The notes beneath the pieces were generated by a model that saw nothing but the letters and a program-made list of their open reading frames with translations, was not told where the DNA came from and did no database searches. A DNA stretch of 64,000 nucleotides from Morchella semilibera (Eukaryota > Ascomycota > Pezizomycetes > Pezizales > Morchellaceae): contig WBVU01000018.1 in assembly GCA_009192285.1 (NCBI GenBank), positions 310,001 to 374,000 of the forward strand, written 5' to 3'. Position numbers and translations under genes: made by a program. Within the stretch, counting starts at the first letter, position 1. Every line of letters begins with the position of its first letter. Below, piece after piece: positions 1 through 64,000 of the stretch.

Positions 1-144
1 AAAATAAAAATAAAACAAACCCAAAGCAAATCGCTACAAATTTTGTAAAATAAAAAAATAAAGGAAAATCGGGTTCTGGGCGGGAGCTGGTTGGTGCTAG
101 GGAGAGCTCTCTTGAGGAGACAAGTTTCTCAGTGTTTGTGGCGA

Positions 145-2330
145 TTAAGGACTGTCAACCCCAAACTCCTCAAACCATCGGCTCTCCAAAACCGCCCGAA
201 TGTCCCACCTGTCCTCCACGTCCTTGGTCAAGCACCCATTTACGACCTCTAACACGTTCTTCCTCTCCTCTTTCCCGAGGCCAACTAGCCCTCTGCAACC
301 ATTCAATTCATCCACACTCCATTTTCCCTTCAAGATCATTTCCTGCACCTTGGGCTGGAAAGAATGAGTGAACGGCAAACTTCCAACAAAAAGTGCATAG
401 ACCACCACGCCAAATGCCCACATATCCACAGCTGTGGTATAGTGGGTTAGAGCGTTCTTATTGGATAGAATCTCTGGTGCCGCATACTCGAGTGATCCAA
501 CCATAGTAGACGAGATGACTGGCGCCATTGAGGCAGATGAAGACTTCCGTCTGGACCTGCGTCCAGGGCGCGGGTCGAGCGTGAACGCGTTTCCGCTGCT
601 ATCACTGTCATCGTCCTCTTCATCATGGTTTGATTTCATAAATTCAGCCATTCCAAAGTCGCAAAGCTGAAGATTCCCACCCTCATCTGGATCCACCGTC
701 ATATCAATGAGGCAATTCTCAAGCTTGACATCCCGATGAATTATGCGCATGTCTTCGTGGAGGTACCTCAATGCGAGGGCAAGCTGGAAAGCGTATTTCT
801 GTGCTAACTTGGCTGAGAGCCCGTTACGGTTCAGTTTAATGAGATCATGTAAGGTTCCGCCTTCGTTCAATCGCATAAACGCAAAGGTTGCGAATGGGGT
901 ATCATAAACTGCAATCAATGGCAAGATGTTGGGGTGAGAAAGGCACCTCCAAAGTGAGACTTCTTGGTCAAACTCAGCCTGAATCTGGTCATTTTCACAA
1001 TCAACATCACGGGCCTTCTTACGCACGATTTTAACCGCGCGTGTAACCTCAATTCCGTTCTCAATAGTGATAGCCTCCTTGACTACGCTAAAGCCACCAT
1101 ATCCGATCTGTTTACCCAGAACGTAGGAGCCAACTTCTTGGCCTTCCGAGTCAGGCTCGATGGGTTGGGCGCTAGGCGTATTGAAGTTGTTCAAGAACTG
1201 GTGAAGTTGTTAGCAAATGTGATGTGATGAGTGCAAGAAAGAACTCATTAACTAAATTTGAATGAACCCACCATATTCGCAGGGCTTAACTGACTGGACC
1301 CGTCGCCAAATCTAGGGCTTGCAGAGCGGATACTATTCCGCCGTGATCGTGAACGGGTCCTCCCGTCCAATGATGAATATGACTTGTTTCTGGTAGAAGA
1401 ACTGAATCTCCTTGGCGAGGACCAGCAAGTGTTATCTTGTTCGTTCTCGTTTAGTGGGGAGCTAGCAATTGATGATGGGAAAAAGAGGCCAAATGGATCT
1501 GCTGTAGGGGGTGGTGTCCGTAAGTCTTCCGACATAGGAGACATGGTAGAGTCAGAGGTCAATGAAGACATCTGATCTCCTCCTGGACTACATGAATCTC
1601 GCTGCCTGCGACGAATTGATCCGCTTCCGTCTCCATATCCAAACTGACCACCTTGTCTTAGCGAGCCTCCTTGACTGGGCTGCGAGTCCTGCTCAGACCA
1701 GGTGTAAGCTCGAGCTGGTGCACGTTGCTGCTGCTGGATATAGGGCTTCGTTGAGACCTCTACCTTAAGTGCTCTTGGTGCCTGGCCCTGTAATGGAATC
1801 TGTTTTCCAGTATCTGTTTTGACCTGGGGGTCGAAGGAGATGGATGACTTTCTTTGGCGATTCGCCTCCCTAAATCCGCTGGAGGGCTTGTAGTTGGATG
1901 TGGGGCTTTCGTTCATGCTCTGGCGATTTGCCTGCTCCATGAATCCACCAGAAGACTTGTAGATACTGGAAAGGTTACTCTGACGGTTCGCTTGCTCCAT
2001 AAATCCGCCAGTGGAGGGTTTATAACTGCCCGAGGGGCTGTTACTCATACTTTGACGATTTGCCTGCTCCATAAATCCACCAGAAGGCTTGTAGCTGCCA
2101 CCCCCATTCAAATCCATGTCGAGTGAATCATGATGATGATCAAGCTCTAGCCTAGGAATAGGAATAGCGTGTGGTTGCATCGGAATGGGAGCAGTATGGC
2201 CGTGGCTGTGACTCCCCGAAGAAGAACCATTGTGCGAAGAGAAAGCCGAATCGTTAAGGTGGCCGGTTCGAGGGATAGAATCAATCTTCAACCTAGCAAA
2301 CTTTGTGTGAACATTCAACCCACGGTCCAT
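145..2330 (-). CDS. Ser/Thr protein kinase with repetitive Ser-rich N-terminus
   Basis: Two exons on the minus strand, 2330-1272 and 1197-145, joined in phase 0 across a 74-nt intron (donor GTGGGT, branch GCTAAC, acceptor CACCAG), give about 703 residues. The second exon has no ATG of its own. It holds a complete kinase domain: glycine loop IGYGGFSVVKEA, ATP-binding lysine in RAVKIVRK, catalytic loop HRDVKLEN, metal-binding DFG in LCDFGMAE, then GSLEYAAPE. An acidic/basic insert of about 45 residues lies between DFG and APE. The first exon is low-complexity, rich in Ser, Gly and Asn, with four copies of a GGFMEQANRQS-like motif. I start at the first in-frame ATG (2330); the frame stays open upstream without another ATG, so an upstream coding exon is possible. 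The motifs predict an active cytosolic kinase. Subfamily and substrate are unknown; it is CAMK-like at best. Confidence 0.85.
1850..2100 (-). repeat. Four degenerate coding repeats in kinase N-terminus
   Basis: A unit encoding roughly YKPSGGFMEQANRQS occurs four times in tandem with spacers of 8-12 residues. The most promoter-distal copy is degraded (SSGFREANRQRKS). The repeats are disordered-looking and could be a multivalent docking segment, but no known motif is recognised. Confidence 0.8.
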
Positions 2331-3086
2331 CGCATGTGCAGAAGGACTCTGCACTGGTACCTGCTGAAGTCCGTTGCCTGTGTAAGGGTTTGTTGGAAAT
2401 GTTGGGGAAGAAAGAGAGTTTGTGTTTGTGTCTTCTCGGTAAATTTTTTCTTCCGTGAGTGGATGGGTGTGTGTGTGAGAGTGGGTGTGTGCGTGTGTGT
2501 GTGTCGAGGTAAGAGATTTTGCGGAGAACTTGGGCGGAGTATAAATAATAAGGAATGTGGGATTATGGCTTGCTGCTTGTTGCTTGGTGTGGTTTGACGT
2601 GCAGGTAGGGCAGCAGGGATTTAACCGCAGGCAGCACGATGATGGTATGGGTTGCGTGGTGTAAATTTGAAAATGTGGACTGTGGGCTCTGGTTGCGTCT
2701 AGACTAGTGAAACTGAAATTGGCGATGATTGATAGATCGACAATGGCTGTCGATAATGGGCTGGGGAGAGGGATAAATTCTACGATTTATGGGGTCGCTA
2801 AAAAAGATCACGGACTCGAGGGAGGGGGGGGCGAGCGGCCGTTATATGTATCGTGAACGACACAGCCCGGGAATTCTTATGTAGATTTATGTAGAACTGA
2901 CACCGACTGAGGCAAACTAGAACTAGATAACGGTCTGGGGTAGAGGGAGGGGGGGGTGGGGATGGGAAAAATCGGGAGAGGGTACGATAAGTGTGGGAAA
3001 GACAGGCTATGTAGTGAATCTTTTATGTAACGGTAGCGTTGAAAAAAAGATGGTCCACTATGAATTTTGAGTGGCAGTGGGTGTAA

Positions 3087-3129
3087 TGGTGGTGGTGGTG
3101 GTGGTGGTGCTGCTGCTGCTGCTGCTGCT
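3087..3129. repeat. Compound trinucleotide microsatellite (GGT)n(GCT)n
   Basis: About seven GGT units are followed directly by about seven GCT units. It lies upstream of the kinase gene in non-coding DNA. Confidence 0.9.
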
Positions 3130-3650
3130 TAGCTAGTTACTGCGGTGCGGTGGGTAGCGATGATAATGGTACATATGGGAGTGGTGGCCTCAGACAGGAA
3201 GAGTCGACTGGGGAATCGGAACAAAAATGATGGACGCGCACACACAAAGGAAGGAGAGATACTTGGCGTCTGCAGACAGTCAATCAGAAATCGAAACAGA
3301 TGATCCGATGGTCGATGGAGTGACCGCAGTTACATACATACAAGATGAAGTGACAGAACAAGAAAAGAAAATTAAAATCCATAGAAAGAAAGATGAGCTG
3401 AGCAGAGACAGAGTGATTCGAGCCTTCTCCTCCGGTTTCCCCCTACGTACGCCTGCTCTAATGAATTTCAAGGTCCCCTTCCGGATGTAGGATGGAATGA
3501 GTTAAAGAGAAGGAGGAAAAAGAAAAAAAAATAATAAGACTTCCAAGATCCCGCATGAATTCAGTCCGGGAGATCGAAGGAAGATACAGGCTTGGCTTAC
3601 GGTGGGTGTCTCTCTCACCTGAAGTGAGAAAACCTTAGGTGCTCTATGCT

Positions 3651-3690
3651 CTACTTTAGACACCCCTACTCTACTTTAGACACCCCTACT
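3651..3690. repeat. 20-bp tandem duplication
   Basis: Two exact head-to-tail copies of the 20-mer CTACTTTAGACACCCCTACT. Confidence 0.9.
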
Positions 3691-6600
3691 AGAAGTTACA
3701 GTACTGGTGCTCAATACCAAGCCCCACACCCAAGTCAACCCCACGATTGATGAAAAATTTAAAGCTGCACGTGCGTCACGGAAAACGAAATAATGGCGGT
3801 ACGCCAATCCTGGTTGGCTGGCCGTTCGCGGGGCAGAGCGTCTGTGTGCATATTGTGTGTGCGGATTCGGAAATCTACTGCGGAGCAAATAATTTAAAGA
3901 GGTGTGGTTCCAAGGAGAAACTTGGAAGAACCTCACATCCAGAAATGTAAAGCTTTAATAAAAAGCAAAAGAAAAAAAGAAAAAAAGAAAAAAAAAAAAG
4001 GGAAACACGAAAAGGAAAACGAAAAAACAAAAAGGGAAATCATTGCTCCGGCGAAACAGAACGCCATCCCCGGGGTGGGAGTGTGGGGGTCCATGAAAAC
4101 CAACGAGGATGGAGAAGGATGTGCAGCGAAGGTCAGGATATCTCGCGTAGAGCCTAGATCGACTGATTCGTTTCCGTTTCAACGTAAAAGGTCTAAGGAC
4201 CCTATAAGCTTGATACGGAAACGATTGGCAAGGGTCCAAGGCCTTTCCCCTTCATGTTTCCCCATTTCGCGGAGTCGCGGCTGATCTGATAATAATCACA
4301 ATAGACTACATATGCAGCTAGCTCGGTAATTGAGTTGAAACTAAGATATAAAATTGTTAGGAACGGGAACGTCATCTTCAAAGGGTGATAGCCCGACATG
4401 CGATTTGATGGAGTTTATTCCAAAGCTCACCACTACTCCTTAACCACGAAGCGGCCCGTCCGGTACTCGGAATGCTAACCGTTGATTTTGAGTACTCTGA
4501 CGGGGTGGCTTGATGGTAGGGTGAAGGCCTAGGGGCCAGGCTCTTTTTTTTTTTTTTTTTATTATATTTATTTTTACTGATCTGAGTACCAGGGGTGTGT
4601 AAGTACCTACCAGGTACATAGTACTTCTACTCTACCTACCGATATTTTTGTCTGAGTTGAGTATATCTACTTTACTTTTTTATGTACTCCACTTTACGCT
4701 CCTCTGTCATGCGGTGCGGGAATACCTTTCGTGCAGTTTTAAAGTCGACGATCTTCAAAGACCTCACTTAGGTTGACTAGAGTACAGTACGTAAAACACT
4801 CAACGAATCTTGACTTCTTCTTTTTTCTCCTCCCCGTAGGAATGACGAACAATGATTGACAAGGCAAAGATTGCGGAATCATGTCCCCATGCTAAGCCGC
4901 CGCCGCCGCCGTTGGGAGAGACAATTGCAAGAAGACAAACAAGCGACACAACAGTGACCACGTTAGCGCTCTATGGCGACTTCTCTAAGTCTTACTGCTA
5001 TGCCTCTCCTTGTTTCTTTTTGCAATGGACTTTGCCTTTTCTTTCCCCTCACTTTAGGACCTCGCTTCGTCCCTGCATTCCTGCTATCGAGTGGCGAATA
5101 GATAGCCAGAAATACAGACATTCCTATTCCAAATGGGCCATTAGATGACGAGAGGGTGCAGGCAGAGAAAGGCGCGCCAGCGATGATATGTCCACGGGTG
5201 TCTCTAAAAATATGGGTAGCGATTCAATTATGACGGGAGTGTTCGATTGCTTTTACTGGCAGACGAGTCAGATTATTGTTGTCCACGGGCCGAATTCAAA
5301 CTTTTTTGGGGAGCTGGAAATTATTTCGTTCGTTCGGTTGTTTACCGGCGAGGTCCGTCCGGGGTAAGGTTGTAAAGATGTCTTGCAACTCCCACAAACC
5401 CTTTTTGCCGAGTGGTCAATTCTTCCATTGGGTTGGTTGCTGATTCTGATTCTCACCTGGTTTTGGGGGGATTTTGACTATACATACATGTACATAGAGT
5501 ACATACATGTACATCCATACATATAGAGTACATGTATCGCTTTACCTGCATTCCAGGGCATGATCTAGGCTAGAGTAGAGTAATTAACAGTTTCTCTAAA
5601 GCACATGTGCTCTACCTACATACCGCTCTACTCCATACTTTCTACGTTGTAACGATGCTTTGGTGCGTTCCTGGGCTAGCTGCTACTTTATGCACTGCAT
5701 TGACATGGGGCTCCTACTGCATCTCTCACCCTCAGCTCTCTCCCACCATACAACTGCTTGCTCGCCCTGACCACCCCTAAATAAGGCGAACTATTTGGGT
5801 AAGGGGTGACCTTTTTTCTTTTCTTAGAACTCGTTCAATTCGGGGCTTTCTGCTTTATCTGCCTCACTTTCAACCTCACCTCTGTTTCGTCTACTCTATC
5901 TCTCTGTCCCAGCGACTCCTGCTTCAGTGAACAGTGAGGACCTCTGTATTCCCACTGGGCCGATTATCATACCCTCGTTCGTCCTCACATACGCGCAAAT
6001 CCCCCCCCCTCCTTCTCCCGAAACCCTCTTCCACCCCCCCCCCCCTCTAACCCTGCCTCGACATCATTGAGCGAGGAATACACAACCTTACCTTACCTTA
6101 CCTTACCCTACTACCACTACAACGCCTCCCTTCGCGCCTCACACACGCAACCACTCGCATCCATCCATTCATCTACTGTATCTATCCAGCCAGCCAGCCA
6201 GCCAGCCCAGGCAGGCAGGAAAAGGATACACACGCATTCGTTTCTTGACTCGGCTTCGCTTCTTACCCTGGATTTTCTTTTAACCCTCCCCCCCCTCAAT
6301 AAAAAAAAAAAAACAGAAAGAAGAAAAAAGAAAAAAAAATACCTATCCCCCCCCTTCCCCCTAGGATCTCTTCCAAATAATTCAAGTAGTATAAGCCAAC
6401 TAGCCAGACAGATAGACGACCTCGTCACGCGTGCACCACGAACGTTGTCCTTGCTCTTGCTGCCTGCCGAACAGCACATGAGATTCTTCCGATCTTTTCA
6501 CATTCCCATTCGCACTGTGTTCTGGTACCTGTAGCTATTGGGCCCGTTTTTGATTCCATATTCAACATTCTGTTCTATTATTTACTCTTATTTTTTTGAT

Positions 6601-6815
6601 TCGAGGGTCGTGCATAACTTGCTTTACATACATTACATACATTCGGACTTTACTTCTTTCTTGCACTCGGTCATATCTATATTATATTCACAGCCATTTC
6701 CCCCCCACTTGTTGTGAGCTATGACCCGGCCTCAGATTGTACGAGCTGGTAAGTCCGTCATCTCTCAAATTGACCCTCTTCTTTCCCACTCCCTCATATA
6801 TTCTCTATCTTTGTC

Positions 6816-8389
6816 ATGAGTATTCGAAGAGCGAGCAGAGCTCCTCCTCCCGCTACCATGGCCGCACGCCGACCGCCCCATCCTACCCACCTCACTTCCT
6901 CTTCGCCTTACAAGCGACCTCGACAGCATTCACCACCCGCTGTTTCTCGAGGGAGGGCAGTAGTTTCCTTTGTAAACGCCGCTAAACGATTCTTATCACC
7001 CACAGACACGCTTGATCTACAACCTCGCGAAAGGGCTTCAGCCGCAGACCACACCAATGGCCCGGATGAACAAAGGGATGCACAGGGATTCGCACCCCAC
7101 CAAAGCAACACATTGAGGGCTGCGGAGGAGGATGAGAAAGCTGGTACTTTACAGGAAGAGGATGAGGTGGACAGGGACCTGGCGGGATCGGAGAGCCTCA
7201 CAGGGGATGAGGGCGGGTATGATGACGACGATGATATGGGGGATCGAATGAGCAGCAGTCCCAGTATCGCCGATGGTGTGTATCTTCTGCGCAAGGCTGT
7301 AACAATGGTGGTGTCCTGGAATTGGGTGGGTGGTCGGCTAATGGATTGGGTTGGTTGGAATAGACGATATCGATCTTGATATGGTATATGCTCTGCACAC
7401 ATTCCAAGCGGTTGTGGAGGGTCAAGCAAATGCTACCAAGGGAGAGCACATGCAGCTTCTCGACGACAGCAATTCATATTGGTGGTTGGTCAAGATTCTT
7501 CGGGACGGTTCAATAGGTATGTTTCAATTGCCGTTGCTCTATGCGTGACCATTGACGCCATAGTGGTGTTCAGCTGATGGGTTTTTCTATTTTAGGATAT
7601 CTACCTGCGGAGCATATCGAGACACCAACAGAGCGATTAGCAAGATTGAACAAACATCGTAATATCGACCTTGCCTCAAATATGCTCAGCGATAATACGA
7701 GCGAGAAATCGAAAAACCCGCTCAAGAAAGCTATGCGCCGACGCAATGCGAAAACAGTAGCTTTTGCGCCACCAACATTCGTCGAAGCCTCGGAATACGA
7801 GTATACCACTGATGAAGAGGGAGAGGGTTACGATTCAAATGAGGAGGAAGTAGCAGCCCAGGATAATGATGGAGAGACCGCTGAATCCGGGGCGCGCAAC
7901 GTGAAACCTGCTGCCTCGCTGGACGATAAGGCAAAGGATTCAAAGAGCACTGTTGAAGAGAGTAAATTGCGGGTCAACCCAACAGCATCGTCACTAAGAC
8001 ACCCGGATTCAGCTGTTTTCAGCGATGACAAGGTGGAGACAAAAAAGATCACTCTCACACCCAACTTGTTGAGAGATGATGGAGATTTAACAACAACATC
8101 AATCAAGGGGCGGGGTTCTCTGGATAAGCAAAGGGGCGATGGGATTCTATCACCAGAACCAAGGGGAAAGGATGGAAAGAAGGGAAAGAAGGGTGTGCTT
8201 GGTGGTTTGTTCAAAAGACGCCATAGAAAAGGAAAGAATGACCCAGACGATTTGGAGGATTGGCTTCAGACTGGGAACGACAAGCAATCTATCAGCTCTA
8301 GGGAATCTGAGGATAGCCAGGTTGATGTGCGGAAGGGGAAACCATCAGAATCACAGGCTCAAACGCAGACACAAGCTCAAACACAAGCT

Positions 8390-8468
<79 letters not shown>

Positions 8469-9462
8469 TGCAGCAACAGCAGCAACAACAAAGGGAGCGA
8501 GAGCGGGAGGTTCGGGAGCAACGAGAAGAGCAGCAACCACAGCAGAAGCCTGCTGTATCTGGTCCTACTTCAACTATCCGAAAAGTGGAATCAGATACCG
8601 AAGCTAAGGAGGAAGTTGCAGTTCATGGGCCAACTGCGCAGCAGAAACAGTCGCTTGAAGTGCAACGTTCGGGTTCCGGCTCGAAACCCACAGCTGTATA
8701 CTCACCGGACCAACGATCACTGTCACAATCGTCGTACAGCAGCGAGACGGAAAGAGGACCCCCACAACCAAAGATCACAACCGCCCCGATACAGACACAA
8801 AACCTAGAGCCTTTACTTCAATCGCCCCAGACTCGCAGCCCTCAAGCCGAGGGTGCCACAAAGCCGGCATACCAGAGAAATGCTTACAAACCTTTCCGTG
8901 CCGATGGCAACCAATCACCCGAGCAATCCTCGCCCGTTGAACGCCTATCAGATTCACCAGAACACATCTCTTACCACGACGCCTCCGATCGCCATGATCT
9001 CACAGATGCCTCAAGTGGCGATGACACATCCTCGTCACCTATCGAATCTCCACCTGAAATTATTGAGAGGCTCAGCGAGGCTGACTCCCCTTCACCAGTC
9101 ATTGCGCACGAAGACGGCGCGATCACGCGGACGTGGAGCGATTGGTCGCTGCGGACATATTTTGAGGATGATAACGATGTCCGAGACATGTTGATTGTTG
9201 TCCAACAAGATAAGAGTGGTGCCGGAGTTGTAAGAAAAGATCATCCCGACATTGGCCCCATCTTTGAGGAGTCTAGTACCAAACTGGCCGACATCACTAA
9301 GGTACGTTTATATTCCCCTACTTCCCCCTCATCTCTCCCTTCCCCGGAAACACTTTTAAGGTTTTGCTATTGGGAGTCGGATGCTAATTCTTTTGGTTCT
9401 GGCTATAGAGGCTGGACGGTATGCTAGGTGATTGGCTACAAAGGAAAGGCCGTACACGATAG
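6816..9462 (+). CDS. Tea4/Bud14-type SH3 polarity protein
   Basis: Exons 6816-7275, 7364-7516, 7596-9301 and 9409-9462 give about 790 residues. The SH3 domain (about 161-215) reads ALHTFQAVVEGQANATKG...DDSNSYWWLVK...IGYLPAEHIE and is followed by the conserved TPTERLARLNKHRN. A KTVAF motif (about 257-261) fits the RVxF docking consensus for type-1 protein phosphatase. Known family members (fission yeast Tea4, budding yeast Bud14, Aspergillus TeaC) recruit PP1 and formins to growing cell ends; that role is inferred here. The middle is disordered with an acidic stretch and a polyglutamine tract; the C-terminus (WSDWSLRTYFEDDNDVRDML...) looks conserved. Introns 2 and 4 have CTAAT branch sites. 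The start is uncertain: ATG 6721 followed by a GTAAGT donor at 6749 could provide a short first exon instead of ATG 6816. Confidence 0.88.
8390..8490 (+). repeat. CAG/CAA microsatellite encoding polyglutamine
   Basis: CAG units grading into CAA/CAG mixtures encode about 30 consecutive Gln inside the Tea4/Bud14-type protein, preceded by alternating Gln-Thr-Gln-Ala. The interruption by CAA suggests selection for Gln rather than a pure slippage tract. Confidence 0.9.
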
Positions 9463-11927
9463 GCGTGCTTATGAACCTCGCTAGAGCTGGGGGAGAGTCC
9501 TTTCGAAAAAGGGTGTTTTGGCCTTTGCGAGCATTTTAACGACTTTATTTTTACCTTTCTTATTATTTACTTTCACTTTCCTCTGATTACCGGTTGTAAT
9601 TGAGCTGGAGTTTTCTTTTTCTTTTTTTCGTTTGTAGGAGCAATCTATCAGGAGACGATGGGAGGGACTTTCAATAGTTAGATACCAACCGAGGGTGTCT
9701 AGAAATACATCTAGATCTAGGATCGAGAACAGTGCGGATCAATACCGCCAAGAACCATTTTCTATGTTTATCCTTCTTGTGTCTTATTTTTTCTGTGTCT
9801 TTGGTTTTCCCTGGAGGGGCCCGAAACCGCTCTTGAGGAGGGTGATAAGTCTACTTGAGAGCAGGACCTCCAGTTTTCTGTTATATATATTTCACCTTGT
9901 TCTTTTCCCTAGGGAAATGAAAGGTTTCCTTTGTAAGGATTTTATTTCATTTTGCTTTCAACCACAGATACCTACGTCTTTTAGTTTATTCTACATTCCT
10001 TTGGGGGGTTCTTGCTAAGCTTCTTGTTTTACTTTTCCTTGGTAGAGAGGTCTTTAACATTTATATGACTTAACAAGGATATATAACACTTCTAGCCAAG
10101 TTTATTTGGTTATGAGTAAGTGAAAATTTGTGAGGCTTTGACGTGTTATTTTTTCAGGCTCAGGAGTGGCTAGACCTCTGAAGTGTTTCATTGTAGTGGG
10201 AGACATGACAAAGGCACAGGGGGTATTGCTAATGATAGGTTTACTGTTTTCTATTATTCACAGAAAAGCATAGCAAAGCTGGACAATGACGTGTAGTCTC
10301 AGCGTTGTCTCTCAGGGTTTGGCTGGCTATGTAGTCACATGTATGCATGTTGCCCTGCGGGTGATGAAGACGTTAGATCGTACATTGTAGACTCATTAGA
10401 TTCCGGGTATGACCGGGATGCAGGGACCCATATGATCGCCGGGTTATTCCCCGGATTTGAACTCCCTGCTGGGTTTGGAGGGCTAGCTTCAGTCAGCACG
10501 TTATGACTCTCCGCCAATTAGCGGGCGTTAACTACATACATATAGGCACAGGGTCTTACCTTTAAGGTCTGCCAGCAGAAATTTTCCACGTCAGGGTTTT
10601 TCGGGAAGACCCCGAGCTTGGGGAGAGGTGTTTGGGTTTTGGTCTCAATTCGGTTAAATATCCTAGGTACAGGTTTTGGAGTCTCGGCCAGTGAGGGTTG
10701 TTCCGCTGTCGTTCTAGGTAAATCACATCAAGGTTATAATTATGTTCCTGAGTAAGCCTGTCCGCGAACTAGAACTGACTTTGAAATACTCCGGGAAAAC
10801 TCGAGTGTTTAGGGGGGGGGGGGTGTGGTTAAGAAACGCCTATTTGATTCAAATCAACACTTATAGTGCCTGTTTCACTGTTTCTATGAGGTCACCCTAT
10901 CAGAAACAACGCATCGTTCGATCTTCGATCATTCTTGTCCGAGTTGATGGGGAGCGAGCACTAATGCTGCAGGAGTGCATGCGATTGATTGTAAACCTCT
11001 GGGAAATTGCGATGCCCAATCGCATCATTGCCTGCGACACGGGTTCCCTTTTTCCCGTTTTGCAAAATAGGCTGTTTGGAATATGCTCCCCTATAAGCAT
11101 CGCGCTCTTAGATCTGTCGATCAATTCCCGAGAGACAATGCCATGCCAATGATCGGTCAAGAGATCTGTTTGATAATTTGAGATGTATGCCAAGGTCTGG
11201 GAAGCCGGGAATTCAGATGGAGGGTTTGATATTTAAAAGTTGGAGACTTGTGGGTGTTTGGGGACCTCGTAGCCTGTTTGTTATTTAGGCAATATATCAT
11301 TGTGATCGACAAGTCGATACTGTAAGCACACGCACATCTGCCGCAATATACAAACTTACATATGATCAACATTGCCCCGAGAATTGTGCGTTGAGGGCCG
11401 GGTGAATTGCACGTGCGTTGTGTGGTAAGGTTGAGCTTTTAATTCTGGTTACCGGCTTTTTGCATGTAGTAGAGTGCAAGTCTATTAATACAAGTCATAA
11501 ACACCCAATACGGTCTGCCTGAAGTCTCTATCATGTACCTCTACATTCTAGCAGTGATAATACGACCCTCCCAACGCGCAACGGTTATACTGGATCGACC
11601 CTCCTCCCACAAGCCCCGGAAATCCGAGAAGAATTGACGTTTTTTGGTGGATTTGATTCATGGGTGGTCTCTATGAGCTAGAACCAGAATTTAGGATATC
11701 GTGTGATTTATTTTCGAAGTCTCGATAACTTTATAGTTTTAGTGGACACTTAATTAATAGGATCATGGGATATCACCTGTTACTTCTGAATCACATGACG
11801 ATGTCGCGAAATACAATAACCTTATCCCGAGAACCCTAAACCTAGGCGAACAAGGCAACCCCTCCATTGAGCTGCCCCACACTTTTCTCAGGCCACCATC
11901 ACAACGCAACCATAAAGGTCCATAACA
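9463..11927. other. Intergenic region without recognised gene
   Basis: The first part is T-rich and likely holds the 3' untranslated region of the Tea4 gene. An open frame at 10742-11152 and a minus-strand 60-codon frame at 10335-10517 show no family motif or splice context and are not called. A run of nine or ten G lies near 10815. The last 100 bases precede the N-myristoyltransferase start. Confidence 0.5.
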
Positions 11928-13767
11928 ATGTCGGAAGAATCGAAGATAACCAATCCTACAATGGAAGACGTTCCCAGCGATACCGAAGAGGTTGTCGGGG
12001 AGGTCAACGCCGATACTGCACAATCAGGCCCTACCAAGAAAAAGAAGAAGAAGGGGGGGAAGAAAGTTAAAAAGGCAGCTAGCAACAATGTCGGGTCAGA
12101 AGCTTTAGAAGGAGCAGAGACGGGAGAAAGCAGCGAGCTGGGGTCTGGAATGGTCCAAAGAATTTTGAACAACAACCCCAGCTTAGCTGCAGAAACTCAG
12201 GGAATGGACCCAAAAAAAGTACAGGAGATGTTAAGCAAGATGAAATTGGAGGACTTATTGACTGGAATGGTTAGCTTCACTATGAGTAGCAATAAATATG
12301 ACTACAAAAGGGTTTGGAACTAACAGAAATGAGGGTTAGGCACCGGGAGGAAAGAACCAGAAAGATATGGCGTCCTATAAGTTCTGGGCCACACAGCCAG
12401 TTTCAAGATTCGGTATGTACCCGGCGATATGTTCCGTGATCAAGAGCTGATCTCTTCGCGAACGGAAGACGAGCCTGAGTCTCAGATCTCAGATGGACCA
12501 GTACGCGTGCAGAAACTTGAGGATATACCGGCAACAGGCGCCGAGCTTATTGACGGGTTTGAATGGGATACCATGGACCTAAACGACGAGAAACAGGTAA
12601 ATTACATCAAGAATCCCATCCCTCACCTTTACTGACCATGGGAAAATTAGATTAATGAAGTTTACGAACTCCTCACGAATCATTATGTCGAGGACAACGA
12701 TGCCATGTTCCGTTTCAACTACTCTGCATCTTTCATCAACTGGGCCCTTAAATCACCTGGCTGGGTCTCGTCTTGGCATGTTGGTGTCCGCGTTACTACT
12801 ACAAAGAAGCTTGTCGCTTTTATTTCAGGAATACCGGTCACTCTAAGGGTCCGCAACAACGACCTAAAGTGCTCTGAGATCAACTTCCTCTGTATTCACA
12901 AGAAGCTGCGAGCCAAACGTCTCGCCCCTGTGCTTATCAAAGAGATCACTCGGAGGTGTAATCTCCTCGAGATTTGGCAGGCCATCTATACCGCTGGAGT
13001 TGTGCTACCAAAGCCCATCTCTACATGTAGATATTATCATCGTAGTTTGGACTGGCTTAAGCTCTATGACGTTGGCTTCTCGCCACTACCGGCAAAGAGC
13101 ACAAAGGCCAGGCAGGTCTCTAAATATTCGCTACCATCGCACACATCAACGCCCGGGTTGAGGGAAATGGAGTTAAAAGACTTAGACGCAGTTCATGGGT
13201 TACTGGGGAGATACTTGGCGAGATTTGACCTGGCGCCAAAGTTCGAAAAAGCTGAGATTAAGCATTGGTTATACAACGAGGAGAGTAAGGCTGAGGATAG
13301 GGTTATTTGGTGTTACGTTGTGGAGGTGTGTCTCCCATCCTCATTGAAATTCGTGGTAATAAAAACTAATACCCGGATAGACAGGAGGGAGGATAACCGA
13401 CTTCTTCTCTTTTTATTCCCTCGAATCGACAGCCTTGAAAAAGAACACCACTGTTCGTGCTGCCTACCTTTTCTACTACGCCTCCGAGACTGCCTTCAGC
13501 GGCTCTAAGAATGATCTAAAGGTCCGACTCAATGCGTTGGTAAACGACGCTCTCATTCTTGCGAAGAAGCTCAATTTCCACGTTTTCAACGCGCTATCGC
13601 TCCTGGATAACTCGCTTTTCCTCACAGAGCAGAAATTCGGCCCTGGGGACGGATCCTTACATTATTACTTATTCAACTGGAAGACACCATTCATCAAGGG
13701 TGGAATTGATGAAAAGAACAACGTTGACGAAGAAAACGGTAGTGGAATTGGTATGGTTATGCTTTGA
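11928..13767 (+). CDS. NMT1: Glycylpeptide N-tetradecanoyltransferase (N-myristoyltransferase)
   Basis: Exons 11928-12269, 12340-12412, 12469-12596, 12651-13325 and 13381-13767 give 534 residues in one frame. The enzyme transfers myristate from myristoyl-CoA to N-terminal glycines of proteins, on ribosome-associated or cytosolic substrates. Evidence: a Lys-rich N-terminus (about residues 43-56), then [14 protein letters not shown] and RFDEPE, the family signature [12 protein letters not shown] plus [15 protein letters not shown] (about 255-275), and the C-terminal signature KFGPGDG (about 490). The chain ends in leucine (GMVML), as expected because the C-terminal carboxylate acts in catalysis in this family. 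Intron 2 is only 56 nt: joining 12412 to 12469 restores the expected RFDEPE. Length fits fungal enzymes. All key signatures are intact. Confidence 0.96.
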
Positions 13768-15671
13768 TTCTGAGGGCCCTTTTTGCATTGAGGTATGGAT
13801 ACCATTGTGATTTTCTGGGCTGCTCGAACAGAATTGAGCACAACATGGGTTTTGAATCCATGTCATCGAAAAGTAGTGTGTAGAAAACACAAGATAAAAC
13901 TGTAACTTCAAAGATGACAATAAAAACTGAGTCATGAAACATCACTCGTTAATAGATCCTGCTTATGAGAACAACATATGACGTTTATTCATTAGATAAC
14001 TGGGTATACAAACTGGGTCAATTTCTAGGATCTTTTAGGGTTTTCGACCACCGGCACAAAAAAGCCAAGACCTAGGTAAACCTAAGGAGATGAGCCCCCA
14101 CACCCGGTTTGAGCTCATGACCTCTCGAGGGGAGGGGGTTCAAATGTTGGGCCAGCAGTCGAGGTATTAAACCCACTTTTTTTTTTTTTTGTTTACATCA
14201 GTAATCGTTATTAAACCCACTTGACCACTAGCCAGATACTAAAATCTTTAGCAACTGATATATACCACCAAAATAAACTTTGCGCCTCGCTTATTAGTGT
14301 AAGATTAGGGATTCACGAGGCCATAATAACTATGGTGCCTGTCTTCATTTAGAGTGATTGAGGTAGGATATTTGGATCTAGAGGCCTCTTTGAATTTAGC
14401 TCTGCTTCCCTCGACTGAGCGAATTTGTAGGTTACAGTACTAAAAAGAGGTAATGTGTCTTAACATGATGAGCGCTGTTTTTTTCTTTCTCCCCCCCCCC
14501 CCGCGGCCCAAAACCCTTCCTGTGCTGGTGATTTACTGGGGCCTTAAGAACTATAAAAACATTATGGGATCAGGGGGAATAACAAGGTAACATCTGATGC
14601 TATACAAACATTACCTCTGAATCAACATTCACTATAGGACGTGATCCTTCAGGAGTTGAGGGTTCCACAAGAAGTGAGAACAACCACTATGCACTGATTT
14701 GTGGCCGCCATAGGGGAAATCTTTGGAACGATATTCGTGATATCCGGGGGCGTGTGTTATAAGTGGCTGACATATGAGGTGGTTGATGGTCGGATGTAAG
14801 CAGATTCGTTGAGAATACTACTGGGGGGGCGCATAACACCCTCCAAAGTTGATCAAACTAAGCTCGATATGGGCTGTTGAAAGTCCACATTTACTTACCC
14901 CGTGATCATAATACCGTTTTATGTTCCCACAACGGCCTAAGGCATTGGGTTTCTTTGGGCAACCCCATCTGTTCGCGAGGTACCGGTGCCCTAAAATAGT
15001 ACAGTCCAACCAAAGAAATTTCGTTCACGGTGGAACCAGAACAAGCGCACGACAAGGTACTTATTTCTAAAATTATTGGTTACCTCGCCTTCGTATATAT
15101 CAAATCATTAGGCCCTTATATTTAAGAACATTTACTCTATATACATGTACCTTTATTTACTCAACCCGCCCAATTATGTAAGCTTCTGCTTTGTCTTATG
15201 GTAAGGTTCTTTTGGGGTTTTTAGCGAGAGCGTTACTTATGTATTACCGTCCGGATTTTGCTAAGAACTTTGCCCTACCTTCTAGGAGGTAAGGTTTTGC
15301 CATATATATAGCCTACGGTTTTAATGCATGTATGAGTTATCAATCATCTCGATATATCACTATCATGAAATTCGGTCGAGTGATAATATATGATGCAGGC
15401 ACCATTCTATGGAGAGCCCCCTCAAATATCTTTTCTCCCATCCTTCGGCCCCACCGTAGCTTCCCCTCTGCCACCACAATCACCATCATCATCGTCATAC
15501 CACCACCATCATCATCAACCCTTCTCTCCTATCGCCATCATCAACCCTTCCTTCCCCTACCCCATCCACCGTCAATACCTCACGGTATCCACGGTATCCG
15601 CACTCTTTTCTCACCCTTCTCGTCTTTTTCATCCCACTTCTTAGCCTATCACCCTAAACCCAGGATAAAAG
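13768..15671. other. Intergenic region, possible decayed repeats
   Basis: No gene recognised. It holds a T-run (about 14180), a C-run (about 14493-14503) and AT-rich 3' flank of the NMT gene. A segment at 14090-14165 has weak tRNA B-box-like wording on the minus strand, insufficient to call a SINE. From 15400 to 15660 the DNA is CA/CT-rich with repeated CATCAC and CCATCA words, probably the leader of the next gene. Confidence 0.5.
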
Positions 15672-18600
15672 ATGGCTCCTGCAATTAAAAAGGTGCACAA
15701 CACACGCCAAAGATCGACAAAGTCGGATCTTGCTCCCGCGGAGAAGCCTCCTACCCTCAAAAGGGCCGCACCAAAAAGGCCTACCTCAAAGAAGCCTGCA
15801 TCAAACCCCGCCCCAAAGAAAGTTGCCTCAAAGAAGCATGCCCCAGAGAGCTCAGAGCAGGCTGCCCAAGAGCAAGAGCAGGCTGCCCAAGAGCAGACTG
15901 CCAAAGAGCAGGCTGCCCAAGAGCAGACTGCCAAAGAGCAGGCTGCCCAAGAGCAGACTGCCAAAGAGCAGGCTGCCAAAGAGCAGACTGCCAAAGAGCA
16001 GGCTGCCAAAGAGCAGGCTGCCAAAGAGCAGGCTGCCAAAGAGCAGGCTGCCAAAGAGCAGGCTGCCAAAGAGCAGGCTGCCAAAGAGCAGGCTGCCAAA
16101 GAGCAGGCTGCCAAAGAGCAGGCTGCCAAAGAGCAGGCTGCCAAAGAGCAGGCTGCCAAAGAGCAGGCTGCCAAAGAGCAGGCTGCCAAAGAGCAGTTTG
16201 ACTCGAACAAGGCTACCGCTAAGCAAGCTGTGCCAACGACCATTTCCCCAAGCCCCATAGCAGAGCCTACTCTCAAGAGGAAGTGGACAAAGAGGAAGAG
16301 GGATCCACCTCCCTCCCCGGTGTTCAATCCCGCCATCAATGAACCAAGACCACCTGGAAGTGATACAGAGGACCTGGATAATGATGAAAAGGATGGAGAA
16401 GGTGATGGCAGTGGCTCCAGAAGGAGTAAAAGACGTAAAGTCACAGAAACAAAAAGTGCTACCGTATCCAAAGGTGTTACTACAGACCGAGGTAAGCTCA
16501 TTTTCTACATATGGATATACCTTCTCCAAAACTAACTATGTCTTAGGGATTCCAGAAGGTCAAGGTGTAGACTACGATATCACCATCGGCTGTAGGTATC
16601 AAGGTAAACAACCCTCTCGCCCGCGTTCTGCTTCTCCTAATTATCCCCGCATTCCCGCTATTATTTTTACAAAGCATATCTAATATATCTACTAGACATG
16701 CCATGCGTACAGACCCCCCACATTTCCGAAGAGCGTCTTCAAGAAATATTCAACAAAATCAGGAAGAATATCAAAAAGGGCATCACTGAACAAACAATTA
16801 ACATCAGGCCTTACTATTACATTCTCCCTACCAAGGCCCAAATCACCCGCCGTAAACGGCAAGGTGTTCCATTATACACTGAAATCGGCGTTTCCAACAA
16901 GACTGCCGCAAAAACCAAGACCACACCTGCCCTTCATGCCCCTGATCTTATCGCATCAGACAGGGAAAGTCGCATTACTACACTGAAGAGAACCCGAGCA
17001 ATGGTGGCTCGGGAGGCGTCCGAGGTCACAGGAGTCAAGGCTGAAGTGATCCCATCTAACTCTCAACACAAAGAGGATATGATAGGGGAATACGACGCCC
17101 CAACTGCTTCCTCAGTCTATGACCCGTATTGGAGCACTCAGAATGAGAAAGCAGAGGAGGACGAGGATTATGTCCCGAACCCCTCTTCAAAGCGCACCGT
17201 TTCACTGAATACACAAAACATGGTTAAAGAGGATGGAGCCCAATCCTCTCGCCCAATCCACATCTCTTCCGAAATCGAAAAACCAAACAGTCCATCTACT
17301 GAAGCCCAAATTGAAGAAGTTGGAGATCGGTCATCTAGCGCAAATTATATTTCCTCGGATACCGGAACAGGAAAACCGGGCAGCACATCTCCTGAGGCCT
17401 TAGCCAACTCTTCTGTTGATCTGGACGAAGTTCAATGCTCCCGCCCAATTCATATTTCTTTCCCGCCTCGAGCCGGAGGGATGAGTAGCCCATCTATCGA
17501 AACCCAAGCCGACTCTCCTAAAAGTAGATCACCTACTATATCTAGGTCCTTATCTCCGGCCGAGTCCGCCTCTATCGAAAAAGGCTCCCGAGAAAAGACA
17601 CTTCCTGCAAACCCTTCGCACGCTACTAAAGCAGGAGAGCCTTCTTCACCCCCCAGTACTGAGTCAAACGGAACCCCGAACTCCACAAGTAGCCCCGCAA
17701 AGTCAATGGGCCCCCCCCCGCACCCCTCCAGGGCCATGAATTCTGACCCCGGCCTCCCCCCAACCAGCACAATGGGTCCTCACCCACTTCAGCCAAGGCC
17801 CGAATATATCAGCACCAGCCTCTCCCAAGCTGACGAATTAGGCCCTCTTCCACCTCTATTAATACCCGTGAATTCTGGTGCCAGTTCTTTCCCTATCAGT
17901 GCAATGGGTCCTCCTCCACTTCCAACCAGATCCAAAAATAAAGATAAAGATGAACAGATGGCATCCCCTCCATCACAGATCGCCCCTGCAGTTTGGACTT
18001 TAGATAGTCCCCCACTTCCACCCCCATACCGGCCCTTTCAAGATTACCAGCCTGAGTTTTACCAACTTAGATCTGCTATATCCACCTATGAAGTACCACG
18101 CCCAGGTGTAGCAGCAACCCCTCCATACGAGGTCCTGGACCCTTCATTTTTCCAAAAACGCACCGCCTTTAAGCCGCCCCCTGTAGAGCCCCCATATTTT
18201 CGCTCTCATTACCCTTACAGAGCTCTTTCGACCCCCCGGCCAACTCGCCCACCCAAAAGGTCTTCTCAGTCAACTGAACATCAGCCATCTTCGAACGACC
18301 CTTTGTCAACTAGGCCTAGCTCCCCTTCCAGAGCTCCCTCGCCCCCCCAATCTCCCAGTCCGCCCCGCTCCTCTATCTCTCCCATCTCCTTCGAACACAT
18401 GTCCTCGATGTACACCCAGCCCCCATCCCCCAAATCCTCCAAATACAGATCCTCCGAGCCCTCCAGACGCAGGTCCCCCAAGCCCTCCAGACGCAGGTCC
18501 CCCGCTTCCCCTGTTTCTACTCAATCCAGCGAGGCTATCAGATTAGCCAGCACACGGTCCCACCCCAACCGCCTTTTGCAAGAATCACACTTGCTCTCCT

Positions 18601-18929
18601 ACCACATGTATGACAACCGCTTGCCCAAAGCCCCCGTCTCATACACCCGGGACTGGATGCCGAAGGTCGAGTCGGACATACCAATGCACCCGCTTGGCCC
18701 CCAACCGCGTACCAGGCCGACCCCGGCGAGGAGCAACAATCCAGTTGCCGATTATTGGCGCGCCGTGGTGCAGACCGGGGGTCCACCGGCGGCGACGACA
18801 AGGGTGCAGCTGCCGCCGCCAAAGCTGAAGCTAGTGATTCCGAAGGAGGGTAGGTTTTCCTCTCAGGAGGAGCCGGAGAAGGATGCATTTGATAAGAATC
18901 CAGAAGGCTGGAAAGATTTGCCGTGGTAG
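15672..18929 (+). CDS. Low-complexity protein with EQAAK pentapeptide repeats
   Basis: Exons 15672-16491, 16547-16603 and 16696-18929 splice in one frame to about 1,036 residues. Not recognised as a known family. The N-terminus is Lys/Pro/Ala-rich ([18 protein letters not shown]). About 22 tandem AKEQA-type pentapeptides follow (residues about 66-175), likely a single charged helix. Next comes a basic segment ([17 protein letters not shown]) that could be a nuclear localisation signal, then a short folded-looking part ([19 protein letters not shown]...[12 protein letters not shown]). Over 500 residues of Ser/Pro-rich sequence with many PPxPP stretches finish the chain. The C-terminus ends DLPW. 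Nuclear location is an inference. Introns have good GTAAG/CTAAC/TTAG signals, which supports a real gene. Confidence 0.7.
15867..16196. repeat. 15-bp coding minisatellite, about 22 units
   Basis: The unit GAGCAGGCTGCCAAA repeats head to tail with single-base variants (GCCCAA, ACTGCC) at the 5' end and near-perfect copies at the 3' end. The gradient suggests recent expansion at the 3' side. Being a multiple of three, it stays in frame. Confidence 0.95.
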
Positions 18930-19355
18930 GTGGTGGTTGCATGGATTGATAGCCTTGTTTGTAGCTCTTGGTAGTTTAGTATGCTTTTAGAAATATCTAT
19001 TTCTATACTCTTGCTTTTCCTCTTCTTATTTCTTAATCTCTCTCGATATATTTTCCTAATTACCTCCATGTCATTGGCGGAGTATAGAGTGTCATTAACC
19101 TTGGATCATTGCCTATTGACATCCCTACTAGAGCTCGCAACTATCATATCACCAAGTAACTATAATAGAAACAGGACATCAGTTTATGAATTTTAGTCAG
19201 AACAATATCTTAAAATTTAATAATTCTAATCTCGTCTTGCGGCCCACGCACTTCCAACGCAAACTACAAACCACCACCACCACCACCACCACCACCACCA
19301 TTCAACCGATCAACCGACCACCTCCTACATTATACTCACCTCGCTAAATTTTTAC
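18930..19355. other. Convergent intergenic segment
   Basis: Between the 3' ends of the low-complexity and ankyrin genes. It is AT-rich, with a pyrimidine-rich stretch near 19010-19050 and a CCA microsatellite. No gene seen. Confidence 0.6.
19271..19300. repeat. (CCA)10 microsatellite
   Basis: Ten uninterrupted CCA units just downstream of the ankyrin gene's stop codon. Confidence 0.95.
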
Positions 19356-19835
19356 TCACCTCGTCTGGCACCCCAGCCTCAACCCCCCACACCCGATACC
19401 CCCCAAGTCTGCCCCGGCCTCTGCCAGCATCCTCACCACCTGTGTCTGACCCTCCTCCACCGCAAAATACAGCGGCGTTCTCCCCCAACAATCCCGCGCC
19501 TCTACCTCTACGCTCTCATGCTCCAACAGCAGCTCTACTATCGCATCATCGCCATACAGCACCGCGATATGCAGCGCTGTCAAACCCTCGACGGTCTGTG
19601 CATTGACATCGATGCTGCTGTCGGTCTCGAGTAGTAGCAGCGTGAGTGGGTGGAAGCGGTGCATCACGGACCATAGCAATGGCGCAGGGTGGTAGTCAGT
19701 GTAGTTGAGAATTTGGGAGAGGAGGGCAGAGGTTCCGTCGCGTGTGAGGAGGAGGAGGTTGGTGTGGTGGGTGTCGGTGTCGGCAGCGGAGGCGATCTCG
19801 AGGAGGGTATGGATGCTGAAGTCGGCGAGGGACAT
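19356..19835 (-). CDS. Small ankyrin-repeat protein
   Basis: Single open frame of 159 codons starting at an ATG at 19835. The N-terminus (MSLADFSIHTLLEIAS) resembles the shortened F-box-like start seen in fungal F-box/ankyrin proteins. Two clear ankyrin repeats follow: EGLTALHIAVLYGDDAIVELLLEH and WGRTPLYFAVEEGQTQVVRMLAEAGA. The tail after the second repeat (GGIGCGGLRLGCQTR) is not ankyrin-like. Either the gene is truncated or the last exon is unrecognised; a GTATCG donor lies exactly at the end of the repeat homology. Ankyrin repeats mediate protein binding; no partner can be named. It is probably related to the gene at 22490. Confidence 0.65.
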   Translation of the reverse strand: MSLADFSIHTLLEIASAADTDTHHTNLLLLTRDGTSALLSQILNYTDYHPAPLLWSVMHRFHPLTLLLLETDSSIDVNAQTVEGLTALHIAVLYGDDAIVELLLEHESVEVEARDCWGRTPLYFAVEEGQTQVVRMLAEAGADLGGIGCGGLRLGCQTR

Positions 19836-22489
19836 TTTGGAGATATTTAGTAATGATGTATTCTATTTCTGGATCGGCTTGGGAGTTGGGGCGCTAGCTG
19901 GTGGGGGGAGGGTTCCGCAGGGGTACTTGAGGAGTGTTTATATATCGGTGGGTAGGCGAATAGTGACATTCAAGATATGATATCCTCTAGCCCTCTATTA
20001 CTTGGTGAAGATGCGGTATCTTAATAATATTGTATAAATTATCAAGCACGCAGCGGTTCAAGCGTCGAGCGCCTCTTCCAACGACTTGAAAACCATCCAG
20101 GGTCAATGATCGCAAGTGCAACGAGTGATGTATCATGACCGAGTTATGTAGCACAGGGGAGTGAGGATCACCCAACTAGCGACCGAATGTCTTACTCAGG
20201 CAGAAACCGGTAGGTCAACATCACGAGCCAGCACTCGGCTACATTATAGTCAGCATCCACCCTCTCTGTCACCTGTCACCTGTCAGAGCACTAACCAGGC
20301 CAACCTTGGTTATGTAGCAGCACATCATCACCACCACCACCACCACAACCCCACAATGCATCACCACAGACAGATCGCCCAATCGCCGGCACCACCCAGA
20401 CCGGAAGGTGGTACAAAGATATCTTTAATATCTCCGCAGGCTCGGCGTGACCGAAAATCAGCCCGGTCGAGTCGGTGGCCATGGGTCGAACCTTATGATG
20501 CCAGCATCCCGTCATATTGTGGACCTACATATATGTAGATGATTGCTTATATCTGGAATTAGCCTACACCGATGTTGAAAGGTTTGGGTGGTTTGCAAGA
20601 GCGGGAAATTTAAAGCGGAGAGTTAAGGCGCTTATATATTGGGTGGGTGGATGGATGAGATGCGTGGTACGTACGTATATGAATCCGTAGATCGTAAATT
20701 TTCCGTATGAAAAATAAATGTTTATGCTTTAGAAGGATCTCTAATATTACCGTCAAGCCAGGGCCTCTATAATACTATTAGACGGTTATATTCCTTCTCT
20801 ACATAAATGTACATAGACTCATCTACTCCCACACCTTAATATTCATACCTGAGGTTATTATAGCAGATGACGCATCTCATAACCGGGTTTCAGAAGCATA
20901 TAATCAATAACCGAATATATGATTTTATACCGTTAATTAAGGCTATATGTGTTGCATGGAATTAAAACCTGACGAAACTGGTAATAATAGTATTTCTGGC
21001 TTTTAACCCGCATTATATGCAGCCTTAATTCTCCTCTTGGAAGTAATCTTAGGGAGTGAACCGATAAAGAGAGTTATTGTATGATTGAACTGATGATGAT
21101 CAAAGGAGAGGAAGGTCTCGAGTGGGGTAGAGCGCTCTTATGGCTATATCAGAACAGGTGTTCTCTCTCTAGGAACAAGGTGCAGGCATACGTAAGTTTA
21201 GTTTGGGGCCAGATTCAAGTTACACTGCAAAAACCTGACAACCAGCCCATAACAGCCGCAAATATACTACATGTAATTCGGCACTTTCAAACCGGAGCAT
21301 CTAGTTCTACTCGATTAAACTATTGACCGCTGCGAATCGGGAGAATCTATAATAATCCTTCTCCAATTTAGTCCTTAGGAAGGCATTCAGTTCGATCTCG
21401 GTCGGGGTATGACCTCGATCTTGGCCCCTTGATGTAATCGAGATTTGCTAAACTCAGTGTGGTGCTGACGTCAACATTTTCCAGATATCATCCTGGCATC
21501 TCCATCGCTCGGGACATCACCTTCCAAGTCTCCTAATTCGGTAGTACAGTGCGTCCAAAACCGTGCACGTGCAATACATGTGAACGAAATACTCGTCGCC
21601 GAGTAGCTTTTTGATTGTAGTCATTTAGTATCCGATTCAGAAACCGTCAACTCTTTGCCTATAGGCCTATGTGCCCCCTTACTTGAATGGACGCCATCCT
21701 ATAACCTACGGATTATTGCAGAAGCGCGAGTCCAGAATTAAATGCGCGTTTTAGCACAACTACCGCTTTTAAAGGGGTTGGTGGTGGGGGCGTCAAGTGG
21801 TAAGAACTCAATCCCCACATTTTCGTCTGATATCAGCTTCTGTGGCTCAATTTATATGCACATCAATAGCTGATATAGGCTGTCTCAACTATTGATTAGG
21901 TCGATCACATGATAATTCCACCTGCGGCTGGATGCCACAATTGTGACACATGCATTGCACTAGTCATAAGAAGCTGAGCAGAGTACGTGTACGTATCTAC
22001 TCCTATTCCTACTCCTCCGTCTCTCTTTTGTGAGGGTAGAAAAGACCTCTATATATCCGAGCAACGGCTGTAGTTTCGGATAGAGGACCAATTCCCATGG
22101 GTGGTGGCGGGTATGCATGAGGTATGTACTCTACCTACATACATACATGTACTTAAGTACATGTACATATCGTTTCATTTGTAAAAACGTGGGAACCCGT
22201 GTGTCAGCCACTAACTACATATAATATCTGGGCACCGCAGGTGTTATATTTAAATTGGGGAAAACAATATATTCAATACTATAGACTGGAAACGCCCATT
22301 CCATGAGATGAGCCCTTTATAAATCCCGTTAGTTCCAGCTTTTTTTCTCCCTCTGGAAGCTTTATTTAATCCCTCAGGAATCCCCTCCTAGCTTTCTACC
22401 TATATATAGCTATAGCTACCACGGGAAAACGGTCTTTATACCACAGGAAAAACAGGCTTCTATACAACACTGTATTTTTAGGACTCGAA
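19836..22489. other. Intergenic region between the two ankyrin genes
   Basis: About 2.65 kb, AT-rich, with no gene recognised. CAC repeats occur near 20321-20345. ACATGTAC-type words cluster at 22137-22170. Open frames at 20161-20538 and 21081-21326 show no motif and are not called. Runs of TATATA and CTATAGCTA near 22400 precede the F-box/ankyrin gene and may belong to its promoter. Confidence 0.5.
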
Positions 22490-23461
22490 ATGGCCTTCCT
22501 CAGCCTCCCTAACGAGGTCCTTTTCCTCATTACGGAAAACCTGATGGATAGTCCTCGAGACTTCTCCCACCTCCTCTCTACCTCTCACCATCTCTACCAC
22601 CTTACCATCTCCCGCTTTCACCGCATCGCCCACCAGCCCAAAGATGGCCAGCCTGCCCTCCACTGGGCTGCTAGGTTTGGTCATATCCCGCTTCTCAAAC
22701 TCCTCCTATCCCAAGGCGTCGACAGCAACCTCCGGAATCCCGGCAACCTCTCCAAGACCGCCCTCCATATCGTATCAGAATCCAACATACCACTCCCCGC
22801 AATCCCCACAATCCTTCTAAAGCACGGCGCCCTCATGAACCTCCAAGACGCCACCGGCGCAACCGCTCTCTCCAAGGCCATAACCTCGCAGAATTACTCC
22901 CTTGCCAAACTCCTCCTCGACGAGCCCAGCACGGACGTCAATATCGTAGACGTCCACGGCACCACCGCCCTCCATCATGTTGCCCAGGCCGACCCCAAGT
23001 ACGCTCTCGATCTGACCACACACCTCCTCTGCAAAGGCGCGCACATCAATCACCAAGACCACAGCAACATGAGCGCCCTCTACCACGCCATCTCTCGGCG
23101 CAACAAGCCACTCATCCAGCACCTCATTCACCACGGCGCCAACCTTTTCCTGCAGCGGGAGCTAGGGTATATTGGTATCCGGCGGGCCGTCATGTACAAC
23201 GATACCGAGCTCGTAGGACTATTTCTGGAGCAGGAAGGCGTCGACGTCAATTATCGGGACGTGAACGGGAAGACGATGCTGCACTATGCAGCGTGCTTGA
23301 CGATTAGTGAGGCGCCGTGGGATCTGGAGGGGCCTATTAGGCTGCTGGTGGAGAAGGGGGCGGATGTGAGCATTAGGGACAATGGAGGGATGGTACCATT
23401 AGAGCTAGTGAGGGATCCGACAGACGAGGTTAGGAGATTGCTGGATCCAGGACGGGTGTAA
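22490..23461 (+). CDS. F-box/ankyrin-repeat protein
   Basis: Intronless frame of 323 codons from ATG 22490. An F-box-like motif occupies about residues 3-48 (FLSLPNEVLFLITENLM...DFSHLLSTSHHLYHL), which would bind Skp1 in an SCF ubiquitin ligase. Seven to eight ankyrin repeats fill the rest: DGQPALHWAARFGHIPLLKLLL, SKTALHIVSESN, GATALSKAITSQNYSLAKLLLD, GTTALHHVAQ, MSALYHAISRRNKPLIQHLIHHGA, a degenerate YIGIRRAVMYNDTELVGLFLE, and GKTMLHYAA. The ankyrin stack is the probable substrate-recruiting part. F-box plus ankyrin is a common expanded fungal architecture, and the architecture suggests ubiquitin-ligase adaptor function. Substrate unknown. The frame is intact. Confidence 0.85.
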   Translation: MAFLSLPNEVLFLITENLMDSPRDFSHLLSTSHHLYHLTISRFHRIAHQPKDGQPALHWAARFGHIPLLKLLLSQGVDSNLRNPGNLSKTALHIVSESNIPLPAIPTILLKHGALMNLQDATGATALSKAITSQNYSLAKLLLDEPSTDVNIVDVHGTTALHHVAQADPKYALDLTTHLLCKGAHINHQDHSNMSALYHAISRRNKPLIQHLIHHGANLFLQRELGYIGIRRAVMYNDTELVGLFLEQEGVDVNYRDVNGKTMLHYAACLTISEAPWDLEGPIRLLVEKGADVSIRDNGGMVPLELVRDPTDEVRRLLDPGRV

Positions 23462-25220
23462 AGAGGGAGTGGGATATGCAGTGGAGAGAGATGAATGTGA
23501 ATACTAGGACTAGGACTAGGACTAGGAGTATGAAGTTGAGTACTGGTTTGAGTACTCGAGTAACTAACCAACTAACCGGCCATGTTTGCATATATTGTAC
23601 CTAGTAATACGAGAAGCACTACTCTAGAGCACGCAATATCAAAAAATTCTACATATATCCTCTAGCTCTGATTGCATACCCGAAATCGCAGTAAAAGCAC
23701 AGTTTCAAGAACCGAAGCCACAATATAACAAAAGCCATTACCGGCAGCATTTCTTCGCTCTATATGTACTAGCTAGCGCCAACTACGTGATCTCTCAGCA
23801 CAGGAACGCTTATCAATAACATCACCCTATCCTTACTAAACCCTCACCTCACCTTATCCCACCGCCCCCCCTGTCAAACAACGTCCTATGTGCTAAACGA
23901 TCGATCGTCATGCCGTCAGCATTTCTCGGCCAATATATGGTATATATATATATATGGCGGGTAATATAGAACTCCCTCACCCCCACCCCGAGAAGTGTAT
24001 CGACGGGTTGCCATTGGTGGATGTGTTTTACAGGAGGGGGGGGGGCGGTTGAAACACTCTCGTGATACGTGCGTGGGCGATGATGCGTGCGTAGCTAGTA
24101 ACAGACAGATAGGCGGCGGGGTGTAAAAGCTTGTTTTGTAAATAAAAAAAAAAAAGGAAAGAAACGGCCATGCACACGCTACGGATGATCCGACCTTGGC
24201 AACGTCTGCATGCAGGGAGGTCCATCTCTGCGCCTAAACATGGGTAAAAGGCTGGGCTGGGTTGGGTTGTGGTGCTACTCTATGTACCTACATGCAGGTG
24301 GCGGATCTAGAGGGTGAGCGGGAGTACTCCCACCCATTGGCTGATGGCCACTAAATCCAAGTGAGATAGGATTAGTTTAACACTATTACAGGCCCCCGGC
24401 CAATGGTGTTTTTCAGGGTGGATATGATATGCAGATGTACTCCCGCTCACCCTCTGAGTAGATCTGCCATAGAGCTGTGGTTTGAGGGGAGCGCCACCCG
24501 GCCTGCGTGGGGTGGGTGAGTGGGAGGTGTAGAGGATTTCGGTCTTGTATGGTCCGTGTTTAGTATGTACATGTAGGTATTGCTACCATGTGAAAATTGG
24601 CCATTGCGTGATTGGTCTCCATGCACTTGCTTGCAAGTAGAGTGTACTTACATGTAGGTACCTGTGTGCAATGTACCTGCCTACTTGTATATGTACAGTC
24701 GTCGATAGTCAAGTACATGCATGTCTGATGTAGGTACATGATGCGCCTTGTTTCTCGGCCAGCCAAACCAGATATGGAGTCTACCAGCAGATAACATTGA
24801 AGTGCATCACGACGGCCCGCAGGAGCTGGCGAGTGGGCCCAGGTCTGGTGCACCAATTAAGTAATTAATTAATACCCTCCAGCGCACGTCGTACGAGGTA
24901 CATACAGGTACCTAAGTACAGTGTATGTACATACTCATGCATGTGCAGCTAGAGTATAATACTCCAATATCTTCAGAGCTGAGAGTTGTTAATAGTAAGT
25001 AGGTTGACTTGTAATTAATTAATTATAATATACTCAAATCCCCCCAGCGAGTGAAGTGGAAATGATAGGCCGTCTGCATGCCAAGCGCGGGAGCTATCGC
25101 AACCCCTAACCCTGTCAGCGCACCTTGTTGGTAGAGACTCCATACAAGCTCTCTCCACTACTCTCACCACCATCACCACCACCATCACCGCCATCACCAC
25201 CCCTCACTCACCCCCCTCCA
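23462..25220. other. Intergenic region with microsatellites and a foldback element
   Basis: No gene recognised. It has four ACTAGG units (23500-23528), TATATA repeats (23940-23955), a G-run at 24033-24045, a foldback element at 24299-24469, dense ACATGTAC/GTACATG words at 24560-24740 and 24895-24945, and CAC/ACC repeats (25160-25200) ahead of the next gene. Confidence 0.6.
24299..24469. mobile_element. Foldback/MITE-like element, 171 bp
   Basis: The left end TGGCGGATCTA + GAGGGTGAGCGGGAGTAC (24299-24327) is the inverted complement of the right end (24437-24469), with one substitution and a 4-base gap. The interior has a second, weaker inverted match (CCCATTGGC against GCCAATGG). No coding capacity. 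No clear target duplication is visible, so the exact ends and class are open. Confidence 0.7.
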
Positions 25221-26191
25221 ATGACACAACCCCCGCACGCCGCCTCGGGCCCCAAGCCCCCCGAGCCCTCCCACCAAACACCCCTCCAGATCCTCCCCGC
25301 CATGCTCCACGCCGTCGTAAGCCTCCTCACCCCCCTCTCCACCACCACCGCCACCTCCTCCTCCTTCTAACACACACCCACAGTTCTGCCAGACAGCCGA
25401 CGTCTTCAACACGCCGCAGCGCCAGCAGCCCCGCGCCGTAATCCACACGAACGCCCAGCTCCGCACATCCGTCTCCGCGTGCAACGAGCGCTTCCAGTAC
25501 GCGCTTGACCTCCTCGAGATGGACATTGTACCCCCCCCCCCCTTTTTTTTTCCTTTTTCTCTCCTCCCTCCGCCCAGACTAACGAGTGCGCCCGACATAG
25601 CTAAAAGCGAAAGCCGCGCTCCGCCGAGACCTGTCGGCGATCCGCGCAGCAGCAGAGGCAGAGTCGGCGGCGCGGGAGGCAGAGCTGCAACGGGAGCGCG
25701 AGCGCGAGCGCGCCAAGGCCGCAGAGGCGGCGGCGGCGGCAGAGCAGCAGAAGAAGTTGCTGCTACAGCAGCAGCAGCAGTTGAAGCAGCAGCAGCTCCA
25801 GCAGCTAAAACAACAGCAGCTTCAACAGCAGCAACAGTTACAGCAGCAGCAGCAGCAACTACAGCAGCAGCAACTACAGCAGCAGCAGCAACAACTACAG
25901 CAACAGCAACTACAGCAACAACAACTACAGCAGCAGCAGCAACAGCAGCAGCAGCAAGACGTGGTAATGGCAGACTCCTCCTCTTCCGGCGCCGCGCCGC
26001 CCGCGCCGCTGCCGCCGCCGGCCGCGTCGAACTTTGACGACTTCCTGGGCGACCTGCAGGGCGGTATCGCGCAGCAGCAGCATGGGCACCACCATGGGGA
26101 CGACGGTGGCATGGGCGGCGGGCAACCACTGGAGGAGAGTGATCTCTTCGGCAGTGAGTTTAGCGACTTTTTTGAGTACGGGGGTACGTAG
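25221..26191 (+). CDS. Gln-rich protein, possible Mediator Med2-like subunit
   Basis: Exons 25221-25316, 25384-25527 and 25601-26191 give 276 residues; intron 2 has a CTAAC branch site and CATAG acceptor. The N-terminal half contains a helical segment (NERFQYALDLLEMDI + LKAKAALRRDLSAIRAAAEAE) followed by a long Arg/Glu/Ala helix, then about 70 residues almost wholly Gln with some Leu. The C-terminus is acidic/aromatic (FDDFLGDLQGG, DLFGSEFSDFFEYGG), like an activation domain. The AKAALRRDL-type helix plus Gln-rich body recalls fungal Mediator tail subunit Med2, but I am recalling a family pattern, not an alignment. A transcriptional coactivator in the nucleus is the best guess. A run of about 13 C then 8 T directly follows the second donor site. 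Confidence 0.6.
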
Positions 26192-27671
26192 GGGGAGAGG
26201 GTTTTGGTGATTTTTCCTTTCTCTTTCTTTTCCTTTCTCTTTTTTTTCCCCCCCTTCCCGGACTGAGTTAGGTATATTTGGAGGGACTAATGGGGTAATG
26301 GTGGGCTTTTGGCCGGATCTGTGGTTTCCGCTTTCCCTTTCTTTCTTTTCCTTCTATGTGCTGAGCATGTATGTAGATAGTGGGTAATATTAGTAGTAGT
26401 AGTAGTATAGTAGATAGCGGTGACATCCCGTGAAAAAGCTACCAAACATCGCAATCCACATACCGCACCCGGACCTACTCCAGATACCTAACCCAGCCGA
26501 GCAAGCAAATGGCACACAACGTCCCTAAAACCAGCCGAGTGATTACTGGTGACTGCAGCGCACCCACACCCGCAACTCCCCTTACACTAGAGCCGTAACT
26601 ACATACATGCACCTAGCTGTCCACTGCACTGAGATAGACAACATGTACATACATGTACATCACCCCCGCCAAAGGGCCCTCTCCTCTCCTCTCCTCTCCT
26701 CTCCTCTCCTCTCCTCTCCTCTCCTCTCCTCTCCTCTCCTCTCCTCTCCTCTCCTCTCCTCTCCTCTCCCCTCCTCTCCTCCTCCCCCCACCTCTGGCCC
26801 GCCCGGTACTGTAGAGAGCGCACTGGGTAGCATAGTGTGGATAACTAATCCCCCACCGCCCACCACCCAAACATCTGCCCCCCCCCATTACCAGCACTAC
26901 ATGATACAGCGGCCCGCCAGAATACATGTATCTGTAGGTACACACCTGGGGCCCCACAGCAACGCAACGTCGCCAGCCATCCCCCCCCCCCCCATGGACT
27001 TATAGAAACTTGACATACGTGCACCCATCACTTAGACCGCACGACACAACAGAGCTAAGAAACCCGTAGGCGATACCTTCCTTTACTACATGTATACCCG
27101 CTGCACCTTCACGCCCACCTGGTGTTGGTGTTGGTGTTTGTGGTGGTAACGGCATCAAGTTCTACTTTACCTACTCTCTTCGATCGAGTGACGCGACGTG
27201 ATCCACTGCTGGACAGAAACCTGCTCTCACGATGATGTTTCTCAAACCGACGTGGTCGTAAAATTCAATACCGCCTCCGCGGCTACATGTAGTTCTGATC
27301 TAAAAATAAAATAACACAAAAAAACTTCAATCGACCCACACCACCCGCCACCCCAAACACATGTAGCAGAGCTTCGGCAAACAAAAGCAAACAAACCCCC
27401 ATTTTCTCACGATCGAATTTCAATCACAAATGTCCCAGTTAAAATGAATAAGTATGCAAGAAGGAGTAGAAGGGAGAAAAAATCTCAAAATAAAATCAGG
27501 ATAAAATGATAAAAAAAAAAAGACACGACAATAAAACAATAAAATCAGGATGCATATACCCTCATGCCCTCTCCCGGTCTCGAAAAAAAAAGGGGGTACC
27601 ACTCCTTGAGTTCATACCGTACCAAAGAAAAACCTTCTATAAAGCATCTTGCTTCCCATCCCAAGCTCTCC
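26192..27671. other. Intergenic region with CTCCT satellite
   Basis: No gene. Pyrimidine-rich 3' flank of the Gln-rich gene (26210-26260), TAG repeats near 26390-26410, ACATGTAC words at 26642-26660 and 26930, a long CTCCT array, C-runs near 26880 and 26980, and A-rich DNA near 27480-27540 in the downstream flank of the PP2C gene. Confidence 0.6.
26679..26780. repeat. Pentanucleotide (CTCCT)n array
   Basis: About 19 nearly uninterrupted CTCCT units with one late substitution. Strong strand asymmetry, pyrimidine on the plus strand. Confidence 0.95.
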
Positions 27672-29162
27672 TTACTTCTTCGGCGACTGAGCTACCTCTT
27701 CTTTCACCTCAACCCCAGAATCCGGGCTTTTCAACCCAGGGAACTTGCCAGTGGGGTCTAAACGCACAATCATACAACTGAGATTATCCGAAGAAAACCT
27801 TCCCAAAGCATAATCTACAAGCATTTTACTCGCTTCCTGTGGGTCCTTGACAGCGCGAACGAGATCAACTGCTTCCTGGTCTGAGCAAACATCCCAAAGC
27901 TACATAAAAGGAGTCAGTATAATCGATGCAAATACGGCGTAGAAGTGGCACAAAACATACCCCATCACAAGCAAGTATAATGAATTCGTCTGCCTCAGGT
28001 TGAAGGACAGTTTCTGTTGTATAAGGGTGCCCTGTGACCAATTCCTTCATGTAACTGTCACCTAGAGCACGAGTGACGGCCAGAACCCCTATAGGTCCAA
28101 TGTCAGCCGATGATTACAAACACAGAAGTGAAGATTGAAATCTTGACTGACCATTGACACGGTTGTTTAATATCAAACCCCCGGCGTTTGCAACTCTCTT
28201 CCCTTCATTTTCATCACTCCCCTTGTGGTCATAGCTCAACCTTAAAGCTTTGCCGTTCCTACAGAGCACGATCCTAGCATCACCAACGTTGGCCGTGTAG
28301 AGGACTCTTTGCTTTTCTGTACCCAAGTTCGGAGAGGGTTTTGAATTTTCGTCGTTGACTACTCCCTTCCCTTTTGCACCATCCAGTGATCCAGCGTTGT
28401 TCGGAACCGGCCTCTCCTCCCATCTCAAAACAGCACAGACAGCTGTACACCCACTATTCCTGACAGGTAACTTCTCCAGCTGCCCGTCGCAGCTGGTGAA
28501 AGTCATGTCCAATAACTCAGGTATGGGGGTGTTGGGATGCTTTCTGATGGTATCCTCCAGAACCAAATGTAGCTTCTTCCCACACCAATCGGCAGCATAT
28601 GTCCCTGCATGGCCATCGAAGATCGCAAAGTAACCATTGTCTGATTCCCCTACTTCCTCAGCCGAGTTTGTAGACGTAACCTCAGAGGCGTTGGTGGTAC
28701 TTGATGTAGACGTAGCCGATGGCAAGGTTGGTAAGAAGTTGTAAAGAAATGAGTGGGTATCCTCCATGGTCCTTCGACATTTTTTATTCTTATCCTCCGT
28801 CACGCCGACTCTAAACGTACTTCTAGGGCCCGGCCTCGAATCGCCTGCAGAGTTATTGTTAGGACCTACAGCAGGGAGGTCGTTTTTGTGGGCAGTAGCT
28901 TTCGTTTCTTTTTGCTCATTATTGTTTCCAAGGCCTGGGATCGAATTCTTAGCGGAGGTTATGAAAGCAGACGTTTTCGACCCAGAGCTCCCCTTCTTCC
29001 CCTTTTCCGCAAACGAGTCAGAGTCCCCTTCTTTCCCTTTTCCGCAAACGAGCTATTGTCGGTTGTGAGTGGGTTAGAAATCTTCAAGGTTGGGTTTAGG
29101 GTAGAGTCAGCATCAGTTGTGGGTTGAGTAGGCCCGTTGTTGCTGCTGTTGTTACCGAACAT
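27672..29162 (-). CDS. Type 2C protein phosphatase, Ptc1 type
   Basis: Metal-dependent Ser/Thr phosphatase. Downstream exon limits are clear: ...-28152, 28088-27961 and 27899-27672, all in frame. Motifs in order: [30 protein letters not shown] (metal-binding Asp), [67 protein letters not shown] and SSDNLS (metal-binding DN). Together these match Ptc1, which in yeast dampens the osmostress and cell-wall MAPK pathways by dephosphorylating MAPKs. The N-terminal tail is disordered and contains a tandem duplication that puts ATG 29162 out of frame with the catalytic part. A donor GTAACA lies 7 nt after that ATG, so a very short first exon MF(G) joined to an acceptor near 29025-29040 would restore the frame. 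That first intron is inferred; the catalytic part is certain. Confidence 0.9.
28982..29051 (-). repeat. 35-bp tandem duplication in PP2C leader or N-terminus
   Basis: Two adjacent copies (29051-29017 and 29016-28982) begin TCGTTTGCGGAAAAGG and differ at a few positions. The length is not a multiple of three, so the two copies are read in different frames. Confidence 0.85.
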
Positions 29163-31464
29163 CCTGGCGAAGAGACCGCCGGCGCTGGATAACGAGCGAC
29201 GCTTTCCAGCCAGCTTTCCTATGTGCGATTCTAGTTCCGGCCGCGTTGGAGGCTGGTAAAGTACTTTCTAAACTGGAATCGAGCGATTTTGAAGTTGTGC
29301 CTGTAATGCTATGACGCTTGAATTTAGGTTTCGACCGTTGCTCCCGTTGTTTCTAAGTATACAGGTGCGGGGTGCGGGAATTTCTGCTCAGAGAAGTATC
29401 TCTGTACGTGGCACGATACGGATAAGCTGACAACCAACCAGGGGAGGGGTTTATTTTGCTGGGTCGGCCTATTTTATCAGTTAATTCTGTACAGGATGCG
29501 GAGTAATATATGCAGGCCCGAGCGTCTTTTGAACCGTACCTTCGGTACCCGAGTTCCTCGCCCAGTAGATCCTTGGTGATGCTTTTGGAAGGCAAAGGTG
29601 ATAACACAGCTGCAGAGGTCTGGTGGGTCAGGTTTGGGCGTATTCGAGATGAAGAGATGGAGGGCGGATTGTGTCGATAGTGGGGGGGAGGGGGAGGGGT
29701 TGATGGATAGAGGAGATGAAGATGTTGAGCAAACTTAATCAGAGATGTAGATGAACGGCGTAAGTGAAGCGAGTAGGAGGTATGAGGTAAGTACTACAGT
29801 GTTTGCGAGAGGGGTGACTGCCTAGCATGTCCAATACAATACTGGGCTCGCCAAGACCGCTTGCAATTGCCCCCCTGAACACTCCGTCATCATCTCTTCA
29901 ACTCCACGCAACATCGCAACATAAGGTGCAGCTCCGACCAGGTCAACTTCGGCATAGGAATATGTACGAGAAAGGGGATAAAGTCTACAACTAGTAACTG
30001 CAAAGCTCTTGTAGTGTGTGTGTACTTGTTAGTTAGTTTTGAACAGTAGACAGTCAGCGCTCCCCCCAGCAGGATCGACCAAGAATTAGGGTCTGCGATC
30101 CGATTCTATTTTTACATACCTTGAAATTAGTTGTCACCTTTCTAAAGATTGGGCTAAGAATTGGTGGGAAGAAAAAAAGTCTGTACAATAAAAACTAGTT
30201 CAGCTGACATTTGTAAAGCTATAGAGCACAAGAAAAAATAATGAGTGAGTGGTCGAGGTACAGATGATGTTTGTACCCTGCACACACGTAGAACAACAGC
30301 ACGCAAATCACTAGCCTCGAAAACTCTGAATGCATCGAAACTTAATGAGCTGGATATACATGTACCTACATGTACTCGCTATTGATCGAACTTTTGCACG
30401 CGAATACATGTGCGTATGTATATGGTCAACGGTAGGCACATACATATTTTGAATATCCCTACCATCGATTTCCGGCGCACTGCCGTGTGTGATAGACTGC
30501 ACCCGTCAAATCAACTGGCCACCCACCATCAAATGGATGGTCATAAACAGCGAACAAAGCAAAGATTCTAATGGTAGGCATAAGTTTAAACTTTTTTTTG
30601 TGATGGGCCACCATGTAAATGTATGTACCTGCGTAGAAGAGGTGAGCAGAACCAGCCATAGGACTCAGCGCCAGACAATACGTAACAGATCATGTATACT
30701 TTTGAATTCCCAAGTACATGTAACAACATGTTAGCTGGAATGATAAATTCTAAAACAACTGTAGGTACAAGTTGCTACCAAGGTGAGTATATTAGAGATG
30801 TACTCTTTCGATTCCTGGATGCTCGCCTGCAGGGTGAGAGCAAATAGAACCCTTTGCAGTAGTGTTCGCGGAGGGCATGACGGCTGAAGCAGGATAAAGG
30901 CGCACAAGAGACGTTTTTTGCCCCCCCACACAGGACACATTGCACACCCACTTTTCACACGAGCCAACCAGCGCTTGCGGTCCACGCCCAAATCAGTGCC
31001 TCACCTCCCCCTCTCTTCGCTTACTCGCAGTTTTCTTGTCTTTTTTACACCACTTTTTCCTTCACTCTTCTCCTCCGGTCCACTGCCTTTTTCTCTATTT
31101 CCTTCTTCCCTTCCTCACTCACCCCACCTCCTCGTCTCCACACTTCATCACTTTTCCTTTCTCCTTCCCCCTCCCCCTCATCTTCTCATCATCATCCTCT
31201 CCATTTCTCTTGACATCTCCTTTCCTCTCGAGGCGTTTGGACCGGAAAATTGCCTTTTTGTTTTTCTCTCGTCTTCCTTTCCCTCCTATCCCACCCTCCC
31301 TTTTCATCTCTTAGTGTCTTGAAGAGGTGGTATAGGATTGTGTCCTCGGTTTTCACAACTTTTTTCCAATTGTCTCCACTTTTTCTCTCTCCTCTCTATC
31401 TCCTATCTCTCTCTATCTCTCTATCTCTCTTCTCTCTTCTTCTCTCTTCTCTCTTCTCTCTTCT

Positions 31465-31520
<56 letters not shown>

Positions 31521-31754
31521 TAGCGCGCTTCAACTACCGCGTGTATCTTCCTCGTCCTCGTTATTATCACTGGAATTCCAGGTCGATCTCTGACAGCGTT
31601 CTTTCTTCGTCGTTGTCGGGTTTCCTTTCTGGCTCTCGATTTTTGTCGACTCAAAACGAGAAAATAAACACTTTGCTTGCGCTGTCTAAGACAAAAACGC
31701 TCAAAAAGAAATTTTCAAGTGGAACTGCTTTGCACCCGCAAAATTTATTTCAAT
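29163..31754. other. Divergent intergenic region, PP2C to RNA-binding protein
   Basis: No gene recognised. It should hold both promoters. ACATGTAC words lie at 30356-30372 and 30712. From about 31000 to 31550 the plus strand is almost pure pyrimidine with a CT microsatellite, typical of a fungal promoter or 5' leader. The bases just ahead of the start at 31755 are A-rich (ATTTCAAT). Confidence 0.6.
31384..31515. repeat. CT-rich microsatellite
   Basis: TCTCTC and TTCTCTC units, with an uninterrupted (CT) run of about 22 units at 31470-31514, upstream of the three-RRM gene. Confidence 0.9.
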
Positions 31755-33393
31755 ATGTCTCAAGACCAAAATAATGCTCCCGGCCAGGGGAATCAATCCA
31801 GCCATATGCCCCCTCCACCGCTTCCCCCGGTCATCATTCCGCAGAATACCAACCCGATTCCGACGGCTATCACCTCGCCGATGTCGGTTTCCGGCGTGAC
31901 CTCGCCTACTTCTGCTGGAGGGTTCGTCCGTCGTGCTGCACCCGAGCCAAACAAGAGAGCGTTGTATGTCGGCGGTGTTGATCCCCGCGTTACCCGAGGA
32001 AATTCTGAAACAGATTTTTGAAACCACTGGCCATGTCCAGAGCGTCAAAATTATCCCTGATAAAAACGTACACATACCCCGCTATTCCGCCCCCCCGCTC
32101 CCCTTTCCTATAAAGTGTCACTCTGTAGTCTAACTGTGTCTACTCAGAGTAAGGGGTACAACTATGGCTTCATTGAATACGATGATCCCGGTGCGGCCGA
32201 GCGTGCCATGGCAACTTTGAATGGAAGAAGAATCCACCAGGCTGTATGATCCTCACCTGTCCTGAATTGTAATATTCCACTGACGAACCAAATTAGGAAA
32301 TCCGTGTCAACTGGGCATATCAATCCAACCAGTCGAGCAAGGAAGATACCACTAATCACTTCCATATATTTGTCGGCGACCTTTCCAACGAGGTCAACGA
32401 TGAAGTCCTCACTCAAGCTTTCTCTGCCTTCGGTTCGGTTTCTGAGGCTCGCGTTATGTGGGATATGAAGACTGGCCGCTCCCGCGGTTACGGTTTCGTT
32501 GCTTTCCGTGAGCGTACTGACGCAGAGAAAGCCCTGAGTAGCATGGATGGAGAATGGCTCGGTTCTCGTGCTATCCGCTGTAATTGGGCTAATCAGAAAG
32601 GCCAGCCTTCTATCTCTCAGCAAGCTGCCATGGCTGCTATGGGAATGACCCCTACTACCCCGTATGGTCATCATCATTTCCCAACCCATGGTGTCCAGAG
32701 CTATGACATGATTGTTCAGCAGACGCCCCAGTGGCAAACAACTGTCTACGTTGGTAATCTTACACCATATACAACACAGAACGACCTTGTTCCACTATTC
32801 CAAAACTTTGGCTATGTCGTTGAAACTAGGTTCCAAGCAGACAGGGGATTTGCATTCGTTAAGATGGACACTCATGAGAACGCCGCAATGGCAATCTGCC
32901 AGCTCTCGGGGTACAATGTGAATGGAAGGCCTTTGAAGTGTAGCGTATGTATAAACTTTTTTTCTGCAGTACTTGGCAGCTATTGTTACTAATAAAATAT
33001 TAGTGGGGCAAGGATCGTCCCCCAACTGGTCAGTACGACGGATATTCTCCTCAGCAGCCAAACACTCCTCAGTACCCGCCCCAAACCCCTTCTGCGTACT
33101 TCCCACAATACGGTAGCCCCATGGCTCCTCAGGGTCCTCCTGGATCTGCTGGTGGTCCAAACGCTATCCAGGGTCATGGTCCTCAGTCACCTGCCGGACC
33201 ATCTCCACCTGGCAGATGGCAAGATCAATCTCAGGGCTTCGGAGGACCCCAGACCGGGTCCGGATATGGTGGAGTCCCGCAAAGCGCCGGTGGATACGGT
33301 CGTGGAAACGGTGCCGGAACTCCTGGAGGCTGGGGAGGTAACTCCGTTGGAGGTTTCGGAACCAACGGTTTTGGAGCGTACCCACAGCAGTAA
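31755..33393 (+). CDS. Pub1/TIA-1-type RNA-binding protein, apparent 1-nt frameshift
   Basis: Exons 31755-32067, 32148-32243, 32297-32944 and 33004-33393 would give about 481 residues with three RRMs: RRM1 from RALYVGGVDP, with RNP1 split by intron 1 (KGYNYGFIEY); RRM2 HIFVGDLS...RGYGFVAF; RRM3 VYVGNLT...RGFAFVKM. The C-terminus is Gly/Pro/Gln-rich, as in Pub1/TIA-1 proteins that bind U-rich mRNA and enter stress granules. In RRM1 the run CCC at 31993-31995 has one base too many: upstream the frame reads YVGGVDPRVT and downstream it reads EEILKQIFETTGHVQSVKII, one frame away. Exon 1 is 313 nt and fits phase 0 only if one base is removed. It is either a sequencing/assembly error or a fresh null allele; everything downstream is intact. 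Confidence 0.9.
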
Positions 33394-36300
33394 ATACATC
33401 TCCGAACTCGGGATGTGGTTTCTTGCAGTCCTATGTCGGTCTTGGTGTGGTGAGGGAAAAAATTTGTCATAAGAACCCACAATACGTGCGGTCAATTAAA
33501 ATTTCTTTTTCTTTTCTTTTTCTTGTTTTTCTTGGGACAAGTTGAGCTGAAAACTTGTCTGAGTTTGAAAAGACTGCGGCGGAAAATGTTTCGTTGGCTT
33601 CGTTTTTATTCCTTTTCTTACCATTTATTTCCTTTGATTTTCCTCTCATTTATTCCCCTCGTCTGTCGGAATTTTGCTTTGGATCGTGATTTCCGGGTTG
33701 TGCGTGTTTTCACTAAAAATGTTTCGCTTTTTCCTTGCCTTTTTCCAGGATTCTATTATGATTACGTTTTTCTCTGGATCTATTTGATGACTATCTCATT
33801 ATTTACCTTTCTCTACGTCGCTATCTCTACAGCAGTTCTATGTGCTATTGGGATGGGAAAGGCGAGCAAAACGTTGGTGCACATTTTATTATCTTTTAAC
33901 ATGGGGCTTTATTATTGACTTGAGACTGGCCTTGGCCCATGGCCAGACCAGAGGGTGGTGAGAGCATTGGTTGCGGGTATGGGTATGAGAACAGAAAAGT
34001 ATTCTGAAAGGTTGTGATTCCTTTGTTGTGTCTTATTACCTCATATTTGGGATCTTTTCATCCATCTACTTTTATCATCTACTCTATTCTCGTATTCATT
34101 CTATCGGTCGTTATCTCTCTCCTCGTACTTGGTTCGCTTGATTCTTCGGATCACTTCTTTATCGATATCATTCATGCTTCATCGTTCGGTATATTTTGAG
34201 TTTTATACCTATTTCTTTACTTCCCGCCCAGTCTCTTGGATTATCTCTTTTCAAAATTGGTCTAGGATTTTCTTTTGGGCGCAGGCTTTTGGGGTACTTT
34301 TCTTTCTTTCTTTTGGTGCATCATATCATCGGTTGGGTAAAAAAAGGTCGGCTACTATTAACCGTAATTCTTAATGTTTGTGTGTAAGGCCACGTTTTGT
34401 GCAAGCACATGCATTTGTCTCTCATAATTAGGTTTTATATCACTTTTGTTGCTTCGCAGGAGTCATGATGGGGTTTCTTATTTTTATGATAAAGTTAATG
34501 TGATCAACCTGCATGTAGTAATTTTAATGATGTAGTCAAATGCCCGAGTGATGGCTGATGATGGACTTGATGACTACGCGAAGTAAAATGGGGATCTCCA
34601 AATTTCTAGGCCAAATAAAGATGCTAACTTCTAGTCTTTAACTAATGTTGTCACCAAATCTGAACGCTAAAATCGAAGGTACGTCTACTAGCACAGGTCT
34701 TTATATCCCCACCACTCGACACGATACGGGAGAGAAATCAGAACGGTCTAGACTATATAAACGGCGAAGAACCCCGGGGGGGGGGGAGGTGGTTTGGTAA
34801 GAAACCAGGCGCCAGGCCGCCCACCCAACACAAAGCACAGGGCAGCAGAAACGCAAACCCCCCACCAAGAGTCGAAGACTTTGCAACCAACAAAGCTGGT
34901 ACATATAGCTACATGTATTTTACCTAAGGGATTAGATGCATCACAATACATCACTCGCCACCCATAGCCCCCTCTCGAGGCCTTAGTTTGTTGATTAATT
35001 GCTCTTGATCTCAGCTGATTCACTGATTGGTTGGGGCTCTGTGCAGGTACGTATATAGTATCATTGGTAGGTGGTTCAGTGATCCTGATAACTGATTCTA
35101 CGGAACCAGATACTCCCGGTCGCCTCATAGTTGGCTAAAGTACCAATACAATCGATTATAAAGGCTAGTTACGTAACTATACATGCAGCTAGAATTCAGA
35201 TATTTGGCTCAATTGATTTCATGATCATTGATAATAGTAGGAATTTAGTAGCATCAGAGGCGCGTTCCATGTGGTAGCTAGTTAGTACTAATTGGAATTC
35301 AAGTTACTACAGATTCAACATAAGAATACCTCAGACCGTCTCTCCTGTTTACTGCCTATCCCTTCGTCTGGTAATGCTGACCCCCCTATAATAGAGGAAT
35401 TGAATTTGTATGGGAGATCGACTGTTCGATAATAGGATCTGTTAGTAAAGCCACACAAACCTTTTTTTTTGGGGGGGGGAAGGGGGGGAGGGGGATCAGC
35501 ATTTTTCGACAGGTTTTTTCGGGCCGCTACGACCTTGTGGCGGAAGACCCTGAAACTAACATGCACTATGCAAATCAACCCTTTTTCTTGACCAACCCCT
35601 TGTTAAGCGAGGAAACAAAGTGAGAAAAATACTGAAGATGATAACTAGGAGCATATTTACAGGTGGCAACTGCATTTTCCCATCTAACCACGAGCACATC
35701 TAGATACCAGCCAACCAAAGCTCTCGAATTAAAACCCGTAAACTTGGAGCTGCTTGGCGCCAAGCCGACTTACATAACGAGACCCTAACCCTATGTCATG
35801 ATATTTATAATTACTATTCACTGATAGAGGGTATTTCAATCATTGACATGGTCCTTGTGAGTTGTCGCGGCAGGGGTCCCTTTAGGTTTTACTAACTGTA
35901 TTTATCGGTCGCGGGATGACTAGAATACAATTGCAGGGCAAATTTGCAAACTCAAGATTTACAGCCTTGTTTATTGACTGTTAGCCATAGCAACGAAAAC
36001 AACGTCAACAAACGCTAACGTAAAGCAAGAGACCGAATAGCAGACAGTAAGTAAACAACAGAGAGACGTACTATAGGGAAAGATTCTAAGCAAGAAAATC
36101 TAAAAGAAAATGCTCTTGTATATCCACCAGTAACTTTCTATGATAGTCTATAGCTTTGTGCAGCCGGCACGTCCCGAGGCACCCTCTCGTTGTCTAGTTC
36201 AGCCGAGAGCTTATTTTTGAATCGCGTACCGGTCCGACTGGCCGTTTCTGTAGCTCTGGATTGGGCATTTTAGGTCTAAACGTGACGCCGCACACGGAGA

Positions 36301-36679
36301 TCTAGCCCGCGGCTCTACTCAAGGATCTGTCCCGGGGTTTGGGGAGTCGGCCTGTGGGAGAAGGAGGGGGGTGTCTTAGGGAGGCTCTATCAAGTGACAT
36401 AGGGGATATACCTTGTGTACTAGCGGGGACAACATAGGACCGTATAATTATCTATTATCCAACCAACTCATCTAATTATTAGATTTGGGCCGGCCCGGGC
36501 AACTGGGACCCCTGAAATGGTTCGATAGTCTTTCATCGATCTAAAGCCGTGCTGTAAATCATAACCAAAACCTGCAATAATATGTCGTGATCAGCTAGCT
36601 GATAGATTCTAGAGGAGCTGAGAGGATATACTATTACTAGGCTTCTGAAATATTGTAATCAAATAGGTTCCACCAGACC
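33394..36679. other. Intergenic region, long T-rich 3' flank
   Basis: From 33490 to 34400 the plus strand is T-rich and likely contains the 3' untranslated region of the RNA-binding gene. Open frames there (33523-33918, 34014-34374) look hydrophobic only because of T-rich codons. Further on, AT-rich DNA, G-runs at 34778-34787 and 35470-35493, and ordinary-looking sequence. No gene recognised. Confidence 0.55.
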
Positions 36680-37125
36680 TTAGTTTATTGGCCACGTAAA
36701 GGTCCTCCCGGGGGACAACTCCAAGTTTCGTGCCCTGTTTAGAGGTATAAGGGCTTGGGGCGGCCGCTGGGGCGGTGGGTAGTTGTGGTAGAAGTTATAA
36801 TTATTGACTACTGTGCTTCGATCGTTCTCAGTCCCTAATAAGGTGGAGCCTACTTCGAGGTCTCCACTGGCCGCCTTGAGGTGAATATAGCTTATCAGTA
36901 ATCATGTATACCAATTAAGCACATCACATACTAGATATCTGGAGTTGTTACCGTCTGTTTTGCGAGTCCTTTGAAGAACCTCTTTGCTCTCGTAACGATG
37001 GTACAAAGAATATATGTACCAAAAACCGATGCGAGGACTCCTATGATGGCTATTATTTGGTCCCGATCCAGTTCTCCGGTGTTCCTATCATGATCATTTC
37101 GGGGTTGGATAGCGTGTTCGTCCAT
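36680..37125 (-). CDS. Small single-span membrane protein, family copy 1
   Basis: Two exons, 37125-36952 and 36874-36680, join in phase 0 across a 77-nt intron (donor GTAACA, acceptor CTCAAG) to give 122 residues. The N-terminus is hydrophilic (MDEHAIQPRNDHDRN...), followed by LDRDQ and a hydrophobic span IIAIIGVLASVFGTYILCTIV (about 25-45), then a basic cluster TRAKRFFKGLAK. The second exon reads AASGDLEVGSTLLG, VNNYNFYHNYPPPQRPP and ends TFTWPIN. The basic residues after the span suggest N-out/C-in orientation if it is in the plasma or ER membrane. No named family is recognised. The same layout and splice position recur at 44338-44793, which is why I call it. Confidence 0.55.
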
Positions 37126-37915
37126 AGGATTTAATGGTTTGGATTTGGTAGTGCTAGCTACAAGTAATAGTTAGCCCCCGATCCTCAACTCAGGATACTG
37201 GTGTTTTGGACATTTTTTTCCAGCATCCCTTGGCAGGCATAGTATTGGCAAGCCTACTTTCTGGAATAACCCAAAGCTCCGAGAATTCTCTGAGTTATAT
37301 AGGCTTGTCTAGTTAGGCCTTGAGGGCTATGTGGCTGTAACATTAATGTGCACACAACGCACCCATTTTTGAACCTCCACAATTGACAAATAGCCGGAGT
37401 AGTGCCCATCCGGTCATGACACAAAAACAGCCTTGCGTTGCCCGCAGATCATTTGACATGACGCGGCCGCAGATGCCCGGTCTATGCAAGCTAGGGTTTC
37501 GGGTAGCCTCTATAAAATCGTGCCTCAAAGATCGGAGAGAAGGTCTTAAACCTATCGACTAGCCGACTAGCAACTGCTTGTGGAGTGTCACAATAAGGAA
37601 CCTTAAGATTCTAAGAGATCTTAGCCATGAGAGATCTTCCAAAGGGATGATTGGTGAATCTGTAATTAGCACCAGTTACACAAGAGGTGGGTATTTGGCA
37701 CAAGGCAAAAGACGGCTGCATACGATACAAGTTAAGTACTTAGCATCACCGCAAGAATTACAGCATTTTCCAAGTGCTGTGTAGTTACTCGGCTCACCAT
37801 AGACCATGGATGACCATCAGAACCACGAATGCTGCTGGGCTATTAAGGTACGTAGTGTAGTACTTGTTTTAAAACATGATACGAGGTCAGAAAATGAAGT
37901 GCATGTAGGGTATCC

Positions 37916-38028
37916 CTTAAGCAGTCAATGCTGACCCACTAGAGCAGAGAGTCGGAGTTTGTATGGAGGAGATCTGCAACCGCTCTTTACTTTTTTCCCG
38001 TGGGTCAGCATTTTACTGACACCTTAAG
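37916..38028. mobile_element. Foldback/MITE-like element, 113 bp
   Basis: The left end CTTAAG...AGTCA...ATGCTGACCCAC (37916-37939) is matched by the complement of the right end (38000-38028), with a 5-base gap. The loop is about 60 nt. No coding capacity. Confidence 0.65.
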
Positions 38029-38088
38029 TAGCCTTGTTGGTACGTCTTGGCCGGAGGTTTCTTCGGTTAACATGACCCAGCTGCTGTA

Positions 38089-38176
38089 CTTGCCGAAAAA
38101 TAAAGTATGGTCCCAAGGCGAGCCAGAGAGTAGCCGGGGATGCTCGGGTTGGGGCCATACTTTATTCCTCAGCAAG
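38089..38176. mobile_element. Foldback element with 35-nt arms
   Basis: Arms 38089-38123 and 38142-38176 are complementary at about 28 of 35 positions without gaps, including an exact AATAAAGTATGG core, separated by an 18-nt loop. It could be a small MITE or a decayed hairpin. Confidence 0.65.
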
Positions 38177-39457
38177 TAATCAAATGGGCTTCAAAATCTA
38201 TATCATGTACTAGTACTTACGTGTATTGATATCTATAGTATCTACATTAGTACGATCCTGGGTCTATGGTTTCCTCGGGCTCTCCTTGATATGTACTTGG
38301 GTTTGTTGATGTACCTGCGTGTACTTATGTACATTTATGCACAATATCCAGGTCCGGCAGTTTTTTAGAACCCACCTACTAGTATAGTTGCATGTAGTCT
38401 AAGGTGTATGTAGGTACGTCTAAATAATATCGCTGTGCTCTACTCTAAGTTATAGTAATAACCGTGTGGGTCTTGGAGTAGCGGTACATGGGTCTATGCC
38501 GCCCTATTGGTGTGCATAGAAAATGCAGGTATATGAGGCTCCAATGGGATACCCTTGAAACCCCTCCTTCTGTTCCCTCTTACCCTTCCAGTCTCCCCTC
38601 ACTCACTCATCTCTCTATTACTGTAACCACCAAACTAACTTATCAGCCAACCATCGCTGAAACAATATCCATATCCTGCCCCAGCCTACCTATTCCGCTT
38701 ACCTCACCGTATCCAGATCCCTACCTTCCCCCAGTCTTGTTGAAGAATACCGCATGGTAGGCGTTGCTTTTCACTCTCCACCTTGCACTCGGACCTACAT
38801 TAGTCCAGCTGTTTAGTTACTGATTATTACTTCTGGTCGGGTTTGCCGCTTTCTAGAGCTATACTCCATCCCAGAATACTGCAATATTGCAGTTCATTGC
38901 ATTTACGCAATGCCCGGAACGAACAGCTGCGAAGGTACAACCCATCCCACAGAGCCACTAGCGAAGTACGGATGTGAGAAAGGCGAGGCTGACAAGGTAC
39001 TTTTCCACTGGTGTATTAATAGTTCCTTAAAGCACATTCATGGAACGTAGAAGTCGCTGCTGATTCGTAAGTAAAACCTTGCCTTCCTCTGCCGCAGTCG
39101 AGATTACTCGAAGATTGCAATTTGCATATATCGCTTTCCCCGTTATTCTACCCCATCTCTTGGTCAGGCGAGCTTCACATCGCTGCTGTTGTTGTTGTTG
39201 GCTTGTTGTTGGCCGGTGGTGTTGTTGCCAATTGACCACGGCCAACCTACCCCACACTAAACACCCCGCAATTCACCACCTGTCGTCACCGTCACTCCCT
39301 CTTTCTCCCCTCTCACCCTTAAAGATCTCATTTCGCTCCCTCCTTCTTCCGTTTACTCCACAGGGGCCCTTAATCTGGGATCTCCACGTTTTTTCCTCAG
39401 CTCTAAAGAATATATTCGCGTCTAAATACTAGCTTACCGCTATCTTATCTTTCTAAC

Positions 39458-40360
39458 ATGTCGCGCCGCTTAAATAGATACTTCAACTCTAACAATACGC
39501 CCACACCGGCCGCATCTACAGGCTCTAGCTCCAACGCCACAGCACAACTAAACAGTATTTTCGACAAATATCATGGTACAGAATCTCACTGTCGGTCGCG
39601 TGATCTGGGTGTTCAGTAAGCTAACGTCAGAATGTCAAATCCTGGAATAGAGGCCGAAGATCCCCCAAACACCATTGGAGTTAATGGCGCAATGAGGTAC
39701 CTCCAAGATATCGGTATCGGCTTGGAGGAACCAACTATACTTGTCGTTTCGGAACTCTTAAAAGCCCCGACTATGGGTGAGTTCTCCCGGGAAGGGTTTG
39801 TTGAAGGGTGGAGGGCTTGTGGGTACGCTTTTCCCAAACTCTATACTCTTAATACTTTGTATGTCTGACAATTGCAGTTGTGAGACCATCGATAAACAGC
39901 GAGCCCGGGTTCCCACTCTCAGGAGTTCCTTCAGCAACGATGAAGCCGTATTCAAGAAGGTCTACCTCTTCACGTACAACTTTGCGCGCTCGCCGAACCA
40001 GAAATCCCTCCCGCTGGAATCCGCCGTGGAGTATTGGAAGTTGCTATTCGCATCACGGTTTAAGGCACAAATGGACAATTGGATCGAGTTTTTGGAGACA
40101 GAGTACAAGCGGAGCATCGCGAAGGATACCTGGAACTGCATGTACGATTTTGTCCAACTAGCGGATGCGGACCCAACACCGGACCTGGCGAGTTACGATA
40201 TCGATGGTAAGATTAGTTAATCTCAGATCCCTTCCCGGCGATATTACATGCGTGACTAACACACTATCCTTATTATCTAGGTGCCTGGCCTTCAATACTG
40301 GATGATTTTGTAAATTATGTTCGCAAGAAGCAGGGAGCGAGTGGCATGGACACCTCGTGA
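39458..40360 (+). CDS. Dcn1-type cullin neddylation factor
   Basis: Exons 39458-39575, 39651-39822, 39878-40206 and 40281-40360 join in frame to 232 residues. Dcn1 proteins bind cullin and the NEDD8-conjugating enzyme and promote neddylation, which activates cullin-RING ligases. The C-terminal PONY domain is visible: LNSIFDKYH, NTIGVNGAMRYLQDIG, AVEYWKLLFASRF, FLETEYKRSIAKDTWNCMYDF and YDIDGAWPSILDDFVNYVR (the conserved patch that contacts the cullin). The N-terminus is short and Ser/Thr/Asn-rich, and no UBA domain is present, unlike yeast Dcn1. Intron 1 contains a perfect GCTAAC branch site. It works with F-box proteins in the same ligase system as the gene at 22490, though not as a neighbour. 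Confidence 0.93.
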
Positions 40361-43279
40361 CCTTCCTGACTCCCTTTTCCCTGAACTCGGGTTTTCTTCC
40401 GTTAAACCCAACGTTGATATCTCGATGTTCGATAATCTCTTTTTGGAGCCTTTTCTTCCCTATTCGTTTGTTAGCACATCGAGGAGTGGTACTATAAACT
40501 TGTTGGGTTAGACGAACGTATATTGTGCGTTCGAGTTGAGGACAAGAGTGGGTTCAATTGGGGTTCAATTGGGTTCAATTTGGTGAGAATAAGGGTGAGG
40601 GGTTAGCTTAAACCCCACCACTCTATTTTCAATTCAATGCATTTTCTTTTCTGGCTGTTAAATCATTTTTTATCTTTTCTTTATTTACTTTGCCGATTTC
40701 TTTCCTGATGCTTCCTTGTGGTCGATTTGGGATGGATACATTGCGAGCTTTGTCCCCTTTAGATTGCCTTGCTATACGATGTAGTTGTTGGATATTTGAA
40801 TGCTATTTCAGCCTTTGAGTTATTGGCATGACGGCGCTAGAGAGTTGTACCACATACTATACTACTTCAGCTACCTGTAGAGTATCTTTGCAGGCACATA
40901 GATGTAGCCCCAACGACGAGACTCCGTCCATGCAGAGTACATGCACCTACATGCATCCTAAAGTAGGTACATAGAGCAGACGTTGCCAAGTATGCGGGTA
41001 TTCGACAGAGATCTCACAATCGTAATTGTAATACCGTACATACGAAACCGTAACGCGGAGCAGTTATTTCTGGTAGCGAAGGTTTCGATCTCGGGCTTTG
41101 TCAGATCTTGGGAGAGCGGTGATGTGTTTAAGGGTGATTGCATCAATTAAGTGGGTCAGGCATGATCTGCTGCTGCTGCTGTTGTGCACGTGGTTGTAGG
41201 CGTGGCGGCAGGAGCTGCTTCGGCTCCAGACAGCGAGAGATTCGACAAAACCTACAAGTATAGCCATGCACCCTAATAATCCAGTAGAGGTGTTTCAGGG
41301 GGTATATGTACTTACAAGTAGCTCCTTTACTCCGGAACCCAACTATCACATAATCAGATACAAAGGATCAAAGACAGGTATTCTGATTCCATGGAAGCTT
41401 TCTTACACGTTTTTTCCCCCTAGGGAGATCTAGATGCATGTAACTATACACGTGGTCAATCGGTCCAATAAAAGTATGCTGTGGGCGATCTGGCTAGAGA
41501 TAATTTAACTAACTGGAACATGAACTAGAAACAACTCAACTAGTACATACGATGTACATACAACCACGCCGCGCTCTGCTGGGCCCAGGTGACAAAGATC
41601 CCCGTGGGTCCGGAATAGGAATTGGTTTTGCGATAGGAAACAATTGAATCTCCAGAGAACTTTGTACGGGACATTGAAGGATCCGGCATATTGAGTTTCG
41701 CCACAAGAGGTCCAACGCACCGGAGGGGGCGACGGTCAAAGGTGGGGCTTTGGGGGAGGGCATAAAATAGTCCAAGATACTCTTAATCGATAACCATTTC
41801 GGATAGTTCTTGCAGCCCATAAACCATGGACTGACGATTGCGGTCGCGAGTTGGTGGACTGCAAGTACTTGGTTTGCATGATGCGTATACTAGAGCTACC
41901 CCTCTATTGGCCCAGATGCTCCCAGTCCAGCAAGTGGAAAGATTGAGAGACCAATGAGAAGAGCCACCCGACGGCCAACTTTGGGTACGTACCCATACCG
42001 CAAAAACTGGGGGTCATACAGGAGGTTAGATTAAAATGTGGCGCTTTGATGGGTCATCTGAATTATACAGACTCTAGTAGCTCTGGGAGCAGAAGGTCCA
42101 GGCCTAAATCACATCCCTGAGTGTTTTGCATGGTAGTCCTACGTACTTCAAAAATTTACGGCCTCATTATCGCCATGGTTTATCAAGTTCAACATCCAAT
42201 CCACCCCGCTTCCAATCCTTGAGCTATCCAGGCAACAAACCCGTGTCCAGTCCTTTGATAGACATTTTATGGCCGCAGTACCATTAATAGGTAATGACAT
42301 GTCTACTGCCCGGAATGACCTGATAACTACATGCCCTTTTCCTTCCAGTGCAGAGCTGTTCCCACGCTTCCCCAACAATCGACGGTGTATATAGAGCTTT
42401 CTCCATTTCTACCCATGCCCATCGATGTGGCTGGCTACGATGCTTAGAACCATCAGTAGCTAGGGGTTCTGATTCCTTAGATTCCCGTCTTGTGGGGTTT
42501 GTAGGTGAGATTCTTGAACCGCTGTGATACCTCTGCCCGAGTAAGTTGTTTGTATCTGAGTATGGTGCTAGCAGCCCGGACTTTACTGTATATGAATCAT
42601 GATGGTTCTGTGTAGGCCGAAGTCTTTTCTCTGAAATAAGTCTTTTCTTGGCGCCAGGACACTTCTCCACCCACACCTGCGTAGAATTTCCCAGGTTCAA
42701 CTACTACGCCCTATCGTTTCCGGGAATAGCTGATAGAATAGCCACCGGACGGGCTTCCCTTGTCTCAGACAAGTCTCATTACTGACCCAAATCACTACAA
42801 TTTATTGTTACCGGTCACTGAGCGGTACTTCTCATGCGCTAGAGGTGGAAACCGTGACGTGACACACAGACTAAATGTACGGCACTAGCTTGTAAGTGTG
42901 ATATATTACACACATATAGTAATCACCTTTACAAGATGAGAGGAGGTTGCAATTGTCATTATATGTCTACATAGATTATACCTGAGTATATGTAGGTAGT
43001 CTCGTTCCCAGACCCCATCGGTATTTCCTTTGGCGGTGTGGTTCAATACTAACAAAATACTAAAATACAACTCACCACACCAAAATAGGGGATCGGCACG
43101 AGACTAACTAACACCTTGATACATTGATGGTAGTCGGACGGGCCGGAGCCAGAGCTAGAACGATTTGATTGGTTGGCGACAAACCGTTTGCAGATCCATC
43201 TCAACTTTCCATCCAGCAAAAAGTCGGTTGGAAAGCTGGGATCGAGTCAGAACAACCTTGATTGGCCAAAAAAATACCT

Positions 43280-43308
43280 TGGCTCTGGCTCTGGCTCTGG
43301 CTCTGGCC
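43280..43308. repeat. (GGCTCT)n hexanucleotide repeat
   Basis: About 4.5 units of GGCTCT. Reverse-complement words (GGAGCCAGAGC) lie about 135 bp upstream at 43145, giving a loose inverted arrangement. Confidence 0.8.
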
Positions 43309-43403
43309 CAGTCTGACTATCATTATTGTGTCTTGGGGTTGGAGAACCTCTCCAGCTGTAAAGACGTCCGGGTAAGCAGAGCAGTCCCTAAAATACCCTG
43401 AAT

Positions 43404-43444
43404 GTGCCATGAAGTTCGCAGGTTTATGCATGAGATCGATTCTC
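43404..43444. repeat. Dispersed repeat, copy A
   Basis: The segment GTGCCATGAAGTTCGCAGG... matches 45328-45370 (GTGCCACAAAGTTCGCAGA...) at most positions in the same orientation, including the core TTATGCATGAGA. It is probably a fragment of a decayed mobile element. Confidence 0.6.
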
Positions 43445-44337
43445 CGAATGTCTTAAGGCATCACCGCCTACATAAAAACCTCATCTGTGACCCCGTCCAG
43501 CCGTGCACCTCATCAGAGTTTGCCTCTGCGTAGAAAAAGACGCCAAAATCCATATCCCAGTTTCTACCAATCAAGGTAATACCAGATACCGGGCGTATGT
43601 ACTAACCATCGGCCGTCCAGTCCTAGACTATACTATGTTAGACCGCATTACAGGGCTGTAGTGGACTACGGTCCAAATAGAGTCAAAGATTTGGGCTGTA
43701 GCTAGGACTAACTGGTTACGGGCGGGGTCTTAACTTTTAAATTTAAAAATATGTGCTGTGGTTGATCGATGAGCTATGGCCAGGCAGCCCGGTCCAGATA
43801 GTCCGAAAATTACAGTCCACTCTAGCCCATAGTTCCTTGTTTGGCTTGACTCAGCCGACTACACGCTACACACCTTTGTTGTGCCAAGACACGAGTGACA
43901 AGCGATGATGCACAAGAAGACTTCACCTAGATCATTGGTCAGAAACCTTGATCGATGATCGGCAGGTAGGCTCCTTTGCCAAGATGCCAAGGATGGCTCT
44001 GCTCTAAGACATGCCAGCGAGGCTAATCCTAAGAGCCTTATTTTTATGCAGCTCAAGGGAGTCAATCCTCCAGATTGTCAAAAGGATGAACAGAGTTTAA
44101 CGTAACTACGGTATCATATCCCGCCATTTCTTTAAGGAAAGTCATAAATAAACATAAAAACGCTCTCGCAAATAAGATGAAATCCAGTCCAAAAGCCATC
44201 CTGTAAAGAAAGACAACAAACCACCTGAACTCCAGCCTCAACGCCCTCTTTCGCTACTGTGATCTCTGTTACCCCTAGATTTTTGCTGTCAAACAGAGGG
44301 AAGATCCATAAGTTAACCCTTCAACCAGTCCTCACGG

Positions 44338-44793
44338 TCACTGTCTTCTATGTATCTCCGACGGCCAAGTTCCAGCTCTCAAAGGTGGTAAAAGGCTCCC
44401 AAGAGTACTAGTAGCGGAGCCTTGCTCGAGGTCTCCACTAAGTGCCCTTCGAGGATGGACAGCTGGGGGAACTGTGATATCTGGGTGAGGTCTTCCGTAG
44501 AAGTAAATGTTTTGATATACAATTCTGCTTGGTGGAGATGGAGGGCTAGCGCTGAGCTGGTTGAGGTTCGTATCGGTGGTGGGGTTCTCAACGTCGCGGG
44601 GTGTAGCTGTCTGTTGACGTTAGATAGTTAAACATGTACATGTTGTTGGTATAGTAGAGACTGTATTTACCTTTCTAGCCCGCCATTCACGGATCCATTC
44701 GTGCGCTGTAAAAAGTAGAAGGATGAGGCTCGGAAGTCCTACAACGAAACTTACTACAATCGAGGCTACGGTGGTCTTGGTGCTGGTATCCAT
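44338..44793 (-). CDS. Small single-span membrane protein, family copy 2
   Basis: Exons 44793-44671 and 44610-44338 join in phase 0 across a 60-nt intron with donor GTAAAT, branch TCTAAC and acceptor CAACAG, giving 131 residues. MDTSTKTT is followed by a hydrophobic span VASIVVSFVVGLPSLILLF (about 9-28), then HEWIREWRARK. The second exon begins TATPRDVENPTTDTN and contains IVYQNIYFYGRPHPD and GDLEQGS, comparable to the same parts of the protein at 36680-37125 (AASGDLEVGST, VVNNYNFYHNY). Intron phase and location, just after the basic cluster, are shared by both genes. Function unknown. The good splice signals and uninterrupted 91-codon second exon support a real gene. Confidence 0.55.
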
Positions 44794-45327
44794 CGCTTAG
44801 AGCTAGTTTAATGTATTATGTAATCCTGTGGCTTGATGCCAAGAGATGTTGAATATATCGATATTTCAACGAAAACCTTCCAGGGAGGGATGAGGGGACA
44901 ATCAGAGAATGCGGTAGTGTAGAGAAGGGATGGAAGCAAGGCTTCAGAGGCAACAGGACTTTTATTCCCTTACTCAAGCCCCTCGACAGTTCATTGGGCG
45001 AGGTATACTTTGGCGGACATGTCTATAATATGGACCCAGCATCTCTTCCCTACGTATACCTTGCATAAACTACAATTCCTATTGTAGCCTACTCCTCAAC
45101 AGTAACACATATTTTCAAAGAAACAAAACTATATTCGCCTAGGCCTATATTATCTTTATAAGATTATGGTTTTTATTTTAATTCTTTGGGTTATGGTAAA
45201 AAGCCTTTGGGATTTGAAACGAGGTGTGGGTTTTAGACTCCGGGCCTATACATAACATAACTAAAGTCTTGGGGACCTCGCCAAGAGTCGCTATCGCTAT
45301 AAAGACCAGCCTCTATATTACCCAGGT

Positions 45328-45370
45328 GTGCCACAAAGTTCGCAGACTTATGCATGAGAGAGATTCCCGG
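45328..45370. repeat. Dispersed repeat, copy B
   Basis: Partner of the copy at 43404-43444; same orientation, shared core TTATGCATGAGA. Confidence 0.6.
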
Positions 45371-45575
45371 GCAGGAAGGTCTAACTGGGAGAACATTATA
45401 GAGGGAGCATGCAGAAAGGGGGGGGGGGGGTGGGGGGCGTAGCTAGCCCCAATAACAGCTGTACTAAGAGAACTTGATATCCTTTGATATCCATACTTCA
45501 AAGTAGAGAAGCACCTACAACTCGCTGTCGCGAGGTGGTTTCCGTTAGTATGGTGCGGCGCACGTTAAAGGTGAC

Positions 45576-45718
45576 GCAAATTGGATCGCTTATAACTTTT
45601 CAACAAAAAAGGTTATCAAAAATCTAACAGAACTGTACATATAGCTATTATGAAGAATTCTGTGTGTTAGATTTTTGATATTTTGTCAGGTTGAAAAGTT
45701 ATAAGGATTAGCATTTGC
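45576..45718. mobile_element. Foldback/MITE-like element, 143 bp
   Basis: The left arm GCAAAT...CTTATAACTTTTCAAC...ATCAAAAATCTAACA is matched by the complement of the right arm, which ends ATTTGC. Arms are about 55 nt with blocks of 17 and 16 exact bases separated by mismatched spacers. The loop is about 30 nt and AT-rich. No coding capacity. Confidence 0.75.
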
Positions 45719-47240
45719 CTATTTTTGTATGTAAAAAGCGCCAAGACAGCGCCGAGTGGAACAGGTTCCAGACAACAAAGAAATAACCTTCACGGGTGTT
45801 CTTACAACACAGTCAGTTTTCAAGATATAAAATCGTGCTTTTAATATGTGATAGCCGAGAGGCAAATGAATATATTAAAAATTACAAAAGAATTTTTCCT
45901 TGATCACAGGAGGGGGAAAAATTCCCCAAAAAGATTGAGAATTGTATTAAGCATGAACAATGAAGACTTAAAATTATTTTAAGAAAATATTCGGGTAGGC
46001 CTATGTCTAAAGTATTATATTCCTGAGCCATTCCTTTATTAATTGTTTGGTTGTGGTGGAGGAATTATTCTTGTGGGGGTGATTGCCATGGGAGTGGAAA
46101 TGATTGAGGTGCAACATTATTACCTCCTACTTTTTACACCATAACTCTATGAGTTTTCAAGGTATCAAGGGACTCTTTCCAGAGCTGCTAGGTAACTAGC
46201 ATAAGTAGGACCACATACCTTCGTTTATAGGGTACAAGAGGGTCAAATAATCCCGGATTTTTATGGTAATTTAGTATAACCCACCCTATTTTACTAGTAC
46301 TTGGGGTTGCCTATCTTCATGGTTTTTTTGGATATTAACAAACCTTCTTCAAGGGAGCTAAGTGAGTAGCATCAAATGGGATATATAGTCTTGTTTCTAT
46401 TATATAGGGGGTCTTTGATTTCCGAATTCTATAGTTGTGTCATATAAGAGTTACTTAGTAAGATTTTAGTGTAACCCACCATTTGATACCTCACTTTGAC
46501 CCCACCTTTAAATATTGATAGCCTGGAATGAATCTAAGCTTACTATCGCATTCTTCTCTTCTTCATTCAACCATGACTTGCATCAAAAACTGTTTGGTTG
46601 TTGCAAAAAATAAGCTTAATGATTTTAGAAAGTCTAAATATAAAGTTGTCTGTAACAGAGTAACTGTCCCGGCGTCTTGGCATCGGTCTCGAGGGTTCGG
46701 TAGTCGAAGCGCTGTCGTGGTTGTTGAGGTAATGTTAAGTGAGAAGGAGGTATACTGAGGAGGGGGTGTCGTCATTAGGTTCTAGGAGGTTCGATGGCGT
46801 GATGGATTGGTAATGTAAATAGCGAAGATGGTGGGGACGAATATGAGGTGTGGTAGCGATGGGGTTCTTTTCATAGATACGTTAGGATGGGAGGACTGGA
46901 GTGATTGGCGGGGATGGGATTATTGTAAGCTCGGAGGCGGAGATGAGTCAGAGTAGGTTCTATGTGTTTCCGTTACACAGGAATATGAGTCATGGTTGGG
47001 GTTACGCGAGGATATGAGTCAGGCTTGGCTCCGGAATATTGGGTATATAAGGGAGGCAACGGCGCCTACTCCTGTACTTTCTCTTCTTTTCCTTTTCTCT
47101 TTACGCAACGTCTTCTGTAACTAGTATTCAATATACTTTATAGTCCCTACCTCTAGTGACTATCGCTGTCTAAACTCTCATACCTCTCCTTACCGAGAAG
47201 TATCGCTGTCACCTACCTACCCTATATGTCTCCGGAGAGA

Positions 47241-47302
47241 GCCATCTACTGGTATCTTCGCTTACACGTCGCAATCAGAGATTCCTTGTGGACTCTCTGC
47301 CC
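47241..47302 (+). repeat. LTR-like dispersed repeat, copy A
   Basis: The segment GCCATCTACTGGTATCTTCGC...CTGTGGACTCTCTGCCC-type wording matches 62131-62193 in the same orientation at most positions. With the upstream TATATAAG and pyrimidine-rich leader it looks like the 3' part of an LTR. The MITE at 47361 lies 60 bp further on. Confidence 0.45.
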
Positions 47303-47360
47303 CACTCTACTTCTTCTATAACTCGTGCCCTGTGGAACGAAGCTACACCGCCACCCCCTC

Positions 47361-47986
47361 CATCAGCAAACTCAACTTGTGACTGGAGTCTCCCAACAGT
47401 CTCCCGTATCACGGAGCGAGGCGAGGGCGTAGTCAGAGGTGCCAAGGTACACAACCGAGGCGAGAAAGCAGAGCGAAGCGAGGAGAGATGAGTGGGGGGA
47501 GGGGTACGGGAATAACCAAGAGTGGGGACACGAGGCAATAAGGATTACGGGGGCTATGGAAGTAGAGCGAAATCCCCGGAGGGGTTTGGTAATCGAGACC
47601 AGAGATCCTAAAGTACAGTATCGACTAAAGGGACAGGAAGGTTGCGTGAAGAAGAAAGGAAAGAAGGAAAACTCTACAAACGAGGGAGAAAGCTCCCTAT
47701 ATATAACCCTAGCCATCCTTCGCTGACTCATCCCATAGAATCCCATAGAACCTAAAGGAAATCCTTCGATTACCAATACATACGCACCATTACCTCATAA
47801 CGTCCTGCAGCAGAATCCCATAGAACCTTATAGAAAACCCTGACTAATCCTTCTTCCCGCAACATTGCAAGCATGTTCCACGCCGTGATATCCCGGGTCT
47901 CCTGAGAGTCTCCTGAGACCCCCGGATATCTTTTGAGTCTCCTGAGGTTCAGGAGACATTAGGAGACAAATGAAGTCTTGCTGATG
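47361..47986 (-). mobile_element. 137-bp MITE, copy 3, split by a solo LTR
   Basis: Terminal inverted repeats CATCAGCAA (47361) and TTGCTGATG (to 47986), flanked by the 2-bp duplication TC (47359-47360 and 47987-47988). Its two halves, 47361-47406 and 47896-47986, add to exactly 137 bp, the length of the two uninterrupted copies. It is in the opposite orientation to the copies at 53775 and 55323. The interruption is the solo LTR at 47407-47890. Confidence 0.88.
47407..47890. mobile_element. Solo LTR with 5-bp target duplication
   Basis: 484 bp beginning TATCACGG and ending CCGTGATA, flanked by TCCCG on both sides (47402-47406 and 47891-47895). It shares start, end, a GGAAGGTTGCGTGAAGA block, a TATATATA promoter-like block and CTTCCCGCAACAT with the gypsy LTR at 48453-48931, so it belongs to the same or a sister family. 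The internal region has been lost, presumably by LTR-LTR recombination. The ends are TATCA...TGATA rather than the usual TG...CA. Confidence 0.85.
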
Positions 47987-48054
47987 TCCTTGAGAGTTCT
48001 ATGGGGTTCTATGAGCAAGAGTATGAGTCATAGCGGACTGGTAGAGAAGGTGTG

Positions 48055-48373
48055 TTAAATAGCGGGGATAGAAGTTTTCCTTAATTCTTTCTTTCTTTTC
48101 TCTCTGTCTCGTCTCCCTGTTATTTCGGTACATAGGAATCTACTCCTATTTCTGAAAGCCATAGCTTCTTGTACCAAAAGACTCTGTCCTCTTGAAAGAG
48201 GAAATCCATAGTACCTCTCATCGTTCTCGTTGAGGTCCATCCGGTCCTCACTTTCCCTGCCCTGCACCCTTGTGCCTTTGTCCTTATCTTCGTCGGTTTC
48301 CTCGTTGCCCCGGCTGTGCGCCTCGTGTCCTTCTGCATCATCATTGTCATCTTCTGCTTTGCGTCAGGTTACT
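48055..48373 (-). other. Orphan coding-like fragment
   Basis: A minus-strand frame reads acidic sequence (NDDAEGHEAHSRGNEETDED) and then MDLNENDERYYGFPLSRGQ before stopping at 48055. No family is recognised. Part of it is inverted and duplicated next to the LTR (see the hairpin). It is likely debris of a mobile element or captured gene. Confidence 0.3.
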
Positions 48374-48442
48374 CCGTTACAGTAACCCGACGCAAAGTAG
48401 AAAATGACAATGATAATGCAGAAGGACTCGAGGAGTACAGCC
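48312..48442. repeat. Hairpin with 62-bp arms beside the gypsy LTR
   Basis: 48312-48373 and 48381-48442 are gap-free inverted copies with about seven mismatches, mostly transitions, around a 7-nt loop. Both arms encode the same acidic peptide on opposite strands, so one is an inverted duplicate of the other. The arm ends 10 bp before the LTR start. Confidence 0.85.
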
Positions 48443-48452
48443 AACACGATGA

Positions 48453-48931
48453 TATCACGGAGCCAAGCGGAGTACTGGGCGAAGCGAGCCAAGGTACACT
48501 ACCTAGGCGGGACGTAACAGTAATATTCGAGACGGACGAGGCGAAACTATGGAACGAGGTGAGACTATGAAGCAAGGCGAAGTACGAAGCAGGTCCAGAA
48601 GCCGGAGTATATTCTAAAAGACTACAAACTCCTGAAGATAGGAAGGTTGCGTGAAGAGGAAAGGAAAAGAACTATCTACAAGCGAGGGCGAGGCCCCTAT
48701 ATATACACCACATACCAGCCTAATAACTCATCCGAGTAACCCTGTACAGAACCCCAGAGAATCCCCCACGACATCCGCGCATCCTATCACCGAGCTTACA
48801 TATTCTTATCTCCTATTACCGCAACCGTATCTCCGACCCGAACCCTTGTCACCGAAACTCATAGAACATAAGGGAACCCCTAACTAACCTCTCTTCCCGC
48901 AACATCGCTAAGCACATTCCACGCCTTGATA
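48453..48931 (-). repeat. 3' LTR of the gypsy element
   Basis: 479 bp from TATCACGG to TTGATA, homologous in order and blocks to the solo LTR at 47407-47890. It contains a TATATATA block near 48706-48714. Confidence 0.85.
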
Positions 48932-48954
48932 GATATTAGGTCCCCCTCTGAGGC

Positions 48955-51900
48955 CTAAGTCCTCTTAGGCTTGCGTGGGTATCGTTCATGAAAATCTTTG
49001 ACTAACTCAGGAGAGTTGTCTAGATCACCGTAGGGTTGCCAGGATGGCTCATCATAGCCAGTATATCGAACGAGATACTCCAATCTTCCGCGTCGTTTTC
49101 GAGAATCCAGAATAGCATCCACTTCCCATTCTTGTTCACCTTCGATCTCAACGGGGGGCGGAGGCATTTGTATTTGACCTGGGAGGGGATCATTGGCGGC
49201 GGGCGAGAGTAGCGAGACGTGGAACACTGGATGAACTTTCATCGAGGCAGGTAGCGTAAGTTCGTAGGCATAGGGGCTAACGACGCGAGAGATCGGGTAA
49301 GGCCCGACTTGTTTCCAATCTAACTTCTTCGACGGCCGCTTGGTTAATAGTTTCCTAGTGGACAACCATACCTTATCCCCAATAGCATAACCCAGTGCTG
49401 GTATACGACTTGCATTGGCTGACTCTTCCTGTATCCGTTGAGCTCTAAACATTTCCGCTCGAAGGAAGTCAAACACTTCTGACATATCTCTTGCCATAGT
49501 ATTAGCCTGGTCCTCGTTCGTGGTAGTACCGTGCCGTAGGGGGCCAAAATTTATGCGTGGATGACGACCATAGTTGGCCTCGAAGGGAGAGAGCTTGGTT
49601 GACTCGGAGACGTGATTATTGGTAGAAAATTCTGCCATGGGTAGATAGGTCGCCCAGTTATCCTGTTGATAGTTCACATAGCTTCGAAGATATTGCTCCA
49701 TAATGGCATTAATTCTTTCTGTCCATCCGTTTGAGGGTGAAAACTAGTAGAATACCGGGGAGAGATCTCAAGACGCTCGCATAGTGATTTCCAGAAATCG
49801 GAGGTGAACTGAGTGCCGCGATCTGAAACTATCTTTTCTGGGAGACCGTGTAGTTTCCAAACGTTCTCCAAATACATTCGGGCGACGTCTCTGGCTCCTG
49901 ATTCTTCGGTACATGGAATAAAGTGTCTCATTTTTGTGAGACGATCGACGACGACAAAAATGGCATTGTAGTTATTACTAAGGGGTAATCCTGTAACAAA
50001 GTCCATTGAAACATCCGTCCATGGTGCTTTAGGAACTGAGAGGGGACGAAGGACTCCTTGAGGAATATTGCGATTTGCTTTGCTTCGGCGACAAATGTGA
50101 CAATTCATAACATAGCGATCGATATATTTCCGTATATTTGGCCAATAGTATTCGCGACTGAGCAACTCCAGGGTCTTTGCTCTACCCGGATGTCCTGCTG
50201 ATGGTTTGTCATGATACTCCTGAAGAAGCTTAAGCTGTAACTCCTCGTGTTCTGGTACGAAGAGCTTGCGTCGATAGAGAAGGAGTCCGTCTTCGTTTTC
50301 TGCGCATTCGGCAAGTGAAACTTGTTTTAATTGTTTCGTGCCGTCTCTCAGCATCGTAAGTACCTTATTGGGAGAGCTATCTTCTTGGTAAGCTTTTGCA
50401 AATAATTCTTGGACAGTGGGCGTTCCTTCAGCGGGTTCATTTGCCAAAGAACCCGCCAACAAACTTAGCTTATTATCCAAATTTTTTCTCTTTAGCACCG
50501 TCTGGTACTGATACGCGAGGCATTCATCCCCCTCCTTAGGAAGATCCCCTGATCGCCTGGTAAGTGCATCCGGTTTTCCTCCTTGCTTGCCTGGGCGAAA
50601 TTGAATAACAAAGTCAAAACGGGATAGAAATTCTGACCAACGAGTTTGCCGGCGATTTAGGAGCTTGGTTGACATAAAATATTCAAGGTTCCTGTGATCT
50701 GTCAGGACCTTGATAGGATACGAGGCTGTTTCCAAAAAATAGCGCCACTCTTCAAATCCCCTAATAATTGCCAAGAGTTCTTTGTCGTATATTTCATAGT
50801 TGCATTCCGCCGGGGTATGCTTCTTGGAGAAAAAGGCAACTGGGTGTAGAATTCCTTCGTTGTCCCTTTGTGACATAATGGCGGCTGAGACATAGTCGGA
50901 GGCATCTGTTTCCACAATAATTTCCCGGTCCGGGTCGAAGTGCCCAAGAATAGGAGCGGTGGTGAATGCAAGCTTGAGATCCTGAAAAGTCTTTTCCGTC
51001 TTGTCCGTCCATTTAAATACCACTCCTGTCTTTGTTAGAGCTGTCAGAGGAGCTACTACCCTTGAGTATGCATAGATGAATCGTCGGTAGAAGTTCGCAA
51101 ATCCTAGAAATTCTTGCACCTCTTTCAGGCAAGTTGGGGTTTCCCAATTCCTTATGGTAGCGACTTTGGGTTCATCCATCTTAATCCCTTCGGGTGTAAG
51201 GACAAAGCCGAGATACATTGTTTCCTTGACATGCCATTCACATTTTTCGGGCTTAAGGTGAACCTGATTCTCGTCGAGAATTCTTAGGACCTTGTCAACA
51301 TGTTCTTTGTGTTTTTCGAGAGTAGCCGAGTAGATAAGAATGTCGTCAAGATATGCGGTGGCGAAGTGATCAAGATAAGGACGGAGCATGTCATTGACCC
51401 AGTGTTGAAATGCAGCAGGAGCATTGGTCAATCCAAAGGGCATGACGGTATATTCAAAATGACCGTACCGCGTCCTAAATGCCGTTTTCCACTCATCTCC
51501 TTCCCTGATTCTTAACTGATGATAACCGTTGCGAAGATCTAGTTTGGTAAAGTATTTGGCTGAGGAGATGCCCATAAAAGTTTCCGGTGTTAGTGGTAGG
51601 GGGTGACGGTTCTTCACCGTCACTGCGTTTAACTTTCTATAGTCCACGCAAAGTCGGAGGGAACCATCAGTCTTCTTGACAAACAATACCGGGGAGCCTG
51701 CGGGGGAGGTACTATGTCGAATTCGTCCGTTGGATAAGTACTCAGCCAGGTAGTCTCGAAGTGCCTGTAGTTCTAGCCGGGTCATCCCATACATTGGTCC
51801 AAAGGGTACGGTTTTCCCTTCCTGTATTTCGATAGATAAATCATACTCTGTGCTATGAGGGGGAAGCTTAGACGCGTCAGGTTCACTGAGAAGATGCAAA

Positions 51901-52682
51901 TATTGATGATGTTCTTTGGATACAAGCGCTCGGGGGTCCTTGGGCGTTTGAGCCAGTAGGTCGTCAAGAGCCTTGAGGGTGGTAGAATATAATTTCATTC
52001 CTTTTCTTTTCTTGTTAATGAGTCTGTGGAATGCGTAGGAGGTAATAACTGAGATATTGGTTATTGTTTTGGTGAGGGGTTTAATAGAAATACCCTTAGC
52101 AATAACTTTAGTTTGATTGAGGGAGCAGTGTTGAACACAGTCAGGATAATCAAAGTGAATCTCATTAACTGCAGGAAGGATAGTAGTTGCATGACGGCGC
52201 ATCCAGGGAAGACCCATCACGATTGGATAGTGTCTGAGTTGAGTAATAAAAAAGGGAACGTCTTCCCTGTGGCCGTTAATGTCGAGACTGAGGATGACCT
52301 TATGGGTGACCTTTCCTGATTCGATAGGCCTACCGTCTATTACGTCTATGTGTCGAGGGAGAATAAGGGGGGTGGTCTTGAGTTTGTGGTGGCATACGAA
52401 GTCCTTATCTATGAATGCGTATCCTGAGGCGCCAGTATCGATGAGAGCATATGATGGGATGACAGAATCTTTATTTTGAGAAATAGAACAAGTTACGACT
52501 AATTGATTCCCATCCATATCCTTCTCCGAAACCGAAAACCCAGAAACCGAAATCCTAGAAAAGTCCTTAAACCGTCCCTGGAGTGAGCCACTCAATCCAG
52601 GGAAAAAATCTTTTAACGCCTCATTACCGGAGGCTTCTTCCTTCTCTTCTTCTTCTCTAATATCTACCCTGGCTCCCCTCAT
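48955..52682 (-). pseudogene. Gypsy Pol polyprotein with chromodomain, frameshifted
   Basis: Order along the minus strand: aspartic protease (ALIDTGASGYAFID), reverse transcriptase (LFVKKTDGSLRLCVDYRKLN, FGLTNAPAAFQHWVN, catalytic YLDD in AYLDDILIYS), RNase H (VETDASDY, KELLAIIRGFEEWRYFLE), integrase zinc-binding region (HPGRAKTLELL...CHICRRSK) and catalytic core (DVSMDFVTGLP, IVSDRGTQFTSDFW, HPQTDGQ). At 49705-49720 the frame shifts right after HPQTDGQ, and the first frame ends at 49674. The next frame (from about 49701) carries the rest of integrase (INAIMEQYLRSYVNYQQDNW, GYAIGDKVWLSTRKLL) and a chromodomain (EWEVDAILDSRKRRGRLEYL...YTGYDEPSW). The pattern fits loss of four bases from a CAGACAG-like direct repeat. 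Chromodomains steer such elements to heterochromatin. Confidence 0.93.
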
Positions 52683-53112
52683 CCTGGGGGGCTGGGTTCC
52701 TGGGAGCCGGCGCCTGCGGGCATTCCCTTACAAGGTGTCCTCCTTGTCCACAATAAAAACACCTATTCTCTACGCGACGGGCCTCTCTTTCCTGAGAGTC
52801 CGGGCGGCTACGACCTGCTGACAAATCCATAGGGGCCACTCCTCCGGGCGTATGGGACGGGTGGGCAACTGGGGGAGAGGGACAAACGGGGGCTTGGTAG
52901 CGAGGAGCCGGGGGGGGGCGGAGCTGAATACCGAGGGATAGGGGCAGCTGGAGCCTGATAACAGGGTGCGGGGAAAGCGGGAGCAGCGTAGCGAGGTGTC
53001 GGACGAGCTTGGGGTACGGGGGCCTGATAGCGAGGGCGGTAGCGAGCAGTGATCATCTGCTGCTTGTTATCCAAGCACTGGAGAATGGTGGCTAGTTCAA
53101 TGACGGTGGCGG
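52657..53112 (-). pseudogene. Gypsy Gag C-terminal part, frameshifted
   Basis: From the gap edge the minus strand encodes ATILQCLDNKQQMITARYRP and a proline-rich repeat (PRYQAP, PRYAAP, CYQAP, PRYSAP). At the C9 run (52911-52919) the frame changes: the repeat continues as PAPRYQAPVCPSPP in the next frame, then SHTPGGVAPMDLSAGR and a CCHC zinc knuckle CFYCGQGGHLVREC, ending at 52657. Pol starts in yet another frame overlapping the end of Gag by about 25 nt near a C6 run. The second change could be the natural Gag-Pol shift or another indel. Confidence 0.8.
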
Positions 53113-53265
53113 NNNNNNNNNNNNNNNNNNNNNNNNNNNNNNNNNNNNNNNNNNNNNNNNNNNNNNNNNNNNNNNNNNNNNNNNNNNNNNNNNNNNNNNN
53201 NNNNNNNNNNNNNNNNNNNNNNNNNNNNNNNNNNNNNNNNNNNNNNNNNNNNNNNNNNNNNNNNN
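53113..53265. other. Assembly gap (153 N)
   Basis: Left flank is gypsy Gag, right flank is a Plavaka transposase read toward its C-terminus. The missing Gag N-terminus, 5' LTR and transposase C-terminus cannot fit in 153 bases, so the gap size is arbitrary, or the join is wrong, or one element inserted into the other. Confidence 0.95.
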
Positions 53266-55267
53266 TTGAGATAACCCTCCAAATATTCAAGTGTACTCTT
53301 GGTATGATTCCCGTATTGAGCCATCAGGTGAAAGTCAATTAGTACCCGAACGCATTTCAAAGCCTTTCCGAAGTCAGCTATGACAGAGCTCCCTGGATTT
53401 CTCAGAGCCATCGCCAAAGCTCCCAGAACTATACGCCCTAGGTTTCGCATCTCTTTCCCCTGCCATTGCGTGGTTGCCCTATAAGGCTTGTTCGGTACTG
53501 TAAGCCGAGGATAAGGCCCAATCTTTGACAATGCTATATCGAACGCGTCGAGACGCCCGTGTTTCTTGAGAAATCCTTGAACCCATTCCATCACATGCTT
53601 TAACATTCCGAGGTAGATAGTATGCAATAGATCCGGTTTGATCAAGTCGTAAACCTTGCATCTCTGCATATCCCATAAAGCATTGAAGGGAGTCTTCAAA
53701 GACCTCGATACAAGTTATTCTACTGGTGATGTGTTTGTCGGGTTTTCATTAAACTGCTGTACCATCTCCTGGTATATCAGCAAGACTTCATTTGTTTCCT
53801 GATGTCTCCTGAGCCTCAGGAGACTCAAAAAATATCCGGGGGTCTCAGGAGACTCTCAGGAGACCTGGGAGACTGTTGGGTGACTCCAGTCACAAGTTGA
53901 GTTTGCTGATGTAGGTCTCTTGATCACGTATAGAGCTCTGCCGATAGCTTTCAAGCTTCTTATACTCCGCCTCACATCTTGGGCAGGCGAAATTGCTGAT
54001 GTTTTGCAACGAGGCGTGCTCAGGTTGGTCCGCGATCCACCCAAACAGTACAGGAAAACATAGCCGTTCATATCCATCTGCGCAGGATATCAACTCACCC
54101 TCCTCGCCAATACTTTTCAGGCTTTTAAAGATATCTTTGAGAGCGTTGTGCAGCGCCATCTGCGATTCTCGACGCAACGTTGCATTCGCACTCGTATTTG
54201 AACTGAGCTTAGGGCGCACTGGTAATAGCGCTAGGAGTACTAACGAGTGCCCAGAGACTTTCATTCTCACAGAGGAATTGATATTCCCAATTATGAGATA
54301 GATTGGCCATGCCTGTTTATCACCACTAAAGTTCGTCAGGTGAGTGCCATCCGAAGCACAGATTACCGGAACTAACGTTGAACCCTCAGACAGAATTCTT
54401 TTTGAGATCAGTCATGACTTTTCTGACTCTAACGAAACCTCCTGAAGATCTCAGAAAGCTTCTCCACACATGTGTTTCCTACCACCAGTTCCCTGTATGC
54501 ATTTCGCTGTAAATTCTCTCTCCCTTCCCGTTGTACTCCATTGACGGTGCAAATATAAGAGACTCCTTGAATGCCCGTTGTCCAAGGAGGAATGGAATAA
54601 TTGTCATAGGGTCGTGATACTAGTATGGTATGTTTTTCCCTCCTATAACAACCTCCGCATGGTTCCATGTTGACCTCTCTACGCAATCGTTCATTTCCTC
54701 CATTTTTCGTGTAAAACCTCGCCCATTTCTATAGGAGTTATGGCGATGGTCTCCGGGGGCATGTTGAAAGAAGCTATCGATACTTCCTTGTGATGCTTTG
54801 CACAAAATAAAGTACCGCGCCATCCGGAATTCATACGATGAGTTGAAAGGTTGCCACGGATTGCCAAGAAGTCGTTGTGCGTTTTCTTGGTAGCCCTTAG
54901 AGAGATATGGAGCCTCCTTCGCACCTTCGTAGACCGTGGTGAATGCATCACGAGTAACTCTCAACTCCTCCTCACAATCCTCCCTATTGTCTACAAAGTA
55001 AGACTCTGATTCTAGGTCTGAATCTCCAGCAGCTTGTTGAGAGAAGTTAGAATATGTAGATGACCTGTCCTCGCAACTAGCATCATCCAGATCAGAGCCA
55101 TCTGAAACCTTGTGAGACTCCTGTAGTCGTTTGTGATTCTCCTGCAAAAGATCGCATTGAGTTGTGAACCATCCATCCACTTCGTTAGGGTGATTATTCC
55201 GTAGGTGCTTCTCAAAGTTCGCTGAGGAGCTGTATCGCTTGCTGCAAAAAGGACAGGTGGACTTCAT
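53266..55267 (-). pseudogene. Plavaka-type DNA transposase pseudogene
   Basis: Begins at ATG 55267 with a C2H2 zinc finger (CPFCSKRYSSSANFEKHLRNNH). Then LLGNPWQPFNSSYEFRMARY and SQGSIDSFF, the core block ASDGTHLTNFSGDKQAWPIY plus LIIGNI, a Cys pair (FACPRCEAEY), and DLIKPDLLHTIYLGMLKHV with LKKHGRLDAFD before the gap. These blocks in this order are typical of fungal Plavaka elements (CMC-like cut-and-paste transposons). The frame is broken by in-frame TAG after KNIPY (about 54618), another TAG about 110 bases on, a frame change near 54390, TAA at 53715-53717 and a 137-bp MITE at 53775-53911. Removing the MITE plus one TA gives a continuous frame across its site (RDQETY into QEMVQQF). Confidence 0.85.
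53775..53911 (+). mobile_element. 137-bp MITE, copy 2, inside the Plavaka transposase
   Basis: Ends TATCAGCAA (one base off CATCAGCAA) and TTGCTGATG; TA duplicated at 53773-53774 and 53912-53913. About 95% identical to the copy at 55323. The interior contains several CTCAGGAGAC-like words in both orientations, like subterminal transposase-binding motifs. Confidence 0.92.
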
Positions 55268-55322
55268 TAGGTGTTGCGATAGCTTCCATGGCTCTCGGAG
55301 GTATCAAAATTACTACTGCCAA

Positions 55323-55459
55323 CATCAGCAAGACTTCATTTGTCTCCTGATATCTCCTGAGCCTCAGGAGACTCAAAAAATATCCAGGAGTCTCAGGTGA
55401 CTCTCAGGAGACCTGGGAGACTGTTGGGAGACTCCAGTCACAAGTTGAGTTTGCTGATG
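55323..55459 (+). mobile_element. 137-bp MITE, copy 1, upstream of the transposase start
   Basis: Ends CATCAGCAA and TTGCTGATG; AA duplicated at 55321-55322 and 55460-55461. It lies 55 bp upstream of the transposase ATG. It carries the same CTCAGGAGAC words as copy 2. Confidence 0.92.
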
Positions 55460-55461
55460 AA

Positions 55462-56189
55462 GCCTGTAGATTACTAATAGTTGTGAGGGTGTATTGGAGG
55501 ACACACAACTTCTTGCCAAACAAACTTTCTAGCAACGTCATATATTCACGTTGAAAACTAACCAACATATGCTTTCAGATCAAATCCAACATCTATCGCA
55601 CATATCGGCCAAACCTTCTAGGGATTCACCACTACTCCAAAAGGTTTCACGAATACCCCCAGATTCGTGGCTCAAAATCATGGGCAATGCCGAGAAATCT
55701 CTATCTTTTGATACCCAAATGACTACATCTGTACTTGAAAACGAGATCAGAACAGCTAACAATTCGAAGGGAAGCCATCATGCCAACACCAAAACAGACT
55801 CGAATATGAACACTCATACTAATCTATGTCATTTAGTAACTTGCCCAAAACCGTCGAAATACACCCGAGCAATCAACAATTCTGGCTCTGTGCGTTCTGG
55901 CGAAGACTGTGGAACCTTTCGAAGGATCCTCTCATAGCTCTTAATGACTAATTTGATTTCGTGTGAGTGTTGGAAGAAGAGGTATAAGAACTCCTTCTTC
56001 CACCCTTGGGAGACCTTTCTTCACTATCCTCATTACTCTTCACAACCTCGCCAGGTATTGAGCTGATGCATTCTACCTATATTACGTTAATCATTCTTGT
56101 TCGTCCAGCCTTTCCAATTTCATTTCAACTTGATATCATCCACTTCGACACTTTCAACTTAATACTTCCCCAGGATTTCCAGTTGAAAT
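55462..56189. other. Spacer with uncalled frame
   Basis: A plus-strand frame of 128 codons (55551-55937) is Ser/Asn/Thr-rich without a recognised motif; it could be coding or chance. Good CT-rich leader-like sequence at 56000-56180 precedes the next start. Confidence 0.4.
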
Positions 56190-57388
56190 ATGCCTCCCAA
56201 CGCTACTAAGAGTACCCCTGGGAAGGTAGTATATAAACACCAAATGGTTGTTCCCTAATTACTATACATTAGTTTCTAACATACCTCCAGTCCGGTGGCA
56301 AGTTGAAATGCCTCTCTCATCGTACTCACGATACCTTACAAAGCACTGCCAAAAGCCCTAGAGTAGAGATCCCAACCCCCCGAAAGCGTCAGCGCCAACC
56401 AGTCCCTGAATCCGAAGACGATATTGCCATAAGATCCTGTCATTCGAACCCAAAAGCTCGTGATAGCCCTCCCCAAAGCTCTCCAAGATTGTTCGCAACC
56501 CCCCGAAAATGTGGGCGCCACTCAGTCCTTGATTCCGAAGACGAGATTGCCACACGACCCCATCGCTCGAATCTGCAGGCTCCTGATAGTCCTGACATCA
56601 CTCCAGGAAGCCCTGAAAGATCTCGACCAACCCTTTGAAAGCGTCTGCACCAGCCTATCCCCGAAGCCAAAGAGGAAGAGTCGACTATCCTCTCACACAG
56701 AGTGGGAAATACCTGGAGTTACGACAGTCCACCACCAGACCTCACCCTTAAACAGGCGCTGACACCCACGAAGACTGCTCCAACACCGCCCAAGGCATCG
56801 CAAGCACCCAAGGCCCCCACAGTTTGGAAAAAGGCAATAACAGCAGCAGATATCGCATTAGCTAAAGCTTATCCAAGCACACCAGAGACTATCACATCTC
56901 ACAAAGCCCTAGAAACAACTTCCAGAACCACAGCAAAAAGTTCCAAAACCACATCAGGAACTTCCAAAACCACCTCAGCATCAGCAACACGGACCGCTGT
57001 CGCAGGCCCAAGCATTCCAAAAGTCACCTCCAAAGCCCCAAAAGCAATAGCAACAGCACCAACCACCCGACAAGATCTGCGGTCTGGGCCATCCTCTACT
57101 ACTAATTCCCGGCCTGCTAGGACACCCCCAAGAGCCATCCACAAAGCTCCTAGAGCTATCATGATATCCAAGAGCGCACATCAAAACAAAGATAGAGACA
57201 AGCACAATCATCCTGAGGACGGAGACAAAAACGAGGACAAGGATGAAGACGAGGACGGCGATGGAGACGACAAAGACGAACTTCGCCACGCCTCACAAGG
57301 ACGTCATCAGAGACAGAAAAAAACAAGGCTTTCAAGGCAAGGTGGTCAAAGGAGGTTGTTTCGATGGACGCAAGCACTGCCAAGGTGA
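56190..57388 (+). pseudogene. Basic low-complexity protein gene with premature stop
   Basis: Exon 56190-56225 (MPPNATKSTPGK) joins exon 56291 onward in phase 0 (donor GTAGTA, branch TCTAAC, acceptor CTCCAG). The second exon holds three tandem, diverged units of about 35-40 residues, each with a (P)RKRQRQPVPESEDDIA-like core. The third unit is interrupted by TGA at 56636-56638, where the other units have CGA (Arg). The frame then stays open for another 249 codons: a Thr/Lys/Pro/Ala-rich part, then a strongly acidic stretch (NEDKDEDEDGDGDDKDE). Downstream segments (57243-57476 in another frame; about 57490-57858) may be further exons or remains. No family recognised. If the TGA lies in an unrecognised intron the gene could be intact. 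Confidence 0.45.
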
Positions 57389-60300
57389 CTTTGAGATTGG
57401 CCGCCTCCCCAAAGGGTTACAACAGATTGAGGAAAGACCTCGCTGCAGAGCTGACAAAAACAAGATAAATCAATAAAAGAACTAGCGGGCTTACTCATTT
57501 TAATGAGTTGGTGGCATGGCTTCTTGAACAGAGGCCTCTGGTAGGTTTGGCTACGATCATGGGAGGCCAGAGGAATAGCGCTAGGGCCAAGACACAGGAA
57601 GCAGTTACCTGGCTAGTGGTCGATGTCAGTCGGAAGGAAAAGGTCTTTAAGGGCTTAGGGGATTGGGAATTCACCGAGATTGACGGTCACGACCCCGAGC
57701 TGGACGCTGACAATTTGGCTGATCTGGCGCAAGGGCTCTCAGGGCACTCGCCAAAGCGCCAAAAGCTATCGCCACAATCTGAGCGGACTAATATCTGGGT
57801 CACCGTTGTCGACCCTGACCGTTTTAATGAATACGATCCTGGATGTACGGAGACCTAAGCGCGTGAGCGCTATCTAAACCAAAGCAGGCAGCTCGGCACC
57901 GATTTCAAATGCCGGAATTCCCCAAAGATATGCACTCTACATTCCCCGCGGCCCGTCGCGGGGAACACACTTTGGGACAAGCAGCCCACATGCGCACATA
58001 ATTTAAGGCTCCTGAGGCTTACGCCTTGGCTCTGTCATATACCTTGGTCCAAAATAAATGCGGCAATATCCAAGAGGCTTGGATAAGAGTCGCCCTGCAT
58101 GAAGCCAGATGTACAGTCCACCACACGGCTTGGCCCTCGAATGTACCGGCCTCGGGAATTCTTTGACATCGCTCGATGAAACCAACCAGCCCAACCGCGA
58201 AGAGGAGCCAGCCTGGGTCCGCCATAAATGGACACTGAGGAGGTAGAAGCCTGGAATTGCTTCGGAAGTCTTGGCGAAACCTCTCTGCTGCTTCTTGACC
58301 CCTACCTATCATCAGGCTCACCAGAGCTAGCGTTGAAACGCCACCTATTGAAGGCTCAGTGTCATTAGAACCCCCTACACACCGTGAGACGTGAAGCACA
58401 GCGGCCCTGGCGACTCTGCTAGCCAGCTCACGTCTATATAGCTTCAGCCACTAGTGAAACGTCGGACTCATATGGTTCACGTACTACTATAGAATTTTAC
58501 CTCCAGCGACTGGAAAACTCTGAGTATTGAAGCGGCCTGAGATTTACAGAGATTACAGTGATAGTTGCAGACACAACCCCTTGAGCTGTGGAACTAGGCT
58601 GAGTCCGTGTATGAACAGAGAAAAGTCTTTGTCTTGTTATTTTATATGTCTCTAGGTAAAAACCTTCTAACAATATTGTTCTCTCTCGTTCGCACTTTCC
58701 TCTTTTCCGCAGCGCCCTGATGGAGGGTGTATAGGATAGTAGCACCCTGCCTCGGGTCCCCTCGCAACTACTTCAAGTATTTTGAGGCTTCCGTCAATCA
58801 GCTAGTTACACTCGGTCTACAAATATCGAGATCACTGTGGTCGCTGTGTCTCTCGGTCAGTTGCCAGGAACCGAGCAACTCCTAAACCTACTAATCGCGT
58901 GGCAGTGAGTCTCGCGTAACCGCTTCCCTAAGGCCCTTGACAACTCCGCAAACACAGCGTTTCCAGCACTAGTAGGAAGGGAGAGAGTTGGATCCTGCGT
59001 GGAGATCCACTCAAGAGCAAGCTCGGTGTGGTCGGCAGCAGGACGTCTAACAATTGTGTAAAGCCTTCAAGTGCGATCGACCCAAGAGGAAACCCGCGGC
59101 GAACGGCCGAAGGCGCCGGCGCCGAACGCAGGGGCGGTGTCAGAGAGTTGAACGACTTCCTTCGTGTATCTCGCTCCTCGGCGTCGAGCAAAACCGAACT
59201 TAAGCACGGTTTAGTAGTGCCGTGATCTTCCTGTGTGGATGGTGTGATTGTGATCCACTTGTGCCTACGATTGGCGGCGAAGGCGCTGGGTCCCGGACCA
59301 TCTCCTCACCGGCGTTTTGTTACTCCCGCTGCCTCTTCTTTTTGTATATTTGTAGTCTCTAACACACAGGATCGAACAGTGGGCAGGAAGGACAATCATC
59401 CTACCGCTCCTCGAGGCTCCGTCGACACGAAGACTCTCAGCCGGCAACGCCGCACCAATCCATGCGGCGACTTATCAGTTCAATGACTGCCGTGTGGGCC
59501 GCGACGATCAGTGTTTATCGCGACCGAGATTCTAGTGAAGTTGCCTTCGCATGCAATTTGTAAGCGCGTACTGTGAATTAACTCGTACGTCTCAAAAGCT
59601 GACCCACAACAGATTTTTTTCTGGCTGCAGCTGTGGCCCACTATTTTTGTTAGGGTAGTAGTTAGTGACCTCCCAAGAGCTTACTAGACTACAGGAGGTT
59701 TTCTGCGAGGCCGCTTTGGCGATTATCACGGCGTGGGGAGCGCGGTTTATTTTTGGCGTTAGCGGGAAGAGGGATTAGTCTAGGAGCGATGCGCATCTCT
59801 TGTCTTGCGGTGTTTCGGTATTAGGGGTTTGGTCAGAAATAGCGCCGTGTTTCCGGATTGATCACTCAAAGGATTATGTCGGAGCGTGGCTTCAGAGATA
59901 ATGGCGTCGTTGAGAGATTCATAATGGAAGTTCTGGTCACAGGGAGGACTATCGAGCGTGTGAGCTCTATCGGAAGATAGATCGGTCTCGTAAGAGTTAC
60001 TCAAAAATCTCCTATATAGGGGCGCTTGGTTTCACTCGCTACGCGGCTTGTTAGATAGTTTCTTTCTTTTCCTCTTCAGCCAACCTTCCTATTTCTAGGA
60101 GTTTGTAGTCTGTGAGGAATATATCCTTAAAGGACTCTAGCTTCGTCTCACGGTTTCAGCCGCGCATGCATTCGTCTTCGGCGTCCACGCCTTCGGCTCT
60201 CTCTCCTCGGTTTTCGTTATGTTGCGCGCTCCTCGCGTGTCGATCTGGAGCGGACGATTGAAGCCGGGCGGCGTGAGGGGTCGGTGTCATAATGCGTCCG

Positions 60301-62130
60301 TCACTAAGCTCGCCGTCGCTCCCGTGCGGGGGGTGTGGTGTAGTCTTGATCGCGTAGTTGCTCTATAGCGCTTCGATTCCATCCGCTTGCCGCCTCTTGC
60401 GCATCAGAAGCGGGTCGTGATGAGAGCGCTCTGTGAGCGTGTGCTCAAGCAAGTGTCTGCGTCAACGGGGAGGAACGGGATCTCGAGGAAATTCCATAAA
60501 CGTTGTGTTGCGAGGAGGAGACGGGGTGGAGGTAGGGGTCGTGAATACAGAGCTTTGCTTTGGTATTATTTTGTTGTTTCCTTGAGGTCTGCGTAAGGAG
60601 GATGTGCAAGATTTGGTTAATATTAACTCGATGTCCCTAGCATTTTTTGTTTCGCCTGATTCTCCCCCAATTATTTGCGTATGTGTGAATGATCATAGTG
60701 TTTTTGGAGTCTTGGGTATCTATGTAATGAGTGATGTCTGGTGGTTGATTTTATTTCTTTTAGAGGTTGTAGGGATTGTTGCCGGGACAAGCCCCAGTCG
60801 ACCACGACTCTTTGATTTGTGGGATACTGATATGCGTAAGTCGAGCGTATCAACCCCTTCTCGATTTTTGACTGAAACCACACCGAACGAAGCAGAATGC
60901 TACTAGGCTTATCTTGAAAAGCTATTCCGTCGAACAGCGGAGGGCTCACTGCGTGAATGAAACCTATTCCAGACTAGTGACTTTAACGCGAAGCAAACGG
61001 TGTGATTCTGCAACGATGAGCAGCTATTTCTCCTCAACGCCGACAATTGGTTGTTGCCACGTATGCTGTCCATCTATAGAGATAGCCAATTTGAAGCTCT
61101 GACATGATATAGTAAGGTTAAGCTTAGATTACAATGAGGAGGAATATTGATCATAGTCCTATGAGTTCTATTCTTTAGTTACTTTTATGTAATTTTCTAC
61201 GTGAACAGCTTCAAGAATACACCCCATTGGAGGGAAAGCACGGCTCATCTAGGTGACATCAATATAATAGTGCGCGTTTGTGCAACGCATTATGTTCGTT
61301 TGTTTTTTTGTTTTTGTTCTCTCCTAATCCGTTCTGAGTACACCATGCCATAATTGTAATGTGTGGTCTATTGTGTTCTGGAGGCACGTGTTCTACTATG
61401 GGGTAATGTTGTAAAGAAGTAGTAGACATTACAAGCTTTTAGAGGAGCGAGATGAAGTAAACACTGTCACTTGGGTTTTCTTCGTGTAATTTTGCAATGA
61501 CATAGGGTTTTAGTATTGTGGATCGGTCTAGTGGTGCGGAGTAGGCTTACACTCCTTTGATATACGCCGTCTTACACATGGAGTGGCACGAGTTGTCTCG
61601 GTTTGCCGTATGGGAGGAATTTAGCCTAATCGGGTGAAAGTTTGGAACATGAGATCTTACGATTGAGTAGTTGACAGGTATCACTGGAGCTACGTCAATT
61701 TCGTGTTGTTCGTCTTTGCATATTTGCGTTCTTTCGGTCCTCACGCAAATCCTCTGTTTATCAACACTTTTCCTTTAGGTTTCCCGTTCTCCGCTTTTAA
61801 CCTGGTTCCTTCTCATGATTTCCATATAAGAATAAAAACTTGGTTCTATGGGGACATTACTTGTACTTTTCAGAGTCTCTCTCGAGTCAATACATGGTGT
61901 AGTGCCCTGGCACTGGATTGGACTTGCTTGCGAAGGTTCAGCATGGTAGTCATTTGTGGCAGGTAACACCGTCTTTCTAGAATCCACTTGTCCTGATCAT
62001 CTGCCAGAACACACAGTCCAGATCTAACGAACGCCCTAGTTCGGGTAGTTCCTTATAGCCTAGTCCTAGTGACATATATAGCAGATCCTATATCGTCCAT
62101 TATCAACGTGTGCTCCCATGACCGTGATCC

Positions 62131-62193
62131 GAGTTATCTACTGGTGCCTCCGCGATTACGTTGAACTCAGAGACTCCCTGTGGATCTCTGCCC
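62131..62193 (+). repeat. LTR-like dispersed repeat, copy B
   Basis: Matches 47241-47302 in the same orientation (ATCTACTGGT...CTGTGGATCTCTGCCC against ATCTACTGGT...TTGTGGACTCTCTGCCC). A TATATATAG block follows about 200 bp on. Confidence 0.45.
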
Positions 62194-62279
62194 GACCGGT
62201 AACATGTTATGCCCGTCTGCTTACCTACTCTCGCGCATCACCTAAATCCACACTCCCGTGTCTAGCCTCCTCCTCCCTA

Positions 62280-62550
62280 GGCGCTCTACCCCTACCCTAC
62301 CATGCCCTGCCCTGCCCTACTAGCCCTACCTGCCCTGCCCTACCCTACCCGTTCCCGCCCCACCCCAATCCACCAACCCTTCCTCAAAACTATATATAGT
62401 ACACTTCCACCTCCCCCCCATCCCTCATCCCCTATCCCCCATCCCCCATCCCCATCCTTATCCCCATTCCCATCCCCATGTCCCGTATTTACCACACACT
62501 CCACCCCAAGTCCCCTTTCCCTCTGCCATCCCCATCTCCATCTCCCATGA
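62280..62550. repeat. Degenerate C-rich short tandem repeats
   Basis: CCCTA/CCCTG words (62285-62350) and CCCATC words (62410-62545) with strong C bias on the plus strand. Not a TTAGGG telomere array; unit phase is irregular. Confidence 0.75.
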
Positions 62551-64000
62551 TAAAGACTACCCCTAGGCCGGAAATAGACCATACAGGTGTGAAGCCATAT
62601 CGAATCCTCGGGAACCAGAGTTAAATGCGGCATTACCCCCCCCGCTACTCCAGGAGGCAGACTGCATTGATCGACCCCATAGCCCCACCCCCACGCCCAA
62701 CCATAGCCTCTCATATGAAGCCAGTCCACGGATAACAATCACCGCAAACATGACTCAAGCATCCAGTGGCGAAGACCCTACCCCAAACGGGAACAACACA
62801 GTACTTCCTTCCCGTTAAATCTCGCGTTGTATGGCTCTCTCCGCCACAAGCTAGAGTGGTCCAACCTCTAATATACCCCCCCCCACCCCACCCCTCAGGC
62901 ATGAGGACCATTACCCTGACACACAAGGACATGTCCCCTCCCAGAGCTAGCCCAGAGCGCCGGCTCGCACCAGTACAACACCTCGTACTCTGACAAGACG
63001 AACCACCGGCGGCGAACCCGTCCCCAAATCATCTCTTGGATTTTAAACCCATTCTCATAGAACACGAAACACTACACCAAACAACACTTCCTCACCCAAC
63101 TCGTCGCAGTGCTCTCGAAGCTAAGGAGATGGCGCTTTAACCATCGAAGACACGCCTAAGGTATAAGACCGGAGGGTGACAAGAGCCTGAAGAACGCCTA
63201 CCTTACAGTCGCATGAACATATAGACCCTCAAGGACTCATCGCAGGCAGAGTGTTCTTTAGTCCCACACATCCGCCCCAGTCACTCCCCCCAATGCGAAC
63301 AAAGCTAGGTTGAGATTGGAAGCATCAGTTCGCAGACAAAAGACTCCCGTGTGCAGGTTCGGAGCATAAAGAGACCCCTGGGTACGTAATGAGGTGCGAG
63401 CGCAGCGGCGAATAGAGGACTCCCTCTGTTTCCGAAATGAGTCCAGCGTAGACGACTAGCTAGTGAGTGAGATAAGTGCCAGAGAAGTCCCCCGAGCACG
63501 AGCGAGGGCGACTCTTGGAGTGTGGTGACTATGTGGTGGAGCAATTGTGGCACCACGTTGCCTCCAGAACTGGTGGAGACGTGGGAGTATGCTTATTCAA
63601 AATTTAATAACCCCGAGAATGTACTTATATTTTTGTAATAAGTAACAGTGAGCGCACTAAGATGCATAAGAAATTTTTATCGCGAACAAGAATACGGCAG
63701 TCTGACCGCCATAGGCACTGCCATATTTAGAACATCATGGTGAGAGCCCACCCAATCTGGCACTGTACCCTGAGACTTGTGAAAATGATTTGTAGACCGC
63801 AAATTAACCTCCAGTCACTGCGCGTGCCAGCAAGGCCTGAGAGGACCTCGCCGAACACGGTGTAATAAATGACATCTGGGACATGCTTGAGCCTCCAAGT
63901 TGAATGAGTACCCTTTCTCTGCTACCTCCCCAGGGGACTGAGTGCTTTTAATTACACCTTCATTCTTTATCCGAGTACGTATCCCCTCCTCCTACACTAC

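What the first reader, a model, noticed from the sequence alone, without database searches (positions are those of the whole stretch)
47361..55459. A 137-bp MITE family with a 2-bp target duplication, three copies in 8 kb
Copies at 47361-47986 (minus its insert), 53775-53911 and 55323-55459 are each exactly 137 bp, share CATCAGCAA/TTGCTGATG ends, and are flanked by TC, TA and AA duplications respectively. Duplication length is constant but its sequence is not, so this is not a TA-specific Tc1/mariner MITE. The interior is packed with CTCAGGAGAC-type words in both orientations, like the subterminal repeats of CMC/CACTA-like elements. I do not recognise the family.
Basis: seen in the sequence. 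Interest (0 to 1): 0.75.

Follow-up and report, generated by a model that had tools for sequence, protein, structure and literature searches.

The report
Miniature Plavaka transposons in a fungus
The three 137-base repeats are copies of a very common miniature transposon, probably in a morel fungus, whose ends and 2-base insertion footprint match the Plavaka group of DNA transposons, so it is a new family of a known kind.

Summary
Three 137-bp copies lie at the stated places, one split by a 484-bp insert, with TC, TA and AA duplications. The genome holds 434 exact matches to a 28-base left end. Of 42 distinct full-length copies examined, all are 137 bp and 40 have a matching 2-bp flank of variable sequence; shuffled flanks give mean 5.5, maximum 13. 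Empty sites of copies 2 and 3 were found in 12 and 11 distinct paralogous loci. Best reading: a non-autonomous element of the PlavakaB type. A 2025 paper gives PlavakaB the termini CATCA..TGATG and 2-3 bp duplications. In this genome a roughly 12-kb element coding for a Plavaka transposase (PF18759) ends in CATCAGCAAG/CTTGCTGATG, makes 2-bp duplications and carries CTCAGGAGAC-type words. Copy 2 interrupts, and copy 3 lies just upstream of, a decayed Plavaka transposase gene. The insert in copy 1 looks like a solo LTR. The host is probably a morel, judging by protein similarity. The direct parent was not identified: similarity to the found element is short. New member of a known kind.

The parts
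47361..47986 (-). MITE copy 1, 137 bp of element split by a 484-bp insert; TC duplication at 47359-47360 and 47987-47988
47407..47890 (.). 484-bp insert in copy 1, probably a solo LTR (TATCACGG..CCGTGATA), with TCCCG duplication at 47402-47406 and 47891-47895
53775..53911 (+). MITE copy 2, TA duplication at 53773-53774 and 53912-53913; interrupts a Plavaka transposase gene
55323..55459 (+). MITE copy 3, AA duplication at 55321-55322 and 55460-55461; just upstream of the same Plavaka gene
53097..53714 (-). piece of the host Plavaka transposase gene beyond copy 2
   Evidence: PF18759 E 1.4e-05, below the curated cut-off on its own
53890..54411 (-). piece of the host Plavaka transposase gene
   Evidence: PF18759 E 2.9e-45
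54620..55303 (-). N-terminal piece of the host Plavaka gene with a C2H2-like zinc finger; stop codons follow
   Evidence: weak zf-C2H2 match, below cut-off; 2 TAG in the genome match G000:C15:364470-364676
56639..57388 (+). open frame in a stretch shared with other Plavaka b copies, possibly an accessory gene of that element
   Evidence: no Pfam match

Best explanation
The 137-bp repeats are a high-copy non-autonomous (MITE) family of the Plavaka group, PlavakaB type. The element is too short to code for a transposase. A Plavaka transposase made by a full-length element recognises the CATCAGCAA/TTGCTGATG ends, probably helped by the GGAGAC words inside, and joins the element to a target cut with a 2-base stagger, which after repair leaves a 2-bp duplication. 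Shown: the ends, the constant 2-bp duplication, empty sites, and a transposase-coding element in the same genome with the same terminal 10 bp, the same duplication length and shared inner words. Inferred: that this transposase or a near relative moves the MITE, the role of the inner words, and the cutting chemistry.
For: 40 of 42 copies with a 2-bp duplication, shuffled maximum 13. Empty sites: copy 3 in 11 distinct loci (AA in 10, AG in one), copy 2 in 12 distinct loci (TA in all 12); tandem-array units with and without the MITE in L082. Plavaka family c: 6 of 7 fetched right-end stretches hold AATCTTGCTGATG followed by varied bases; left ends CATCAGCAAG in L081 and L082 with flanks TA and AA equal to those at their right ends; 11 of 17 end pairs genome-wide share the 2-bp flank. 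The c gene matches PF18759 at 4.5e-54 and shows CPRC, HFRGH and SELAH. Shared 12-13-mers between MITE copy 3 and the c ends, none with the c coding part. Published PlavakaB ends CATCA..TGATG, 2-3 bp duplications (section read).
Against: Apart from the terminal 10-11 bp and a few inner words, the MITE is not similar to the c ends, so derivation from c by deletion is not shown; one of the shared 13-mers depends on a base peculiar to copy 3. The words are clearly over-represented at the c left end (5 of 500 shuffles) but weakly at the right (35 of 500) and not at the b end (71 of 500). Six of 17 c end pairs have unequal flanks. No tree with Kojima's families was made. Two MITE copies lack the duplication.
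Confidence: 0.88

Rival explanations
1. It is a Plavaka MITE, but its immediate parent is another Plavaka family, unsampled here or extinct; family c shares only ends and words. (A refinement of the best explanation, not exclusive of it.)
For: Similarity to c and b ends is short. Other CATCAGCAAG ends exist that are closer or different, such as two with TTGCATCTGTCTCC-like continuations.
Against: Family c is multicopy, shares 12-13-mers in both terminal 500 bp with the MITE, and has its own short derivatives of 152-326 bp.
Confidence: 0.5
2. A MITE of another CMC/CACTA-like lineage (EnSpm, Mirage or an undescribed one) whose ends resemble Plavaka by shared ancestry or chance.
For: CMCT lineages mostly share CA..TG ends and 2-5 bp duplications (passage); inner repeated words are also known from CACTA elements (recalled).
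Against: The terminal 10 bp are identical to those of two Plavaka families of the same genome. Fungal EnSpm in that paper has CAC..GTG and 3 bp (passage), while 0 of 42 copies here show 3 bp.
Confidence: 0.08
3. A TA-specific MITE (Tc1/mariner, PHISTA or ESTA type).
For: TA is the commonest duplication, 9 of 40.
Against: 31 of 40 duplications are not TA; nine other dinucleotides occur.
Confidence: 0.01
4. Copies 2 and 3 are the two repeated ends of one larger element rather than two insertions.
For: They lie in the same orientation 1.4 kb apart around a transposase gene.
Against: Each has its own duplication, and related loci lack both MITEs while keeping the surrounding sequence.
Confidence: 0.01

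Closest known systems
PlavakaB DNA transposons (Kojima 2025, PMC12730594: sections 20 and 22 read, other passages seen)
   Same: CATCA..TGATG ends and a 2-bp duplication; a PF18759 transposase in a partner element with the same ends.
   Different: The 137-bp family is non-coding and far shorter; Kojima's Plavaka families of that section are from Agaricomycotina, this genome is probably a morel; no TET/JBP match was found by Pfam in the six c frames tested.
PlavakaA (same paper)
   Same: 2-bp duplication.
   Different: Ends there are TGT..ACA.
Fungal EnSpm/CACTA elements
   Same: Inverted ends starting CA and repeated words inside the ends (the latter recalled).
   Different: CAC..GTG ends and 3-bp duplications in that paper (passage).
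Non-autonomous elements of Marasmius oreades (PMC8290104, passages seen)
   Same: That work sorts non-autonomous families by the ends and duplications of autonomous ones, Plavaka included.
   Different: Different fungus; its supplementary figure of end motifs was not seen, so overlap in motif is possible.

Membership tests
PlavakaB (as a non-autonomous member) | termini 5'-CATCA..TGATG-3' | tested here: met
   Majority sequence of 42 copies starts CATCAGCAA and ends TTGCTGATG; a few copies, window copy 2 among them, differ by a base.
PlavakaB (as a non-autonomous member) | 2 or 3 bp target duplication | tested here: met
   2 bp in 40 of 42; empty sites.
PlavakaB (as a non-autonomous member) | Plavaka transposase in an element with the same ends | tested here: met
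   Family c, PF18759 E 4.5e-54, ends and duplications read. Met for the partner; the MITE itself has no gene.
PlavakaB (as a non-autonomous member) | transposase groups with PlavakaB in a tree | not tested
PlavakaB (as a non-autonomous member) | the MITE is moved by that transposase | not testable with these tools
   Needs an excision or integration assay.
MITE | short, high-copy, uniform length, inverted ends, target duplication | tested here: met
   42 of 42 are 137 bp; 434 exact left ends.
EnSpm/CACTA (fungal) | CAC..GTG ends and 3-bp duplication | tested here: not met
   CATCA..TGATG; 0 of 42 with 3 bp.
Tc1/mariner or other TA-duplicating elements | TA duplication only | tested here: not met
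   TA in 9 of 40.

The most novel reading that the evidence does not exclude
The seven GGAGAC/GTCTCC words of the majority sequence, at positions 20, 30, 45, 74, 85, 94 and 105 (within each cluster 9-11 bp apart, about one helical turn), form a compact array of transposase-binding sites that makes this 137-bp element a better substrate than the 12-kb masters, whose ends carry the words more sparsely; a master family with different inner ends thus moved it in trans to hundreds of copies.
Probability: 0.3. Interest if true: 0.5.

Novelty: new member of a known kind. Interest (0 to 1): 0.36.

Why it matters
It ties a high-copy MITE to the little-studied Plavaka group, extends the published CATCA..TGATG and 2-bp rule to what is probably an ascomycete (morel), and supplies clean empty sites and a full-length candidate partner in one genome, so that Plavaka transposition could be assayed. 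In the held library only Kojima's paper contains both Plavaka and Morchella; the searches for Morchella with MITE and with MITEs listed 5 and 15 papers, none of which by title is about transposons of a morel (listings only).

Tried and rejected
The TA-specific reading and the reading of copies 2 and 3 as paired ends of one element were rejected by the duplication spectrum and the separate empty sites. Plavaka family a (L061/L080) has an end in CCTGATG and was not followed further. Plavaka family b: one end, CATCAGCAAGCTTGC, is clear, the other was not reached in the fetched stretches, so its duplication was not tested. Pairing MITE left and right ends on contig C1 (77 left, 67 right, exact ends only) gave 39 pairs at 136-138 bp and six candidate longer pairs of 621 bp to 11.4 kb, which were not read because the fetch did not complete; most unpaired ends may simply have a mutated partner. 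Pfam on six frames of the c element found only Plavaka above cut-off and no TET/JBP gene. Folding copy 3 as single-stranded DNA gives z -4.06, as expected of an element with inverted ends and inner palindromes, and says nothing about function.

Full report
Observation. With the insert and its second TCCCG set aside, copy 1 is 137 bp, as are copies 2 and 3; the three are 129-130 of 137 identical, with flanks TC/TC, TA/TA and AA/AA. Copy 2 starts TATCA, a small departure from the stated ends. In the genome (G000, 56.76 Mb, 23 contigs) the 137-mer had 958 first-look candidates, of which 40 were scored and matched. A 28-base left end occurs exactly 434 times and a 19-base right end 436 times, with 0 for the reversed patterns.

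Duplication. From the window and the loci fetched by then, 42 distinct full-length copies were taken; 6 partial and 5 same-flank copies were dropped. All 42 are 137 bp; 40 have a 2-bp match and 0 a 3-bp match, with TA 9, AA 7, CA 5, GA 4, AT 3, TG 3, TT 3, TC 2, GT 2, AG 2. Dealing the right flanks out anew gives mean 5.5, maximum 13 in 2000 shuffles. The sample favours well-preserved copies (mean divergence from the majority sequence 2.9%). The two copies without a match are both in L013.

Empty sites. Copies 2 and 3 lie in a Plavaka element of family b. The flanks were joined with one duplicate and compared with all other loci held, leaving out L001-L003 and L083. The empty site of copy 3 appeared in 13 loci, 11 distinct, because L062 and L037, and L079 and L035, cover the same places; AA in 10 of the 11, AG in L040. 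That of copy 2 appeared in 14 loci, 12 distinct, TA in all 12. A third case is L082, where units of a tandem array read CTCTCCCGTAATCCCTG and two units hold the MITE as CTCTCCCGTA-MITE-TAATCCCTG; the two may be one insertion copied with the array. For copy 1 the joined flanks found nothing; a stretch of L001 about 80% identical on one side and without the MITE is weaker evidence.

Partner. PF18759 (Plavaka transposase) gave 128 matches in the genome, the window pieces among them. A multicopy family, called c here, was followed to its ends. Six of seven fetched right-end stretches contain AATCTTGCTGATG, followed by TA, AA, AA, AC, TA and TT; L063 and L064 have TC and TA. The left end is CATCAGCAAGCCTATTC in L081 and L082, preceded by TA and AA, which equal the bases after the right ends of the same elements; these two are about 11.7 and 12.1 kb long. 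Both ends were then sought in the genome with one outer base restricted (29 left, 34 right). Nearest same-strand pairs within 30 kb number 17, and 11 of them share the 2-bp flank. One of the 11 is the 12.1-kb element just named; two unequal pairs on C9 and C10 look like one site; the 22- and 27.7-kb pairs may hold other insertions or be chance pairs. Pairs of 152, 294 and 326 bp with equal flanks and one of 1097 bp with unequal flanks look like short derivatives of c; they were not read. The c gene matches PF18759 at E 4.5e-54 and shows CPRC, HFRGH and SELAH in an alignment with ten relatives or pieces of its kind plus one more window piece, in line with the C(2)C and H(3-4)H motifs and final E described in the paper (passage).

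Link between MITE and partner. CATCAGCAAG is shared by the MITE and by c and b ends, and the MITE copy 3 and c share TCTTGCTGATG. The terminal 500 bp of c also share CTCAGGAGACTC, AGGCTCAGGAGA and CTCCTGATATCTC with copy 3 (the last depends on a base that the majority sequence lacks), while the c coding part shares no 12-mer and the b end only the terminal 10-mer. GGAGAC/GTCTCC words: 5 in copy 3, reached by 0 of 500 shuffles; c left end 3 (5 of 500); c right end 2 (35 of 500); b end 1 (71 of 500). The majority sequence has seven. Similarity is otherwise poor, so c is a candidate helper, not a proven parent.

Known kind. Kojima 2025 (PMC12730594; sections 20 and 22 read, passages, outline) states that PlavakaB elements have CATCA..TGATG ends and 2 or 3 bp duplications, and groups Plavaka with EnSpm, Mirage, Chapaev and Transib. 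The Plavaka families of that section are from Agaricomycotina. 'PlavakaB' occurs only in that paper in the held library. Plavaka with 'miniature inverted-repeat' gave two papers, and the passages seen of both describe no such family. A Marasmius genome paper sorted non-autonomous elements by the ends of autonomous ones (passages); its motif figure was not seen. Passages of two morel genome papers mention no Plavaka or MITE; the first counts a few CMC-EnSpm elements.

Surroundings. Copy 1 is split by a 484-bp repeat with a 5-bp duplication. Its relatives (41 matches, 40 candidates scored of 337) include same-strand pairs whose starts lie 5.7-6.8 kb apart on C16, C19, C20, C21, C22 and C23, as expected of LTRs; here it stands alone. 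About 1.1 kb around copy 1 is itself absent from related repeats in 14 loci, with gaps in the alignments. Copy 2 interrupts the host Plavaka gene, which also has stop codons.

Verdict. Real, well supported and a new member of a known kind. Moderate interest: it gives Plavaka a compact substrate with clean empty sites and a candidate enzyme in one genome.

Noticed in passing
window 48955-52727: Reverse transcriptase, RNase H, integrase and chromodomain frames on the minus strand: a Ty3/Gypsy-type retrotransposon, lying where the host Plavaka gene breaks off.
   Followed up: no
window 47407-47890: 484-bp repeat with TATCACGG..CCGTGATA ends and 5-bp duplication; relatives occur in same-strand pairs 5.7-6.8 kb apart, so probably an LTR with unusual ends.
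   Followed up: partly
window 46869-47996: A stretch of about 1.1 kb that includes copy 1 is missing from related repeats in 14 loci; what it is was not worked out.
   Followed up: partly
window about 57854-58330: Compared with L083 and L062, many one-base insertions appear here, as in decayed or poorly corrected sequence.
   Followed up: no
L081 5644-6957 and L063 1356-2666: Two related frames of 437 and 436 aa, opposite in strand to the transposase, in Plavaka c; none above a Pfam cut-off. They may be accessory genes.
   Followed up: partly
L082 1642-3295: A tandem array of a unit of about 101 bp inside Plavaka c, with the MITE carried in two of its units.
   Followed up: partly
G000 contigs C9/C10, C12/C13, C21/C22: Matches fall at nearly equal positions on these pairs of contigs, as if two haplotypes had been assembled.
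   Followed up: no
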